DNA of 64,000 nt, taken from assembly GCF_001021045.1 (NCBI RefSeq), contig NZ_CP011545.1:2604001-2668000 (forward strand), given 5' to 3'. The position numbers and the translations under genes were made by a program. Below the pieces are notes generated by a model. The model was not told where the DNA came from and did no database searches. It saw only the letters and a program-made list of their open reading frames with translations. This DNA is from Corynebacterium testudinoris. Its GTDB lineage: Bacteria; Actinomycetota; Actinomycetes; Mycobacteriales; Mycobacteriaceae. How positions within the stretch are numbered: position 1 is the stretch's first letter; each line of letters begins with the position of its first letter. Below are positions 1-64,000 of the stretch, piece by piece.

Positions 1-1267
1 GCGCCAACTGAGTCAACAGCCGATCGCGGTCGCCCTGGTAACCATCCCACTGGTCGACGTTAATGGGGGTGCCCGCCAGGTCGACACCAACCAAGCTCAG
101 AAGATGGCTTTTCACCTCAGGCGCGAGGTCGATGAGGTTGAGCGGGGCCATCATCACCGATGTCCCGATGAGGTTCCAGCGCGTCGACGCTGTGGCTAAC
201 CGTGCCGACAGCCAGTTGAACTGTTCCGAGCCCATGATCGTGCGATCATCGCCGCGCGACTGAGGATTATGCAGGCCAGGGGCACTCCGATAGAAGCGAA
301 GATCGAGCATATGTAGCTCAGCCAGGGTGCCACAGCGCAGCGTGCGGTAGATGTGACCTCCGCGCGAGGGGGACGTCCCGCGCACCGGCAACCATTCCAG
401 GTAGGCCTGCATGGCGTGATCACGCCGCTCGCCCCACTCGCCCTTCGCCCCGGTGTGTTTGTCCGCCCCACCGGCCCAGGCGTTGTTGGCAATCTCATGA
501 TCATCCCAGGTCACCACCCAGGGCAGGGCGGCGTGTGCGGCCTGGAGATCAGCGTCCCGCCGGTAGTGGCCGTAGCGCGAACGATAGTCCGCCAGGGTGG
601 TCAATTCCCACGCCGGCACATGCGGGCGCACGACCCCGTGCTTGCCGGCGTATTCCCCTGAGGCGTATTCGTACAGGTAGTCGCCCATGTGCACGGCCAC
701 ATCGATCTCCCCCGCGTGCGCCCGGCGCGCAATGTCCGCGTAGGCGCCGAAGTAGCCGGATTCGTAGTTCGCGCAGGAGCACACGGCCAGGCGCCACTGG
801 CCTGGGTCGGTGTCATCGCTGGGGTGCGTCCGCGTGCGCCCCACCGCCGACATCTCCCCGGCAACCTCCCCGCTGAGCGCGGTGAAGCGATAGAAGTACG
901 TCGTCGCAGGCTCCAGGTGAAAGGGATCGACATGCACGGTGTGATCACTGGCGGCGGTCGCGGTCACCGTTCCGGCCCGCTCCACCACGCGGAAATCCTC
1001 GTCCCGGGCGATCTCCCAGCCAACGTCGACGGCTGGCCCCAGCCCGGAGCCGGGCGTCGCCTCCGGGGTGGGCGTTACCCGTGTCCACAGGATTACCGAC
1101 GTCGGCAGCGGGTCACCCGAGGCGACCCCATGGAGGAATGCCCGGGGCTCGCTCGCCGTGGACACCCCTGGCACTGCCATCGCCGCCCCGGCAAGGAGGG
1201 TGCCCTGCAGCAGCCCTCGCCGGGTAAGTTGTCGCTGTCCGCGCTGATCATTGGTAGTCACGGCCAC
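1..1267 (-). CDS. phoD: PhoD-family alkaline phosphatase/phosphodiesterase, 3' end cut by the window edge
   Basis: Translating the minus strand from a GTG at 1267 (GTG at 1261 also possible) gives an exported metallophosphoesterase. The N-terminus carries a Tat signal (TRRGLLQG followed by an alanine-rich hydrophobic stretch ending near STAS). A fibronectin-like PhoD N-terminal domain follows (FLHGVASGDPLP, VILWTRVTP). The catalytic domain shows VHMGDYLYEY, WDDHEIANNAW and a histidine-containing region, as in calcium/iron-dependent PhoD enzymes. PhoD releases phosphate from phosphomonoesters or diesters outside the cytoplasm. A GAGGGCGG stretch precedes the start. The C-terminus lies beyond base 1. 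It is divergent from the HAD gene. The family is clear; the substrate is unknown. Confidence 0.85.
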   Translation of the reverse strand, partial: MAVTTNDQRGQRQLTRRGLLQGTLLAGAAMAVPGVSTASEPRAFLHGVASGDPLPTSVILWTRVTPTPEATPGSGLGPAVDVGWEIARDEDFRVVERAGTVTATAASDHTVHVDPFHLEPATTYFYRFTALSGEVAGEMSAVGRTRTHPSDDTDPGQWRLAVCSCANYESGYFGAYADIARRAHAGEIDVAVHMGDYLYEYASGEYAGKHGVVRPHVPAWELTTLADYRSRYGHYRRDADLQAAHAALPWVVTWDDHEIANNAWAGGADKHTGAKGEWGERRDHAMQAYLEWLPVRGTSPSRGGHIYRTLRCGTLAELHMLDLRFYRSAPGLHNPQSRGDDRTIMGSEQFNWLSARLATASTRWNLIGTSVMMAPLNLIDLAPEVKSHLLSLVGVDLAGTPINVDQWDGYQGDRDRLLTQLA

Positions 1268-1354
1268 ATTGTCACCCGCCCTCAGGCGGATCGGGCTCTA
1301 CATGAAGGACATCTCATGCCCGCTTCACGTGGCGCTCGCCTACGCTGTGGCCTT

Positions 1355-2038
1355 ATGTACCGTGCAGTTCTCTTTGACCTCGACGGCACGCTCGTCGATC
1401 ACGCCAGCGCCGCCCGCATCGGCGTTGACGCCTGGTGCCAGACGTTGGGTCTGCCCACGGGCCAATGGCAGCGTTGGCATGAGATCGAGCAGAAGTGGTT
1501 CACCCGCTTCGAAAACGGGGAGGTCAGCCACGTCGGCCAGCGGGTCGAGCGTTGCAAGGAGTTCCTCGGCCGCCCTTCGCTCACCGACGACGAGGCCCTC
1601 GAGCTGTACGAGGGATACCTGAGCGTTTATCGCTCCCAGTGGCGCGCCTACGACGATGCCCGGCCGGCCCTCACAGCGGCGCTCGACGCGGGGGTGCGCG
1701 TGGGCATCCTCACCAATGGTGCGGAAAAGCTGCAGCGTGCGAAGCTTGAACGCACAGGATTGCTTATCGACGCCGTCCTACTCATCGCCACCGTCGAGCT
1801 CGGCGTCGCCAAACCCCATCCGGCGGCATACGCCGCCGCCCTGGAACGCTTAGGGGTGGGCGCCGAAGAAACGCTCGTGGTGGGCGATTCCTGGGCTAAC
1901 GATGTCGCGGGTCCCCGCGCCGTCGGCATCGACGCCCTGTTGTTGCAGCGGGCGGATCAACCCCGCGACCCGGCAGCCCCGCCCGATGAGCCAGCCATGG
2001 ACACCCTGGTGGGCGTGATTGACCAGCTCCGGGCCTGA
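1355..2038 (+). CDS. HAD-superfamily hydrolase (phosphoglycolate-phosphatase-like)
   Basis: A 227-residue cytoplasmic HAD phosphatase. Motif I is FDLDGTLVD at residues 7-15 with the nucleophilic aspartate. Motif II is ILTNG, motif III the lysine in GVAKPHP, and motif IV VVGDSWANDVAG. A helical cap separates motifs I and II, as in subfamily I members. The reading frame stays open far upstream, but homology begins at MYRAVLF, so ATG 1355 is chosen. No Shine-Dalgarno is present, and a TACGCT hexamer just upstream would fit a leaderless transcript. The gene is divergent from phoD and convergent with msrA, its stop lying 3 bp from the msrA stop. Substrate not predictable. Confidence 0.85.
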   Translation: MYRAVLFDLDGTLVDHASAARIGVDAWCQTLGLPTGQWQRWHEIEQKWFTRFENGEVSHVGQRVERCKEFLGRPSLTDDEALELYEGYLSVYRSQWRAYDDARPALTAALDAGVRVGILTNGAEKLQRAKLERTGLLIDAVLLIATVELGVAKPHPAAYAAALERLGVGAEETLVVGDSWANDVAGPRAVGIDALLLQRADQPRDPAAPPDEPAMDTLVGVIDQLRA

Positions 2039-2041
2039 TCT

Positions 2042-2713
2042 CTAATCCGGAATGCGGCACTCCACGCCGGTGGAGTGCAGCGGGCAGTAGCCATTGGGCA
2101 CCTTGTGCAGGTACTGCTGGTGCTCATCTTCGGCGAGGTAGTACGCGCCCGACGCGGTCTCCGCGAGGGTCTTCACCTCGGTGGTTACCTCGCCATAGCC
2201 GTGATCTGCGAGCTGCTCAGCATAGGAATCGACGATCGCCTGGATTTCCTGCTTCTCTTCCTCGGCGTGCTCGCCCGTGGTGTAGAAAGCCGAACGATAC
2301 TGCGTGCCCACGTCATTTCCTTGGCGCATGCCCTGGGTCGGGTCGTGTGCTTCGAGCGCGGCGACCACGATCTCCTTGAGGGAGATGACCGCCGGGTTGT
2401 AAACGACCTCGACAACCTCTGCGTGATTGGTGCGGCCTGAGCAGACTTCCCGGTAGGTGGGGTTGACCGTGGCGCCACCGGCATAACCAACGGAGGTCGA
2501 TTCCACGCCCTCCATCTGCCAGTAGATCTTCTCCACACCCCAAAAACAGCCGATACCGATGTAGAGAACCCGCTGGTCATCGCGCCACGGGCCGGTAATG
2601 GGGGTGCCCAGGACGGCATGCGGACGGGGGTGCGGCAGGACCGGCGCTCGGCCGCCCTTGAGAGCTTGGTCGGTGGGAACTAGTTCGGGAGTACGTTGAA
2701 ACATCCATGCCAT
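2042..2713 (-). CDS. msrA: Peptide-methionine (S)-S-oxide reductase MsrA
   Basis: A 223-residue MsrA that reduces methionine-S-sulfoxide in proteins using thioredoxin. The catalytic signature GCFWG is followed by [20 protein letters not shown], with the [17 protein letters not shown] block and the C-terminal [10 protein letters not shown] region that supplies a resolving cysteine. The start [12 protein letters not shown] matches the usual N-terminal extension of actinobacterial MsrA. A longer reading from 2755 would cross the promoter region of the divergent sodA and is rejected. Pairing with sodA in a divergent arrangement fits an oxidative-stress role. Confidence 0.93.
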
Positions 2714-2758
2714 GAGCCCACTGTAGTACCAGTTGAAACCAATTTGGGAACACAATCG

Positions 2759-2786
2759 TTGCCGATTTCTCGAACTTGCCTATCAT
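2759..2786 (+). promoter_or_regulatory. Probable sodA promoter
   Basis: TTGCCG at 2759-2764 and TATCAT at 2781-2786 are separated by 16 bp and lie about 55 bp upstream of the sodA start, within the msrA-sodA divergent region. Seen by eye; no start site has been mapped. Confidence 0.5.
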
Positions 2787-2839
2787 GGGGAGCAGCGCGC
2801 CGCCTGACGGTGCGAAGTCTACGAAAGGACGAAGAGGAA

Positions 2840-3439
2840 ATGGCTGTCTACGAACTTCCCGAGCTCGATTACGCATACGACGCTCTTGAGCCGCACATCG
2901 CGGCAGAGATCATGGAGCTGCACCACTCCAAGCACCACCAGAACTACGTCAATGGTGCCAACACCGCCCTGGAGAAGCTCGCTGATGCCCGCGAGAACGG
3001 CTACATCGGCGTCGCCGCCGCAGCCCTCTCCAAGGACCTCGCCTTCAACCTGGGTGGCCACACCAACCACTCCATCTTCTGGAAGAACCTCTCCCCCAAC
3101 GGTGGCGGCGAGCCGACCGGCGAACTGGCTGACGCCATCGTCCGCGACTTCGGTTCCTTCGACGCCTTCAAGGAGCACTTCAACGCTGCAGCACTGGGCC
3201 TCCAGGGCTCCGGCTGGGCCGTGCTTGGTTATGACCACGTCGCTGACCGCCTCGTCATCGAGCAGCTCACCGATCAGCAGGGCAACATCTCCATCAACCT
3301 GACCCCGCTGCTCATGCTCGACATGTGGGAGCATGCCTTCTACCTGCAGTACAAGAACGTCAAGGCTGATTACGTCAAGGCCGTGTGGAACGTCTTCAAC
3401 TGGGAGGACGTCGCACAGCGCTACGCCTCCGCCAAGTAG
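2840..3439 (+). CDS. sodA: Superoxide dismutase (Mn/Fe type)
   Basis: A 199-residue Mn/Fe-family superoxide dismutase that converts superoxide to peroxide and oxygen in the cytoplasm. The metal ligands are visible: the histidine in MELHHSKHH (about residue 28), the one in GHTNHSIFW (about 77), and DMWEHAFY (aspartate and histidine near 163-167). The length is typical of the family. The start ATG follows a GAAAGGAC-GAAGAGGAA Shine-Dalgarno stretch. It is monocistronic with its own promoter and a strong hairpin terminator. Metal choice (probably Mn in corynebacteria) is an inference. Confidence 0.96.
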
Positions 3440-3462
3440 TTCCCCCTAGCTAGAACCCCACC

Positions 3463-3494
3463 AGCCGTCGGACCTAGTGTCCGGCGGCTTTTTG
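3463..3494 (+). terminator. Rho-independent terminator of sodA
   Basis: An 11-bp GC-rich stem (AGCCGTCGGAC with GTCCGGCGGCT, one G-T pair), a short loop and a TTTTT run lie 24 bp after the sodA stop. Confidence 0.88.
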
Positions 3495-3511
3495 GCGCCC
3501 TGAGTCGGCCA

Positions 3512-3585
3512 AAACCCGCACTCGCTAACAACTTGGCCGGTTTAGAAGGAGGTTTGACCCCAGAGTTGTTAGATAGAGCGGGTTT
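3512..3585. repeat. Large imperfect inverted repeat between convergent genes
   Basis: A 21-base arm at 3512-3532 (beginning AAACCCGC and ending CTAACAAC) pairs with 3565-3585 with only three mismatches. The arms are separated by a 32-base loop that contains AGAAGGAGG. It lies between the sodA terminator and the convergent LysR gene. It has no thymidine run on either side, so it is not a classical terminator. It could be a palindromic repeat element or a small structured RNA. Confidence 0.55.
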
Positions 3586-3609
3586 CAGCCTCCTCGCTCC
3601 GGAGCAGGA

Positions 3610-4497
3610 TTAACCCACGATGAACTCCCGGAACTTGTCCACCGGCGGCGCCTCCGACGCCCCGGCGCGCCAGACCAACCCCAGTTCGCGGTGGGCGGGC
3701 GGGTCGAGGGGCCGCAGGACGATGCCTCGGGGAGCGAGGTAGGGATCATCGAGCGGTAGGAGTGCTACGCCGAGGCCGGCGGAAACGAGCCCGGCGACGG
3801 TGGTCAGCTCCATCGATTCGAAGACGAGGCGGGGGTGGAATCCAGCTTCTTCGGTGACGCGGTCGAGTAGCAGTCGGGTGCCGTAGCCGGGGAGCATGCC
3901 GACGAAGCCCTCGTCGCGGGCGTCACGGATATCAATGGGCATGGGGCCGGGTTGGGCCAATGGGTGGTCTTCGGGGATGGCCAGTGCGAGGCGCTGGACG
4001 CGGAGTTGGTGCCAGCCGATCCCGGTGCCCGCCTCGGGCGGGCGGGGGCCGACGAGGGCGAGATCGGCGGCGTCGATAAGCACTCTGTCAACGAGTTCGC
4101 GGGCGGCGCCTTGGTGGAGGCGAATGTCCACGTGGGGGTAAAGCGCGCGGTAGTCGCGGAGGAGGTCGGGGACCATCCAGGTGCCGAGCGAGTGCATGAA
4201 GTCGAGGCGGACCGTGCCGTGGGCGGGGTCCATGAGGCGGCCGACTTTGGCGGTGCCAGCGGCGAGTTCGGCGACGATGGTCCGCGCGTGGGGCAGGAAG
4301 GCGCGGCCGCGGGCGTTGAGGGCGATGCGTCGGCCGGAGCGGTCGAAGAGGTCGGCGCCGACGGCTTTTTCGATGCGCTGGATGCGGCGCGTGAGAGTGG
4401 GCTGGGACACATCGAGGAGCTCGGAGGCCTCCGTGAGGTGGCCGGATTCCGCCACGGCCAGCAGTCCCCGCAGGTCAGAGAAGGTGAAATCACTCAT
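3610..4497 (-). CDS. LysR-family transcriptional regulator
   Basis: A 295-residue LysR regulator. The N-terminal winged helix-turn-helix reads LLAVAESGHLTEASELLDVSQPTLTRRIQRIEKAVGADLF (residues 11-50). A linker helix and a periplasmic-binding-fold effector domain follow. It is divergent from an MFS exporter gene with 62 bp between the two ATGs, the classic layout in which the regulator controls its neighbour and itself. The AT-rich intergenic stretch is suited to LysR binding. The effector is unknown. No Shine-Dalgarno is evident; the start is chosen from the DNA-binding domain. Confidence 0.9.
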   Translation of the reverse strand: MSDFTFSDLRGLLAVAESGHLTEASELLDVSQPTLTRRIQRIEKAVGADLFDRSGRRIALNARGRAFLPHARTIVAELAAGTAKVGRLMDPAHGTVRLDFMHSLGTWMVPDLLRDYRALYPHVDIRLHQGAARELVDRVLIDAADLALVGPRPPEAGTGIGWHQLRVQRLALAIPEDHPLAQPGPMPIDIRDARDEGFVGMLPGYGTRLLLDRVTEEAGFHPRLVFESMELTTVAGLVSAGLGVALLPLDDPYLAPRGIVLRPLDPPAHRELGLVWRAGASEAPPVDKFREFIVG

Positions 4498-4559
4498 GCA
4501 TTTATCGTATCGAAATTGCTAAAAACACACATTTTACACATGCCTCCTGCCGAGCCACC

Positions 4560-5762
4560 ATGATGAGCATGACTCCCGAGCAGCAAGGATTACGCCGCGG
4601 CGACCGACTCTACCGCCGCGCGGTCTTTGCCATGCTCCTCGCCGGGCTCGCCTCCTTCAACGCCCTCTACGCCACGCAGGCGCTGCTGCCCACGCTTGTC
4701 GACGATCTCCGCATCACCCCTTCCGTCGCCGCCCTCACCGTCTCCGCCACGACGGGCATGCTCGCCCTGTGTATCGTGCCCGCGTCCATCCTGTCCGAGC
4801 GTTTCGGCCGCGGCCGCATCCTCATTCTCTCCGCGCTGCTGGCCACCTCCATCGGCATGCTCCTGCCACTCGCCCCCGACGGCGCATCGCTCATCTCCCT
4901 GCGCGGCCTCCAGGGTCTGGTCATCGCCGGCGTCCCGGCCGTCGCCATGGCCTGGCTCGCCGAGGAGCTCCATCCTGAGGATCTCCCGCGCGCGATGGGC
5001 ATCTACGTCGCGGGCACCTCCGTCGGTGGGTTGACCGGACGCCTCATGCCAGCCGGGCTGCTGGAGATCGTTGATTGGCGCACGTCCCTGGTCATCAGCT
5101 CCGTGATCACTTTCGCCATCGCCATTGCTATGGCCTTCCTCCTTCCTCGCCAGCGCCGTTTCGTGCCGAAGAAGATCGGCGTGCGCTCGGAGTTTTCCGC
5201 CATGGTCGGACACCTGCGCAATCCCCACCTGCTGGCGCTGTTCGTGATCGCGTTCCTGGGCATGGGCGTGTTCGTGTCCATGTACAACTTTTTCGGCTTC
5301 CGCATGATTGATCACTTCGGGCTGTCGCCCGCGCTCGTGGGCCTGGTGTTCATCATGTATCTCTCCGGCACGTGGAGCTCGGCCCGCGCCGGCGCCATTG
5401 CCTCCCGCTACGGCCGGGGCCCGACCCTGGTCACGTGCACCATTCTCATGGTCGTGAGCACGCTGGCGACTGCCTCCGGCTGGCTCCCCCTCGCCCTGAG
5501 TGGCCTGTTGGTGTTCACGGCCGCCTTCTTCGCCATGCATTCCCTGGCGTCGAGCTGGATTGGCTTGGCGGCCACCGAGCACCGCGCCGAGGCGTCGAGC
5601 ATGTACCTATTCAGCTACTACGCGGGGTCTTCGATCATCGGGGCGATGACTGGGCTCGTCTTCGCGCAGCTGTCGTGGTTCGGGTTCACGCTCACCCTCG
5701 CGGCGATTCTGCTTCTCCTCGTTGCGGTGAGCCTGTCGCTTCATCGTCGAGGTACTGCCTGA
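4560..5762 (+). CDS. MFS transporter, YnfM/AraJ-like exporter
   Basis: A 400-residue, 12-helix major facilitator protein in the cytoplasmic membrane. The family motif in loop 2-3 reads SERFGRGR. The N-terminal half has the FNALYATQALLPTL signature of the YnfM/CmlA-like drug-efflux branch, and the second half mirrors the first. Its divergent LysR neighbour probably regulates it. ATGs at 4560, 4563 and 4569 are all possible; none has a Shine-Dalgarno, so a leaderless start is likely. The 3' end overlaps the convergent nuclease gene by 71 bp. The substrate is unknown; export of a small amphipathic compound is a guess. Confidence 0.87.
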   Translation: MMSMTPEQQGLRRGDRLYRRAVFAMLLAGLASFNALYATQALLPTLVDDLRITPSVAALTVSATTGMLALCIVPASILSERFGRGRILILSALLATSIGMLLPLAPDGASLISLRGLQGLVIAGVPAVAMAWLAEELHPEDLPRAMGIYVAGTSVGGLTGRLMPAGLLEIVDWRTSLVISSVITFAIAIAMAFLLPRQRRFVPKKIGVRSEFSAMVGHLRNPHLLALFVIAFLGMGVFVSMYNFFGFRMIDHFGLSPALVGLVFIMYLSGTWSSARAGAIASRYGRGPTLVTCTILMVVSTLATASGWLPLALSGLLVFTAAFFAMHSLASSWIGLAATEHRAEASSMYLFSYYAGSSIIGAMTGLVFAQLSWFGFTLTLAAILLLLVAVSLSLHRRGTA

Positions 5763-7275
5763 TCAGCGGCGTGCCGGGCGCGCCCGCCCGCATCCACTCC
5801 CGGACTCGCGCGGTCGCTCGGCAGTCGTCTTCGTTGTAGCGCAGGAGACGGCTGCGCGTCTCCAGCGCCTGCTTATCGACGCCCCGCGCCACCCGGCGCG
5901 CATTCACCGATTCCTCACCGTCGAAATCACCGTCCGCCCACGTGTACCCCGCCACGGGCGCGACGACCTTCAGACCCAGGCCGTAGGGTCCCACGAGTTG
6001 GCGGCGCACCACGTCGAACATGTCCACCCACTCTTGCGAGCTAATGAACTCCACGACCTCGGCTTCCGTGGGGACGGTGACGTCTGTGAACCGTCGCCCG
6101 CCGAAGCGCCGGGCGCTCATCCGCATCCAGTGATTCTCCCCGTGCGCGGACCAACAATAGGCGGCGAAGGTCACGCCGTCCCGGTGGGCCTGCTCCCGTT
6201 TCTGCTCAAGCCACGCCCACAACCGCGCGAAGTTCTCTGCCTCGGCATCACCACCGAGGGGTTCCCACGTGGCGAAGGCCCGGTAGTCCTGCCCGTCGAA
6301 GGTGCCCCACAGGTACGCGCCCTGGTCGAGGTAGGCCTCCATATCGACGTCGATTTCCACGTCCGCCCGCGGGGCGTCCACGGCATCCACCCTGCGCAGC
6401 AGGGGGATGCCCTCGCGCCAAGCTTTGGCGAGGGCGGCGGGCTCGCCGAGCCAGCGGGCGTCGATAAGCTCTTGAACGGTGGTGATGCCCTGCTCGCGGA
6501 ACGGCTCCGCGCGATCGCCCGGGAGGACCAAACTGATGTCATCGAGTTCGGTCAACTCCACGTCGCAGAGCGGGCGGAAGCGACACGTGGCGCATTCCTT
6601 CACGCGACGGGGTCGGCGCGGAAGCGGCAGGTCCAGGGCCTTATCCAACGCCGGTTGGAAGGACGCGGTGCGCTCAAGGAAAGCCCTCGTCCGATCCTGG
6701 CCGATCGTCCCTCCCCACCCACTGTCCAAATCCATCTCCGCCAGCGCGCGGGCCGCCAACCCCAAGCGGTAGCCATCAATAGCGTGATGACGCAGCCGGA
6801 ACTGCCCCTCCACCGGCTCGCCCAAACCCAGCCGACCCGTGGCCAGCACCGGCGTCGAGTGCCCCTGCGCCGCCCGGGCCACGCGATGATTGCTCACAAT
6901 CACCGGCATGTACAACCCATCCGGGCGCCGAACCAGAATGTCCACCTCCACGCGCCACTGGGCAGTGCTAAACACTGCACCCGTGATGAGTGTGGCCCGC
7001 TGCGCCAATGCTTCAAGCGTGGCCAACTCGGCGGCGAACGCGTCCTCCCCCGGAATGTCGACCCTTAAGAACCGACGCGAACGGCCATCACCGAGGGCGC
7101 GGCGTTGCGGCAACAACGCCTGCACCGCCTCCCGGGCCACAAGCATCCGAGCCTGCCTCGCCTCCGCGGTGCGAGTTCGGGGGACATCCGGGTGACGCGC
7201 ACGCTGAACCAGCCGGTAACGGCAACCGACCAGATCAGACGCCGTCACCGTTGCGCAGGTTTCCGAAGCACTCAC
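5692..7275 (-). CDS. TM0106-family RecB-like nuclease
   Basis: About 527 residues from GTG 7275, a start chosen because DLVGCRYRLVQRARHPDV is the usual N-terminal block. A RecB/Cas4-like part contains WRVEVDILVRRPDG and a cysteine cluster (CATCRFRPLC) that may bind an iron-sulfur cluster. The C-terminal half resembles the RNase H-like exonuclease fold, ending in RYNEDDCRATARVREW. Proteins of this family are predicted single-strand or RNA/DNA nucleases without a well-defined cellular role. The stop codon lies 71 bp inside the convergent MFS gene. A longer reading up to 7446 would collide with the divergent DUF6474 gene. Confidence 0.82.
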   Translation of the reverse strand: MSASETCATVTASDLVGCRYRLVQRARHPDVPRTRTAEARQARMLVAREAVQALLPQRRALGDGRSRRFLRVDIPGEDAFAAELATLEALAQRATLITGAVFSTAQWRVEVDILVRRPDGLYMPVIVSNHRVARAAQGHSTPVLATGRLGLGEPVEGQFRLRHHAIDGYRLGLAARALAEMDLDSGWGGTIGQDRTRAFLERTASFQPALDKALDLPLPRRPRRVKECATCRFRPLCDVELTELDDISLVLPGDRAEPFREQGITTVQELIDARWLGEPAALAKAWREGIPLLRRVDAVDAPRADVEIDVDMEAYLDQGAYLWGTFDGQDYRAFATWEPLGGDAEAENFARLWAWLEQKREQAHRDGVTFAAYCWSAHGENHWMRMSARRFGGRRFTDVTVPTEAEVVEFISSQEWVDMFDVVRRQLVGPYGLGLKVVAPVAGYTWADGDFDGEESVNARRVARGVDKQALETRSRLLRYNEDDCRATARVREWMRAGAPGTPLIRQYLDDEATGSPQRGEAESPRG

Positions 7276-7365
7276 AATGGCGTGAGCATATCCCACTATC
7301 CCAGGTAGTGTTGAACCCGAACACCGATGAATCGCCATTAACCGGGAAGTTAAGGTCGCAATCAC

Positions 7366-8001
7366 ATGGGCATTATGAAATCGATCCGCAAAAACCGCAC
7401 AAAGGCTAAGGCAGAAATCAAGGCCGCCAAAGCCCGAGCCCGTCAAGCCGTCAAGGAAGACGCCAAGCTTGAGCTGCGCCGCGAGAAGCTACTCGCCAAA
7501 GCGGAAAAGGATCTGCTCAAGCGCGAGGCCCGCGGACTCAAAGATCGCCGCAAGCATGAGCGCAAGATGGCCGAAAACACCCTGGCCCAAATCAAGCAGG
7601 GTCGGATCAATTCTGCCAATGTCCGGCGATGGGCTGGCGCCGCCCGCCTGGCGCTGCCCCTGTTACTGCCGCTGATCTACCGCGCGATTACCGCCGGCCG
7701 TGAACAGGTCGCCGAAGCGAAGGCCCGAAAGGTCGGAGTTTCCGTGGACCAATTGGCCCGCTTTGCCGGGCACGGTTCCGAACTCAAAGCTCGCACCCAC
7801 GGCGTGCGGCAGACACTGAGCGAAGAGCAGCACTCGGCGGGGTTTGTCCGCGATGTCAAGGATCGCCTCGATGAGCTGGACAAAGCCGTCGACAACGCGG
7901 AATTCATGACCCCGGAGCAGCGCCGCCGCGCGCACAACACTATCTCGCGCGATATTGACGCGGTAACTCAGGAGATTCAGGACCGTCTTCGCCGACCGTA
8001 A
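7366..8001 (+). CDS. DUF6474 family protein, lysine/arginine-rich N-terminus
   Basis: A 211-residue protein of the actinobacterial DUF6474 family, with no established function. Residues 1-80 are strongly basic and predicted helical (repeated KAK, RREK and KAEKDLLK patterns, coiled-coil-like). A hydrophobic segment follows (ARLALPLLLPLIYRAI, about residues 92-110), then an acidic, amphipathic C-terminal half. This suggests a membrane-attached protein with a long basic cytoplasmic arm, perhaps touching nucleic acid or the cell-division machinery; that is inference. It is monocistronic with a downstream hairpin terminator. Confidence 0.8.
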   Translation: MGIMKSIRKNRTKAKAEIKAAKARARQAVKEDAKLELRREKLLAKAEKDLLKREARGLKDRRKHERKMAENTLAQIKQGRINSANVRRWAGAARLALPLLLPLIYRAITAGREQVAEAKARKVGVSVDQLARFAGHGSELKARTHGVRQTLSEEQHSAGFVRDVKDRLDELDKAVDNAEFMTPEQRRRAHNTISRDIDAVTQEIQDRLRRP

Positions 8002-8023
8002 TACGACGAGATGGCGCCCTGAG

Positions 8024-8056
8024 GAGGTGGAAGCAAAGTGGCTTTCACCTCCTTTT
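8024..8056 (+). terminator. Terminator after the DUF6474 gene
   Basis: GAGGTGGAAGC pairs with GCTTTCACCTC across a short loop (one internal mismatch) and is followed by CTTTTCT. It lies 23 bp beyond the stop. Confidence 0.8.
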
Positions 8057-8164
8057 CTCATGTGAAATGCTTGTGAAATAGTGCCGTTACCTGCCCATCT
8101 GGCAATGTGAATGTTGAAGAACTGAACTCAGTCGCCTATGTTCGAATGCGGAGTTTGGTTACTT

Positions 8165-8194
8165 TCGGCATAATGGTCGATACAGTAATATAAT
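8165..8194 (+). promoter_or_regulatory. Probable lsr2 promoter
   Basis: A perfect TATAAT (8189-8194) with a weak -35-like TTCGGC at 8165-8170, 18 bp apart, lies in a locally AT-rich stretch 48 bp upstream of the lsr2 ATG. Lsr2 proteins prefer AT-rich DNA, so self-repression at this site is plausible but unproven. Confidence 0.5.
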
Positions 8195-8242
8195 CCCCCG
8201 TTCTACCAGTACGGGCTTTCATTTCACCTTGAGGAGTTTCCC

Positions 8243-8581
8243 ATGGCACGCCGCGAAATCACCCAGTACTACGACGACATCGATGGTTCTCCGCTCTCCG
8301 CTGAGGACGTCGACTCCATTCGCTTCGCCCTCGATGGCTCGCAATACGTCGTTGATCTTTCCGCCAAGAACGCCGCCGCCTTCCGCGAGGCACTGGCCCC
8401 CTACATCAAGGTCGCCAGCCCGGCTCCGGCCCTCGGCCGCCGCGGCCGGGGCACCGGTGGAGTCAAGCGCTCCAACACCCGCAAGGTCCGCGAATGGGCC
8501 CGCGAGGAGGGAATCGCCGTTTCCGACCGCGGCACCCTGCCCGCACACGTCTACGAGGCCTACGACAAGGCCCACTCCTAA
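8243..8581 (+). CDS. lsr2: Lsr2/CgpS-like nucleoid-associated protein
   Basis: A 112-residue H-NS-like xenogeneic silencer of actinobacteria. The N-terminal oligomerisation domain (MARREITQYYDDIDGSPL onward, two beta strands and a helix to about residue 60) is joined by a glycine/arginine-rich linker to the C-terminal DNA-binding domain (KVREWAREEGIAVSDRG). In well-studied Lsr2 proteins an RGR tripeptide enters the AT minor groove; here the position reads RGT. The start follows GAGGAGTTTCCC, a good Shine-Dalgarno. It has its own promoter and converges on the response-regulator gene, the stops being only 3 bp apart. Confidence 0.92.
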   Translation: MARREITQYYDDIDGSPLSAEDVDSIRFALDGSQYVVDLSAKNAAAFREALAPYIKVASPAPALGRRGRGTGGVKRSNTRKVREWAREEGIAVSDRGTLPAHVYEAYDKAHS

Positions 8582-8584
8582 GAG

Positions 8585-9223
8585 TTAGAGCATGCCCTGC
8601 TCCCGCGCCGCCGCCACCGCGGAGGTGCGGGAGCGCACGCCCAACTTGTCATAGATGTGGACGAGGTGAGACTTCACGGTCGCCTCGGACAACATGAGGG
8701 TATGCCCAATCTCCCGGTTGGAGGAACCCTCCGACACGAGTTTGAGCACTTCCAGCTCACGGGGGGTCAGCGACGTGCGAGGGGTGCGCACGCGCGTCAT
8801 CAGCCGATCCGCCACCACCGGTGACAGCGCCGAATCGCCTTCGGCTGCCGAGCGGACGGCGGCGAGCAACTCAACCGGCGGGGCATCTTTGAGCATGTAC
8901 CCGACAGCTCCTGCCTCGATCGCGCCGAGAATATCCGCATCGGTGTCATAGTTAGTCACCACTAGCACTTTGGGCGGCTTCGCCATGGAGGCTTTGATCT
9001 CTGCGGTGGCTTCCGCCCCGTTCATCACCCGGGTGCCTTCGACCCCGGCCCCGAACCGCAGATCCATGAGGAGCACATCAATCCCGCCGGCTTGAGCGGC
9101 GGCGATGGCGGCTTCCGCCGTCGCTACTTCCCCCACAACTTCGATGTCTTCGGCGTCCTCGAGGACGGCCCGCAGCCCCATCCGGACAATTTCATGATCG
9201 TCGGCCAGCAGCACTCGGATCAT
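8585..9223 (-). CDS. NarL/LuxR-type response regulator
   Basis: A 212-residue response regulator. The receiver domain shows the acidic pair in LLADDHE, the phospho-acceptor aspartate in DVLLMDLRF, and the conserved lysine in GYMLKDAPP. The C-terminal LuxR helix-turn-helix contains LTPRELEVLKLVSEGSSNREIGHTL and ATVKSHLVHIYDKLGV. The ATG at 9223 overlaps the TGA of the kinase gene (ATGA), so the two are translationally coupled. The GTG at 9232 is less likely because it abuts the GAGGAAAGG Shine-Dalgarno. The stimulus is unknown. Confidence 0.93.
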   Translation of the reverse strand: MIRVLLADDHEIVRMGLRAVLEDAEDIEVVGEVATAEAAIAAAQAGGIDVLLMDLRFGAGVEGTRVMNGAEATAEIKASMAKPPKVLVVTNYDTDADILGAIEAGAVGYMLKDAPPVELLAAVRSAAEGDSALSPVVADRLMTRVRTPRTSLTPRELEVLKLVSEGSSNREIGHTLMLSEATVKSHLVHIYDKLGVRSRTSAVAAAREQGML

Positions 9224-10533
9224 GCTTGCCACCTTTCCTCTTCGTCGTTGGGGTTTTCATCAAGTGTAGTAGTTAGTGTTGCCTCAGTATGAGTCACGGT
9301 GTTCACCGGGATGGCCACCGACACTGCGGTGCCGAATCCTGGCGTCGACTCGACCTCCAGCACGCCGCCCTGTTCCGCGGCGCGCTGCCGCATCGCGTCA
9401 AGGCCGATGTGGCCGAGGCTGGCGGGCCGCTCCTCGACTTCCGTCGGGTCAAAGCCTTCGCCATTGTCCACGACGTCGAGACGCACCTCCTCGGGCGCGT
9501 ACGTCACCGTCACCTGGCAGCGACTGGCATTGGCATGTTTGGCCACATTCCCGACCGCGCTTTGGGCGATCCGCAACAGGCAGGTCTCCGTCCGCATGGG
9601 CAGCTGCGATTCCTGGCCTTCCATGATGACGCTGATGTCCACGTCCGCGGCCGCCGCGAAACTCCGGGACATCCGTTCTAAGGCACCCTCCAGCGACGTC
9701 TCTGACAGGGAGGCGGGTTGCAGGGTGGCGATCATCGCGCGGGTCTCCCCGAGATTTTCCGCGGCGGTAGTGCGCGCGAGCTCCAACAGCCTTCGGGGGT
9801 TAGCGGTCTGCTCGTCCGGCAGGCCGAATCCCTGAATGTCCCGCTCCACGGAATGCAACAGCAACTGGATGCTGGACAACCCTTGGGCCACGGTGTCATG
9901 GATCTCATGCGCCAGGCGTTGGCGCTCCTCCACCACGCCTGCCGCCCGTTCGGTCTCCGCGAGCTGCGTGCGGGTCGCGATGAGCTGATCAATGAGCTCC
10001 TCGCGCTCCCGATTGATGCGCCACATGGTGCGGAAGGCGTAGTGAATGGCCAGGACCACCGCCGCCGACACCGCCGGCCCCATGACGCCGCCGACCGTCA
10101 ACCCATTGGGAATTTGCGTGATCACCGATACCGCGGTGGCAAAGAGCACCGAGGCCACACCCCGGACATCATCCATCACCCGCAGGTACAAAAAGAACAG
10201 GGAAAAGACCAAGTAGATGCCCACGGGGGCGACCAACATGGCCAAGATCCACAACGTGGTCAACCCCACCAACCACAGCAATTGGGTCGATTCCCGCCAC
10301 TTCGGCAACTGGGCCGACCCATAGAAATACAGCACCGCGAAGCCGGAACACAGCAACAGGTTCAACGCTGCCTCCCCGAAGGGCAGGCGAATGGAACTCA
10401 GCAGCGCGACGATCAACAGCAATGCGGTGAGAATGTGGACGCCATCGGTCAACACTTCCTCATCGGGAGCAGGGGTGCGCTCCCGGGACTCATCCTCCAC
10501 ATCTTGTGGATGAGAATCTAGGCTGGTCTCCAT
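9220..10533 (-). CDS. Sensor histidine kinase, NarL/DesK class
   Basis: About 437 residues. The N-terminal sensor part has roughly five or six membrane helices (about residues 25-185) with almost no extracellular loop, so it probably senses something in the membrane. The HisKA_3 dimerisation domain carries the phospho-acceptor histidine in RLAHEIHDTVAQGLSSIQLLLHS. The HATPase_c domain follows, with DNGEGFDP and GHIGLDAMRQRA. The overall type resembles corynebacterial ChrS/HrrS/EsrS kinases, but I cannot assign it to one of them. ATG 10533 is preferred; the frame is open to 10560. It is co-transcribed with the response regulator downstream. Confidence 0.9.
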   Translation of the reverse strand: METSLDSHPQDVEDESRERTPAPDEEVLTDGVHILTALLLIVALLSSIRLPFGEAALNLLLCSGFAVLYFYGSAQLPKWRESTQLLWLVGLTTLWILAMLVAPVGIYLVFSLFFLYLRVMDDVRGVASVLFATAVSVITQIPNGLTVGGVMGPAVSAAVVLAIHYAFRTMWRINREREELIDQLIATRTQLAETERAAGVVEERQRLAHEIHDTVAQGLSSIQLLLHSVERDIQGFGLPDEQTANPRRLLELARTTAAENLGETRAMIATLQPASLSETSLEGALERMSRSFAAAADVDISVIMEGQESQLPMRTETCLLRIAQSAVGNVAKHANASRCQVTVTYAPEEVRLDVVDNGEGFDPTEVEERPASLGHIGLDAMRQRAAEQGGVLEVESTPGFGTAVSVAIPVNTVTHTEATLTTTLDENPNDEEERWQA

Positions 10534-10604
10534 AACGATGAGCCTACTCAGCCCGTGCATTCGTGAGTGAGAAGGTGCATGGATAGGATCGGTAAAGCGA
10601 CATA

Positions 10605-11882
10605 GTGAGCACGGCTGCGGTGGCCTTGCTTCTGACTTCTGTGAGGATGGTTGACTCGACTGTGCTGGAACCGTTTATTTATGTGGTCTCCGGGGTCCTG
10701 AAACTCTGGCATCTCCTCATCCACAACGTCCTCGGAGTCAACGACTCCACTGCGTGGGCATTCGCCTTGCTGGGCCTGGTGGTCACCGTCCGAGGCCTCA
10801 TCACGCCGATCTCGTGGATCCAGTACATGTCCTCGCGGCGTTCCATCGTCATGCGCCCCGAGCTCGCCGCCTTGAACAAGGAATACGAGACCCGGACTGA
10901 TAAAGAATCAGTCGCCGAGCTGGAGACGAAGCGCAAGGAGCTTCGCCAACGCCACAACTACAATCCGTTGGCCGGTTGTTTGCCCATGCTCATCCAGATC
11001 CCCATCTTCTTCGGGCTCTACCGGGTGGTCGTGCAGATGTCCCGGCCCTCCGAAACCCTCGAGGTACCGGATGGCGCCTCTGTAGGCCTGCTCAATGCCA
11101 CCGAGATGCGCTCCTTTATCAACGCCGAGCTCTTCGGCTACCCGCTGCCGGCCTACGTGGCCATGTCGGAGGAACACCTAGCGGCCTTGGGAACCACCCG
11201 CGACGAGGTTTTGCAATTCGTCTTGCCCACGCTGCTGCTAGCGGTCTTCTTCACCATGTTCAACCTTTTCCAGACGGTGCGCCGCAACCGTTTGACCATG
11301 GATTGGACCTCGAAGATCTCCCGTGTGGCGAACAAGATCATCCTGTTCATGATCCCGTTCATCCCGATCATGCTCATCAGCTTCGGCCTGACCGGCCAGG
11401 CCCCCGTGGCCATCATCGCCTACTGGTTTGCCAACAACCTCTGGACGCTCGCCCAAACCACCCTCATCCGCATCCGAGTCGACCAACTCATGCCGCTATC
11501 GGAAGAGCACCAAGCGTCCACCAACGAAGCGAAGGAAGCCTTCCTCACCGAACTGCGGGAGAGACGCACCTACCGGCGCGGAGTGCGGCGTCGACAAGCT
11601 CTTGGCGCCATCCAACCGTGGAGGATCCCCGAGATCCGCCGCGAGCTCAACGCCGAAAAGGCGGAGCGGCGCGAGAAATCAACCGCCGAGAAAGCTGAGC
11701 GGAAACGGATCCGGAAAGAGCAATCCGCCGCGCGTACCCAGCTGATCAAAGATAAAAATGAGCGCAAGCGCCAAGAGCGCCTCGCCAAAAAGAATGGTGA
11801 AACGACGGCTAAATCGAGTAGTCCGCCGGAGGAGCCAGCAGCATCTGACGAGCCAAGTCCCGAGCAGTCTCCAAAGGACTAA
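10605..11882 (+). CDS. YidC/Oxa1-family membrane protein insertase (second paralogue likely)
   Basis: A 425-residue membrane insertase that helps fold and insert inner-membrane proteins. Transmembrane helices lie near residues 20-40, 50-70, 125-145, 210-235 and 250-290. The family core includes RHNYNPLAGCLPMLIQIPIFFGLYRVV. The last 115 residues are a highly charged, coiled-coil-like tail rich in KAERREKS-type repeats, longer than in most YidC proteins. The canonical actinobacterial yidC lies in the rnpA-yidC cluster near dnaA, which is not here, so this is probably YidC2. The start is GTG 10605; ATG 10647 is an alternative. The last 74 bp overlap the convergent TetR gene. Confidence 0.88.
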   Translation: MSTAAVALLLTSVRMVDSTVLEPFIYVVSGVLKLWHLLIHNVLGVNDSTAWAFALLGLVVTVRGLITPISWIQYMSSRRSIVMRPELAALNKEYETRTDKESVAELETKRKELRQRHNYNPLAGCLPMLIQIPIFFGLYRVVVQMSRPSETLEVPDGASVGLLNATEMRSFINAELFGYPLPAYVAMSEEHLAALGTTRDEVLQFVLPTLLLAVFFTMFNLFQTVRRNRLTMDWTSKISRVANKIILFMIPFIPIMLISFGLTGQAPVAIIAYWFANNLWTLAQTTLIRIRVDQLMPLSEEHQASTNEAKEAFLTELRERRTYRRGVRRRQALGAIQPWRIPEIRRELNAEKAERREKSTAEKAERKRIRKEQSAARTQLIKDKNERKRQERLAKKNGETTAKSSSPPEEPAASDEPSPEQSPKD

Positions 11883-12441
11883 CGTGCCGCACGAAACGGG
11901 CACCAGCCAGACCACCATCGAGGAAGATGAGCAGCTGGTTGGCCTGCGTCGACGACGGGTAACCATTCTTGGCGGTCAATAGATCCGTCATCGTCTGGTG
12001 CATCCACGTCCGATGGGCCAAACAGGCAACGATAATGCCCCGCTCGGAGTCGGTCTCCGGCTTCGGATACTCATTGGCAGCGTTTTGGAAATAGGACCCA
12101 CGGAAATCCTTCCCCGGTTCCTCCGCGATCGCCATGTCGAAGAACGCGAGGATCTTGTCCTCGGCGTCCGCCATCGTCTTGGTGCGATCCACCCAGGCCT
12201 GCCGGGACTGCTCGTCCAGTGCCTCCAGGTAGGCGATCACCAGCGCATCCTTTGACCCAAACAGCGAATACAACGACGCCTTGGCGACATCCGCCTCCCG
12301 GAGGATGCGATCGATGCCGATCACCCGGATACCCTCAGTGGAAAAGAGATTAGTCGCCGAATCCAGCAGGCGCTGGCGGGGGCTAGGACGGTTGCGCCGA
12401 CGAGTAGCGGTGGTCTTCTTCTTGGGCGTGCTGGGTGCCAC
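11809..12441 (-). CDS. TetR/AcrR-family transcriptional regulator
   Basis: A 210-residue TetR repressor. The helix-turn-helix spans about residues 22-68 (RQRLLDSATNLFSTEGIRVIGIDRILREADVAKASLYSLFGSKDAL), preceded by a very basic tail (KKKTTATRRRNRPS). The C-terminal ligand domain is typical in size. A 20-bp palindrome with an ACCGGT centre lies 56 bp upstream and is a likely autoregulatory operator. The 3' end runs 74 bp into the convergent YidC gene. Target genes and inducer are unknown. Confidence 0.9.
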   Translation of the reverse strand: MAPSTPKKKTTATRRRNRPSPRQRLLDSATNLFSTEGIRVIGIDRILREADVAKASLYSLFGSKDALVIAYLEALDEQSRQAWVDRTKTMADAEDKILAFFDMAIAEEPGKDFRGSYFQNAANEYPKPETDSERGIIVACLAHRTWMHQTMTDLLTAKNGYPSSTQANQLLIFLDGGLAGARFVRHVSPLETARDLARQMLLAPPADYSI

Positions 12442-12496
12442 GGAATAGCCGTCCTTCCAAGGGTCGAGGGGAATGCGCGGTTGCTTCTACTCAATA

Positions 12497-12516
12497 TAGA
12501 CAAACCGGTACGTATA
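12497..12516. promoter_or_regulatory. Candidate operator of the TetR regulator
   Basis: A 20-bp palindrome, TAGACAAACC followed by GGTACGTATA, matches at 8 of 10 half-site positions. It lies 56-75 bp upstream of the tetR-type gene. The size and CCGG centre suit a TetR operator. Confidence 0.5.
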
Positions 12517-12625
12517 GCAAGCGTGCACCCCCGCCCTTCGTGGTGGCGCGACCCCCTCAACGCCTCGCGCCCGCCACTCCCCAGGGGGAGCAACGGGCGC
12601 GATACAAGCCGTTCTAGATGGACTT

Positions 12626-12880
12626 CTACTTGCGGACTGCCTGCACAATCGACAGCAGGATGACTGCGCCGAGGAGGCAGGTCAGGAAGCTGAAGATAAT
12701 TCCGCCACCGGCCACGTCGAAGAAGAAGCTAAGCAGCCAACCACCAAGCAGGCCGCCGATAACGCCGACGATGATGTTAAGCAGGAGGCCCTGCTGGGCG
12801 TCGGTGCCCTTGATCTTGGAAGCAATCCAGCCTGCGAGGCCGCCGATGATAATCCAACCGAAGATTCCCAAACCGAGCAT
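12626..12880 (-). CDS. GlsB/YeaQ/YmgE-family small membrane protein
   Basis: An 84-residue protein of the transglycosylase-associated (YeaQ/YmgE) family with three hydrophobic helices and the glycine-rich repeats GIFGWIIIGGLAGWIASKI and GVIGGLLGGWLLSFF. Members are stress-induced membrane proteins without a proven activity. ATG 12880 is chosen over an upstream ATG at 12952 because it follows GAGAAGGAGAACGAC, a strong Shine-Dalgarno, and begins the conserved sequence. Monocistronic. Confidence 0.88.
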   Translation of the reverse strand: MLGLGIFGWIIIGGLAGWIASKIKGTDAQQGLLLNIIVGVIGGLLGGWLLSFFFDVAGGGIIFSFLTCLLGAVILLSIVQAVRK

Positions 12881-13122
12881 GTCGTTCTCCTTCTCACTTT
12901 TATCTTTCTCAGTCGACAGAGGCGCCGGCCAAGATTGAGCTTTGTTGTTCACTGAAGAAGCTTGTGAAAGTTACACTCAGTGATCACATGTATAGCTTTG
13001 CATGAATTACGGTGAGATGCACGCTCACACCGACATCGTGACCGGATCGTTGTGACTTCGCTTCCGAAATGATCTGTTTTGGTGGGCGTAACTAGTTCGA
13101 GTACCGATGCCTAGAAAGACGA

Positions 13123-13153
13123 AACCCGCATCCCCCTTTGCGGGGACACGGGT
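13123..13153 (-). terminator. Terminator of the universal stress protein gene
   Basis: On the minus strand ACCCGTGTCCCC pairs with GGGGGATGCGGG around a GCAAA loop, followed by TTTCGTCTTTC. It starts 19 bp after the stop of the usp gene. Confidence 0.8.
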
Positions 13154-13171
13154 AACAGTCGGGTTGAAAGT

Positions 13172-14068
13172 TTAGGAATCGATCGGGCGAACAACCATCA
13201 TCGGGCACGGTGCGGACTGCAGCAGCGCACGAGACGTGGAGCCCAAAAGCATGCCCTTGAAGCCACCGCGGCCGTGCGAACCGACGACCAGCAACTGTGC
13301 CCCCTCAGAGTTCTCCACGAGCGCTCGGACCGGGCGGTCACGGGTGATCACCTTGCGTACCTCAACGTTGGGGTACTTCTCCGTCATCGGGGCGAGGCGC
13401 TCAGAGAGCATCTCAATCTGCTCACGCTCCACCTCTTCCCACTGCAGCTGGGCTGCCGAGAGCCCCGCGAGAGAAGCCTGAACCTGCATGTCCATCCAGG
13501 TGTGCACGGTGACGAGCTCGCAGTTGCGGGCATCTGCCTCCGCGAAGGCGATTTCCGTGGCCCGCTGGGAGACATCAGAGCCATCCACGCCCACGACGAC
13601 GGGGCCATACTTCGTGGCTTCCTGCACCGGGTTGTCATCGCGGACAACCACGACGGGGCACTCAGCGTGGGACACAACAGCGGCGGACACCGAACCCATG
13701 ACCATGCCCGACAGGCCACCGAGGCCTCGGGAACCCATGACAATCATGGTGACGTCCTTGGACATCTCCAGCAGCATGTCGATCGGGGAGCCTTCAGCGA
13801 TCGTGTGTCCGATCTTGATGCCAGGAGCGATCTCATGAGCTATGACGCGAGCCTGGTCGATCTTCTCCATCGTCTCGGACTGAAGGTCATCGAACAGCTC
13901 CTGCGGCGGAACCATGCCCTCGGCGTAGAGGAACTGCGGCATGGTGTACGAAGACGCGAGACGCAGCGGGATGCCGCGCTTGTTAGCAGTGTTGGCGGCC
14001 CAACGAACAGCATTATGTGAGGCCTCGGAGCCGTCGACTGCTACGACGACAATGTCTTCCTTAGTCAT
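13172..14068 (-). CDS. Universal stress protein with tandem UspA domains
   Basis: A 298-residue protein with two UspA domains (about residues 1-145 and 155-298). Each ends in an ATP-binding G2xG9xG(S/T) motif: GSRGLGGLSGMVMGSVSAAVV in the first and GSHGRGGFKGMLLGSTSRALL in the second. Both keep the N-terminal VxVDGS sequence (VVAVDGSEAS, VVGVDGSDVS). Tandem Usp proteins bind ATP and support survival under stress; the precise role is unknown. GAAAGGGCGATCGAA is a good Shine-Dalgarno. The gene is monocistronic with its own hairpin terminator. Confidence 0.93.
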   Translation of the reverse strand: MTKEDIVVVAVDGSEASHNAVRWAANTANKRGIPLRLASSYTMPQFLYAEGMVPPQELFDDLQSETMEKIDQARVIAHEIAPGIKIGHTIAEGSPIDMLLEMSKDVTMIVMGSRGLGGLSGMVMGSVSAAVVSHAECPVVVVRDDNPVQEATKYGPVVVGVDGSDVSQRATEIAFAEADARNCELVTVHTWMDMQVQASLAGLSAAQLQWEEVEREQIEMLSERLAPMTEKYPNVEVRKVITRDRPVRALVENSEGAQLLVVGSHGRGGFKGMLLGSTSRALLQSAPCPMMVVRPIDS

Positions 14069-14200
14069 TTCGATCGCCCTTTCATGTTAAGGATCGATAT
14101 TCTTCGGTGTCTATGTCAATTGTAGCGCCGATTATCCCAGCTTGGGCGGATGTTAGTACCAGATAGATAAGCTGGTACTTCTCCCGTGCGGGCCGGCTTT

Positions 14201-14344
14201 TTAGCCGATCGGGACGGGAGTTGCGGAGTCAGAGTTAGCGGGGAAGAGGATTCCGTAGATGACCTTAGCGAAGTCGGTGATCACCTTACCGATACCCTCA
14301 GAGGAGAAAGCGGTAGCCTGTTCGAGGATGGCATCAAAGTTCAT
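14201..14344 (-). CDS. Candidate 47-residue amphipathic peptide (porin-like or membrane peptide, unrecognised)
   Basis: A short open frame, MNFDAILEQATAFSSEGIGK and onward, with alternating hydrophobic residues through VITDFAKVIYGILFPAN and a proline-rich end. It is acidic and looks like one long amphipathic helix, reminiscent in size and pattern of the very small corynebacterial mycomembrane porins, though I cannot match it to PorA or PorH. A hairpin overlaps the stop (CTCCCGT with ACGGGAG). Its ATG shares the CATG with the ATG of the divergent pseudouridine synthase. There is no Shine-Dalgarno; a leaderless start is possible. It may not be a gene. Confidence 0.5.
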   Translation of the reverse strand: MNFDAILEQATAFSSEGIGKVITDFAKVIYGILFPANSDSATPVPIG

Positions 14345-15338
14345 GAATAACAGGGTATCCCAACAACGCGTTCAGCGCTCGCCCTTGCCCGTCCGAGACG
14401 GGCTGACGTCCACGCGCGCCCGCCTACCGGTTGATGTGCCCGCGATGCGGGCATGGGATTTCGTGCAGCACCTCATCACTACTCAACGTCACCGGCACCC
14501 TGCCGACGACAGTGCCGCACTCCAAGAGCGTTTCGACGCCCGCCTCGTCGTCCGTCGATCCGGCGATCCTTACGAGCCGGACACGATGGTCCAGCCTGGT
14601 GAGGACGTCTTCTTCTACCGAATGCCAGCCCCCGAACCGCTCGTTCCCTACGGCATCGACATTCTCTACCGAGACGAGAACCTCCTTGTAGTGGACAAAC
14701 CACCCTTCCTGGCCACCATGCCACGCGGAAAGCACATCACCGAGACCGTGACGGTGCGGCTCCGGCGTTCCCTGGATCTTCCCGAGCTCGTGCCCGCGCA
14801 CCGCCTCGACCGCTTAACGTCCGGGGTACTGCTCCTCACGGTCCGTAAGGAAGTCCGTGGTGCCTACCAACGGCTCTTCGCCGATCGCGCCGTGACCAAA
14901 ACCTACGAGGCCATTGCCCCGCTTCGCGACCTGCCGGTCCCGCAGACGTGGTCCTCCCATATGACTAAAACCCCCGGAGACATCCAAGGCTTTATCACTC
15001 CGGGCGAACCAAACGCGCATACAACGCTTCTCGACGTCCAGCCTGTCTCCCCCGACGAGCACCTCACCCTAGCGTCCGTCCATGGACCCCTGGAGCCCCA
15101 GGCCCGTTACTTCCTGCAGCCATTAACCGGCCGCACCCACCAACTCCGCCTCCACATGTGGGCCGCCGGCGTACCGATCCTCGGTGACCCCGTGTATCCG
15201 CGCATCCACACCGAGGCCGAGGAGAACTTCCGCGTCCCCATGCACTTGAGAGCGAGCTCGCTCGCCTTCGTCGATCCGTTGAGTGGCGAGGAGTGCAACT
15301 TCGCTGCTCCCTCGCGCCTGTTTCCCACCATGACCTAG
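14343..15338 (+). CDS. RluA-family pseudouridine synthase
   Basis: A 331-residue RNA pseudouridine synthase. The catalytic block AHRLDRLTSGVLLLT contains the essential aspartate (HRLDxxTSG). The C-terminal motif is TGRTHQLRLHMWAAGVPILGDPVYP. RluA enzymes modify uridines in rRNA or tRNA; which one is not predictable, and the N-terminal part lacks a clear S4 domain. The start at ATG 14343 is supported by the conserved PLPVRDGLTSTRARLPV block shortly after it. The frame opens further upstream, but the opposite strand there carries a possible small gene. It converges with the rRNA operon. Confidence 0.88.
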   Translation: MNNRVSQQRVQRSPLPVRDGLTSTRARLPVDVPAMRAWDFVQHLITTQRHRHPADDSAALQERFDARLVVRRSGDPYEPDTMVQPGEDVFFYRMPAPEPLVPYGIDILYRDENLLVVDKPPFLATMPRGKHITETVTVRLRRSLDLPELVPAHRLDRLTSGVLLLTVRKEVRGAYQRLFADRAVTKTYEAIAPLRDLPVPQTWSSHMTKTPGDIQGFITPGEPNAHTTLLDVQPVSPDEHLTLASVHGPLEPQARYFLQPLTGRTHQLRLHMWAAGVPILGDPVYPRIHTEAEENFRVPMHLRASSLAFVDPLSGEECNFAAPSRLFPTMT

Positions 15339-15371
15339 AACCACCCACACCCATTCTCGTGTGGGCACGCC

Positions 15372-15420
15372 AAAAAGGAGGTCCCGTAGCCCCGATATCC
15401 TCGGCGCTACGAAACCCCCT
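15372..15420 (-). terminator. rRNA operon terminator
   Basis: On the minus strand a long GC-rich stem (GGGGGTTTCGTAGCGCCG with CGGGGCTACGGGACCTCC, few mismatches) is followed by TTTTTGG. It lies about 30 bp beyond the 5S 3' end. Confidence 0.85.
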
Positions 15421-15452
15421 CTAGGGTCTAGCTCACTATTGTTAAGTTTTTA

Positions 15453-15572
15453 GTGTCGGCGGTAACCTACTCTCCCACACCCTCCCAGGTGCAGTACCAT
15501 CAGCGCAACCAGGCTTAGCTTCCGGGTTCGGAAAGGGACCGGGCGTTTCCCTGCTGCCATCAACCACCGACA
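15453..15572 (-). rRNA. rrf: 5S ribosomal RNA
   Basis: The complement shows the 5S pattern: terminal stem GTGTCGGTGG with CCGCCGACAC, plus conserved internal CCGAACCCGGAAGC and a GGGAGAGTAGG motif. Length is about 120 nt. It is the last gene of the operon. Ends are estimated to within a few bases. Confidence 0.93.
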
Positions 15573-15764
15573 CACCCACCAGAACAACACCCACCACCCA
15601 CACAAGGCGATGGACATGCTTCGTTCTGTGACACGAGTGTGCTGTGTCAGACACTGCATAATGGACGCGAACCACCAACCACCCCAACAAGGGCAATCAG
15701 ATGATCTCATTTTTTTTGTTACGTTGCGTAAAAAACACCCACCAACCACCACAGCAGTCAAATG

Positions 15765-20858
<5,094 letters not shown>

Positions 20859-21451
20859 AATTTCAGAAGAAACAATTCAAGGCAGAGCCCAAATTCCCAA
20901 CCAAAAAACAAACAACCAACGATTTTCTAAAAAAATCATCAACTGCTCACACCCACCCCCACACCCGACGGGGCAAAACAAGAGGTGGGCTTAAAAAAAT
21001 ATACGACAACGATTCACATCACTGCACGCACCGGACACACTCACCACCCACACACCCCCACCACACAGGCAAGAGTCATGCACATGGCGCGTTATTTACC
21101 GTGGCACCCGATCCAAAAAAAGGTACCACCCGGCACACACCAACCACACCCACCAACAACACGCCGGCAGGCACAGCTGGCCAACAGCACAATCATCATC
21201 ACAAACAAAAGTACATTGGCACACTATTGAGTTCTCACACAACATCACCACACCCCTACACACCACCTACCACCACAGAGGGGTAGACAATATGAGCAGA
21301 TGAGCTACTGAAGATATTTGGTCAGGGCCTGTTTTCCTCTCGCCGGCACGCAATCCAGACTCTCTTCTCAAGTGTCTGTCTGCGGGGCGCTGTCGGTCGC
21401 GCTGACCTGATTAAAGTTACACACCCACACAGACCAACACAACTCCCCAGG
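20859..21451 (-). promoter_or_regulatory. rRNA operon leader and promoter region
   Basis: Nearly 600 bp without a convincing gene between 16S and the ABC permease gene. A boxA-like antitermination element, GTTGTGTGAGAACTCAATAG, lies at about 21217-21243 on the minus strand and shares its core with the one in the 16S-23S spacer. The segment 20860-21215 is A/C-rich on the plus strand, like the spacer. The promoter(s) should lie at about 21250-21450, but I could not fix a single -35/-10 pair with confidence. Confidence 0.6.
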
Positions 21452-21477
21452 TCAGACGTAAGAAATCGGTTGCACAA

Positions 21478-22508
21478 TCACGCAGTTCTTGCGTTCAATC
21501 CGAGCCAATTGCTCATGCCCCCGCCGTAGGGTGTGAACCGCCGGGCCATGGTCGGGAGAAGGGCGCTGAAGACGAGGTAGAGCACCGCTGCGCCCGCCAC
21601 ACCTATCCAGACGTTGATGAGGCCGAGCACCGCGAGCAACACCACTCCGCCAGCGGCAGCAAGGAACAGAACCGTGATCCACCACGTTTGACGGTCGGAT
21701 AGCTCCAAGGTGCAGGCGATCAGGGGTGCAAAGAAGCCCATGAGAACGAAGCCGAGGGATCCGCCGGCGTGCCCAGGCAGGAGGAGGAAGTAGTCGAAGG
21801 CGGCTATCAGAACGCCGAACGCGACGCTCGTAAGTCCGGCTAGCGCGGTGGAGCCAGCCCACTCCTTCCTGGTCCCGCCCAGGCTTTGCCAGTCCCGCAA
21901 TGAGCGACCGATGGCGCCCATCCCGGATAGACACGACCCGACGATAATTGCCACCCACACGAAGAACCTGACGTGCATCTCCCCATTGACGAAGCTGGTC
22001 CCGCTACGAAGGAGCACAGCCAAAATCAGGAACGTCGCTAAGCCCAGACCCCACGTCACCAGCCAGGCGAGCGCCTGCGGCCGGTAGATAATGGCCGCCC
22101 GCGCCGATGACCTGCGAGTTTCCGGTGCAGCGATCAGCTCCTCCATGCTACGGGTGGGCTGCCCAGGCCACACCATAGCGATGAGCCACAGGGCGAGGAT
22201 GCTGGCGGGGAGGACCCAGCGGGGCTCGGCAGTGGATAGCAATGCGACTTCTATGAGCAGCAGCGGTACCACCGCAGTTACGGCCAGGCGGCGGTGTCGG
22301 CGCCAGGTGGCCCTCGTCAGGCCCAGTGCCGCATAGGGCTCCCACGTCGGCCGCAGGACGGGATAGATCACGACAAGGAGGAGCGCCCACCAGCCACCGA
22401 CGATGGAGGCATTGAAGGTCACTGCCGGGGCAAAGATGAGGAAGTTGATGATGTTCTGGGGAGTGAGCAGGAGAAGGCGGGTCATTCTCCACGGGTGGGC
22501 TACGGAGT

Positions 22509-22512
<4 letters not shown>
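21478..22512 (-). CDS. ABC transporter permease component (unrecognised subfamily)
   Basis: A 344-residue integral membrane protein with about eight to ten hydrophobic helices in pairs, and no transport-family motif that I recognise. The ATPase gene immediately upstream overlaps it by 4 bp (ATGA), so it is almost certainly the membrane half of that ABC system. The cassette resembles YtrA-regulated ABC operons in which the substrate is often an antibiotic or cell-wall intermediate. After the stop, a 26-bp stretch leads to the rRNA leader. The substrate is unknown. Confidence 0.8.
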
Positions 22513-23401
<889 letters not shown>

Positions 23402-23405
<4 letters not shown>

Positions 23406-23776
23406 TGGTAAAGTCCTCGGCTTTCTGCGACGGCGTCGATGAGTCGGTGGATGTCTGCGCGGGTGATGTCGAGCTTGACGGCTTCGTCGATGAGCGGGAC
23501 GAGGTAGGAGGCGGCGAATTCTTCGCCCCGTCTGGCGAGGATGATGTCGCGGGCATCGTCGGTGACAAACATGCCGATACCGCGCCTTTTTTCCAGCACT
23601 CCACTGTCAACGAGGAGGGTGATTCCTTTGCGGGCGGTCGCCGGGTTGATCTGGTGGAATTCGGCGAGTTCGTTGGTCGAGGGCGCGCGGGCACCGGCGC
23701 CGAGGTTGCCGTCGACGATGGAGTCTTCGATGAGGTTGGCTATCTGCCGAAACAACGGAGCCGTCGAGTCATCCAC
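23402..23776 (-). CDS. GntR-family regulator, YtrA subfamily
   Basis: A 124-residue GntR regulator made of the winged helix-turn-helix (APLFRQIANLIEDSIVDGNLGAGARAPSTNELAEFHQINPATARKGITLL) plus a short C-terminal helical tail. This size is typical of the YtrA subfamily, which represses ABC transporter operons. A perfect 9-9 inverted repeat lies 22 bp upstream of the ATG. The start follows GGAGGAGGGGCGCG. The inducer is unknown; cell-envelope stress or a peptide is usual for such systems. Confidence 0.9.
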
Positions 23777-23797
23777 GCGCCCCTCCTCCAGTTAGTT

Positions 23798-23821
23798 GGT
23801 TAGTTACTCACTTAACTAACC
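23798..23821. promoter_or_regulatory. Probable YtrA-type operator
   Basis: A perfect inverted repeat GGTTAGTTA - 6 bp - TAACTAACC lies immediately upstream of the Shine-Dalgarno of the GntR gene. GntR regulators of the YtrA class bind such GT-N-TA-type dyads, so this is very likely the autoregulatory operator. An extra partial copy, GTTAGTTG, sits next to it at 23791-23798. Confidence 0.7.
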
Positions 23822-23920
23822 ATAGAGCTCCGGGACTGCCGGCACAAGGCCCGATACAAGGCCCTCCACCACAACGGGGCCGACATCGACGTGCAGGCCC
23901 TGATTAAGGCATGCTGGTAA
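23822..23920 (+). pseudogene. Possible decayed gene remnant
   Basis: The frame from 23822 reads RDCRHKARYKALHHNGADID and then VQALIKACW before a TAA. It has protein-like composition but no start codon and no upstream continuation. It sits between the GntR operator and the NYN gene. It may be the C-terminal end of a lost gene, or chance coding potential in GC-rich DNA. Confidence 0.25.
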
Positions 23921-23967
23921 TGAAGAAATCGACTTAGAATTCCCGACAAACATAGAAATTAGGAGCC

Positions 23968-25269
23968 ATGCTTGAACGCACATTGGTCCTCGTTGACACC
24001 TCTTACCTGCTCGCGAGCTTTTATAACTCGTGGGAGACGGGCGCCCGCGCCCAATTAGAGATCGACCTCCCCGAGGTTGTTAACGTCCTCGACTCGATGG
24101 TCCACAACCAACTTCGCCAACCAATCCACCGTCAGCTCTGGTACGACGGCATTCCCGATAACGGCCCCCACCGCTACCAGCGCGCGCTACGCACGTGCGA
24201 CGGCGTGCAACTGCGCGCGGGCCAGCTCATTGAATGGGGTGAGCGCCGCACCCAAAAGGCCGTGGATACTCGCCTCGTGGCGGACATGGTCGCCGCGGCC
24301 ATTCGCCAACAATTCTCGGACTTTGTGCTGGTCTCCGGTGACGCCGACATGATTCCGGGCGTCCAAGAGGCCACGGAGAATGGGATCCGCGTTCACTTGT
24401 ACGGCTTCGGCTGGGATTCCATGTCCGCCGCCCTGCGGCATGCCTGCGATTCCACGACCATCCTTGACCCACGCGAGGATTTCACCGACGCCATGCAGCT
24501 GCAGGTTCTCGAGGGCCCGCTCCCACCGGTCGTGCGCTCGCGCCCGCTCGGCGATGCCGAGCCGTTCGAGGAGCACGGCATGACCACCGTTCCCAACGGG
24601 GCGATTCCGTCTTTCCTCCCGCCGACCCCTCGGCAGGAGCAGGCGGCCCCCGCTGCCCCACCGGCAGCTCCCCCAGTAGCTCCGCCGGCAACTCACCAGG
24701 CAACGCCGACACCAACGGATTCTGATATCTGCGAGATCGTCGAGCCCACCCCCGTGACCCCGACGGCGCAGGCGGAGTACACCCCGGAACGCGACACTCC
24801 CGAGCAGGAACGCTCCTCGGTGGAAAACGATCTGTCTCTGGACACCCCGAAACCCGGACCGACCAAGGTCCGTGAGGAGAATTCAGAAGAGTCGTCCGAC
24901 GAGGAATCGACCCCCACCCCGGGTTCCATCCCCAAGCCCTCCATGATGGCGCCGCGCCGCAAACTGCGCTCCCGCTACGTGCCGCTGCCCGAAGAGGTGT
25001 GGACGTCCGCCGGTTTCCAGACCCCGTTTGATGTTGGCCAGCAGTACGCGACGTGGTGGTACGACAATGCCGCCACCATCGAGCAGCGCGACCAAGCACA
25101 CTTGCTTTCTGGCGGCGGCCTGCCTCCCGAGATTGACCGACCTCTGCTGCAATTCGCCTGCGAGACTCTCCACGAGTACACGCTCAGCGAAACCCAACGG
25201 GTCAATCTCCGCGATGGCTTCCACTCGGGGATTCGCGGGGTTCTGGTGAGTTACCGCCGCGAATCTTAG
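23968..25269 (+). CDS. NYN-domain (LabA/DUF88-like) putative RNase
   Basis: A 433-residue protein. Residues 1-165 form a NYN (PIN-like) nuclease domain with the metal-binding acidic residues in LVLVDTSYLL, VDTRLVADMVAAA and FVLVSGDADMIPGVQEA. A long proline- and acid-rich linker, about residues 205-325, follows. A conserved C-terminal domain occupies about residues 330-433. NYN proteins are predicted or shown to cleave RNA, and many act in RNA turnover. The start ATG follows TAGGAGCC, a good Shine-Dalgarno. The gene stands alone and converges on pspA. The substrate is unknown. Confidence 0.85.
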   Translation: MLERTLVLVDTSYLLASFYNSWETGARAQLEIDLPEVVNVLDSMVHNQLRQPIHRQLWYDGIPDNGPHRYQRALRTCDGVQLRAGQLIEWGERRTQKAVDTRLVADMVAAAIRQQFSDFVLVSGDADMIPGVQEATENGIRVHLYGFGWDSMSAALRHACDSTTILDPREDFTDAMQLQVLEGPLPPVVRSRPLGDAEPFEEHGMTTVPNGAIPSFLPPTPRQEQAAPAAPPAAPPVAPPATHQATPTPTDSDICEIVEPTPVTPTAQAEYTPERDTPEQERSSVENDLSLDTPKPGPTKVREENSEESSDEESTPTPGSIPKPSMMAPRRKLRSRYVPLPEEVWTSAGFQTPFDVGQQYATWWYDNAATIEQRDQAHLLSGGGLPPEIDRPLLQFACETLHEYTLSETQRVNLRDGFHSGIRGVLVSYRRES

Positions 25270-25281
25270 GGGCTGGTGAAG

Positions 25282-25301
25282 GAAGGGCTGATTAGCCCTT
25301 C
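25282..25301. terminator. Bidirectional hairpin terminator between NYN gene and pspA
   Basis: A perfect 8-bp stem GAAGGGCT / AGCCCTTC with a GATT loop is followed by TTCTCC on the plus strand. It overlaps the TAA stop of pspA on the minus strand, so it can serve both converging genes. Confidence 0.7.
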
Positions 25302-26098
25302 TTCTCCTCTTCCACTTCCTCAACGACGACGGCATCATCTGCAGACTCGGCAGCCTCGATGGCCTCCGGCGCGGACTCCCCGGCGAGGGAAGCGCGGATT
25401 TCCGCAAGGCGGGCGGCGGCCTTCATATCGGTGCCTGCGGAGGCGATCTCAGCCATGCGGTCGTCGACGGAGTGTTGGGCGAGTTCTTGCGCGCCGAGGG
25501 CGTCTGCGTATCGACGTTCGATCTTGTCGCGCACTGCGTCCAACGTCGGCACGTTGTCGTTCGGGCGCAGCTCGCTCATGGTGTCCATGGCGCGGGTGGT
25601 CTGCTCCTGCATGGCGGCCTGATCGGCCTGGGCACGCAGCTGATCGATCTGGGAGAGCTGCTCCTTGAGGCGCATCTCCGACTCTTTTTGCTGCTGCTGC
25701 GCCTGCGCTGCTGCCTGGGTGGCCTGGGCGTGCAGTGCCTTCGTCTCCTCGAGCTGCTGCTCCACGGAGACAAGCTGCGTGGCGAAGATTTCTGCGGTGT
25801 TTCCAAACTCCTGGGCCTTGGCGGCGTCCCCGTCGGCGGCGGCCTTATCGGCGGCCATGATGGCGGTGCGGGCCTGCTCTTGGTGCTCCGCCTGGGACTT
25901 AATCAGGCGGTCGAGCTTCATCTCCAGCTGCTTTTGATTGCCGATGATGGCGGCGGCCTGCTCGGTGATCTGCTGGTGTTGCTGCTTGGCGGCTTCGGTG
26001 GCCTGCTGGATCTGGACCTTCGGATCGGCGTTCTGGTCGATCTTTGAGTCGAAGGAGGCCATGAGGTACTTCCAGCCCTTGCTCAGCGGATTAGCCAT
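25292..26098 (-). CDS. pspA: PspA/IM30-family protein
   Basis: A 268-residue phage-shock-type protein. It is mostly continuous alpha-helical coiled coil with heptads rich in Q, A, E and K (about residues 25-170), and ends in an acidic tail (VVVEEVEEEKKG). The N-terminus MANPLSKGWKYLMASFDSKI is an amphipathic helix able to touch the membrane. PspA/IM30 proteins form rings on the inner membrane and protect it against stress. In actinobacteria the partners of the Psp system vary; none is next to this gene, where trxA is the upstream neighbour. Confidence 0.88.
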   Translation of the reverse strand: MANPLSKGWKYLMASFDSKIDQNADPKVQIQQATEAAKQQHQQITEQAAAIIGNQKQLEMKLDRLIKSQAEHQEQARTAIMAADKAAADGDAAKAQEFGNTAEIFATQLVSVEQQLEETKALHAQATQAAAQAQQQQKESEMRLKEQLSQIDQLRAQADQAAMQEQTTRAMDTMSELRPNDNVPTLDAVRDKIERRYADALGAQELAQHSVDDRMAEIASAGTDMKAAARLAEIRASLAGESAPEAIEAAESADDAVVVEEVEEEKKG

Positions 26099-26184
26099 GA
26101 TGGGGGTCTCGCTTTCTCACTGCAGTGTGTCGATCCCGGGGATCCGGATCCTGACCACAAGTTTAGAGAGAACCCGCGACGAGC

Positions 26185-26216
26185 AACAGCCGCCCCGGAT
26201 TCCCGGGACGGCTGTG
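26185..26216 (-). terminator. Terminator of trxA
   Basis: On the minus strand ACAGCCGTCCCGGG pairs with CCGGGGCGGCTGT across a short loop. It starts about 20 bp after the trxA stop and separates trxA from pspA. The thymidine run is weak. Confidence 0.65.
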
Positions 26217-26237
26217 GGCGTGAAGGGGCGAGAGGAA

Positions 26238-26621
26238 CTAGCCCTGCTCGGCGTCGCTAGCGGCGTTTGCTTCGGCGACCTGGCGGCGCACCTCATCCAT
26301 GTCCAGGTCCTTGACCTGGGTGACCAGCTCTTCCAGAGCGGCCGGGGGCAGAGCTCCGGCCTCGCGGTAGACCATGATTCCATCGCGGAAGATCATGAGC
26401 GTGGGGATCGACTGGATCTGCAGAGCGGAGGCGATGCCCTGGTTAGCCTCGGTGTCGAGCTTGGCAAAGACGGCGTCGGTGTGCTTTTCCGATGCCTTCT
26501 CGTAGGTCGGGGCGAAAGCGCGACAAGGGCCACACCAGCTGGCCCAAGCATCGACGAGGACGATACCGTCGGCGGTGACGGTCTCTTCGAAGGTTGCTTC
26601 TGTAACGTCAATGGTTGCCAA
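26238..26621 (-). CDS. trxA: Thioredoxin, with TTG start
   Basis: A 127-residue thioredoxin fold with the redox motif WCGPC (WASWCGPCRAFAPTYEKAS) and the cis-proline in IQSIPTLMIF. It reduces protein disulfides, probably also serving MsrA in this genome. The start is a TTG at 26621 with an AGGAG Shine-Dalgarno 8 bp upstream; no ATG or GTG lies at the right place. The C-terminal 20 residues are an acidic helical extension. It is divergent from copZ, with an inverted repeat between them. Confidence 0.9.
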   Translation of the reverse strand: MATIDVTEATFEETVTADGIVLVDAWASWCGPCRAFAPTYEKASEKHTDAVFAKLDTEANQGIASALQIQSIPTLMIFRDGIMVYREAGALPPAALEELVTQVKDLDMDEVRRQVAEANAASDAEQG

Positions 26622-26661
26622 TTGATTACTCCTGACTAGCCGTTTTGTAAGGTCATTATCG

Positions 26662-26679
26662 GACCGGAGTGATCCGGTC
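26662..26679. repeat. Perfect inverted repeat between trxA and copZ
   Basis: GACCGGA - 4 bp - TCCGGTC, 7-bp arms. It lies 41 bp upstream of trxA and 98 bp upstream of copZ, so it could be an operator for either gene. Confidence 0.5.
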
Positions 26680-26716
26680 TCTTGTGCCACAACCCTACCT
26701 GGCCCTTCAGTATTCC

Positions 26717-26744
26717 CTCGGGTGGCCGAACTCGGGTGGCCGAA
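26717..26744. repeat. Perfect 14-bp tandem duplication upstream of copZ
   Basis: CTCGGGTGGCCGAA occurs twice in succession, ending 32 bp before the copZ ATG. It may be a paired regulator-binding site or a simple duplication. Confidence 0.6.
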
Positions 26745-26776
26745 GCTGGTCGGTGTACGAAAGGAAAATCTCCGCC

Positions 26777-26983
26777 ATGATCAAGAACTACGTCGTCGAA
26801 GGCATGACCTGTGAGCATTGCAAGGCTGCCGTCGAGGAGGAGATCAATGAACTGCCGGGAACCCAGGGCGTGGAGGTCGATCTGGAGACGGGTCGCGTGT
26901 CCGTCACTGGGTTCGCTTTCTCCGACGCTGACATCATCAGGGCCGTGGAGAATGCCGGCTATTCGGTGAAGGAAGAGGACTAG
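26777..26983 (+). CDS. copZ: Copper chaperone, CopZ-like (heavy-metal-associated domain)
   Basis: A 68-residue single HMA domain with the metal-binding motif GMTCEHC (MxCxxC) near the N-terminus, and the standard beta-alpha-beta-beta-alpha-beta pattern. It delivers Cu(I) to the P-type ATPase encoded 85 bp downstream. The longer reading from 26669 is rejected because the HMA domain begins at MIKNYVVEGMTC and GAAAGGAAAATC forms a Shine-Dalgarno. Copper specificity is inferred from the motif and the neighbouring copA. Confidence 0.92.
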   Translation: MIKNYVVEGMTCEHCKAAVEEEINELPGTQGVEVDLETGRVSVTGFAFSDADIIRAVENAGYSVKEED

Positions 26984-27001
26984 CTTCCCCACGTAGGGCC
27001 C

Positions 27002-27030
27002 TTGCCGTATACCCCGTGGGGGTATATGCT
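27002..27030 (+). promoter_or_regulatory. copA promoter with CsoR-like operator in its spacer
   Basis: TTGCCG (27002-27007) and TATGCT (27025-27030) are 17 bp apart. The near-perfect palindrome TATACCCC-GT-GGGGGTATA (27008-27026) fills the spacer. This matches known CsoR operator architecture (TACCC...GGGTA), giving Cu(I)-induced derepression. No csoR gene is present in the window. Confidence 0.75.
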
Positions 27031-27068
27031 GGGTGGCATAGTCACGCCTCCCAAGAATTGGATCCCTC

Positions 27069-29345
27069 ATGATCAGCACCACCCCGGCTACCGACGTCCT
27101 CGAGCTTGACCTGGGAGTCACCGGCATGACCTGCACTTCCTGCTCCGCACGAGTGGAGAGGAAGCTCAACAAGGTCGATGGAGTCGAAGCCACGGTCAAC
27201 TTCGCAACCGAGTCCGCGGCCATTACCTATGACCCCGCCAAGGCGGACCCGGAAAAGCTCATCGACGTCGTGCGCGGCGCCGGCTACGACGCCTTCGAAC
27301 TGACCCCACCGGAAGCGGAGCCCGCCGCGGGCACCACCGACGGTGGAGCCGGCGGGGCGTCGGCAAGCATGAGCCCGCAGGAGGCAGCCCGCGAACGGGA
27401 AGCCGCTGACCTCAAGAAACGCCTCATCGGATCAGCCATCCTGACGGTGCCCATCGTGGCACTGAGCATGATTCCCGCCCTCCAGTTCACCAACTGGCAA
27501 TGGGCGGTGCTGGCCATGGCGACGTTGGTGTACGTCGTCGGCGGAGCACCGTTCCACACCGCGGCGCTGGCCAATCTGCGCCACGGTGCCTTCACCATGG
27601 ATTCGCTCATCTCCCTCGGCACGACCGCCGCGTACGTGTGGAGCCTGTGGGCGCTGTTCTTCGGGCACGCTGGCCATCCCGGCATGAAGATGGAAATGCA
27701 CCTGTTCCCCTCGGACTCGACGATGGATGAGATCTATCTCGAAACCGCAGCGGTAGTGATCACCTTCCTGCTGCTCGGTCGCTGGTTTGAAACCCGCGCC
27801 AAGGGGCGCTCTTCCGAGGCCCTGCGCGCCCTGCTCGACATGGGGGCCAAGGATGCGACAGTGCTTGCCGACGGCCGCGAGACCCGCATCCCCATCTCCT
27901 CCCTCGCCGTGGGTGACACGATCGTCGTCCGCCCCGGAGAGAAGATCGCCGCCGACGGCACCGTCACCGACGGCCGCTCCGCCGTCGATGAGTCCATGCT
28001 CACCGGCGAATCACTGCCCGTCGATGTCGCGCCCGGCTCCCGCGTCACCGGCGCCACGATCAACACCTCCGGCCGCCTGCTCATCCAAGTCAGCCGGGTC
28101 GGCGAGGATTCCACGCTGGCACAAATGGCCAAGCTCGTCACTGAGGCGCAGGCACAGAAGGCCCCCGTGCAGCGCCTAGTGGACCGCATTTCCCAGGTCT
28201 TCGTCCCCGTGGTCATCGCGGTCTCCGTGCTTACGTTCGGCGCGCACCTGCTGCTGGGCAGTGGCCTCGCCCCGGCCTTCACCGCCGCCGTCGCCGTGCT
28301 CATCATCGCCTGCCCCTGCGCGCTGGGACTTGCCACCCCCACCGCCCTGCTCGTGGGCACCGGTCGCGGGGCGCAGCTGGGCCTGCTCATCAAGGGGCCG
28401 GAAGTGCTCGAGCAGACCCGGCGCGTGGACACCATCGTCATGGACAAGACCGGCACGGTCACCGAAGGTGCCATGTCCGTCACCTCGGTCACGCCCGCTG
28501 CGGGCTTCCATTCGTCTGAGGTCCTGGAGGCGGCCGCCGCCGTGGAAGCAGCGTCTGAGCACCCGATCGCCCGCGCCATCGCCCGCGAGGTGGACACTCC
28601 CGCGCAGGTGACGGACTTCAGCAACGAGCCCGGCATGGGTGTGAGCGGCACCGTCGGCGGTCGGCGCGTCACCGTTGGGCGCCCGGGCAGCGATCTGCCC
28701 GCCGACGTGCAGCAGGCGTTCCACCAGGCCCAAGACGATGGTGCCACCCCGGTTGTTGTGCTTATCGACGCCGCCGTCGCCGGCATCATCGCCGTCCGCG
28801 ACACCGTCAAACCCACCTCCGCCGAGGCGATCGCCGCGATGCGTTCCCTCGGGTTGACCCCCATGCTACTCACCGGCGATAACGCCGGCGCTGCGCAGGC
28901 GGTAGCGGCGGAGGTAGGCATCGATCCCGCGGATGTCATCTCCGAGGTCATGCCCGCCGACAAGGTCAACGTCGTCTCCGGGCTCCAGGAACAGGGCCGC
29001 AATGTCGCCATGGTCGGTGACGGTGTCAACGATGCCGCCGCCCTCGCGCAAGCCGATCTTGGTTTGGCCATGGGAGCGGGCACCGATGTCGCCATCGAAG
29101 CCTCCGACATCACCCTCATGAACAATGACCTCCGCTCCGCCGTCGACGCCATCCGCCTCTCCCGCAAGACCTTGTCCACGATCAAGGGCAATCTCTTCTG
29201 GGCGTTCGCCTACAACGTCATCCTCATCCCCGTGGCCGCCCTCGGCTACCTCAACCCGATGCTCGCCGGAATCGCCATGGCGTTCTCCTCCGTCTTCGTG
29301 GTCACAAACTCGCTGCGTCTGCGGGGATTCACCTCGCTGCACTGA
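27069..29345 (+). CDS. copA: Copper-translocating P1B-type ATPase
   Basis: A 758-residue heavy-metal P-type ATPase that exports Cu(I) across the cytoplasmic membrane. It has one N-terminal HMA domain ([16 protein letters not shown], about residues 17-32), the phosphatase TGES loop ([10 protein letters not shown]), the copper-binding membrane motif [10 protein letters not shown], the phosphorylated aspartate in [18 protein letters not shown] (HP motif), and the hinge [16 protein letters not shown]. The CPC motif with following glycines is diagnostic for copper rather than zinc. The gene is preceded by its own promoter with a CsoR-like palindrome. Confidence 0.95.
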
Positions 29346-29371
29346 GGTCATCGTAGAGTAGTGTTCCCTCC

Positions 29372-30709
29372 ATGAGTGACCAGTTGACCAGGAATGAACG
29401 ACTCGACCGGCTCCCGGTCACCCCCAAACACCGCCGTCTACTCGTGGGCTCGGGCATCGGCTGGGCACTCGATGCCATGGATGTCGGCCTCGTTTCCTTC
29501 ATCATGGCCGCCCTGGCCATCCACTGGGGCCTGAGCCCCACGCAGACCTCGTGGCTCGGTTCCATCGGTTTCGTCGGGATGGCCGTGGGCGCCACCTTTG
29601 GTGGCTTGCTGGCCGATAGGATCGGGCGTCGGCAAGTTTTTGCCTTAACGCTGCTGGTCTACGGCCTCGCCACGGGCGCCTCCGCCCTCGCCGGGTCCCT
29701 GGCAGTGCTCATCGCGCTGCGGTTTATCGTCGGCGTGGGCTTGGGCGCCGAACTCCCCGTCGCCTCCACCCTGGTGTCGGAGTTCGCCCCCCGCCGCATT
29801 CGCGGCCGCATGGTGGTCATCCTCGAAGCCTTCTGGGCTCTGGGCTGGATCGCCGCCGCGATGATCGGCGCCTTTGTGGTCACCTCCTCCGATAGCGGCT
29901 GGCGGTGGGCACTGGCGTTGGGAATGATCCCCGCCCTCTACGCCCTGGTTGTCCGCCACGGCCTCCCCGAGTCCGTCCGTTTCCTCGAGGACAAGGGCCG
30001 CCACGACGAGGCGGAGACGGTGGTCTCCTCCTTCGAGCAACAAGTCGATCCGCAGGAGCTTTCGCGTATCGACGCCGCCCTACTCACCGACCCCACCATC
30101 GTCCGGGAGGACTTCGACGACGCCACCTCCATCTGGGCTCCGGGCCTACGCCGCCGCACGGCCGCCTTGTGGGTCGTGTGGTTCTGCGTCAACCTCTCCT
30201 ACTACGGCGCCTTCATCTGGATCCCGTCACTGCTGGTGGCGGATGGCTTTACCCTGGTGAAATCCTTTCAATTCACGCTGATTATCACCCTGGCCCAACT
30301 ACCGGGCTATGCCGTCGCCGCGTGGCTCATCGAGGCATGGGGCCGCCGCTCCACCCTGGCAACCTTCCTCGCCGGGTCAGCCGCCTCCGCGATCTTCTTC
30401 GGCAATGCCGACGTGGAGTGGACAATCATCCTCGCCGGCTGCCTGCTGTCCTTCTTCAACCTCGGCGCATGGGGAGCCCTCTACGCCATCGGCCCCGAGC
30501 TCTACCCCAGCCATATCCGCGGCGCAGGCACCGGCGCGGCCGCCGGATTTGGGCGCCTGGCCTCCATCGCCGCCCCGCTCATCGTGCCGCCGCTGCTGCT
30601 TTTTGGCGGCTCCGTCCTGCTCTTCGGCCTGTTCGCCGTGTCCTTTGCCATCGCAGCGCTGACCACCCTCACGCTCCCCGAACAGCGCGGCAAGGTCCTC
30701 GACGCTTAA
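29372..30709 (+). CDS. MFS transporter, sugar/aromatic-acid porter-like
   Basis: A 445-residue, 12-helix MFS transporter. The loop 2-3 motif reads ADRIGRRQVF and the loop after helix 4 FAPRRIRGRMV, like NiaP and other organic-anion/aromatic-acid permeases. The second half has the usual repeat (IEAWGRRST). The substrate is not predictable with certainty. The gap to copA is only 26 bp, so some read-through is likely. There is no Shine-Dalgarno. The stop overlaps that of a small convergent gene by 3-4 bp. Confidence 0.87.
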   Translation: MSDQLTRNERLDRLPVTPKHRRLLVGSGIGWALDAMDVGLVSFIMAALAIHWGLSPTQTSWLGSIGFVGMAVGATFGGLLADRIGRRQVFALTLLVYGLATGASALAGSLAVLIALRFIVGVGLGAELPVASTLVSEFAPRRIRGRMVVILEAFWALGWIAAAMIGAFVVTSSDSGWRWALALGMIPALYALVVRHGLPESVRFLEDKGRHDEAETVVSSFEQQVDPQELSRIDAALLTDPTIVREDFDDATSIWAPGLRRRTAALWVVWFCVNLSYYGAFIWIPSLLVADGFTLVKSFQFTLIITLAQLPGYAVAAWLIEAWGRRSTLATFLAGSAASAIFFGNADVEWTIILAGCLLSFFNLGAWGALYAIGPELYPSHIRGAGTGAAAGFGRLASIAAPLIVPPLLLFGGSVLLFGLFAVSFAIAALTTLTLPEQRGKVLDA

Positions 30710-30849
30710 GAAAACCAGCGCGCAATGCGTTGGAGAAGCGACTCCGGCTCAGTGGCGGCGGCAATGGCGTCCAGGCTCCGCGGGAGATGCAGGATGGTGG
30801 CGTGCTCGGTGTGCTCAACCGAGATCTTTTCCTCAATGCGGGTAGTCAT
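30706..30849 (-). CDS. Small hypothetical protein (47 residues)
   Basis: MTTRIEEKISVEHTEHATIL and onward, ending in ESLLQRIARWFS, a short amphipathic helix. It resembles no family I know. A very good Shine-Dalgarno, AAGGAGGGGCATC, precedes ATG 30849, which argues that it is real. It is convergent with the MFS gene, the stops overlapping. The C-terminal helix could bind membranes or a partner protein. Confidence 0.6.
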   Translation of the reverse strand: MTTRIEEKISVEHTEHATILHLPRSLDAIAAATEPESLLQRIARWFS

Positions 30850-31127
30850 GATGCCCCTCCTTGGGTGCTCATTGTCAACGTGGACCCTCATAGTAGGAAA
30901 GTTCCTGCAGCTCAGGCACCATTGCTAAGCCACACTTAAGTAACTACGCCCTTAAATAGGTTTACCTAAAGGCTCCAAAGGCGCAGGATATTGCGGTGTC
31001 GCCGAGTGGGGTTTCTCACTCGCTCGTCCCCGTGACCCATTGACCACCCCAATCCAGGGGTAACGGCATTCCCCTCCCTCATCCGCTAGCGTTGTCGGGA
31101 AGCTCACACCACCAGTTAGGGGGCGAG

Positions 31128-32291
31128 ATGGCCATTCGCGATTGGCTCCGCATCGGACTCGGCATGTTCGTCATCGCCTTCGGCGCGAACCTCTTCGCCC
31201 CGCTGCTGCCCGCCTACCGCGAGGTCGCCGGGCTCACGCAATCGGAAGTCACCTTCCTCCTCGGCGTCTACGCCGCTGGTCTCATCCCCGCCCTTCTCAT
31301 CGGAGGTCCGCTTTCCGACGTCCGCGGTCGCCGCGCCATCGTCCGTCCCGCCCTCCTGCTCAGCGCCCTCGGCTCTATCGTGCTGTGCGCCGGGGTGAGC
31401 GGCTCCTTCGCGTTTTTGGCCGCGGGGCGCTTCATCGTCGGCATGGCCGTGGGCCTCGTCATGGCCGCCGGCGCCGCCTGGTTACAAGAGGTCTCTACCG
31501 GCCCCACCCACGTCGGCGCCCGCCGAGCCACGGTGTTCCTCTCCGCGGGCTTCGGCGTCGGCCCCCTCGCCAGCGGTCTCGTCGCCCAGTTCCTCCCCCG
31601 CCCCGACCTGCTGCCATTCCTCGTCCACCTCGCCCTCCTCATCGTCATCGCACCCCTGACGTGGCGATCCCCTGGTGGCGCCGCCCACCCCGGTGCGCAG
31701 CGGCGCGCCTGGTTCCCCCGCAGCGTGCTCTCCTCCCGCTTCCTCTGGGCAGTCGCAGCGTGGGCACCCTGGGGATTCGGCGCCGTCACCACGGCGTTTG
31801 CCGCCCTGACGGCGCTCGTCATCGACCAGGTCACCTGGCCCATCGCCTACACCGGCCTCGTCGCCGCCGTCACGATGCTCACCGGAGTGTTCATCCAACC
31901 CGTCGCCACCCGCTTCGGCAGCGACCTCGTTCCACCGGCAATCCTCGGACTCGGGCTCGTCGTCATCGGCATGCTGCTCTCTGTGGCAGTGGCCGTCACG
32001 CTATCGCCGTGGCTCGTCGTCCTCGCCGGAGTGGTCCTCGGCGCGGCCTACGGCATCATGATGGTCTCCGGCCTTCGGGAAGTACGCCGCATTGCCCCGC
32101 CGCAAGACCTTGGTGCAGCGAACGGCGTCTTCTACTCGCTGACCTACCTCGGGTTCTTTGCACCGTTCGTCATCTCCCTCGTGGGACCGATCATTGGCTA
32201 CCCCACGGTGTTCCTCATCGGAGCGGTCATCGCGGCGGCGTCGATAGTGCCCGTCACCCGCATTGCCGCTCGGGTGGCGCGAGGTCGCTAA
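31128..32291 (+). CDS. MFS transporter
   Basis: A 387-residue MFS protein with 12 helices. The loop 2-3 motif is GPLSDVRGRRAI and the loop 8-9 region is less conserved. The start at ATG 31128 is chosen because it follows TTAGGGGGCGAG; the reading frame is open back to 31092. The upstream 235 bp carries no other gene that I can see. The substrate is unknown; drug or metabolite efflux is the common role. It converges on a hypothetical gene. Confidence 0.82.
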   Translation: MAIRDWLRIGLGMFVIAFGANLFAPLLPAYREVAGLTQSEVTFLLGVYAAGLIPALLIGGPLSDVRGRRAIVRPALLLSALGSIVLCAGVSGSFAFLAAGRFIVGMAVGLVMAAGAAWLQEVSTGPTHVGARRATVFLSAGFGVGPLASGLVAQFLPRPDLLPFLVHLALLIVIAPLTWRSPGGAAHPGAQRRAWFPRSVLSSRFLWAVAAWAPWGFGAVTTAFAALTALVIDQVTWPIAYTGLVAAVTMLTGVFIQPVATRFGSDLVPPAILGLGLVVIGMLLSVAVAVTLSPWLVVLAGVVLGAAYGIMMVSGLREVRRIAPPQDLGAANGVFYSLTYLGFFAPFVISLVGPIIGYPTVFLIGAVIAAASIVPVTRIAARVARGR

Positions 32292-32350
32292 CCGCGCCTC
32301 GTCCAGCAGTCGCAGACCTCACCAACCGAACGACTGCGGTCAACCACAAG

Positions 32351-32824
32351 TCAACTCGATGAAGCCTCGTTAATCCACAAGGGGGATAGTTCTTGGCGCA
32401 GATCAAGGAGCTCCGTCCAGGAGTGTGGAATTGGAACTCGGAGAGCGAACGATTCGGGGAGGTTAATCCACGTGATCGCCTCCGGGTCATTGAAGTCTGC
32501 CCGAGCCATGAAGTTGTCACCAGCCAGGAAACCCGACCACAAAAGGTGCGCGTTGAGGTGCTCAAACGACATGGGAGACTGGGAGCTGGTGATGAGTTCG
32601 GTCACCCATCCCACTAGGGCACTCGTGTTTTCTACTTGGACTCTGATGAGGACATTGAACAGTCCATCTTCTACCCATACAGCCTCGGTGGAAAGCACCG
32701 CGTACTTCTTCTGGCCATCTACGAAGTAGGGGCACTCACTCTCGACCTGGCGTTTGAGAATGCCCGTTAGGTAGGTGCCCGCTTCCTCAGCGTCAAACGT
32801 TCCCGGAGCTAATTCCTTCGCCAT
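32351..32824 (-). CDS. Hypothetical protein, 157 residues
   Basis: A soluble protein without signal or membrane segment, rich in W, E and L, including PEAITWINLPESFALRVPIP and ending in DLRQELSPLWINEASSS. I recognise no family. Base composition is visibly less GC-rich than its neighbours, which hints at acquisition from elsewhere. The Shine-Dalgarno is weak (AGGGTG 6 bp before the ATG). It lies between an MFS gene and dnaB. Confidence 0.6.
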   Translation of the reverse strand: MAKELAPGTFDAEEAGTYLTGILKRQVESECPYFVDGQKKYAVLSTEAVWVEDGLFNVLIRVQVENTSALVGWVTELITSSQSPMSFEHLNAHLLWSGFLAGDNFMARADFNDPEAITWINLPESFALRVPIPHSWTELLDLRQELSPLWINEASSS

Positions 32825-32918
32825 TGCTACACCCTAGTGAATCGGCATGGTCGACGTCGCCTCGGAGGGCGAGCACGCGCTGTACTACACCTTGGTGTCC
32901 GTCATTAACTGGCACGAC

Positions 32919-34418
32919 CTAACCGCGCGCGAGGTCGACGAAGCGCGAGTAGTGCAGCTGGTGCGCCACCGTGACGGTGTCGATGGGGCCACCACGATGC
33001 TTGGCCAGGATGATGTCCGCCTCGCCCGAGCGCTCGTTTTCCTTGTCCTGGGAGTCCGGCCGGTAGAGCAACATGACCATGTCGGCGTCCTGCTCCAGGG
33101 AGCCAGATTCACGGAGATCGGCGAGCTGGGGGCGCTTATCGGTACGGGCTTCCGGTCCACGGTTGAGCTGCGAGATCGCGATGAGAGGAACGTCGAGCTC
33201 CTTGGCTAGCAGCTTGAGCTGACGGGAGAACTCGGAGACTTCCTGCTGTCGGGATTCGACCTTTTTGCCCGAGCTCATCAGCTGCAGGTAGTCGAGGACG
33301 ATGAGTTGGAGGTCGTGCTTCTGCTTGAGGCGGCGGGCCTTAGAGCGGATCTCCATCATGGTGAGGTTCGGGGAATCGTCAATAAACAGTGGGGCCTCGG
33401 CGATCTGCCCGACACGGTTGGCTAGCTTCGTCCACTGATCGTCTGTCATGCGTCCGGCGCGCATGTCGGAGAGTTTGATTTCCGTCTCGGCGGACATGAG
33501 GCGCATGACGATTTCGGACTTGCTCATTTCCAGCGAGAAGATCGCGGAGGCCTTGCCGTGGCGGATGGAGGCGGACCGCATGAAGTCCAGAGCGATGGTT
33601 GACTTACCCACACCCGGTCGGGCGGCGACGATGATCATCTGGCCGCCGTGCAGGCCGTTGGTGAGGTTGTCCAGATCGACAAAGCCAGTTGGCACGCCCC
33701 GAGCGAGGCCGCCCATGTTGGCAATCTTGTCGAGCTCCTCCATCGTCGGGTCGATGACATCGGCCAGCACCGCGTAGTCTTCGGTCTCCGTGCGCTGGGC
33801 TACTGAGAAGACCTGCTGCTGGGCCATGTCCAACACGGTGTCCAACTCAGCACCCTCGGACCCTTCGTATCCGAGCTGCACGACGCGGGTACCGGCATCC
33901 ACCAAGCGGCGCAGGACGGCCTTCTCCGCCACGATGTCCGCGTAGTAGCGGGCATTAGCTGCGGTGGGAACCGAGGACATGAGGGTGATCAGATAGGGCG
34001 CCCCGCCGACGCGTTCCAGATCGTTGTGCCGATCTAGCCGGGCAGAGACGATCACCGGGTCGATGTTGATGCCCTCACCGAAGAGATCAATCATCGAGGA
34101 GAAGATCAACTGGTGCGCCGGGTGATAGAAGTCCTCCGGGCCTAAGTCACCGATGATCTCCATGACCGTGTTCGGGCTGACGAGCATGGCGCCCAGGACG
34201 CCCTGCTCCGCCTCCCGGTCGTGGGGAGGTTTGCGGAACTCACTGAAGGCAGCCTGCGCGGCCGCCGCCTTATCCCGCTGATGGCGGGGGCGTGACGACG
34301 CCTGCCGGGCCGGCAGTGCGTTATCGTCCGGCGGAAGCGGCACCCCAAAATCCTCCGAGGGCTCGGCGGGCGGAACGTAGTCGTCGTCGAAGCTTGCTCC
34401 GTTAAATCCCGAAGTCAT
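32919..34418 (-). CDS. dnaB: Replicative DNA helicase DnaB
   Basis: About 499 residues. An N-terminal DnaB domain (KPPHDREAEQGVLGAMLVSPNTVMEIIGDL) mediates hexamer and primase contacts. The C-terminal RecA-like ATPase contains Walker A ARPGVGKSTIALD, Walker B LIVLDYLQLM and the arginine-finger region. It unwinds DNA at the replication fork. The frame extends further upstream, but homology and the tail MTSGFNGASFDDDYVPP start at ATG 34418 (ATG 34445 also possible). There is no intein. The gene is separated from rplI by about 580 bp containing DnaA boxes. Confidence 0.95.
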   Translation of the reverse strand: MTSGFNGASFDDDYVPPAEPSEDFGVPLPPDDNALPARQASSRPRHQRDKAAAAQAAFSEFRKPPHDREAEQGVLGAMLVSPNTVMEIIGDLGPEDFYHPAHQLIFSSMIDLFGEGINIDPVIVSARLDRHNDLERVGGAPYLITLMSSVPTAANARYYADIVAEKAVLRRLVDAGTRVVQLGYEGSEGAELDTVLDMAQQQVFSVAQRTETEDYAVLADVIDPTMEELDKIANMGGLARGVPTGFVDLDNLTNGLHGGQMIIVAARPGVGKSTIALDFMRSASIRHGKASAIFSLEMSKSEIVMRLMSAETEIKLSDMRAGRMTDDQWTKLANRVGQIAEAPLFIDDSPNLTMMEIRSKARRLKQKHDLQLIVLDYLQLMSSGKKVESRQQEVSEFSRQLKLLAKELDVPLIAISQLNRGPEARTDKRPQLADLRESGSLEQDADMVMLLYRPDSQDKENERSGEADIILAKHRGGPIDTVTVAHQLHYSRFVDLARG

Positions 34419-34561
34419 CTCGCCATTTTTCCTTCCGCTTGTCATCGCGCACTGCCCTCGCAGTCTAGTGGGCCAAAGCCGTTCAGGCTCAGCTATGGCC
34501 GGGCACCCCCGACCAATAATGGGGCGTGAAAATCCGGAAAGCTCGCCCCCGAACGCACGAG

Positions 34562-34861
34562 TTATCCACAGCCCCTGTGGACAAAGATAGGTGAACGGGC
34601 CGTTCTTGTCTTTCCGTGTGCGCACATCTGTGGAGAAGTTGTGGATAACAGAGACCCGTCAACAACCGAAATTCAGCATCGCCACAGGTCACATCAGTGA
34701 TCGGCCCTGTGGATAACCGCGCCCAGACTGCGAATAAACGCCGCTACCTGCCCGTTTGACAGGCGTTCTCGCAGCAGCTACTCACCACAACGGCGTTGCT
34801 AGTGGCCGTCGCGGGGGTAGCCGAGAGATGAATCACCTCGAGTTATCCACAGTTATCCACT
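34562..34861. promoter_or_regulatory. Cluster of DnaA boxes upstream of dnaB
   Basis: Four exact matches to TTATCCACA lie at 34562-34570 (+), 34640-34648 (-), 34708-34716 (-) and 34843-34851 (+). One-mismatch copies are at 34576-34584 (-, TTGTCCACA), 34629-34637 (-) and 34853-34861 (+). The first two form an inverted pair with a 5-bp gap. This is far above chance density and sits between dnaB and rplI, not between dnaA and dnaN. It may be a regulatory or DnaA-titrating site, or a dnaB promoter controlled by DnaA. Confidence 0.75.
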
Positions 34862-34881
34862 GGCCCGATTCTGGGCAGACG

Positions 34882-34934
34882 TACGGCCCCAACCGGGAGA
34901 ACTGATGTAACACCAGTCATCCAGTGGGGCCGTA
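34882..34934. repeat. Long perfect 10-bp inverted repeat, hairpin
   Basis: TACGGCCCCA at 34882-34891 pairs with TGGGGCCGTA at 34925-34934 across 33 bp, which itself contains a small ACTG/CAGT stem. It lies 67-119 bp downstream of the rplI stop, so it could be a terminator, although no thymidine run follows on either strand. Confidence 0.5.
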
Positions 34935-35000
34935 GGTCCGCTGTTGTCGTTGGGCCGGACTTCCCGAGGTCGGGAAACCAGCCGCCGTCAGGCGCGTGTA

Positions 35001-35453
35001 TTACGCGCCGACGACCTCAAAGTTGATTTTGCCAGTCACGTCGTCGTGGAGCTTGACCTGAACCTGGTAGTTACCGGTCTTCTTCACGAGACCCTTGGGG
35101 AGCTCAATGTTGCGCTTGTCCAAGGTGGGGCCGCCGGCCTTCTTGACGGCATCTGCAATGTCGTCAGCCTTAACGGAGCCGAAGAGCTTGCCACTGTCGG
35201 CGGTGCGGACAGCGACGGAGACGCCGGTGAGGGCCTCCAGCTGCTCGCGGACTGCGCGGGCGTGGTCGAGGTCGCGGATACCGCGAGCCTCCTGGGCACG
35301 CTGGATGCCCTCGATCTGCTTCTCGGCACCACGGGTAGCCACAATGGCCAGACCGCGGGGAAGCAGGTAGTTGCGTCCGTAGCCGTTCTTGACCTCGACG
35401 ATGTCGCCAGCGACTCCGAGGTTTTCAACGGCAGCGGTGAGGATCAGCTTCAT
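35001..35453 (-). CDS. rplI: 50S ribosomal protein L9
   Basis: A 150-residue L9. The N-terminal signature MKLILTAAVENLGVAGDIVEVKNGYGRNYLLPRGLA binds 23S rRNA. The connecting helix and C-terminal domain are complete. It is the last gene of the rpsF-ssb-rplI unit. A GC-rich hairpin overlaps its stop. Confidence 0.98.
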   Translation of the reverse strand: MKLILTAAVENLGVAGDIVEVKNGYGRNYLLPRGLAIVATRGAEKQIEGIQRAQEARGIRDLDHARAVREQLEALTGVSVAVRTADSGKLFGSVKADDIADAVKKAGGPTLDKRNIELPKGLVKKTGNYQVQVKLHDDVTGKINFEVVGA

Positions 35454-35538
35454 GATCCCTGCCTTTCGTTGTGTGTCCCGCCGCTACGCACTGAGTGCGG
35501 GGCGAGAAAGTCTGATGTGGTTGTGAAAATCTGCTCGA

Positions 35539-36156
35539 TCAGAACGGAGGCTCATCATCAGCGGCACCACCGAAGCCACCGGCCGGCGGGGCGGAACCCC
35601 ACGGGTCGTTGTTCGGAGTGTGCTGCTGCTGGCCGCCAGAACCCTGCTGGGGCTGCTGCTGCGGGGACTGCTGTCCGCCGCCGAAGCCACCCTGGGACTG
35701 CTGGCCCTGATTGCCGCCAAAACCGCCGCTGTTCTGAGACTGCTGGAATCCTCCGCCGCCACCGCCGCTGAAGTTGCCGCCACCCTCACGAGGGTTGCGG
35801 TTGACCTGAGCAGAGGCGTACTTGAGGGAGGGGCCGACTTCGTCGACCTCAATCTCATACACGGTGCGGCTTTCGCCGTCTTTGTTCTGGAAAGAACGCT
35901 GACGGAGGCGGCCGGTCACGATGACGCGCATGCCCTTAGAGATCGTCTCGGCGACGTTCTCCGCGGCTTGGCGCCACACGTTGCAAGTGAGGAACAGAGC
36001 TTCGCCGTCCTCCCACTGGTTCGTCTGAGAGTTGAACCGGCGGGGGGTGGAGGCGATACGGAAGTTGGCCACCGCTGCACCCGAAGGGGTGAAGCGGAGC
36101 TCAGGATCGTTGACGGCATTGCCGACGATCGTGATGTTGGTATCTCCCTGTGCCAT
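35539..36156 (-). CDS. ssb: Single-stranded DNA-binding protein
   Basis: A 205-residue SSB. The OB fold spans residues 1-115 ([35 protein letters not shown]). A glycine/glutamine-rich disordered linker follows, then the acidic C-terminal tip ADDEPPF that recruits repair and replication proteins. It coats single-stranded DNA during replication. It sits in the usual actinobacterial order rpsF-ssb-rplI. Confidence 0.97.
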
Positions 36157-36234
36157 GTGTTCTTACCTTCCTGCTACGCGGATTCTCGTGACTGATGTGG
36201 CGATGTGCCTGGTGATGGAACCCAGTATCCGCTC

Positions 36235-36522
36235 TTAAGCGTCGGAGCGCAGCACCTTGGTGCGCAGGACGGTGTCGTTCAGGTTAAGAACGCGATCGAG
36301 TTCAAGAACGGTCGCGGACTCGCACTCGAGGTCGACGACGGCGTAGATGCCCTCGTCCTTCTTGTTGATCGGGTAAGCAAGACGACGCTTGCCCCACACA
36401 TCAACCTTCACAACCTTGCCGTCTTCCTTGCGGACGATCTCCAGGAACTTATCCAGGGACGGGGCTACAGTGCGCTCATCCTGGCTCGGATCCAGAATGA
36501 TCATGATTTCGTAGTGACGCAC
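36235..36522 (-). CDS. rpsF: 30S ribosomal protein S6
   Basis: A 95-residue S6: [29 protein letters not shown], with the ferredoxin-like fold and the conserved [19 protein letters not shown]. The GTG at 36522 begins the conserved sequence and has AGGAGG 11 bp upstream; the GTG and ATG codons a few bases further upstream sit too close to the Shine-Dalgarno. It is first in the rpsF-ssb-rplI unit; rpsR is absent here, as in corynebacteria. Confidence 0.95.
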
Positions 36523-36561
36523 GGACCTCATCACCTCCTATGGTCTAGTAATTGAATCGGC

Positions 36562-36606
36562 CACGCCCCTTGTGGGCGTGACAGGAGGGTCTGTTGCGTC
36601 AAGCAA
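36562..36606 (-). promoter_or_regulatory. Hairpins in the rpsF leader
   Basis: Two perfect small stems lie between the upstream membrane-protein gene and rpsF: CACGCCC / GGGCGTG (36562-36580) and GTTGC / GCAAC (36592-36606). They may be a terminator for the upstream gene or part of an S6 autoregulatory leader. Confidence 0.4.
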
Positions 36607-36681
36607 CCCCACCACTGTACCCCACCTGCTGTTCAGGCGGAAATCCCCGCGGATATCCCCGCGAATATCTCCGCCGCGCAA

Positions 36682-36870
36682 TCACACTGGTGAGGTCGCG
36701 TAGAACACCGCGAGAATAACTGGGAAAACGGTGAGGAAGATGAATGCGCCGATCCCCAGACCAACGGAGATGCCCACCGGCTTGCGGTAGCTGTACGCGA
36801 TAAAGGCGCCGGTGACGCACAGCGCGCCGAGGACGATGGAGGCAATGCCGAGGATGGTGATGGTGCTCAT
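36682..36870 (-). CDS. Small membrane protein (two helices)
   Basis: A 62-residue protein of two hydrophobic helices (ILGIASIVLGALCVTGAFIAY and IGAFIFLTVFPVILAVFYA) separated by a short basic loop. It has no recognised family. ATG 36870 follows GGGGAGGATGG and overlaps the stop of the glycosyltransferase gene by 4 bp, so the two are translationally coupled. It may be a subunit or accessory factor of that enzyme. Confidence 0.7.
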   Translation of the reverse strand: MSTITILGIASIVLGALCVTGAFIAYSYRKPVGISVGLGIGAFIFLTVFPVILAVFYATSPV

Positions 36871-38267
36871 GGGTTCCATCCTCCCCTATCGGAGACTGGC
36901 TCGGGCTCTCGCCCGAGCATCTGGCGGACCACCAGGACGACCATGACGGTGAGGAGGACGAGGCGGGTGATGAGGGCGGCGTCGAGAAGCTCGTGCCGGA
37001 TGCCGTTGTTGTCTACCCCCAACATGTGCCACATGAGCAGGGGCCACACAAGGGCATCGACGGTCATCCAGGCCGCGAGCAGGCGCCAACGCGGCAGGGC
37101 GAGGACGGCGGGAACGAGCAGCCACAGCGAGTACTGCGGCGACCACACTTTGTTGAACAGCAAGAAGGCCACGACGACGAGGAAGATGAGTTCCGCAACC
37201 CGCGGGGTCCGTTCGACGCGCCAGCCGAAGATGGCGATGGCCAGGCAGGCCAGCAAGAAAAGTGCGAAGCTGACGGCATTGAGAAACACGGGCGTGGCGC
37301 CGGCGGCATCGAAGCCGCCCCAGCCGGTGAGGCGGGAGAAAATCGCGTAGATCGTGGTCCATTCCCACGAGCGTTCGCGGTTGAGACGGAGGAACTCGTT
37401 CCACGCCTCGGGATAGGCGATCATGACGGGCAGGTTGAGCACCAGCCACGTGCCAGCGGAGGTGGCAAGCATGGTGAGGAAAGGCCGAAACGTCCGGGAC
37501 CGGACGGCCAGGACGAGGTAGGCGCCGAGGATAAACAACGGCCACAGTTTCAGCGCCGTGCCCACCCCGATGAGCACACCGGCCCAGCCGTACCGCCCGC
37601 GGCTGGCCAGGTACATCGCTCCAACCATCGCGGTGATGGAGGGGATATCCCAGTTCGTGAAGGCATGCACAATGACCAGCGGTGAGGCTGCGACGAGGAC
37701 AGTGTCCCAGATGCGGTCGCCGGCCAGCGCGGCGACGAGACGGATCGTGAGCACCCACAAGGCGGACATTGCCAAGGCAGTGAGGGCGAAGTACCAGGAG
37801 GCGGCGGGGATGGCGCCTGGGAGGACGTCGATAAGCGGATAGCTCAGCCGGGCAAGCCAGCCGATGGCCCCCTGGAACAGGCCGGTGAGCACGGGGTATT
37901 CCAAGTAGCGGGTGAGGTCGCCCTCCTGCCACGAAAAAGCGTAGGGAAATCCCCCCTCGGCCAGGCCGCGCCCACTGTAGAGCGGGACGATGTCGTTGTA
38001 GCAGGCGGAGACGTATTGGCGGTTGCCCGACCAATTCAGGGACACCGTCCCGTCCTCGCCGGCCACACCCATGAGGCAATTGGCCTTGGACAAATAGCCG
38101 AAGGACAAGAAGACGAGCGCGGTGAAGATGAGGACGCGCAGCGGTGTCCACCAGCGTTGGCGACCCACCGCCGCGAAACGGCCAACGGGCCCACCGAGGA
38201 ACTCGGTGAACCCGGCCGCCAGCGGCTCAGTCTCCGCGGGAGAGACCCGCGAAAAAGTTTTGCCCAC
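36867..38267 (-). CDS. GT87-type (DUF2029) membrane mannosyltransferase-like protein
   Basis: A 466-residue polytopic protein with roughly ten to twelve helices. It has the GT-C feature of acidic residues after the first helix (SACYNDIVPLYSGRGL) and repeated aromatic-rich loops, resembling actinobacterial alpha-mannosyltransferases that use polyprenyl-phosphate-mannose for lipomannan or arabinogalactan synthesis. It follows a PBP gene by 5 bp, suggesting a cell-envelope role. The acceptor is unknown. Confidence 0.8.
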   Translation of the reverse strand: MGKTFSRVSPAETEPLAAGFTEFLGGPVGRFAAVGRQRWWTPLRVLIFTALVFLSFGYLSKANCLMGVAGEDGTVSLNWSGNRQYVSACYNDIVPLYSGRGLAEGGFPYAFSWQEGDLTRYLEYPVLTGLFQGAIGWLARLSYPLIDVLPGAIPAASWYFALTALAMSALWVLTIRLVAALAGDRIWDTVLVAASPLVIVHAFTNWDIPSITAMVGAMYLASRGRYGWAGVLIGVGTALKLWPLFILGAYLVLAVRSRTFRPFLTMLATSAGTWLVLNLPVMIAYPEAWNEFLRLNRERSWEWTTIYAIFSRLTGWGGFDAAGATPVFLNAVSFALFLLACLAIAIFGWRVERTPRVAELIFLVVVAFLLFNKVWSPQYSLWLLVPAVLALPRWRLLAAWMTVDALVWPLLMWHMLGVDNNGIRHELLDAALITRLVLLTVMVVLVVRQMLGREPEPVSDRGGWNP

Positions 38268-38272
38268 GGGCG

Positions 38273-40423
38273 CTACTGGCGGAAGAGGCCAGGAATGACA
38301 AGACCCGGCGCGATCTCCAGGCCATCAGTCGGCGGGGCCGGGAGCGACGGCAACTCGGGCAGGCGGATAGCCGGCGGGGTTGCCTCCGGGCTCTCCTCCG
38401 GAGTTTCCGAGGGGGTCTCATCCTCAGAGGTGGGAGCAGCCGAAGTGCTAGTCGGCGGGATGTAGGGCATGGGCGGCGGGCCGATACCGAAGTTGATGGG
38501 GGCCGGGTCGGCGAAGTACTTGATCTCCTTGCCTTCCAGCGCACCGTCGAGGGTCATTTTCCAAATACGGGCCGGGGTGTTGGCACCGTACATGTTGCCG
38601 CCCCACTCGTTGAAGATGGCGGAGGTGTTGTCGGCGGTGCCCACCCAAACGGCCGTGGCCAGATCCGGGGTCGTGCCGATCATCCAGGCATCCTTGTTCA
38701 AGCCGGTGTTGCCCAGCTGGGCGGTACCGGTCTTGGCGGCGGAGGGCCGACCTCCGGCGAGGTTGCTGCCGTTGGAGTAGGCGGCGATGGGCTGCATCGC
38801 GGAGAGCAGGTTATCGGCGACGATCTGGGATACGCGGCGCTCGCCTTCACCGTTTTCGTGTTGGTAGAGCACGTCGCCGTTGCCGGTTTCGATGCGCTCA
38901 ACCCAGTGAGTCTCGTGCCAGATGCCCCGGTTGGCCAGGGTGGCCAGGGCTGTGGCCATGTCGATGGCGCGGGACTGGTACTGGCCGAGGATGATGCCCT
39001 CGTAGGGCTGTCCACCATTTTCGGTGAGCGTCTCGGGCACGCCCGGGATGGAACGCGCGACGCCCAAGGCGTGGGCCATGTCGGCGGTGTCCTGGGTGGT
39101 GTTGGCGAGGTCCTGCTGGAGGCGGATGAACGTCGTGTTGTAGGAATGCTTGAGGGCGTCGGCGACGGTCGACGGCGCGGGGGTCGAGCGGTCGAAGTTG
39201 TTCACCGTGATGCCGCCCGGGATGGTCACGGGGGCGGCGGAGTACATCGAGCTCAGCGGGCGTCCCTGCTGGAGGGCTGCGGCCACGCCGAAGATCTTGA
39301 AGGTCGAGCCGGTCTGCAGGCCGGCGTCGGCGTAGTCCCATCCGGCGGCATCGTCGCCGCCGTAGTAGGAGCGCACCGCACCCGATCCGGGCTCGACGGA
39401 GGCGACGGCTGTGCGGGCATCCTCTTGCAGGCCGGGCATCTGCGCGGCCACGGCGTTGAGGGTGGCGTTCTGAGCCTGCATGTCGATCGTCGTGGTGATT
39501 CGCAGGCCGCGGGTGGTCACGTCTTCTTCGGTGATGCCCAGGCGATCAAGTTCCGCCATGACGTGGTTTTTGATCATGCCGTTGGTGCCGGTCGCCTCGG
39601 TGTAGGCGGAGTACTCGGCGGGGTTGCGGGTCTCGGGGAAGATCATGCCGGCGCGCTGCTCAGCGGGGAGCACGCCCATATCCACCATGCCGTCGAGGAC
39701 GTAGTTCCAGCGGGACTCTGCGCCCTCCGGGTTGTTCCAAGGATCGAGCTGGCTGGGGAGCTGGATGGTGGCGGCCAGCAGGGCGCCTTCCTCGGGGCCG
39801 AGTTCGTTGACGGGCTTATTAAAGTACGCGTGGGAGGCGGCTTCCACACCGTAGGCGTTGCGGCCGAGGTAGACGGTGTTGAGGTAGGCGGCGAGGATGT
39901 CTTCCTTGCTCCACTCGTTGGTCATCTTGATGGAGTAGACGAGCTCGCGGGCCTTGCGGATGTACGAGTGATCGTCGCCCACCAGCGTGTTCTTCACGTA
40001 CTGCTGGGTAATCGTCGATCCACCACCGGCGGAATCGTTGCCGGTGAGCTGGCCGACGACCGCGCGGCCGAAACCGGTGACGGAGAAGCCGCTGTTGGTC
40101 CAGAACTCGCGGTCCTCGGCGGCGAGGACCGCGTTCTGGACGGATTCCGGGACGTCGCTAAGCGGCACCTGCCGGCGGTTGCCTTCCGGCGGCACGATGC
40201 GCGCCAGTTCCGTCGACCCATCCGAGGCGTTGATGGTGGAGACCTGCTTGGAGGTCAGCTCCTCGGGCTGGGGGATGTCGTAGGTGGTGTAGGCCACGAA
40301 GAACACACCCAACGGGATGAGGATCATCGCCGCGATGGCACCCAGCACCCACTTGAGGATGGTGCGCCCACGCCCACGGGCGGGCTTGGCTGTGGAGGGC
40401 TTATTTTTCTTCTCTTCAGACAC
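38273..40423 (-). CDS. Class A penicillin-binding protein (transglycosylase/transpeptidase)
   Basis: A 716-residue bifunctional peptidoglycan synthase. One N-terminal membrane anchor (ILKWVLGAIAAMILIPLGVFFVAY) is followed by the GT51 transglycosylase domain with EDREFWTNSGFSVTGFGRAVVG and GGGSTITQQYVKN. The transpeptidase domain has STFK (TGSTFKIFG), SYN (HSYNTTF) and KTGT (AAKTGTAQ) motifs. A proline-, serine- and glutamate-rich C-terminal tail follows. It resembles actinobacterial PonA/Pbp1a. It is the first gene of an operon with the GT87 protein. Confidence 0.95.
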   Translation of the reverse strand: MSEEKKNKPSTAKPARGRGRTILKWVLGAIAAMILIPLGVFFVAYTTYDIPQPEELTSKQVSTINASDGSTELARIVPPEGNRRQVPLSDVPESVQNAVLAAEDREFWTNSGFSVTGFGRAVVGQLTGNDSAGGGSTITQQYVKNTLVGDDHSYIRKARELVYSIKMTNEWSKEDILAAYLNTVYLGRNAYGVEAASHAYFNKPVNELGPEEGALLAATIQLPSQLDPWNNPEGAESRWNYVLDGMVDMGVLPAEQRAGMIFPETRNPAEYSAYTEATGTNGMIKNHVMAELDRLGITEEDVTTRGLRITTTIDMQAQNATLNAVAAQMPGLQEDARTAVASVEPGSGAVRSYYGGDDAAGWDYADAGLQTGSTFKIFGVAAALQQGRPLSSMYSAAPVTIPGGITVNNFDRSTPAPSTVADALKHSYNTTFIRLQQDLANTTQDTADMAHALGVARSIPGVPETLTENGGQPYEGIILGQYQSRAIDMATALATLANRGIWHETHWVERIETGNGDVLYQHENGEGERRVSQIVADNLLSAMQPIAAYSNGSNLAGGRPSAAKTGTAQLGNTGLNKDAWMIGTTPDLATAVWVGTADNTSAIFNEWGGNMYGANTPARIWKMTLDGALEGKEIKYFADPAPINFGIGPPPMPYIPPTSTSAAPTSEDETPSETPEESPEATPPAIRLPELPSLPAPPTDGLEIAPGLVIPGLFRQ

Positions 40424-40522
40424 CTGTTGTCCCCGCTGTTGCTGATGACACTGTTAACACAGTGAACACTACTTCCTTTATGCCATCCTGGGGAATCTTT
40501 TCTCGCCTTCAGGTGTGCCCGG

Positions 40523-40888
40523 TCACGCCCCCGGAACTGCTGTGACGGCGGTGAGGAGATGGTTCCACCGGCAGTCCGGGCAGACCTCGACGGTGTGGAC
40601 GATGACTTCCCGGCCGGCGCTGACGATTGCCTCTATCTCCTCGCGGCTGCGTGCGGTCCCCGACATTCGACCCAACTGGTCGCCGTGAATCCACAGGACA
40701 GTGCGCATATTCTCGCCCTCACACACCGGGCACGGCGTCCCGGCGGGCTGGCCGTGGTAGCGCGCGGCGGTGATGAGGAGGAAGTCCGCGTCGCAGATCT
40801 CCTCCCGCGTCACGCTGCCCGCGCGCCAGCCAGCCAGCAGGGAATGACGTTCCCAGCGGTGCGACACTTCATTGCGATACTCAACCAC
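40523..40888 (-). CDS. DUF5318 protein with zinc-ribbon-like CxxC pairs
   Basis: A 121-residue protein of a family restricted to actinobacteria. Two cysteine pairs, CPVC and CPDC, separated by about 50 residues, could bind zinc. The start is a GTG (VVEYRNEVSHRWERHSLLAGW). It stands alone upstream of the PBP gene, and a role near that gene is not established. The function is unknown. Confidence 0.75.
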   Translation of the reverse strand: MVEYRNEVSHRWERHSLLAGWRAGSVTREEICDADFLLITAARYHGQPAGTPCPVCEGENMRTVLWIHGDQLGRMSGTARSREEIEAIVSAGREVIVHTVEVCPDCRWNHLLTAVTAVPGA

Positions 40889-41036
40889 GCGGCCAGGATA
40901 CGCCGTCGTCCACGTGGGCGTTCTTAATCGGTAAGGAAGGTCTACCTGGCCTAAATCTGCACTTCAGCACCTTAGGATGAGGCCTCGAGCGCGATCAGCA
41001 TCCGCTGCCCGCCAGTGTCAAGGAGTGATTGAGTAA

Positions 41037-42128
41037 ATGAGTAAGGTTCGCGTAGCGATTGTGGGCGTGGGTAACTGCGCCGCGTCCCTGGTGCAAGGCA
41101 TTGAGTTCTACCAGGATGCCTCCCCCGATGAGAAGGTTCCCGGCCTCATGCACGTGACTTTCGGCAAGTACCACGTCGGCGATGTGGAGATTGTCAGCGC
41201 TTTCGACGTCGACGAGGCGAAGGTGGGCACGGACCTGGCGGACGCCATCGAGGCCTCGCGCAACTGCACCATCAAGATTGCCGATGTCCCGGCCACCGGC
41301 GTCACCGTCCAGCGCGGCCCGACCCTCGACGGACTGGGCAAGCACTACCGCGAGACCATCACGGAGTCTTCGGCCGATCCGGTCGATGTGGCAACGATGC
41401 TTCGCGACGCCGCCGTTGACGTCGTCGTCTCCTACCTCCCGGTCGGCTCCGAGCAGGCCGACAAGTTCTACGCCCAGGCGGCCATTGACGCCGGCTGCGC
41501 CTTCGTCAATGCCCTCCCGGTCTTCATCGCGTCCGACCCGGAGTGGGCCCAGAAGTTCATCGACGCGGGCCTGCCCATCGTCGGCGATGACATCAAATCC
41601 CAGGTGGGTGCGACGATCACCCACCGTGTCATGGCGAAGCTGTTCGAAGACCGCGGTGTGCGCCTGGAGCGCACCATGCAGCTCAATGTCGGCGGCAACA
41701 TGGACTTCAAGAACATGCTCGACCGCGATCGCCTCGAATCGAAGAAGATCTCCAAGACCCAGGCCGTGACGTCGAACCTGGTCGATTCCCCCATCGCTGG
41801 CAAGACCGCCGACCGCAACGTCCACATCGGCCCCTCGGACTACGTCGAGTGGCTGGATGATCGCAAGTGGGCCTACGTTCGCCTCGAAGGCACCGCCTTC
41901 GGCGAGGTTCCCCTCAACTTGGAGTACAAGTTGGAGGTGTGGGACTCGCCGAACTCCGCAGGCATCATTATCGACGCCGTGCGTGCCGCCAAGATCGCCC
42001 TCGACCGCAAGGTCGCCGGCCCCGTGCTTCCTGCCAGCGCATATCTGATGAAGTCCCCGCCGGTTCAGCTCGGCGACGATGAGGCCCGCGCGCAGCTCGA
42101 AGCGTTCATTATCGGCGCGGATGAATAG
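41037..42128 (+). CDS. ino1: Inositol-3-phosphate synthase
   Basis: A 363-residue myo-inositol-1-phosphate synthase. It converts glucose-6-phosphate to inositol-1-phosphate using NAD, the first step toward phosphatidylinositol, mannosylated lipids and mycothiol. The N-terminal nucleotide-binding loop [20 protein letters not shown] and the SQVGAT and [12 protein letters not shown] motifs are conserved. A strong Shine-Dalgarno, AAGGAGTGATT, precedes ATG 41037. The gene is followed by a MarR regulator. Confidence 0.95.
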
Positions 42129-42171
42129 TAGGTAGACCGTTTTAAGTGCAAACGTGTCTATCATGGGTTCT

Positions 42172-42633
42172 ATGACAAAACCGAACCCTGAGGACATAGC
42201 TGCCCGGATTCGTCCGGCACTGACAAAGCTCTACGTGATGTACTTCCGCATCGCCGAGCAGTCGGACCTGACAGGACCCCAACTGTCGATCATGGCCCGC
42301 CTCAAGGACAACGGACCTTCCCGCATCAGCGAAATAGCGCGCGGGGAGGGCATCCGTATGCCTACCGCGTCTAATGCCTTGCATCAGTTGGAGCAGCGGG
42401 AATTGGTCGATCGCATCCGCGACGAGAATGATCGGCGCGGGGTGCGCGTCGCGTTGACCCCCCTGGGGGAAAGCGAGCTCAAGCGTGTCGGCGATGAGCG
42501 CACCAAGTATCTCGCCGATATGATTTCCACCCTCGATGACTCGGAGTTGGAGCGGGCATCGGAGCTGGCGGAGGTTATTAACAAGCTGGCGGAGGTCTAT
42601 GGGGCGGATCTTATTGACACGAACAACGCTTAG
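42172..42633 (+). CDS. MarR-family transcriptional regulator
   Basis: A 153-residue winged-helix regulator (LTGPQLSIMARLKDNGPSRISEIARGEGIRMPTASNALHQLEQRELVDRIRDENDRRGVRVALT). ATG 42172 is preferred because TATCAT lies just upstream as a -10 box for a leaderless mRNA; ATGs at 42154 and 42163 are alternatives. It may control ino1 or its own downstream neighbour; neither is proved. Confidence 0.85.
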   Translation: MTKPNPEDIAARIRPALTKLYVMYFRIAEQSDLTGPQLSIMARLKDNGPSRISEIARGEGIRMPTASNALHQLEQRELVDRIRDENDRRGVRVALTPLGESELKRVGDERTKYLADMISTLDDSELERASELAEVINKLAEVYGADLIDTNNA

Positions 42634-42653
42634 ACGGAAAAATTGGGTCCGTC

Positions 42654-43607
42654 ATGGCACCCCACTCCCCTGATTCTGACCCGCCCGAGCCCGCCCGGCT
42701 CCTCATTGCTTGGCGCCCTGATTCGCCCGGCACAGAGGCCATTGAACTGGCGGCGTGGCTCAGCCGCACGACGAATGTCCGCATCCGAGTCGTCAGCACC
42801 TTCGTCCGGCCGTGGCCCGCGACGTCGTTAAGCAAGCTGGGCGGTAAGTACCGGAAGTGGTTCCATAAGGAAGCCGCCGCCAGCGAGGCGGCGGTGAAGC
42901 GGGCGTTGAGCACCGCGGGCATCGATAAGCATTTTTGGGATGAGACGATCAGTGTCTTCGCTGACGGCCCCTCCGAGACCGTGCTGCTCACCGAGGCCGC
43001 TGAGGCCTTCGACGCCCAATTGGTCATCTTGGGCTCCGATGCCGCTGCCCCCAAGGGCCGGTTCCTCGCCGGTTCCACGACTGACGCCCTGCTGCATTCC
43101 TCCCCGCGCACCCTCGCGCTGGCGCCCCGCGCGGTGAAACTATCCAAGCGCGGCGTCACCCGCATCAACTTCGCCTACCTGGAAAGCAAGGGCGATGAGC
43201 GGAATGATTCGCTGCACTACGCCGCCAAGATCGCCGAAGAATGGGCCGTGGGCTTGCGTATCCTCGCGTTCTCCCCCTCCGGGATCGCTGATGCCCCGGT
43301 CAACAGCAAGGTCGACTTCACCCGCGAGCTGGTTGATGAATGGCGGGAGCACTCCCTCGCCATGCTCGACCGGGCCCACGATTCGGTCCATGGTGCTTTC
43401 CCGGAGCTCGACGTCGAATCCGAGATTGGTACGGGTTCCGGCTGGTCAGGGGCGATCGATTCTCTCAAGTGGAAGAAGGGTGACCTGCTCATCCTCAGTT
43501 CGGACCCACCCGGCGCGATTGAGCGCGTCTTCCTCGGGTCCACGGCAACCGAGTTCCTCCGCCACGTCGAGGTTCCGGTGGTGATCCGGCCGGCCCCCAC
43601 CCATTAG
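42654..43607 (+). CDS. Universal stress protein-like protein
   Basis: A 317-residue protein with two Usp-like domains. The N-terminal half (LLIAWRPDSPGTEAIELAAWLSR) ends in LVILGSDAAAPKGRFLAGSTTDALLHSS, and the second half in LLILSSDPPGAIERVFLGSTATEFLRH. The ATP-binding glycine motifs are only partly kept, in contrast to the tandem Usp at 13172-14068. It may act as a regulator rather than an ATP-binding protein. Confidence 0.8.
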   Translation: MAPHSPDSDPPEPARLLIAWRPDSPGTEAIELAAWLSRTTNVRIRVVSTFVRPWPATSLSKLGGKYRKWFHKEAAASEAAVKRALSTAGIDKHFWDETISVFADGPSETVLLTEAAEAFDAQLVILGSDAAAPKGRFLAGSTTDALLHSSPRTLALAPRAVKLSKRGVTRINFAYLESKGDERNDSLHYAAKIAEEWAVGLRILAFSPSGIADAPVNSKVDFTRELVDEWREHSLAMLDRAHDSVHGAFPELDVESEIGTGSGWSGAIDSLKWKKGDLLILSSDPPGAIERVFLGSTATEFLRHVEVPVVIRPAPTH

Positions 43608-43628
43608 TGAGGGTCTAGAGTGGGGAGC

Positions 43629-44162
43629 ATGACTGAGGAGCGGCCAGGTGACTACGATCCCGACAGCAATCGTCGGTGGGGTTGGCGCGGCTTCCTCGAG
43701 CACCCGGAAAATGACCTCACGGCCGACGCGGATTTTGCTAACCTCCGGCCGCCGGACCCGCAGTCCCCGGAGGAGCTAGCGTCCTGGCTTGATCCGGTAG
43801 TGCAGGCCGAGCGTAACCGGCAGTCTTCGCGTCAGGCGTTGCAGTTCCTCGCCGCCATCCCCGCGATCACCTTCGTCCTCGGTCTGGGCCTGCTTGTGGT
43901 GTTCCGCCTTATCGGTGGGCCGGAGTGCGTGGCGGGCGAGGCGGTGTGGCTGTGCACGAGGACCTCGCAGATCATCTGGCCGCTGGTCACCAGCATCGTG
44001 CCCATCATCGGCGTGCTCGGCTGCGCGATCATCATGACCCGCAAGCTCAACAGCTACACCCGCTGGCGCCCGTGGATGGGTGTGTTCTGGGTGATGGTGC
44101 CCTTCTGCATGGTCTGGCTCATCACCGCCGGTCAGATCCTTATTCCAGCCCTAGAAAACTAA
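43629..44162 (+). CDS. Hypothetical membrane protein
   Basis: A 177-residue protein with an acidic cytoplasmic N-terminus (about residues 1-70) and three hydrophobic helices ([35 protein letters not shown] and [20 protein letters not shown]). The start ATG 43629 follows GTGGGGAGC. The last 23 bp overlap the convergent trhO gene. I recognise no family. Confidence 0.75.
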
Positions 44163-45045
44163 CGCATTCGGCGCGGCCGCAGTGGGCGGTCGCCGGGGAC
44201 GCGGCGCAGGTTTCGCACACGAGGGCTTGCTGCCGGCACGTGTCTTCATTGGCGCAGTTAATGAAGTTGTTCGTCGCCGCGTGGCAGTGAATGCAGTGGC
44301 CCAGCTCTTGGTAGTCGTCGCCGAATTCGACGTGCATGCGCTTGTCAAAGACATACAGCGAGCCCTCCCACAGGCCCTGGTTGCCAAACTTTTCGCCGTA
44401 GCGGACGATGCCGCCGTCGATTTGGTAGACCTCCTCGAACCCGCGGTTTTTCATCAGTGAAGACAGGATTTCGCAGCGCACCCCGCCGGTGCAGTAGGTG
44501 ACCACGGGGTGGTTTTTCATCCAGTCGTACTTGCCGGACTCGATTTCCGCGAGGAAATCGTGGGTGGTGTTCACATCGGGCACGACGGCCCCCTTGAACT
44601 TGCCGATCTCCGCTTCCATCGCATTGCGGCCATCGAAGAAGACGACGTCGTCCCCGCGGGCGTCGACAAGCTCATTGACCTCTTCGGGCTTGAGGTGCAC
44701 GCCTCCGCCGACGACCCCGCCTTCGTCGACTTTCAGTTCCCCGGCGGCGCCGAAGGCGACGATCTCCTCGCGGACCTTGACGCTGAGCTTGGGAAAGTCC
44801 TCCGCCCCGCCCTCGGACCACTTGAACTCCATGTCCTTGAAGCCCGGGTAGTCGCGGGTCTTGCGGATGTACTTCTTGCACGCCGCGATATCGCCGCCGA
44901 CGGTGCCATTGATGCCGTGGGTAGAGATGAGGATGCGGCCGCGCAGCCCCAGCGATTCGCAGAGGTCACGCTGCCAAAGCATCACCGCCTTGGGGTCGGC
45001 GATGGGGGTGAAGCGGTAGTACAGGAGGATTTTGCTGAGAGACAC
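44140..45045 (-). CDS. trhO: tRNA uridine(34) hydroxylase TrhO, rhodanese family
   Basis: A 301-residue rhodanese-domain protein (YceA type). The N-terminal ferredoxin-like domain starts [18 protein letters not shown]. The rhodanese active loop CTGGVRCE holds the catalytic cysteine. A cysteine-rich C-terminal part ([33 protein letters not shown]) fits zinc binding. TrhO installs 5-hydroxyuridine at the tRNA wobble position using prephenate-derived or oxygen-derived chemistry. The 3' end overlaps the convergent membrane-protein gene by 23 bp. Confidence 0.9.
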
Positions 45046-45055
45046 AGCCGTTAGC

Positions 45056-46549
45056 TTACTTCTTGCGATACAGCGACTTGCGCCAGTACTCCGGCTCGGA
45101 GGTGACCAGCACGCCGAGGTTGCGGAAAATACCCTCGTCGACCGATCCCAAGATCGTGGTGGTGTGCGCCTCGCAACCTCCCAGGTTCTTCAACTCGGCC
45201 AGGGCCCGGCGCGCCTCATCACTGCCAGCAGCGGAGACGGACAACGCGATGAGGACCTCATCGGTGTGCAGGCGCGGATTGCGGGAACCCAGGTGGGTGG
45301 TCTTGAGCGTCTGGATCGGCTCGATGGCTTCCGGGGACAGCAGGTGAGTCTCCCGATCGATGCCCGCGAGGTGCTTGAGCGCGTTAAGCAACATGCCGGC
45401 GGAACAACCCAGCAGTTCCGTCGTCTTGCCGGTGATGATGGTGCCATCGGCCAGCTCCATGGCCGCACCCGGCAGCCCCGTCTGTTCCGCGACCTCCAAC
45501 GCCGGGGCGACGACGACGCGATCCTCGACGTGGCAGCCCGCCTTGCTCATCACCATGGCGACGCGCGCGGAGAGAGTGTCGTCGAGCTCGTCCCGGCGCT
45601 CATCCACCAGGGCCTTGTAGTAGCGGCGGATGATCTCCTGCCGGGATGCCTCGCGGCACACGGCATCGTCGGAGATGCAATAGCCCGCCATGTTGACGCC
45701 CATGTCGGTCGGCGACTGGTAGGGGCTCGTCCCGGCCAGCGTCTCCAGGAGGGTCTTGAGCAGCGGGAACACCTCAACGTCGCGGTTGTAACTGGTTACC
45801 TGCTCGCCATAGGCCGCGAGGTGGAAAGGGTCGATGACGTTGATGTCATCCAAGTCAACGGTCGCGGCCTCGTAGGCGAGGTTGACGGGGTGTTCTAGCG
45901 GCAGGTTCCAAATGGGGAAGGTCTCAAACTTGGCGTAACCAGCCCGGATACCCCGCTGGTACTCGTGGTAAACCTGCGACAGGCAGGTGGCCAGCTTGCC
46001 CGAACCCGGCCCCGGCGCGGTGACGACGATGACATCGCGCGAGGTTTCCACGTATTCATTGACGCCGAAGCCCTCCTCCGACACGATCCGCCGCGTATCG
46101 GCGGGGTAGCCGGGAATGACGCGGTGGCGCGACACCTTCAGCCCGAGGCGTTCCAGCCGATCGATGAAAGTCTGCGCCATCGGGTTATCGTCGGTGAGCT
46201 GGGTGATCACGACATTTTCCACCAGGAAGCCACGCTCGCGGAACACATCGATGAGGCGCAGTGCATCTTCCTCATAAGGAATGCCCAAGTCCGCGCGCAC
46301 CTTTTGGCGTTCTAGGTCCTTGGCGTTGAGGCAGACGACGATCTCCAGGTCGTCCTTGATCCGCTCGAGCATCGCGATCTTGTTGTCCGGCGTGAAGCCG
46401 GGCAGCACGCGGGAGGCATGCATATCGTCGAAAAGCTTGCCACCCATCTCGAGATAGAGTTTGCCGCCGATCTCGCGGCGGCGAGCATTGATGTGCTCCG
46501 ACTGCATCTCGATGTAACGATCACGGTCGAATCCGATGGCATGTGGCAT
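45056..46549 (-). CDS. DUF1846 family protein
   Basis: A 497-residue cytoplasmic protein of the DUF1846 family, found in many Firmicutes and actinobacteria, of unknown function. Features include the P-loop-like [21 protein letters not shown], and the conserved [21 protein letters not shown]-terminus. The family has a P-loop-type fold. It ends 10 bp before trhO on the same strand and is divergent from the glycosylase. Confidence 0.88.
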
Positions 46550-46619
46550 GCGGTGAGCCCTCCGAAGCAGTCCCTTGATGACGCTCCCGACTCTACCGCG
46601 TCCGCATTACACTGTGCGC

Positions 46620-47432
46620 ATGCCCGAAGGTCACGTCATCCACCGCCTCGCCAATGAGCTCAACGAACGCTTCGCGGGCCGCGACCTGCACATCACCTCC
46701 CCCCAGGGGAGGTTCGCCGCTGAGGCATCGCTTATCGACGGCGCGCCCATCACCCATGCGGAAGCACGAGGCAAGCACTTATTCATCGACGTCGACGCGC
46801 CTCACCCCGAGCACATCCTCTACATCCACTTAGGGCTCATCGGGGAAATGCGTTTCGAGCCCACCGACGACGTGTGGGGCCAGATTCGCCTGCGGATCGA
46901 CAACGGCGAGGAGGCCGCCAACCTGCGCGGACCCCAATGGTGCCGGTTGATCACGGACGCCGAATACGACATCGCCGTGGCCAAGCTCGGCGAAGATCCC
47001 CTGCGCGAAGATGCCTCCCCCGACCACCTCTGGCCCCGCGTCTCCCGCTCCGGCCGCAGCATCGGCTCCCTGCTCATGGACCAAAAACTCTTCGCCGGCG
47101 TGGGCAACATCTACCGCGCGGAAACGCTCTTCCGCCTCGGCATCTCCCCCTTCCTCCCCGGCAACCAGCTCGAACGCAACGAGTTCGACAGCATCTGGTT
47201 CGACCTCGTGGGCCTCATGAACGACGGAGTTCGGGCCGGACGCATTGATACCGTCCGACCCGAACACACCCCGGAAGCCATGAACCGCGAGCCCCGCAAG
47301 GACGACCACGGCGGCGAAGTCTACGTCTACCGCCGCTCCGGCCAACCCTGCTTCGTCTGCGGCACCGATATTGCAGAGAAGGTCATGGAGGGCCGGAACC
47401 TCTTCTGGTGTCCCGGCTGCCAACCCGACTAG
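46620..47432 (+). CDS. Endonuclease VIII/Fpg-family DNA glycosylase
   Basis: A 270-residue Fpg/Nei-family base-excision repair enzyme. The N-terminus MPEGHVIHRLA provides the catalytic proline and glutamate. The helix-two-turn-helix contains DQKLFAGVGNIYRAETLFRLG. The C-terminal zinc finger has CFVCGTDIAE and WCPGC. PEGH rather than PELP points to the Nei subgroup of actinobacteria, which removes oxidised pyrimidines and repairs apurinic sites. It ends with a 4-bp overlap with the convergent MHS transporter gene. Confidence 0.88.
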   Translation: MPEGHVIHRLANELNERFAGRDLHITSPQGRFAAEASLIDGAPITHAEARGKHLFIDVDAPHPEHILYIHLGLIGEMRFEPTDDVWGQIRLRIDNGEEAANLRGPQWCRLITDAEYDIAVAKLGEDPLREDASPDHLWPRVSRSGRSIGSLLMDQKLFAGVGNIYRAETLFRLGISPFLPGNQLERNEFDSIWFDLVGLMNDGVRAGRIDTVRPEHTPEAMNREPRKDDHGGEVYVYRRSGQPCFVCGTDIAEKVMEGRNLFWCPGCQPD

Positions 47433-48769
47433 TTGAGGGGTTTGCCCTGGATACCCTTCGGTACCATGAGCACCGCGATGAGGGAGATGAGGGAGACCAC
47501 CGCGATGTAGATGCCGATGGAGATGGAGGTGCCGGTGGCGTCGAGAAGCAGTGCGGCGATCATCGGGGCGAAGGCGCCACCGATGATGGAGCCGATGGCG
47601 TATCCGATGGACACGCCCGAGAGGCGGACCTCCGGCGGGAACATCTCGGCATACAGCGCCGACTGCGGGCCATACGTCGCGCCGAGCAGGATGCCCAAGA
47701 CCACCATCGAGAGGATGAAGAGCGCGACATTGCCCGTATCCACGAGCAGCCACATGGGCACCGCCCACAGGATCGACCCGATGTAGCCGAGGGCGAAGGT
47801 TTGCTTACGGCCAATCGTGTCGGAGAGCCCGCCGAACACCAGGGTCGCGATGATCCACGCGATGGCCGTTGCCGAGGTCACCGCCAGGGTGGTGGTGCGG
47901 TCATAGCCGACGTTCTTCGTGCCGTAGGAGACGATGAAGGCGATGGCCATGTAACCGGCCGCGTTGACGCCCGCGAAGATGAGGGCGGCGAGGACGACCT
48001 TGCCGGTGTGGTTGCGGAAGAGCTCCGACAGCGGGGCCGAAGACTTCTTCTTCAACTCCTCCAGCTCGGCGAAGACGGGGGATTCCTCCACGAGGCGGCG
48101 GATCAAGAACCCGACGACGATGAGCACCAGTGAGGAGACGAACGGGATGCGCCAGCCCCAGGATTCGAACTGCTCGGTGGTCAGCGTGGCGGAGAGCACG
48201 AGCATGAACAGGGTGGCCAACAGCATGCCGGCGGGGACGCCGACCTGCGGGAAGGACCCGAAGTAGCCGCGGCGCTGAACCGGGGCATGCTCGACGGCCA
48301 GGAGTGCGGCGCCGCCCCATTCGCCACCGGCGGACAGGCCCTGCAGGATGCGCAGCAGCACGAGGATGATCGGCGCGGCGATGCCGATGGCGGCGTAGTT
48401 GGGCAGCAGACCCATGGCGACGGTCGCGCCACCCATGCCCAGCAGCGTGACCACAAGGACGGGCTTGCGGCCCAGGCGATCGCCCAGGTGACCGGCAATG
48501 ACCGCGCCGAGCGGGCGGAAGAGGAAGGAGATACCCAGCGACGCCCAGGACACGATCTGCGCCATGGTGGCGTTGTCGTTGGAGGCCGGGTTGAAGTACT
48601 GGGCAGCGAAAATGAGAGCCGCTGCCTGGGCATAGATGAAGAAGTCGAACCACTCGATGGTGGTGCCGACCATGGCCCCCGCGAGGACGCGACGGTGCTC
48701 GGAGGTAATCGGCTCAGGGGTGGGCGGGGAGGCGGAATCGGTGTGCTCGGTGGGAGTGGCGGTAGTCAT
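47429..48769 (-). CDS. MHS-family MFS permease, probable phenylacetate uptake
   Basis: A 446-residue metabolite:H+ symporter-type permease with 12 helices. The family signature GTTIEWFDFFIYAQAAALIF lies in helix 1, and the loop 2-3 motif is GDRLGRKPVL. It is transcribed with paaK upstream on the same strand, at the edge of the phenylacetate locus, so phenylacetate or a related aromatic acid is the likely substrate (inferred from location). Its stop overlaps that of the Nei gene. Confidence 0.88.
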   Translation of the reverse strand: MTTATPTEHTDSASPPTPEPITSEHRRVLAGAMVGTTIEWFDFFIYAQAAALIFAAQYFNPASNDNATMAQIVSWASLGISFLFRPLGAVIAGHLGDRLGRKPVLVVTLLGMGGATVAMGLLPNYAAIGIAAPIILVLLRILQGLSAGGEWGGAALLAVEHAPVQRRGYFGSFPQVGVPAGMLLATLFMLVLSATLTTEQFESWGWRIPFVSSLVLIVVGFLIRRLVEESPVFAELEELKKKSSAPLSELFRNHTGKVVLAALIFAGVNAAGYMAIAFIVSYGTKNVGYDRTTTLAVTSATAIAWIIATLVFGGLSDTIGRKQTFALGYIGSILWAVPMWLLVDTGNVALFILSMVVLGILLGATYGPQSALYAEMFPPEVRLSGVSIGYAIGSIIGGAFAPMIAALLLDATGTSISIGIYIAVVSLISLIAVLMVPKGIQGKPLN

Positions 48770-48852
48770 CTCAGTAACTCTCTTCTAGCCCGAGAAGGCC
48801 GACAGCGTCAGCTGCCGTCGGCCTGGCGGGTGCACTAAAGAGAAGGAGGGGG

Positions 48853-50166
48853 TTAGCTCTTGGGGCGGTTATCGACGATGCGCTTGGCTTTGCCTTCGCC
48901 GGAGTCGACGGCAGAACGAATATCGACGTCGACGGACACGCCGATGCGGTCCTTGATGAGCTTGCGCAGGTGCAGCTGAGAGTTGGTGATCTCATCTGCC
49001 GTGCGCCCGGGGGCGTGTTCGACCACGAGGGTGAGGTGGTCCATGCGTCCGCGCTTGGAGAGCACGCACTGGTAGCGCGGGCGAAGGTTATGGTCCTCCA
49101 CGATCAGTTCTTCGAACTGGGAGGGGAAGCAGTTGACGCCGCGGAGGATGATCATGTCATCATTGCGGGCGCTGATGCGTCCGAGGCGGCGCATCGAGCG
49201 AGCCGTTCCCGGCAGCAAGCGGGTGAGGTCGTGCGTGCGGTAGCGAATGACCGGGAAGGCTTCCTTGGTCAAGGGGGTGATGACCAATTCGCCGAGCTCA
49301 CCATCCGGCACTGGCTCCTGGGTCTCGGGGTGGAGGATTTCGGGGTAGAAGTGGTCTTCCCAGATGGTCAGGCCGTCCTTGGTCTCAATGCATTCTTGAG
49401 CCACGCCCGGCCCCATGACCTCCGAGAGCCCGTAGATGTCGGTGGCGTCGATCCCGAAACCGGCCTCCAGGTCCCGGCGCATGCCTTCGGTCCACGGCTC
49501 GGCCCCGAAGATGCCCACCCGCATCGGGCTGGACTCGGGGTCCATGCCTTCCGCGCGCATCCGGTCGAGCACGTTGAGCATGTAGGAAGGCGTGCCGACG
49601 ATCGCGTCCGGCTGGAAGTCACGCATGATCTGCAGCTGGCGGTCCGTCTGCCCACCGGAGGTGGGGATGGCGGTGGCACCGAGCTTTTCCACGCCGTAGT
49701 GCAGGCCCAGGCCGCCAGTGAACAGTCCGTACCCGAAGGTCACCTGCACACGGTCGCCGGGGCGAACGCCACCGGCGCTCAGCGAGCGCGCGACCAATTC
49801 GGCCCAGGTCTCGATGTCATTGCGGGTGTATCCCACCACGGTGGGCTGACCAGTGGTGCCCGACGATGCGTGGATCCGCGCGATTTGGTGTTTCTGCACG
49901 GCGAACATCCCGAAGGGGTATTCGGATCTCAGGATGGCCTTATCCGTGAAGGGGAACAGGCTGATGTCCTTGAGTTCTTTGAAATCGTCCGGGTGGACTC
50001 CCCGGGCATCAAAATCCCGCTTGTAGTGCGGGACGTTGTAGTACGCGTGCCGCAGAGTGTTTTTCATGCGCTCGGTTTGCAGCGCAGTGATTTCATCGCG
50101 CGAGGCGTACTCGATGCTGGTCTGGGGCCCGTTGATCGTGGAGGTGATGTCGGTGGAGGAAGCCAC
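48853..50166 (-). CDS. paaK: Phenylacetate-CoA ligase
   Basis: A 437-residue adenylate-forming enzyme. It converts phenylacetate, ATP and CoA to phenylacetyl-CoA, the first committed step of the pathway. The AMP-binding signature ASSGTTGQPTVVGYTRND lies at about residue 95, followed by YGLSEVMGPGVAQEC and the C-terminal TPLTKEAFPVIRYRTHDLT. The start ATG is 5-10 bp after GAAAGGACTAC. A PaaR-like palindrome lies about 70-90 bp upstream. It is co-transcribed with the MHS permease. Confidence 0.95.
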   Translation of the reverse strand: MASSTDITSTINGPQTSIEYASRDEITALQTERMKNTLRHAYYNVPHYKRDFDARGVHPDDFKELKDISLFPFTDKAILRSEYPFGMFAVQKHQIARIHASSGTTGQPTVVGYTRNDIETWAELVARSLSAGGVRPGDRVQVTFGYGLFTGGLGLHYGVEKLGATAIPTSGGQTDRQLQIMRDFQPDAIVGTPSYMLNVLDRMRAEGMDPESSPMRVGIFGAEPWTEGMRRDLEAGFGIDATDIYGLSEVMGPGVAQECIETKDGLTIWEDHFYPEILHPETQEPVPDGELGELVITPLTKEAFPVIRYRTHDLTRLLPGTARSMRRLGRISARNDDMIILRGVNCFPSQFEELIVEDHNLRPRYQCVLSKRGRMDHLTLVVEHAPGRTADEITNSQLHLRKLIKDRIGVSVDVDIRSAVDSGEGKAKRIVDNRPKS

Positions 50167-50234
50167 TGCGTAGTCCTTTCTATGCCCGCCGAATGTGTCG
50201 GGTGCAGGCGATTGGCAACGATGATTACCAATTA

Positions 50235-50254
50235 CTAACCGACCAATCGGTCAG
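50235..50254. promoter_or_regulatory. PaaR-type operator upstream of paaK
   Basis: A palindrome CTAACCGA - 4 bp - TCGGTCAG contains the core ACCG-N6-CGGT shared with three other sites at this locus. Confidence 0.7.
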
Positions 50255-50418
50255 CGAGCATGTGGCACAGGTTACAACCGTCCGTCTGTAACGTGCAACA
50301 CATTCACAATAAAAGGTCCTAAAGATTCTCAGCTTTCACCCGAACACTACCCCCGAATCTCCGCAGCATCTCCCCATCAGCCCAGCACAGCGCGCCGATG
50401 CCCCGAACACCCCTGGGA

Positions 50419-51027
50419 CTACCCCTCACGAATAAGAATCCCATCAAAAACGAGCCGCGGGGTGATCGCGGCCATCTCCTCCGGCGTGTACTTGCCGCCG
50501 GGCCGGTACCACTCGACGATGGAGTTGATCATGCCGAAAATGAGGCGGCCAATCACCCCCGCCTCCAGCGCATCGTTGACCAGCCCTTTTTCCTGAGCAT
50601 CCCGGACGACATCGATAAGCTCCTGCGTCAGCCTGCGACGACGCTCAAGGATTTGCAGCTCCACATCCGTGTTCCCCCGCAAGCGGAGCAGGAGCCGGAC
50701 GTAGGCCGGGTATTCACAGAGCACGCGGGTGGAGCCCGCGACGAGCAACTCCAGCTTCTCGACGGTGCTCCCCGCCTCCTGCGTGGCGGACTCGATCACC
50801 GTGGTCAGCTCCGCGAGGGCCTTGTCGGTGGCCTCGACGAGGATCTCTTCCTTGGAGGTGATGTGATGATAAATGGCCGATTTGCTCAAGCCCAGGCGCG
50901 CCGCCAGGGTGCCCATCGATGTCGCCTCGTAGCCATGCTGGTTGAACACCTCTACGGCGATGCGAATGACGTCCTCGCGGCCATAACCGGGACGACCCCG
51001 GCCGCCGGAATTTCCTGACAGCGGCAT
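50419..51027 (-). CDS. paaR: TetR-family regulator of phenylacetate catabolism (PaaR-like)
   Basis: A 202-residue TetR regulator. The helix-turn-helix is GYGREDVIRIAVEVFNQHGYEATSMGTLAARLGLSKSAIYHHITSKEEILVEA, and the C-terminal domain has the FadR/PaaR-like acyl-CoA-sensing appearance. It is divergent from the PaaI gene, with a large palindrome between them. Phenylacetyl-CoA is the expected inducer from known PaaR proteins. It should repress paaK, paaI, paaA-H and paaZ through the shared sites. Confidence 0.88.
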   Translation of the reverse strand: MPLSGNSGGRGRPGYGREDVIRIAVEVFNQHGYEATSMGTLAARLGLSKSAIYHHITSKEEILVEATDKALAELTTVIESATQEAGSTVEKLELLVAGSTRVLCEYPAYVRLLLRLRGNTDVELQILERRRRLTQELIDVVRDAQEKGLVNDALEAGVIGRLIFGMINSIVEWYRPGGKYTPEEMAAITPRLVFDGILIREG

Positions 51028-51122
51028 GCCATTCTCCTCACATCGGATTTCACTCGATTGTCCCCCATTTAAGCAGCCACACCCGGGCGCATATCCCCTC
51101 GGATGACGTAGACTCTCCGCTC

Positions 51123-51146
51123 AATACCGACCAACTGGTCAGTATT
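51123..51146. promoter_or_regulatory. PaaR-type operator between paaR and paaI
   Basis: A 24-bp near-perfect palindrome with half-sites AATAC and GTATT at its ends and the core ACCG-N6-TGGT in the middle. It is shared by the divergent paaR and paaI genes. Confidence 0.7.
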
Positions 51147-51166
51147 CCACTAGTTCAGGAGCCCCC

Positions 51167-51598
51167 ATGAGCCCCATCCTCGCCCCCGGCGTTGCTACCG
51201 ATCCCCAGCTGGAGCACGTGCGCACCATGTTCGAGACCGACCTCGCCTCCCAAGGCATCGGCATGACCATCACCCACCTCGGCCTCGGCGAAGCGCGTGG
51301 CACCTTCACCATTCGCCCCGACATGTGCAACGGCCACCACACCGCGCAGGGTGGATACCTGTTCATCTTCGCCGACTCGCTTTTTGCCGGGGCCTGTAAT
51401 TCCCACGGCGAGGTCGCCGTCGCCGCCCAGGTGGGCATCCACTACCTCGCGCCAGCCTTCGAGGGGGATGTTGTCGAAGGTCATGCGGTGGAGAGGCGGA
51501 CCTGGGGCCGCAACGGCATCACCGACGTCACACTCACCGTCAACGGAAAAGTCATTGCCGAGTTTCGGGGGACGTCCCGCACCATCCCCCGGCGCTAG
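51167..51598 (+). CDS. paaI: Hotdog-fold acyl-CoA thioesterase PaaI
   Basis: A 143-residue hotdog thioesterase. The helix containing the catalytic site reads CNGHHTAQGGYLFIFADSLFAGACNS, with the HxxxxGG motif of PaaI. PaaI hydrolyses CoA esters that accumulate when the pathway stalls, protecting the CoA pool. The start ATG follows TTCAGGAGCC. It lies directly before the paaA promoter, separated by about 90 bp. Confidence 0.92.
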   Translation: MSPILAPGVATDPQLEHVRTMFETDLASQGIGMTITHLGLGEARGTFTIRPDMCNGHHTAQGGYLFIFADSLFAGACNSHGEVAVAAQVGIHYLAPAFEGDVVEGHAVERRTWGRNGITDVTLTVNGKVIAEFRGTSRTIPRR

Positions 51599-51613
51599 CC
51601 CGGGAGAAAAAGA

Positions 51614-51658
51614 TTGACATAGATCACACTCGTCCATATACTGACCGAACGATCGGTT
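51614..51658 (+). promoter_or_regulatory. paaA promoter with overlapping PaaR operator
   Basis: TTGACA (51614-51619) and TATACT (51637-51642) are 17 bp apart, close to consensus. A palindrome with core ACCG-N6-CGGT (51644-51657) starts just after the -10, ideal for steric repression. Confidence 0.8.
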
Positions 51659-51690
51659 ATTCGACCTCCCCAGCAAAGGACGTAACCTAA

Positions 51691-52641
51691 GTGACTACCA
51701 GCACAGGCCAGGAGGCTTTCGAGCGGATCATCGCCGAGGACTCCCGCATCGAACCCACCGACTGGATGCCCGACGCCTACCGCAAGACCCTCACCCGCCA
51801 GATCTCCCAGCACGCACACTCAGAGATCATCGGGATGCAGCCGGAGGCCAACTGGATCTCCCGCGCGCCTTCCCTCAAGCGCAAAGCCATCCTCATCGCC
51901 AAAGTCCAAGACGAAGCCGGCCACGGCCTCTACCTCTACTCCGGCGCCGAGACCCTGGGCACCGGCCGTGATGAACTCGTAGACCAGCTGCTCACCGGCC
52001 GCGCCAAATACTCCTCGATCTTCAACTACCCGGCGCGCACGTGGGCCGACATCGGGGCCATCGGCTGGCTGGTCGACGGCGCCGCCATCTGCAACCAGGT
52101 CCCTCTCTGCCGCGCGTCCTACGCCCCCTACGGTCGCGCGATGGTCCGCATCTGCAAGGAAGAGTCCTTCCACCAGCGCCAAGGCTGGGAAATCCTCTAC
52201 GAACTCGCCCACGGCACCGAGGCACAAAAACAGATGGCGCAGGAATCCATCAACCGCTTCTACGGCCCCGCCCTGCAAATGTTCGGCCCGCCCGACGAGG
52301 ATTCGCCCAACTCACAGCAGTCCATGGAGTGGAAGATTAAGCGCTTCTCCAATGATGAGCTGCGCCAACGCTTCGTCGACATGATCGTCCCCCAGGTCGA
52401 AGCCCTCGGCCTCACCTTCGATGACCCGGACCTCACATGGAACGAGGAACGCGGCCACTACGACTACGGCGAGCTGGACTGGAGCGAGTTCAAAGCCGTC
52501 ATCCGCGGCGAGGGACCATGCAACGTGCAGCGGATGCAGCGGCGTCGACAAGCACACAACGACGGCGCCTGGGTGCTGGAGGCCGCCGCGGCCTACGCCG
52601 AGAAGACCGCCCGCGCCACCGACTCCCACCTCATCGCCTAG
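51691..52641 (+). CDS. paaA: Phenylacetyl-CoA epoxidase catalytic subunit PaaA
   Basis: A 316-residue diiron oxygenase subunit. The ferritin-like helices carry the metal ligands in [15 protein letters not shown] and [13 protein letters not shown] (two EX2H-type motifs). It epoxidises the aromatic ring of phenylacetyl-CoA with oxygen and electrons from PaaE. The start is a GTG at 51691. It is the first gene of the long operon. Confidence 0.96.
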
Positions 52642-52659
52642 TTAATAAGGAGCCAACCC

Positions 52660-52950
52660 ATGTCCGAACAGCAGACGTGGCCCATGTGGGAGGTCTTCGT
52701 CCGATCCTCCCGTGGCCTGTCCCACGTCCACGCCGGTTCCTTGCACGCGCCCGACGCCACCATGGCCCTGCGCAATGCCCGTGACCTCTACACCCGCCGC
52801 AATGAGGGCACCTCCGTGTGGGTCGTCCCCTCCGAGGCCGTGACCTCCTCTGATCCCGATTCCAAGGGCGGCTACTTCGAATCAGCCTCCGGCAAGAACT
52901 ACCGCCACGCCACCTATTACGACAAGTCGGAAGGGGTGCCGCACCTGTGA
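52660..52950 (+). CDS. paaB: Phenylacetyl-CoA epoxidase subunit PaaB
   Basis: A 96-residue subunit, WPMWEVFVRSSRGLSHVHAG and DATMALRNARDLYTRRNEG being conserved. PaaB is a small structural/bridging subunit of the PaaABCE complex. It begins after AATAAGGAGCC. Its stop overlaps the paaC start. Confidence 0.95.
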   Translation: MSEQQTWPMWEVFVRSSRGLSHVHAGSLHAPDATMALRNARDLYTRRNEGTSVWVVPSEAVTSSDPDSKGGYFESASGKNYRHATYYDKSEGVPHL

Positions 52951-53783
52951 ATAACTTCGCCTCCGTCGACTCCGCCACCCGCCAAACCCAGGGCGAATCG
53001 CTCACCGCCGAGGACGTCCAGCACTCCGGTGCCGCAGCCTCCCCGGATGTCGCGGCGTACGCCACGATGCTTGCCGACGACGCCCTCATCCTCGGCCAGC
53101 GCCTCAGCTGGTGGGTCTCCCGCGCCCCGGAGATGGAAGAAGACATCGCGCTGGCCAACATCGCGCTCGACCTCATCGGCCACGCTCGTTTCCTTTATTC
53201 TTACGCCGGCACAGCCTCGAACCAGACCGAAGACAACCTCGCCTACTTCCGCGATGAGGAAGAGTTCCGCTCCGCCCGCCTCATGGAGCAGGAGAACGGC
53301 GACTTCGGCCAGACCATTGCCCGCCAGCTCATCGCCTCCTATTACATGTACGGCCTGTACTCGGCCCTGCTCGACTCCACCGATCCCACCATTGCCGCCA
53401 TCGCCGCGAAAGCGATCAAGGAAGTCGAGTACCACGTCGACCACGCGAGCCAATGGGTCCTGCGCCTGAGCCTGGGCACCGACTATTCCAAGGAGAGGAT
53501 CGAGGAAGGCCTGTTCTACATGTGGCCCTACATCGCGGAGCTATTCGAGGACCTGCCCCTTCACACCACCCTCGCCGAGCAGGGTATTGCCGTTGCGCCC
53601 TCGAGCCTCAAGGCGCAATTCGACGAGCGCATCGCTCACCTTCTCACCATGGCCGAGCTCGAGATCCCTGCCACCCCGCAGGCGATGTCTGGCCACCGCA
53701 CCGGCTGCTTCTCCGAGCACCGCGGCTACATCCTCCTCGAAATGCAGTCCCTCGCCCGCCAACATCCCGGCGCGACCTGGTGA
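52947..53783 (+). CDS. paaC: Phenylacetyl-CoA epoxidase subunit PaaC
   Basis: A 278-residue structural subunit of the epoxidase, related to PaaA but without a full diiron site. The conserved LADDALILGQRLSWWVSRAPEMEEDIALANIALDLIGHARFLY and the EVEYHVDHAS motif are seen. The GTG start overlaps the paaB TGA (GTGA), so translation is coupled. Confidence 0.95.
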   Translation: MNNFASVDSATRQTQGESLTAEDVQHSGAAASPDVAAYATMLADDALILGQRLSWWVSRAPEMEEDIALANIALDLIGHARFLYSYAGTASNQTEDNLAYFRDEEEFRSARLMEQENGDFGQTIARQLIASYYMYGLYSALLDSTDPTIAAIAAKAIKEVEYHVDHASQWVLRLSLGTDYSKERIEEGLFYMWPYIAELFEDLPLHTTLAEQGIAVAPSSLKAQFDERIAHLLTMAELEIPATPQAMSGHRTGCFSEHRGYILLEMQSLARQHPGATW

Positions 53784-53788
53784 TCACC

Positions 53789-54316
53789 ATGTCTACCCAC
53801 CCCCTGCGCCCCACCGACCCCGCGGATGCCCGGGTCTGGGATACCGCCGCAGCCGTCCCCGATCCGGAGATTCCCGTCATCTCCATCGCTGACCTGGGCA
53901 TTCTGCGCCGCGCCGCCATCATTGATGGCCAGGCCGTTGTCACCATCACCCCGACCTACTCCGGGTGTCCGGCCATGGACTACATCAGCCGAGAAGTCTC
54001 GGAAGCCCTCGCCGCCGCCGGCTACGAGGACGCGGTGGTGGACCTCGTGCTGCAACCCGCCTGGAGCACCGATTGGATCACCGAACAGGGGCGTGACCAG
54101 CTCCGCGAGTACGGCATCGCCCCTCCCCAGCACCACACCTCCCCCGTCGCCCCAGGCCCCATCCCCTTAACGCTGGCGCCCCCCACCCCGGTTCCGTGCC
54201 CCCGCTGCCGCTCGACCCGGACTAAGAAACTCGCCCAATTCGGCTCCACCTCCTGCAAAGCGCTCTATAGCTGCCAGGACTGCCTCGAACCCTTCGACTA
54301 CTTCAAGGTGCACTGA
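53789..54316 (+). CDS. paaD: Phenylacetate pathway assembly protein PaaD
   Basis: A 175-residue protein with an N-terminal MIP18/DUF59 domain (VPDPEIPVISIADLGILRRA, PTYSGCPAMDYIS). The C-terminal zinc ribbon has CPRC, an STSCKALYSCQDC pattern and a terminal FDYFKVH. It probably helps mature the iron centres of the epoxidase. The ATG at 53789 starts 6 bp after paaC; its stop overlaps the paaE ATG. Confidence 0.92.
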   Translation: MSTHPLRPTDPADARVWDTAAAVPDPEIPVISIADLGILRRAAIIDGQAVVTITPTYSGCPAMDYISREVSEALAAAGYEDAVVDLVLQPAWSTDWITEQGRDQLREYGIAPPQHHTSPVAPGPIPLTLAPPTPVPCPRCRSTRTKKLAQFGSTSCKALYSCQDCLEPFDYFKVH

Positions 54317-55494
54317 TGTCTGCAACCGCGTCTGCTCCCGAATCCACCAAGCAGAGGGCAAAGTTCCAACCCCTCGAAGTCTCCGAAGTCCGCCGGCTGA
54401 CCGACAACGCCGTCGAGGTCAGCTTCGCGGTGCCGGAAGAACTGCGCGCGGACTACGACTATGTTCCCGGCCAGTACGTTGCCCTCCGCGCCACGATCGA
54501 CGGCCAGGAAGTTCGTCGTTCCTACTCCATCTGCGATATCCCCCAATCCGGCATCATCCGCGTCGCCATCAAGCGCGACCTCGGCGGGGTGTTCTCCACC
54601 TGGGCCAACGATGAGCTGCAGCCGGGCACCGTCATCGAGGTGATGAACCCACAGGGGGCGTTCACTTCCCGGGTGCACGTCACCTCCCTCAACGATGCTC
54701 AGGCCCTGCTCAAAGAAGAGCTTGCCGACGTCGGCGGTGCTCCCCATCTCGTCGCCATCGCCGCCGGGTCCGGCATCACCCCCATCATGTCCATCGCGCA
54801 GGCGCTCCTCTCCGGCTCCCCCACCGCAACGTTCGAGCTGGTCTACGCCAACAAGGGTGGCAGCGACGTCATGTTTGCGGAAGAGCTGGGCGATCTCAAG
54901 GACAAGTACCCCACCCGCTTCGCCGTCCACCACGTCCTCTCTCGCGAGCAGCGCGTCAACCCGCTGTTCTCGGGGCGTATTGATGACGAGAAGTTGAAGA
55001 TCCTCCTGGACAAGGTCATCCTCACGGAAGACACCCGCGAGTGGTTCCTGTGCGGCCCCTTCGAGATGGTCCAGCTCGTCCGCGACGAGCTTGCTGCGCG
55101 CGGCGTGGACAACGAGAACATTCGTTTCGAGCTCTTCTCCACCGGCAAACCCTCCGACGGCCCGCAACAGGGCAATACCGGCCGGCCCGTCATTGTCGAC
55201 CCTTCGGGCAAGAACATCACCATTTCCTTCCAGCTCGATGGCCTCTCCGGCAGCATCGAATCCCCCGCATCCGCCAACGAAACGGTCCTCAACGCCGCCC
55301 TCCGCGCCCGCCCCGACGTGCCTTTCGCCTGCGCTGGCGGCGTCTGCGGCACCTGCCGCGCCAAGGTCGTCGAAGGTGAGTTCACGATGGATGAGAACTA
55401 CGCGCTGGAGCCCGACGAGGTCGCCCGCGGCTACGTCCTCACCTGCCAGACCCGCCCGACGGGCGAGTCCATCACCGTCGACTACGACGCCTAA
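54316..55494 (+). CDS. paaE: Phenylacetyl-CoA epoxidase reductase PaaE
   Basis: A 392-residue oxidoreductase with an N-terminal FAD-binding domain (YVPGQYVALRA, RSYSICD), an NAD-binding domain (IAAGSGITPIMSIAQALL, FLCGPFEMVQ), and a C-terminal plant-type 2Fe-2S domain (CAGGVCGTCRAKVVEGE, LTCQ). It transfers electrons from NADPH or NADH to PaaA. The ATG overlaps the paaD stop (TGATG). Confidence 0.95.
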   Translation: MSATASAPESTKQRAKFQPLEVSEVRRLTDNAVEVSFAVPEELRADYDYVPGQYVALRATIDGQEVRRSYSICDIPQSGIIRVAIKRDLGGVFSTWANDELQPGTVIEVMNPQGAFTSRVHVTSLNDAQALLKEELADVGGAPHLVAIAAGSGITPIMSIAQALLSGSPTATFELVYANKGGSDVMFAEELGDLKDKYPTRFAVHHVLSREQRVNPLFSGRIDDEKLKILLDKVILTEDTREWFLCGPFEMVQLVRDELAARGVDNENIRFELFSTGKPSDGPQQGNTGRPVIVDPSGKNITISFQLDGLSGSIESPASANETVLNAALRARPDVPFACAGGVCGTCRAKVVEGEFTMDENYALEPDEVARGYVLTCQTRPTGESITVDYDA

Positions 55495-55506
55495 CCGGGA
55501 GCCCAA

Positions 55507-56277
55507 ATGATCGATCTCATCGTCGACGGATCCACCGCAGAGGTGGTGCTCAACAACCCGCGGGCGCTCAATTCCCTCACGGAAGCTGACCTGCAGGAGC
55601 TTTCCCAGGCCTACACCGAGGCCGCCCAACGCAACGTTCGTTCCCTCCTGCTGCGCGGCGAGGGCAAAGCATTTAGCGCGGGCCGTAATATTCGCGGACT
55701 CAACCCGGCCGACGATGACGCCACGGACTACCTCGCCAACAAGGTCACTCCCGTGCTCAAGCAGATGAGCACCTTCCCCGCCCCGACCTTCACGGCTGTC
55801 CACGGGGTCTGCCTCGGTGTCGGCCTGGGCCTGGTCATCGCCAGTGACATTGCCTACGTCGCCGAGGATGCCACCTTCGGTTCCCCCTTCGCCAACCTCG
55901 GCGCCACCCTCGACTCCGGCGGGCACGCCCTGTTCGTGGAACGCCTGGGAGCCCACCGCGCCATGGATCTCATCGTCACCGGCGATATGATCTCCGGCCG
56001 CGAGGCGGTGGACGCTGGATTGTTCTCCCGCGCGCTCCCCGCCGATGAGCTCCTTGACTTCGCCCGCGAGAAGGCGGCCCGCGCAGCCGAGGGCGCCACC
56101 TTAGCTTTCCTGGCCAGCCGCACACTCGTCCACGACATCCGCGATCAGCGCCTCGGACTGTGGGAATCGGTCGACGAGGAAAACCTCGCGCAGGGCCGAC
56201 TATGTTCCTCCGCCGACTACGCGGAGGGTTTCGCTGCCTTCAACGACAAACGTCGCCCCACCTTCCACGGCCGTTAA
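55507..56277 (+). CDS. paaG: Epoxyphenylacetyl-CoA isomerase PaaG-like
   Basis: A 256-residue crotonase-fold enzyme. The oxyanion loop appears in FSAGRNIRGL and GVCLGVGLGLVIASDIAYV. The aspartate of LGATLDSGG is typical of PaaG rather than of a hydratase, supporting the isomerase that makes oxepin-CoA. It starts 12 bp after paaE with GGGAGCC as Shine-Dalgarno. PaaG or PaaF-like functions can be interchanged by name, so the label is based on the DSGG motif. Confidence 0.85.
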   Translation: MIDLIVDGSTAEVVLNNPRALNSLTEADLQELSQAYTEAAQRNVRSLLLRGEGKAFSAGRNIRGLNPADDDATDYLANKVTPVLKQMSTFPAPTFTAVHGVCLGVGLGLVIASDIAYVAEDATFGSPFANLGATLDSGGHALFVERLGAHRAMDLIVTGDMISGREAVDAGLFSRALPADELLDFAREKAARAAEGATLAFLASRTLVHDIRDQRLGLWESVDEENLAQGRLCSSADYAEGFAAFNDKRRPTFHGR

Positions 56278-56311
56278 CACCACCGCCTCGAAACCTCCTA
56301 GGAGCACCCCA

Positions 56312-57514
56312 GTGAGCACTGACGCCTTTCTCGTTTCCGGCCGCCGGACCCCCGTCGGCCGCTACGGCGGAGCTCTCTCCTCTGTCCGTCCGGATGACCT
56401 CGCTGCCCTCACCATCCGCGCGGTCATCGAGGACGCCGGCATCGACCCGTCGGCGGTCGACGAGGTGATCCTCGGCAACGCCAACGGTGCCGGCGAGGAG
56501 AATCGTAACGTCGCCCGCATGGCGTGGTTGCTGGCTGGCTACCCGGATTCCGTCCCCGGTATCACCGTCAATCGCCTGTGCGCCTCCGGGATGTCGGCGA
56601 TTGCCCTGGCCACGGCGATGGTGAATTCGGGGCAGGCGGACGTCGTTGTCGCCGGCGGGGTGGAGTCGATGTCGCGGGCTCCGTGGGTCGTCGAAAAGCC
56701 GCGCAGCGGGTTTGCCAAGCCTGGCGAGACCTTCGATACCTCCATCGGCTGGCGTTTTATCAACCCGAAGTTCGCAAGCCAGGAGAAGACGACGTTTTCC
56801 ATGCCGGAGACGGCTGAGGAGGTCGCGCGGGTGTGCACCATTTCGCGGGAGGATGCCGACGCTTTCGCCGCCCAGTCCCAGGCTCGCGCCCTCGCCGCCA
56901 TCGAGGCCGGCTACTTTGTCCCCGAGATCGTCCCCGTTGAGATCACCGATCGCAAGGGCAACACCACGCTCATCGACACCGATGAGGGGCCGCGCCCCGG
57001 CACCACGCCGGAGGTCCTGGCCGCGTTGCGCCCGGTGGTCGAGGGGGGCAAGGTCGTCACGGCTGGCAATTCTTCATCGCTTAACGACGGCGCCTCCGCC
57101 ATCCTCGTCGTCAGCCAGCGCGCCGTCGAGCGTTACGGCCTCACACCCCGCGCCCGGGTCGTCGCGAATGCCAACGCGGGCCTGGCCCCGGAGGTCATGG
57201 GTCTGGGTCCGATCCCTGCCACACGCCGCGTCCTAGAGAAAGCCGGGTGGAACATCGGCAGCGTCGATGCCATCGAGCTCAACGAGGCTTTTGCCACCCA
57301 GTCGCTGGCATGTATCCGCGAGCTAGAACTCGATGAGAACAAAGTCAACGCCTGGGGCGGGGCCATCGCGCTGGGCCATCCCCTCGGCTCGTCGGGGTCC
57401 CGGATCACCATCACCCTGCTCAACCGCCTGGAGCACGAGGGCAGCCAGCGCGGCATCGCCACGATGTGCATCGGCGTCGGCCAGGGTGCCGCCATCGCAA
57501 TTGAGAGGGTCTAA
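56312..57514 (+). CDS. paaJ: 3-oxoadipyl-CoA/3-oxo-5,6-dehydrosuberyl-CoA thiolase
   Basis: A 400-residue thiolase. The acylated cysteine lies in NRLCASGMSAIALA, the general-base motifs in NEAFATQSLACIRE and GGAIALGHPLGSSGSR, and the second cysteine in MCIGVGQGAA. It performs the two thiolytic steps of the pathway. The start is GTG 56312 after CCTAGGAGCACC. It could also be called PcaF by similarity, but the position in the paa run favours PaaJ. Confidence 0.9.
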   Translation: MSTDAFLVSGRRTPVGRYGGALSSVRPDDLAALTIRAVIEDAGIDPSAVDEVILGNANGAGEENRNVARMAWLLAGYPDSVPGITVNRLCASGMSAIALATAMVNSGQADVVVAGGVESMSRAPWVVEKPRSGFAKPGETFDTSIGWRFINPKFASQEKTTFSMPETAEEVARVCTISREDADAFAAQSQARALAAIEAGYFVPEIVPVEITDRKGNTTLIDTDEGPRPGTTPEVLAALRPVVEGGKVVTAGNSSSLNDGASAILVVSQRAVERYGLTPRARVVANANAGLAPEVMGLGPIPATRRVLEKAGWNIGSVDAIELNEAFATQSLACIRELELDENKVNAWGGAIALGHPLGSSGSRITITLLNRLEHEGSQRGIATMCIGVGQGAAIAIERV

Positions 57515-57518
57515 GACC

Positions 57519-58280
57519 ATGACATTCCCGGAGTTTAGTGCCCTGACCGTCTCCGAGTCGGACGATCGGCTCCTGGTCCAGCTCACCCGCCCCGAGGTCC
57601 GCAACGCGATTGATGAGCAGATGGTCAGCGAGCTCCACACCATCTGCTCCTACTTGGAGCACAACCCCAAGATCCTCCTCATCACTGGGTGTGAGGCCAA
57701 GGGCAAGGGCATCTTCGCTTCGGGCGCTGATATTGGTCAGCTGCGCGAACGCCGCCGCGACGATGCCCTCCGCGGGGTCAACAACACCATTTTTCAGCGC
57801 ATCGCGCAGTTGCCGTCCCCGGTCATCGCCGCCGTCGATGGTTATGCGCTGGGCGGTGGCCTGGAACTGGCCCTGGCCGCCGACTTCCGAATCGCCACCC
57901 CGGACGCCACGTTTGGTCAGCCGGAAGCCAGCCTGGGAATCATTGCCGCAGCGGGTGGGCTCTGGCGGCTCAAGGAGCTCGTCGGCGTGGCCGTCGCTAA
58001 GGAAATCCTCCTGGCCGGCCGCCTGGTGTCCGGACGCGAGGCCCTCGATCTCCACCTGGTCACCGAGCTGCACTCTCCCGCCGACCTCCTCGACGCCGCG
58101 CAGAGCCTAGCCGATCGCATCGCCGCCCTCGATCCGCTCGCCGTGCGCCTGAGCAAGCAGGTAATGGCGATGCCGACGGCCGCTCACCCGGCGGTGGACA
58201 ACATTGCCCAGGCCATCCTCTTCGAATCGGACGCGAAGTTCGATCGCATGCAGGCGTTCCTTGACCGAAAGAAGAAATAG
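57519..58280 (+). CDS. paaF: Enoyl-CoA hydratase, PaaF-like
   Basis: A 253-residue crotonase with catalytic oxyanion residues in FASGADIGQLRER and GYALGGGLELALAADFRIATP, and the glutamate in FGQPEASLGIIAAAGG. It hydrates the 2,3-dehydroadipyl-CoA intermediate. The gene starts 5 bp after paaJ, whose end supplies the GAGAGGGTC Shine-Dalgarno. The usual PG before AGG in this family is replaced by AA. Confidence 0.87.
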   Translation: MTFPEFSALTVSESDDRLLVQLTRPEVRNAIDEQMVSELHTICSYLEHNPKILLITGCEAKGKGIFASGADIGQLRERRRDDALRGVNNTIFQRIAQLPSPVIAAVDGYALGGGLELALAADFRIATPDATFGQPEASLGIIAAAGGLWRLKELVGVAVAKEILLAGRLVSGREALDLHLVTELHSPADLLDAAQSLADRIAALDPLAVRLSKQVMAMPTAAHPAVDNIAQAILFESDAKFDRMQAFLDRKKK

Positions 58281-58281
58281 C

Positions 58282-59118
58282 ATGAGTATCCCCAAGCAAG
58301 TTGGCGTCCTCGGTGGCGGCCGCATGGGCGCAGGAATCGCCCATTCTTTCCTCGCCGCCGGTGCTTCCGTCACGGTCGTTGATGTCAATGACGCCGCCGT
58401 CACCGCCGCCCGCGAACGCATCGCCCAGGACGTCGCCGGTTCCTTTGCCCGGGGTGCGGAGGGTTCCCCCGAGGAGTGGATGGACCGGCTCACTGTGACC
58501 ACCGACCCGGCGGCCTTTGCCCATCACCCGCTGATCATCGAAGCCGTGCCGGAGTCCATCGAGCTGAAGATTAGTTCTTTCCGGACGATCGCCGAACACT
58601 CCCCCGCCGCGGCCATCGCCACCAATACGTCGTCGCTGTCGGTCACCGACTTAGCGGGCATCGTGGACAATGACGTCATTGGGCTGCATTTTTTCAACCC
58701 GGTGCCCGCTTCGAAGCTCGTGGAAATCGTCGTCGCTGACTCCACCCCGCCCTCCCTGGTCAAGGATGCGAAGGTCTGGGTGGAGGGCCTGGGCAAGACG
58801 CCGATCGTGGTCAAGGACTCCCCCGGTTTCGCCTCATCCCGCCTGGGTGTAGCCATCGCCATCGAGGCGATCCGCATGGTTGAGGAGGGCGTGGCCAGCG
58901 CCGAGGACATCGACCAGGCCATGGTCCTGGGCTACAAGTTCCCGGTTGGTCCGCTCGCGCTCACCGATATCGTCGGCCTCGACGTGCGTTTGGGGATCGC
59001 GGAGTACCTCGAGTCGTCCTTAGGCCCCCGCTTCGCCCCGCCGCAGCTCATGCGCGATATGGTCGCCCGCGGTGAGCTCGGCCGCAAGTCCGGCAAGGGC
59101 TTCTACGACTACCGCTAG
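58282..59118 (+). CDS. paaH: 3-hydroxyadipyl-CoA dehydrogenase
   Basis: A 278-residue NAD-dependent 3-hydroxyacyl-CoA dehydrogenase. The dinucleotide loop is GVLGGGRMGAGIAHSFLAAGASVTVVDVN, and the catalytic region IGLHFFNPVPASKLVEIV, KDSPGFASSRLG. It oxidises the 3-hydroxyacyl-CoA. The last 36 bp are repeated at 60275-60310 after an inserted TetR-HPP cassette, so the original 3' end is probably split by duplication. Its stop here is TAG. Confidence 0.93.
   Translation: MSIPKQVGVLGGGRMGAGIAHSFLAAGASVTVVDVNDAAVTAARERIAQDVAGSFARGAEGSPEEWMDRLTVTTDPAAFAHHPLIIEAVPESIELKISSFRTIAEHSPAAAIATNTSSLSVTDLAGIVDNDVIGLHFFNPVPASKLVEIVVADSTPPSLVKDAKVWVEGLGKTPIVVKDSPGFASSRLGVAIAIEAIRMVEEGVASAEDIDQAMVLGYKFPVGPLALTDIVGLDVRLGIAEYLESSLGPRFAPPQLMRDMVARGELGRKSGKGFYDYR
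59082..59117 (+). repeat. 36-bp direct repeat, left copy (3' end of paaH)
   Basis: The last codons of paaH up to the TA of the stop. It is identical at all 36 positions to 60275-60310. The final CTA also serves as the reverse-strand TAG stop of the TetR gene. Confidence 0.9.
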
Positions 59119-59669
59119 TTGTTGGCGGCCAGTAGCCGATCGGCTGCCGCCTTCGCTTGCTCAGCGGCGTCGGCATTCCCCGAGATACCCGCGGTGACCA
59201 TGCATCCTTCTATCAGGAGGAAGATCGCATCTGCTGTAGCTTGCGGCGCACCCGTTCCGGCTACGACGTCGTTCACATAGTTGCGCAGGCGTATCTTGTG
59301 TCGACGCACCGACTCTGCGACGTCGAGAGAAGTCCCGCCGAGTTCACCGAATGCGTTGATCCAGGCGCATCCGCGGTGACCTTCGCCCGCGAGCCAGTCT
59401 GAGAGCCAATCGAATATCGCCAGCACCTGACCCTTTGGCTGCGTTTCTTGGGCAACCCGCTGTGCTAACGAGGCGCGCCATCGTTCATCACGACGATCGA
59501 GCATCGCCACCGCGATCGCATCCTTGCCTGCGAACAGTGAGTAGATGCGCTTGAGAGGCAGACCGGATGCAGCGCGGAGGGCATCCATCCCGACGGCTTG
59601 ATACCCGCGTTCGTAGAAGAGCTCTTCAGCTGCGTCAAGCAGTTGATCACGAGCCGTTTGAGACGACAT
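59115..59669 (-). CDS. TetR-family regulator of the HPP gene
   Basis: A 184-residue TetR repressor. The helix-turn-helix is ARDQLLDAAEELFYERGYQAVGMDALRAASGLPLKRIYSLFAGKDAIAVAMLD. The sequence is close to YxaF/LmrA-like TetR proteins with a conserved C-terminal CAWINAFGELGG region. Two palindromes AGAACGNTCGTTCT lie in the intergenic region with the divergent HPP gene. It ends in the left copy of the 36-bp repeat. It is probably not a paa regulator. Confidence 0.88.
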   Translation of the reverse strand: MSSQTARDQLLDAAEELFYERGYQAVGMDALRAASGLPLKRIYSLFAGKDAIAVAMLDRRDERWRASLAQRVAQETQPKGQVLAIFDWLSDWLAGEGHRGCAWINAFGELGGTSLDVAESVRRHKIRLRNYVNDVVAGTGAPQATADAIFLLIEGCMVTAGISGNADAAEQAKAAADRLLAANN

Positions 59670-59702
59670 GGCTGTCCACCGGAACCTTTCAAAGTTGCGT
59701 TG

Positions 59703-59750
59703 AGAACGGTCGTTCTATACTCTACCAAGCACGTAGAGAACGATCGTTCT
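59703..59750. promoter_or_regulatory. Twin TetR operators between regulator and HPP gene
   Basis: AGAACGGTCGTTCT at 59703-59716 and the perfect palindrome AGAACGATCGTTCT at 59737-59750, centres 34 bp apart. Between them TATACT (59716-59721) can act as a -10. Confidence 0.8.
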
Positions 59751-59773
59751 CGCACAGCGAAAGGAACGCGGTC

Positions 59774-60274
59774 GTGACATCAGATGTGAAGCCGATCTTT
59801 GCCAGCAGAGCACCCGCACGCCCAGCAATTTCCACCCTGCTGGTGGCGACACTCACCTCGACGGCAGCGCTGACTGCACTTGTCGCCCTCGGAGCCCTAT
59901 CGGGACACTTGCTGCTCATCCCACCCATGGCTGCGAGCATGGCCCTGATCGCCGGTGCGCCGTCATTGCCGTTGGCACAGCCCCGTCACGTAATCGGAGG
60001 TCAGGTAATCTCGGCCATCGTTGGTGTCACGGTCGGGCTGGCGAGCCACTCACTTTGGGCTGCCGCCATCGCCGGAGGCTTCGCGCTTGGCGCAATGCTG
60101 CTGACGCGCACGTCGCATTCACCAGCAGCAGCCACCGCTGTAATCGGAGCAATGCTGACACAGGGGCACATCTCATTCGTGATCTGCGCTGGTCTCGGGG
60201 CTGGAGTGCTCGTACTGTTCGGACTGCTTCGTTCCACACTGAAACGTGTGGCCTATCCGGCGTATTGGTGGTAA
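59774..60274 (+). CDS. HPP-family membrane protein
   Basis: A 166-residue integral membrane protein of the HPP family. The pattern LLIPPMAASMALIAGAPSLPLAQPRHVIGGQVISA carries the PP motif and the glycine-rich loop, with four to five helices. A family member in cyanobacteria is a nitrite transporter, but the substrate here is unknown. The GTG at 59774 follows AAAGGAACGCG. Its stop is directly followed by the second 36-bp repeat. Confidence 0.85.
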   Translation: MTSDVKPIFASRAPARPAISTLLVATLTSTAALTALVALGALSGHLLLIPPMAASMALIAGAPSLPLAQPRHVIGGQVISAIVGVTVGLASHSLWAAAIAGGFALGAMLLTRTSHSPAAATAVIGAMLTQGHISFVICAGLGAGVLVLFGLLRSTLKRVAYPAYWW

Positions 60275-60310
60275 CCGCAAGTCCGGCAAGGGCTTCTACG
60301 ACTACCGCTA
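60275..60310 (+). repeat. 36-bp direct repeat, right copy
   Basis: A perfect copy of 59082-59117 directly after the HPP stop. Here the frame of paaH would end in TAA at 60309-60311, and the reverse strand CTA supplies the TAG stop of the thioesterase gene. Confidence 0.9.
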
Positions 60311-60700
60311 ATGCTTATCGACGATCGCGTTGGTAATCCGTGCCGTACACAGCCGCCGCCCTGCGTCGTCCGTGATGGTCACCTCGTGGCTGGTCAGCGT
60401 CCTGCCCAGGCGGATAGCCGTGGCGGTGGCCGTCACCATCCCCTCCCGGCCGGAGGCGTGGTGGGTGGCGTTGATATCCACCCCGACGGCCACCTTGCCC
60501 ATGGTCGAGGCGTGGATGACCGCGGCCCAGGATCCGACGGCCTCCGCGATCGCGACCATCGCCCCGCCGTGGAGGAGCCCGAGTGACTGGCGGTTTCCGT
60601 CGATAGGCATGGTGGCCACCACTTTCTCGGGGGATTGCTCGACGACGGTGACACCCATCTTCTTATCGAGTTCTCCCAGTTCAATGGTCCACGGTTCCAT
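60308..60700 (-). CDS. Hotdog-fold thioesterase (PaaI/YdiI-like)
   Basis: A 130-residue hotdog thioesterase. The motif GLLHGGAMVAIAEAVGSWAAVIHAS contains the HGG helix and the glutamate that is catalytic in YdiI/EntH-like enzymes. It lies between paaH and paaZ and may remove dead-end CoA thioesters, including ring-opened tropone precursors. The start ATG follows AATGGAGCAAC. It was probably convergent with paaH before the insertion. Confidence 0.87.
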   Translation of the reverse strand: MEPWTIELGELDKKMGVTVVEQSPEKVVATMPIDGNRQSLGLLHGGAMVAIAEAVGSWAAVIHASTMGKVAVGVDINATHHASGREGMVTATATAIRLGRTLTSHEVTITDDAGRRLCTARITNAIVDKH

Positions 60701-60747
60701 GTTGCTCCATTCTTTTGTGATCTAGATTATACTAGCCCGAAATCCCT

Positions 60748-60761
60748 ACCGTCCGGTCGGT
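60748..60761. promoter_or_regulatory. PaaR-type operator upstream of paaZ
   Basis: The core ACCG-TCCGGT-CGGT matches the ACCG-N6-CGGT rule of the other three paa sites. It lies 28 bp before the paaZ start. Confidence 0.6.
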
Positions 60762-60788
60762 CACTAATTAGTTTAGGAAGGACACCCC

Positions 60789-62825
60789 ATGTCCCACCTC
60801 GTCCCCAGCTACCTCTCCGGCTCCTGGGTCACCCCGACCCACCCCTCCCGTGTCACGGACGTCCTCGACGCCACCACCGGCGAGCTCGTAGCCACCGTCT
60901 CCACCGAGGGCCTCGACCTCGCTGGCGCCATCGATTACGCCCGCGACGTCGGGCAACGGTACCTCCGCGAGCTCACCATTCATGAACGCGCCCTCAAGCT
61001 CAAAGAGCTCGCCCTGTACCTCGACGAGCACAAAGACGAGCTATATCAGCTGGCCGCCAAGACCGGTGCTACCCCTCGCGACAACGCGATCGACATCGAC
61101 GGCGGCATTTCCACGCTGTTCACCTATTCCTCCAAGGGCCGCCGCGAGCTCCCCAACGGGCACGTCATCGTCGATGGCCCCACGGAGGTGCTCTCCCGCG
61201 ATAGTTCCTTCGTGGCCACCCACATGTACACCACTCTCCCCGGCGTCGCGGTGCAGATCAATGCCTTCAACTTCCCCGTCTGGGGCATGTTGGAGAAGTT
61301 CGCGCCCGCCTTCATCGCCGGCATGCCCACGCTGGTGAAACCCGCCACCCCGACCGGGTACGTTACGGCCGCCTGCGTTCGCCTCATGATCGAGTCCGGC
61401 ATTCTCCCCGAGGGATCCCTCCAGCTCATCTCCGGGTCTGCCCGCGATCTCCTCGATCACCTCGATTACCGCGACCACGTCGCCTTCACCGGCTCCGCCG
61501 CCACCGCCGCCACGCTGCGCTCCCATGACAACGTCCTGCACAACGGCGTGCGGTTCACTGCGGAGGCCGACTCGCTCAACGCCGCCATCCTTGGTGAGGA
61601 CGTTAGCGTCGACTCCCCCGAGTTCGACGCGTTCATTAAGACCCTCTACGTGGAGATGACCGCCAAAGCGGGACAAAAGTGCACTGCCGTGCGTCGCGCC
61701 ATCGTCCCCACCGCCCTCGCCGACACCGTCGCCCATGCCCTCCGCGAGCGCGTGGAAGCGAAAACCCTGGGACCGCTGGTGTCGGTGGAACAGCGCAACG
61801 ATGTGGGGGCGGCCGTCGATAAGCTTATTTCCGCTGGTGGAACCATAGTGACCGGCGGCAGCGACCTGCGGGAGGGCGCGTTCTTCGCGCCGACCATCCT
61901 CTCCTTCGCCGACCCGGACGTGGACGCCGTGCACGAGGTGGAGGCCTTCGGGCCGGTCGTCTCCATCATCGGCTACACCGACACCGACGACGCCATCCGG
62001 CTCGCCGCCCGCGGCCGCGGCTCGCTCGTGGCCTCCGTGATCACCCACTCCCCCGAGCTCGCCGCCCGATTCGCGCTCGGCATCGGCGGGCACCACGGGC
62101 GCCTGCACTTCCTCGACCGGGACGATGCTGCTTCCTCCACCGGGCACGGCTCGCCTCTCCCCCACCTCGTCCACGGTGGACCAGGGCGCGCGGGCGGCGG
62201 CGAGGAACTAGGCGGCATCCGCGGCGTGAAGCACTACATGCAGCGCACGGCCATCCAGGGCTCCCCCGATCATCTGACGGCCATCACTGGCGAGTGGGTA
62301 CGCGGGGCCGCCGTGAACAAAGTCACCCGCGCGGACGTTGCTGCCGGCACCGCCATTCACCCCTTCCGCAAGGACCTGGCTTCGCTGCAGATTGGGGACC
62401 AATTTGCCTCTGACCTGCGCACCGTCACCCTTGACGAGATTCTCGAGTTCGCCGAGAGCACAGGCGACACCTTCTACGCGCACGTTGATGAAGAGGCCGC
62501 CACCGCCAACCCCTTCTTCCCCCGGCGCGTAGCCCACGGTTACCTGCTCGTCTCCTGGGCGGCAGGCCTGTTCGTCGAACCCACCCCCGGGCCCGTGTTG
62601 GCGAACTACGGTTTGGAAAACCTCCGCTTTATCACCCCCGTCACCTACGGCGATTCCGTGCGCGTCGAACTCACGGCCAAGCGCATCACCCCGCGCGTGA
62701 CCGATGACTACGGTGAGGTTTGCTGGGATGCCCAGCTGTTCAACCAGGATGATGAGCTGGTGGCGTCCTATGACGTGCTCACCCTCGTGGAGAAGGTGAA
62801 CACCACCTACGCAGACTGGAGCTGA
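60789..62825 (+). CDS. paaZ: Bifunctional oxepin-CoA hydrolase/aldehyde dehydrogenase PaaZ
   Basis: A 678-residue fusion. The N-terminal aldehyde dehydrogenase (about residues 1-520) has VAFTGSAATAATLRSH and the catalytic cysteine in AKAGQKCTAVRR. The C-terminal MaoC-like hydratase (about 540-678) has FYAHVDEEAATANPFFPRRVAHGYLLVSW. It opens the oxepin-CoA ring and oxidises the resulting aldehyde, preventing toxic by-products. The gene follows TTTAGGAAGGAC. Its stop overlaps the convergent TIGR02206 gene by 19 bp. Confidence 0.95.
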   Translation: MSHLVPSYLSGSWVTPTHPSRVTDVLDATTGELVATVSTEGLDLAGAIDYARDVGQRYLRELTIHERALKLKELALYLDEHKDELYQLAAKTGATPRDNAIDIDGGISTLFTYSSKGRRELPNGHVIVDGPTEVLSRDSSFVATHMYTTLPGVAVQINAFNFPVWGMLEKFAPAFIAGMPTLVKPATPTGYVTAACVRLMIESGILPEGSLQLISGSARDLLDHLDYRDHVAFTGSAATAATLRSHDNVLHNGVRFTAEADSLNAAILGEDVSVDSPEFDAFIKTLYVEMTAKAGQKCTAVRRAIVPTALADTVAHALRERVEAKTLGPLVSVEQRNDVGAAVDKLISAGGTIVTGGSDLREGAFFAPTILSFADPDVDAVHEVEAFGPVVSIIGYTDTDDAIRLAARGRGSLVASVITHSPELAARFALGIGGHHGRLHFLDRDDAASSTGHGSPLPHLVHGGPGRAGGGEELGGIRGVKHYMQRTAIQGSPDHLTAITGEWVRGAAVNKVTRADVAAGTAIHPFRKDLASLQIGDQFASDLRTVTLDEILEFAESTGDTFYAHVDEEAATANPFFPRRVAHGYLLVSWAAGLFVEPTPGPVLANYGLENLRFITPVTYGDSVRVELTAKRITPRVTDDYGEVCWDAQLFNQDDELVASYDVLTLVEKVNTTYADWS

Positions 62826-63496
62826 GCACTACGGGACCGGCGTTCGAACGGCCAGGTCATCACGCCGGCCCACACCGTTCCGAGCAACCCGATCCCCACG
62901 AGCAGATACCAGGGCCACGGCCCCAGGTAGTCCAGTGCGGATGGGATGGGCGGGAGGCCGTTGAGGTAGCCATAGTTGCTGTTGGTGGCGGCGTTGAAGG
63001 CCATCGTCGCGCCCATCCACCCGGCTGACCACCAGGCGGTGGCGCGCAACCAGCGCCACCTCGGTCGATGCCCCAGGCTAAAGACCATGACCAGCGGGAC
63101 GGCGAACACGGCAATGTGCAGCACCCAGTACATGAAGTATTCCGACACCGGGTGGAAGGCGTAGCTGAGGTCAGGGGTGATGATGGATTGCGTGTTCAGC
63201 GTCAGCCCCCAGTAGTAGCTGGGTGCGAGGAACCACCAGCTGCGGGTGATCAGCGCCAATGATGCGAGGACGCGGGTGAGGTCGGAAAGGTGGAATGGCA
63301 GGGAGCGGTGAATATCAAACAGCGCTGGCTGCATGTCCCAGCAGGTCCACACCAATGAGACGACCAGCAGTGTCCACCCGGCGATGGTGACGTAAGTTCC
63401 GTCGCCATTGCGGCGCGCGTAGCTGAGGAGCACGACGGTGACCACCACGGTGGCGGCCAACGCTGCCCAGTGCTCCGCGCTGTAGGGCTGCATCAT
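62807..63496 (-). CDS. TIGR02206-type (YwaF) membrane protein
   Basis: A 229-residue membrane protein with about six helices. Conserved features include the SLPFHLSDLTRVLASL, YYWGLTLNTQSIITPDL and EYFMYWVLH motifs of the YwaF/TIGR02206 family, and the C-terminal NSNYGYLNGLPPIPSALDYLGPWPWYLL. No function is established. It converges on paaZ (19-bp overlap) and is divergent from the nnr gene. Confidence 0.87.
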   Translation of the reverse strand: MMQPYSAEHWAALAATVVVTVVLLSYARRNGDGTYVTIAGWTLLVVSLVWTCWDMQPALFDIHRSLPFHLSDLTRVLASLALITRSWWFLAPSYYWGLTLNTQSIITPDLSYAFHPVSEYFMYWVLHIAVFAVPLVMVFSLGHRPRWRWLRATAWWSAGWMGATMAFNAATNSNYGYLNGLPPIPSALDYLGPWPWYLLVGIGLLGTVWAGVMTWPFERRSRSAQLQSA

Positions 63497-63531
63497 GGTG
63501 ACACACGTTACCGCTAACTACACTCGGGCAC

Positions 63532-64000
63532 ATGGCCTACGTCTATACGGTTGCCCAGGTCCGCGCGGCGGAACAACAGCTTATCGACGTCCAGTTGGCA
63601 CCCGATCAGCTCATGCGCCAGGCTGCGCACGTGGTTGCGGTGACCGCTCGCACGATGTGCGAGGCGCCGGACCGGCGCCGGGTCCTCCTGCTCGTTGGGG
63701 CGGGCGGCAATGGTGGTGACGCGCTGTACGCGGGTGCCGAGCTCTGCAGCACCCATGGCGTCGACGCGGTTCTGCTGGGCCGGGATGGGCGGGTGCACGA
63801 GCGGGCTCTCGAGGCGTTTTCTTCCGCTGGCGGCGTGGTGCTCGATGCCCTGCCTGCCAACATCGGGCTCTACCAGCTCGTCATCGATGGCATCCTCGGG
63901 ATCGGCGGCACCGGTGGGCTTGGAGAAGAATTGGCGCTGTGGCTTTCTTTCACTGAAGAACCGCAACTGCCTGTCCTAGCAATCGACATCCCGTCCGGTG
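63532..64000 (+). CDS. nnr: NAD(P)HX epimerase/dehydratase (partial, 3' end beyond window)
   Basis: The N-terminal YjeF_N domain (MAYVYTVAQVRAAEQQLIDVQ, LLLVGAGGNGGDALYAGAELC, VIDGILGIGGTGGL). It repairs damaged NADH/NADPH hydrates by epimerising them. Most actinobacteria fuse it to a C-terminal dehydratase, which would lie outside this window. The ATG is at 63532 with little spacing evidence for a Shine-Dalgarno. It reaches the window end at about residue 156. Confidence 0.88.
   Translation, partial: MAYVYTVAQVRAAEQQLIDVQLAPDQLMRQAAHVVAVTARTMCEAPDRRRVLLLVGAGGNGGDALYAGAELCSTHGVDAVLLGRDGRVHERALEAFSSAGGVVLDALPANIGLYQLVIDGILGIGGTGGLGEELALWLSFTEEPQLPVLAIDIPSG

Follow-up and report, generated by a model that had tools for sequence, protein, structure and literature searches.

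"Insertion with long target duplication" is a published category, described from a comparison of two related bacterial genomes (Nobusato et al. 2000). Restriction-modification systems of all types can insert with long target duplications of variable length (PMC3031569), and an 80-bp flanking repeat was the site at which an H. pylori system was lost and then regained (PMC7494987). Across three bacterial species, 10–18% of small variable segments were reported to be flanked by repeats, most of them shorter than 30 bp (PMC2884548), while transposed genes of Arabidopsis often have genic flanking repeats (PMC2869330). Among insertion sequences, the IS1634 family usually duplicates 5–6 bp, with 8–514 bp given for IS1549 and IS1634; the 2008 review that gives these lengths stated that no mechanistic model had been put forward for the long duplications (PMC2266710). 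A Geobacillus member of the IS1634 family has a 6-bp duplication (PMC8024623).

We analyzed a locus in Corynebacterium testudinoris (genome G000) at which a regulator gene and a membrane protein gene lie between two copies of the end of a neighboring gene. The window is the whole stretch of DNA analyzed, 64,000 nucleotides in length, and its positions are used throughout. The features of the locus are as follows.

58282..59118, + strand: paaH (3-hydroxyacyl-CoA dehydrogenase), the target gene, intact; 3HCDH_N and 3HCDH domains; 91% nucleotide identity to the sister genome G013.
59082..59117, + strand: left copy of the 36-bp direct repeat, the end of paaH (repeat scans).
59115..59669, - strand: TetR-family regulator; TetR_N (PF00440), 37.9 bits vs. 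a gathering score of 24.
59118..60274, no strand: inserted segment of 1157 bp, missing in G013 (G000/G013 comparison).
59702..59749, no strand: two palindromic boxes, AGAACGGTCGTTCT and AGAACGATCGTTCT, 34 bp apart, likely TetR operators; conserved in 14/14 pairs.
59774..60274, + strand: HPP-family membrane protein, 166 aa, GTG start; TM_HPP (PF04982), 98.9 bits vs. a gathering score of 27.2.
60275..60310, + strand: right copy of the 36-bp direct repeat, which runs on into the native thioesterase end (repeat scans, G013 comparison).
60308..60700, - strand: PaaI-like thioesterase, the convergent neighbor, intact; 4HBT, 49.7 bits vs. 20.6; adjoins paaH in G013.

The two repeat copies were identical at 36/36 positions in a pairwise comparison. 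When the whole window was scanned for direct repeats of at least 24 nt (16-base seed), a single family emerged, namely this pair; its third listed member, at 47294, is only 67% alike and chance-like. A whole-genome scan allowing up to 3 mismatches found the 36-mer at just these two sites in the 2.72-Mb chromosome. Together, the two scans rule out a chance repeat. The preliminary description of this stretch had reported the perfect repeat of the last 36 bp of paaH, with a TetR and an HPP gene between the copies, and here gene calls and domain matches agree that exactly these two genes lie there. It had also read the stop codons correctly. At the left junction, paaH ends in a TAG that the insert supplies in part, while the base after the right copy is an A, which would complete TAA. 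On the + strand, CTA at 59115-59117 and at 60308-60310 gives the TAG stops of the TetR and thioesterase genes, placing each inside its own repeat copy. The right copy begins immediately after the HPP stop (TAA, 60272-60274), and the TetR C-terminus has a similar length in relatives.

The insert holds only the TetR and HPP genes, with no IS1634 transposase, no recombinase, and no integrase, in line with the original remark that neither an integrase nor a transposase is visible. No terminal inverted repeat was found in the insert, where the best match between the first 50 and last 50 bases was 5 nt long and away from the ends. The different base pattern ascribed to the segment proved weak. Its GC content is 60.5%, against 62.9% in the window and 65–66% in the flanks; among segments of equal size this is the 21st percentile, and the tetranucleotide distance of the insert is at the 89th.

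The sister genome G013, the closest of 242 genomes of the genus by paaH DNA (91%), shows the site without the insert. There, paaH (2668546-2669381) abuts the thioesterase gene (2669382-2669771) with a single repeat copy, and the end of paaH continues directly into the bases that in the window come after the right copy. Where the two genomes were aligned colinearly, over part of their length, G000 has 1158 bp extra and G013 has a 35-bp overlap at the site, which is the mark of a target duplication. The one-copy empty site thus indicates that 1157 bp were inserted with a duplication of 36 bp of the target. The insertion is real, as is its 36-bp target duplication, and the proposed check for an empty site, with paaH directly adjoining the thioesterase gene, came out as predicted. 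Integration at a gene end with the gene left intact is likewise upheld, as both neighbors are whole. Because the duplication gives each neighbor its own 3' end, neither gene is broken.

The distribution of the pair among relatives points to a gain in the G000 lineage. A paaH DNA match was present in 131 genomes, from which 30 paaH loci were fetched. The coding ends of paaH and the thioesterase lie at most 120 bp apart in 22 of these 30, G013 included, and 6 have no thioesterase inside the 1.5-kb flank. The remaining two are the window (gap 1195) and G150 (gap 1111, with another gene between). In the genus, 28 of 242 genomes have an HPP match, and these 28 include none of the 29 further genomes that supplied the paaH loci; ancestral presence with loss elsewhere is disfavored on these counts. 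At the paaH/thioesterase junctions of G150 (L185:1777-2862) and G212 (L189:2179-6504), another gene, with a weak, below cut-off match to MTES_1575, sits beside hairpin-like repeats, and at the G212 junction a transposase-like reading frame also surrounds a masked stretch. The gene and the hairpin-like repeats differ in structure from the present locus, and we do not count these junctions as same-site insertions of a like kind.

The event at the paaH site matches the already known category of insertion with long target duplication. Both have an empty site with one copy in a relative, and a long flanking repeat of target sequence with no recognized recombinase; the cargo differs, being a TetR-HPP pair here and restriction-modification genes in the cases cited above. 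Among the matches listed from the open-access literature, none dealt with this insertion or described a TetR-HPP cassette, which is not a claim of absence in print.

A 36-bp repeat had at first been judged too long for a usual target-site duplication, and the IS1634-family elements of the genus do not support this. In G013, an IS1634-family element (NF033559, 359.7 bits, cut-off 100) lies between exact 34-bp repeats. We collected 26 distinct copies with a recognizable inverted-repeat pair from 13 genomes; 5 copies without such a pair by motif are outside this count, as are L240 and L255-L265. Exact flanking repeats of 34–564 bp were found at 18 of the 26, with lengths of 34, 36, 47, 73, 77, 81, 85, 102, 107, 169, 169, 201, 228, 248, 282, 377, 459, and 564 bp. 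The other eight comprise three with repeats of 5–7 bp and five with no repeat, one of which, L247, has several overlapping end pairs. Copies with long repeats include L222:12310-14049, L266-L269 (G013), and L271-L283.

These elements share long, variable target duplications with the insert, whose own repeat is likewise long (36 bp), but the insert lacks a transposase, inverted repeats, and an IS end motif. It resembles an IS1634 event in its scar, yet it is no member of the IS1634 family, and a link between the 36-bp duplication and the long IS1634-type duplications is suggestive. An IS1634-type transposase could have moved the pair as a non-autonomous unit and so given the long target duplication. 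In favor of such an agent, the five G013 copies of IS1634 are flanked by exact repeats of 34, 36, 77, 107, and 564 bp; the missing terminal inverted repeat and IS1634 end motif, along with the lack of any IS1634 match in G000, make it very unlikely.

To characterize the cargo, we compared the window with 82 fetched loci, which gave 14 distinct loci with a divergent TetR-HPP pair. These are the window, G041, G204 (duplicated by L134 and counted once), two Leucobacter loci, and one each from Dietzia, Microbacterium, Nocardioides, Rhodococcus, Demequina, Timonella, Nesterenkonia, and an Arthrobacter and a Galactobacter metagenome bin. All 14 intergenic regions (59670-59773 in the window) contain two palindromes like AGAACGATCGTTCT, 34–35 bp apart. 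With a motif derived from the window, the better box had 0–2 mismatches and the second 0–4, whereas in 200 base shuffles of each region the best box averaged about 6 mismatches, and the lowest count was 2–4. From these sequence patterns, we read the pair as a conserved actinobacterial module, predicted to regulate itself through a putative double operator. HPP proteins of plants and cyanobacteria are associated with the transport of nitrite. No PDB relative of the HPP protein was found by sequence at E ≤ 1.

The same 14 loci bear on the proposal that the unit is a new type of gene cassette. Direct repeats between the two flanks (700 bp each side, shorter for L105 and L107) exceeded the cross-flank control, whose best score was 15 in 182 comparisons, at 2 of the 14 pairs: the window (score 36) and G041 (score 22). 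The search for the same pair with other flanking repeats elsewhere thus had a partial return, positive in G041 and negative in 12 of 14 pairs. In G041 (L090:7197-9035), a TetR-HPP pair and a CG0192-family gene lie between 34-nt direct repeats alike at 30/34 positions (88%). As in the window, the TetR stop codon falls within this repeat, whose far copy lies beyond the CG0192-family gene; allowing up to 2 mismatches, the repeat core is unique in G041. A search for an empty site of G041 found none; the right-flank gene is present in only 2 of 242 genomes (E ≤ 1e-10), the other one not colinear. We treat G041 as a lead, not proof.

Integron cassettes and other tyrosine-recombinase elements resemble the insert in having compact cargo at a gene end, with the gene restored by the repeat; they differ in that the insert has no integrase and its gene pair is divergent. 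The pair could be a mobile gene cassette for which the 36 bp served as attachment site at the gene end, with a site-specific recombinase as the agent of movement. The boundaries are indeed flush, stop to stop, and G041 has a related pair between a different 34-nt repeat. We nevertheless regard this as highly improbable, given that 12 of the 14 pairs have no flanking repeat above control, that the G041 repeat differs in sequence, and that in G000 the 36-mer occurs only at this site. Moreover, the far copy in G041 is not at the HPP end, its two copies differ by 12%, and its empty site was not found. A search of G000 for recombinases of the tyrosine class gave two PF00589 matches, at 1.28 and 1.72 Mb, both distant from the site. 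The designation as a new type of gene cassette is not supported.

The identity of the two copies informs where they came from. The G013 sequence matches the 36-mer at 32/36, with four positions differing, so copies that are identical at 36/36 within G000 both look host-derived. A paaH end carried in by a donor is disfavored, since it would need to match the host species more closely than its sister does, and the RecA-type capture suggested earlier loses ground in that form. Later gene conversion between the copies could also be the source of their identity. Apart from the window and G013, a search at E ≤ 1e-3 found no paaH homologue in any of the HPP loci (5-kb flanks, some shorter), and the remaining TetR-HPP loci, with flanks of the same extent, gave no match to the 36-mer beyond chance.

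Two routes based on homology were weighed against this evidence. In the first, a circle with 36 bp identical to the paaH end, of 1193 bp if it held nothing else, would have entered by homologous recombination, a single crossover placing the pair between two copies. This yields exactly the observed structure, and at 36 bp the repeat is close to the RecA threshold, put at about 30 bp for E. coli (PMC2884548). A circle model has also been proposed for the Arabidopsis genes with genic flanking repeats (PMC2869330). Those genes are similar to the present pair in being non-transposon genes between direct repeats from the target site; they differ in being eukaryotic, with circles proposed to arise from tandem repeats (PMC2869330). 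The circle requires the paaH end of this very species, which the sister matches at only 32/36 and which the other TetR-HPP loci lack, and we consider it unlikely. The second route is homology-facilitated illegitimate recombination, which has been reported in transformable bacteria (PMC2884548, PMC3240628). Here, an incoming dehydrogenase end beside TetR would pair with paaH, and the other side would be joined without homology 36 bp upstream. It would suit a repeat that codes for the paaH end, and dehydrogenase ends do match in DNA at other loci of the genus. However, the other pairs examined have no dehydrogenase gene beside TetR, and the left copy has no donor-type difference from the right copy, leaving this route quite unlikely.

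The explanation that we favor, and hold to be fairly probable, is that a horizontally acquired TetR-HPP module inserted at the paaH and thioesterase ends, duplicating 36 bp of the host target. The module would have reached the G000 lineage by horizontal transfer and entered at the overlapping 3' ends of the two convergent genes. The target would have been opened as if with a 36-nt stagger and the gaps then filled; alternatively, a repair fork may have re-entered its template 36 bp upstream. Candidate agents are illegitimate repair or replication of the incoming DNA, or a strand-transfer enzyme that leaves no ends. We infer a single event for the insertion and the duplication, with both copies of host origin.

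Several points count against this favored explanation, the possible later conversion between the copies among them. The boundaries of the insert coincide exactly with the HPP stop and the TetR stop, neater than would be expected of a random fragment. Ku was also not found in G000, while a control search found it in 1 of 14 genomes; Ku-type end joining is thus rejected and one ordinary end-joining route removed. Cas1-type insertion likewise duplicates a length of about 36 bp in size, and it was set aside when no Cas1 was found in G000 (9 of 14 genomes in the control search). Searches for a donor returned only partial or distant matches. Plasmid DNA gave 5 records with partial matches of 60–80%, and plasmid proteins gave 2 partial matches, the best 71% over 58% of HPP. 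Viral contigs gave no match, and genome contigs gave 77 loci, the best at 79% amino acid identity. In a sample of 397 genomes of the order, the window alone matched at E ≤ 1e-40. As no high-identity donor was found, microhomology at the junctions is unreadable.

To place the event among other differences between G000 and G013, we listed clean indels, with one gap of at least 250 bp and the other of at most 120 bp, in the aligned part of the two genomes. There were 11, the paaH-site insert among them, and the best flanking repeat at the other 10 was at most 13 nt; two long-repeat IS1634 copies of G013 sit in larger alignment gaps, outside this count. As the sole indel with a repeat longer than 13 bp, the insert indicates that such duplication is not the common local process, a further point against the favored explanation, and a general cassette process in G000 was not seen in the aligned part.

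Several other segments were noted in the course of this comparison. Within 457 kb of G000, the other close repeat pairs were one of 111 bp, one of 77 bp that looks like a tRNA gene, and five of 18–23 nt. The 111-bp pair (105/111 alike; L199:10803 and 11177, G000:C1:2374803 and 2375177) coincides with reading frames for small acidic proteins, within a 922-bp segment missing from G013. Window positions 32298-32918, 621 bp with a 157-aa reading frame, are also missing from G013 and have an 11-bp repeat at their edges. In G013, a CRISPR-like array lies at about 2490760-2502830 of C1 (L225), in a 25-kb stretch unaligned to G000.

A broader proposal is that a host process, rather than a transposase, produced the long duplication. 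It draws on duplications of the same length (34–36 bp) at IS1634 elements and at a pair with neither inverted repeats nor a transposase, together with the 34-nt repeat of G041, and we put it forward as a tentative idea of low probability. If it is true, long gap filling or fork re-entry in these bacteria would give captured DNA neat flanks, between which recombination could remove it again, and the long repeats of IS1634 and IS1549, so far unexplained, would follow from the same host process.

Gene gain through insertion with long target duplication can be seen cleanly at this locus, where a sister species has the empty site, and long duplications also occur at the IS1634 elements of the same genus. 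The locus shows how convergent genes that overlap can take in a regulated gene module with both left unbroken, and the predicted self-regulation of the module would suit function after transfer.
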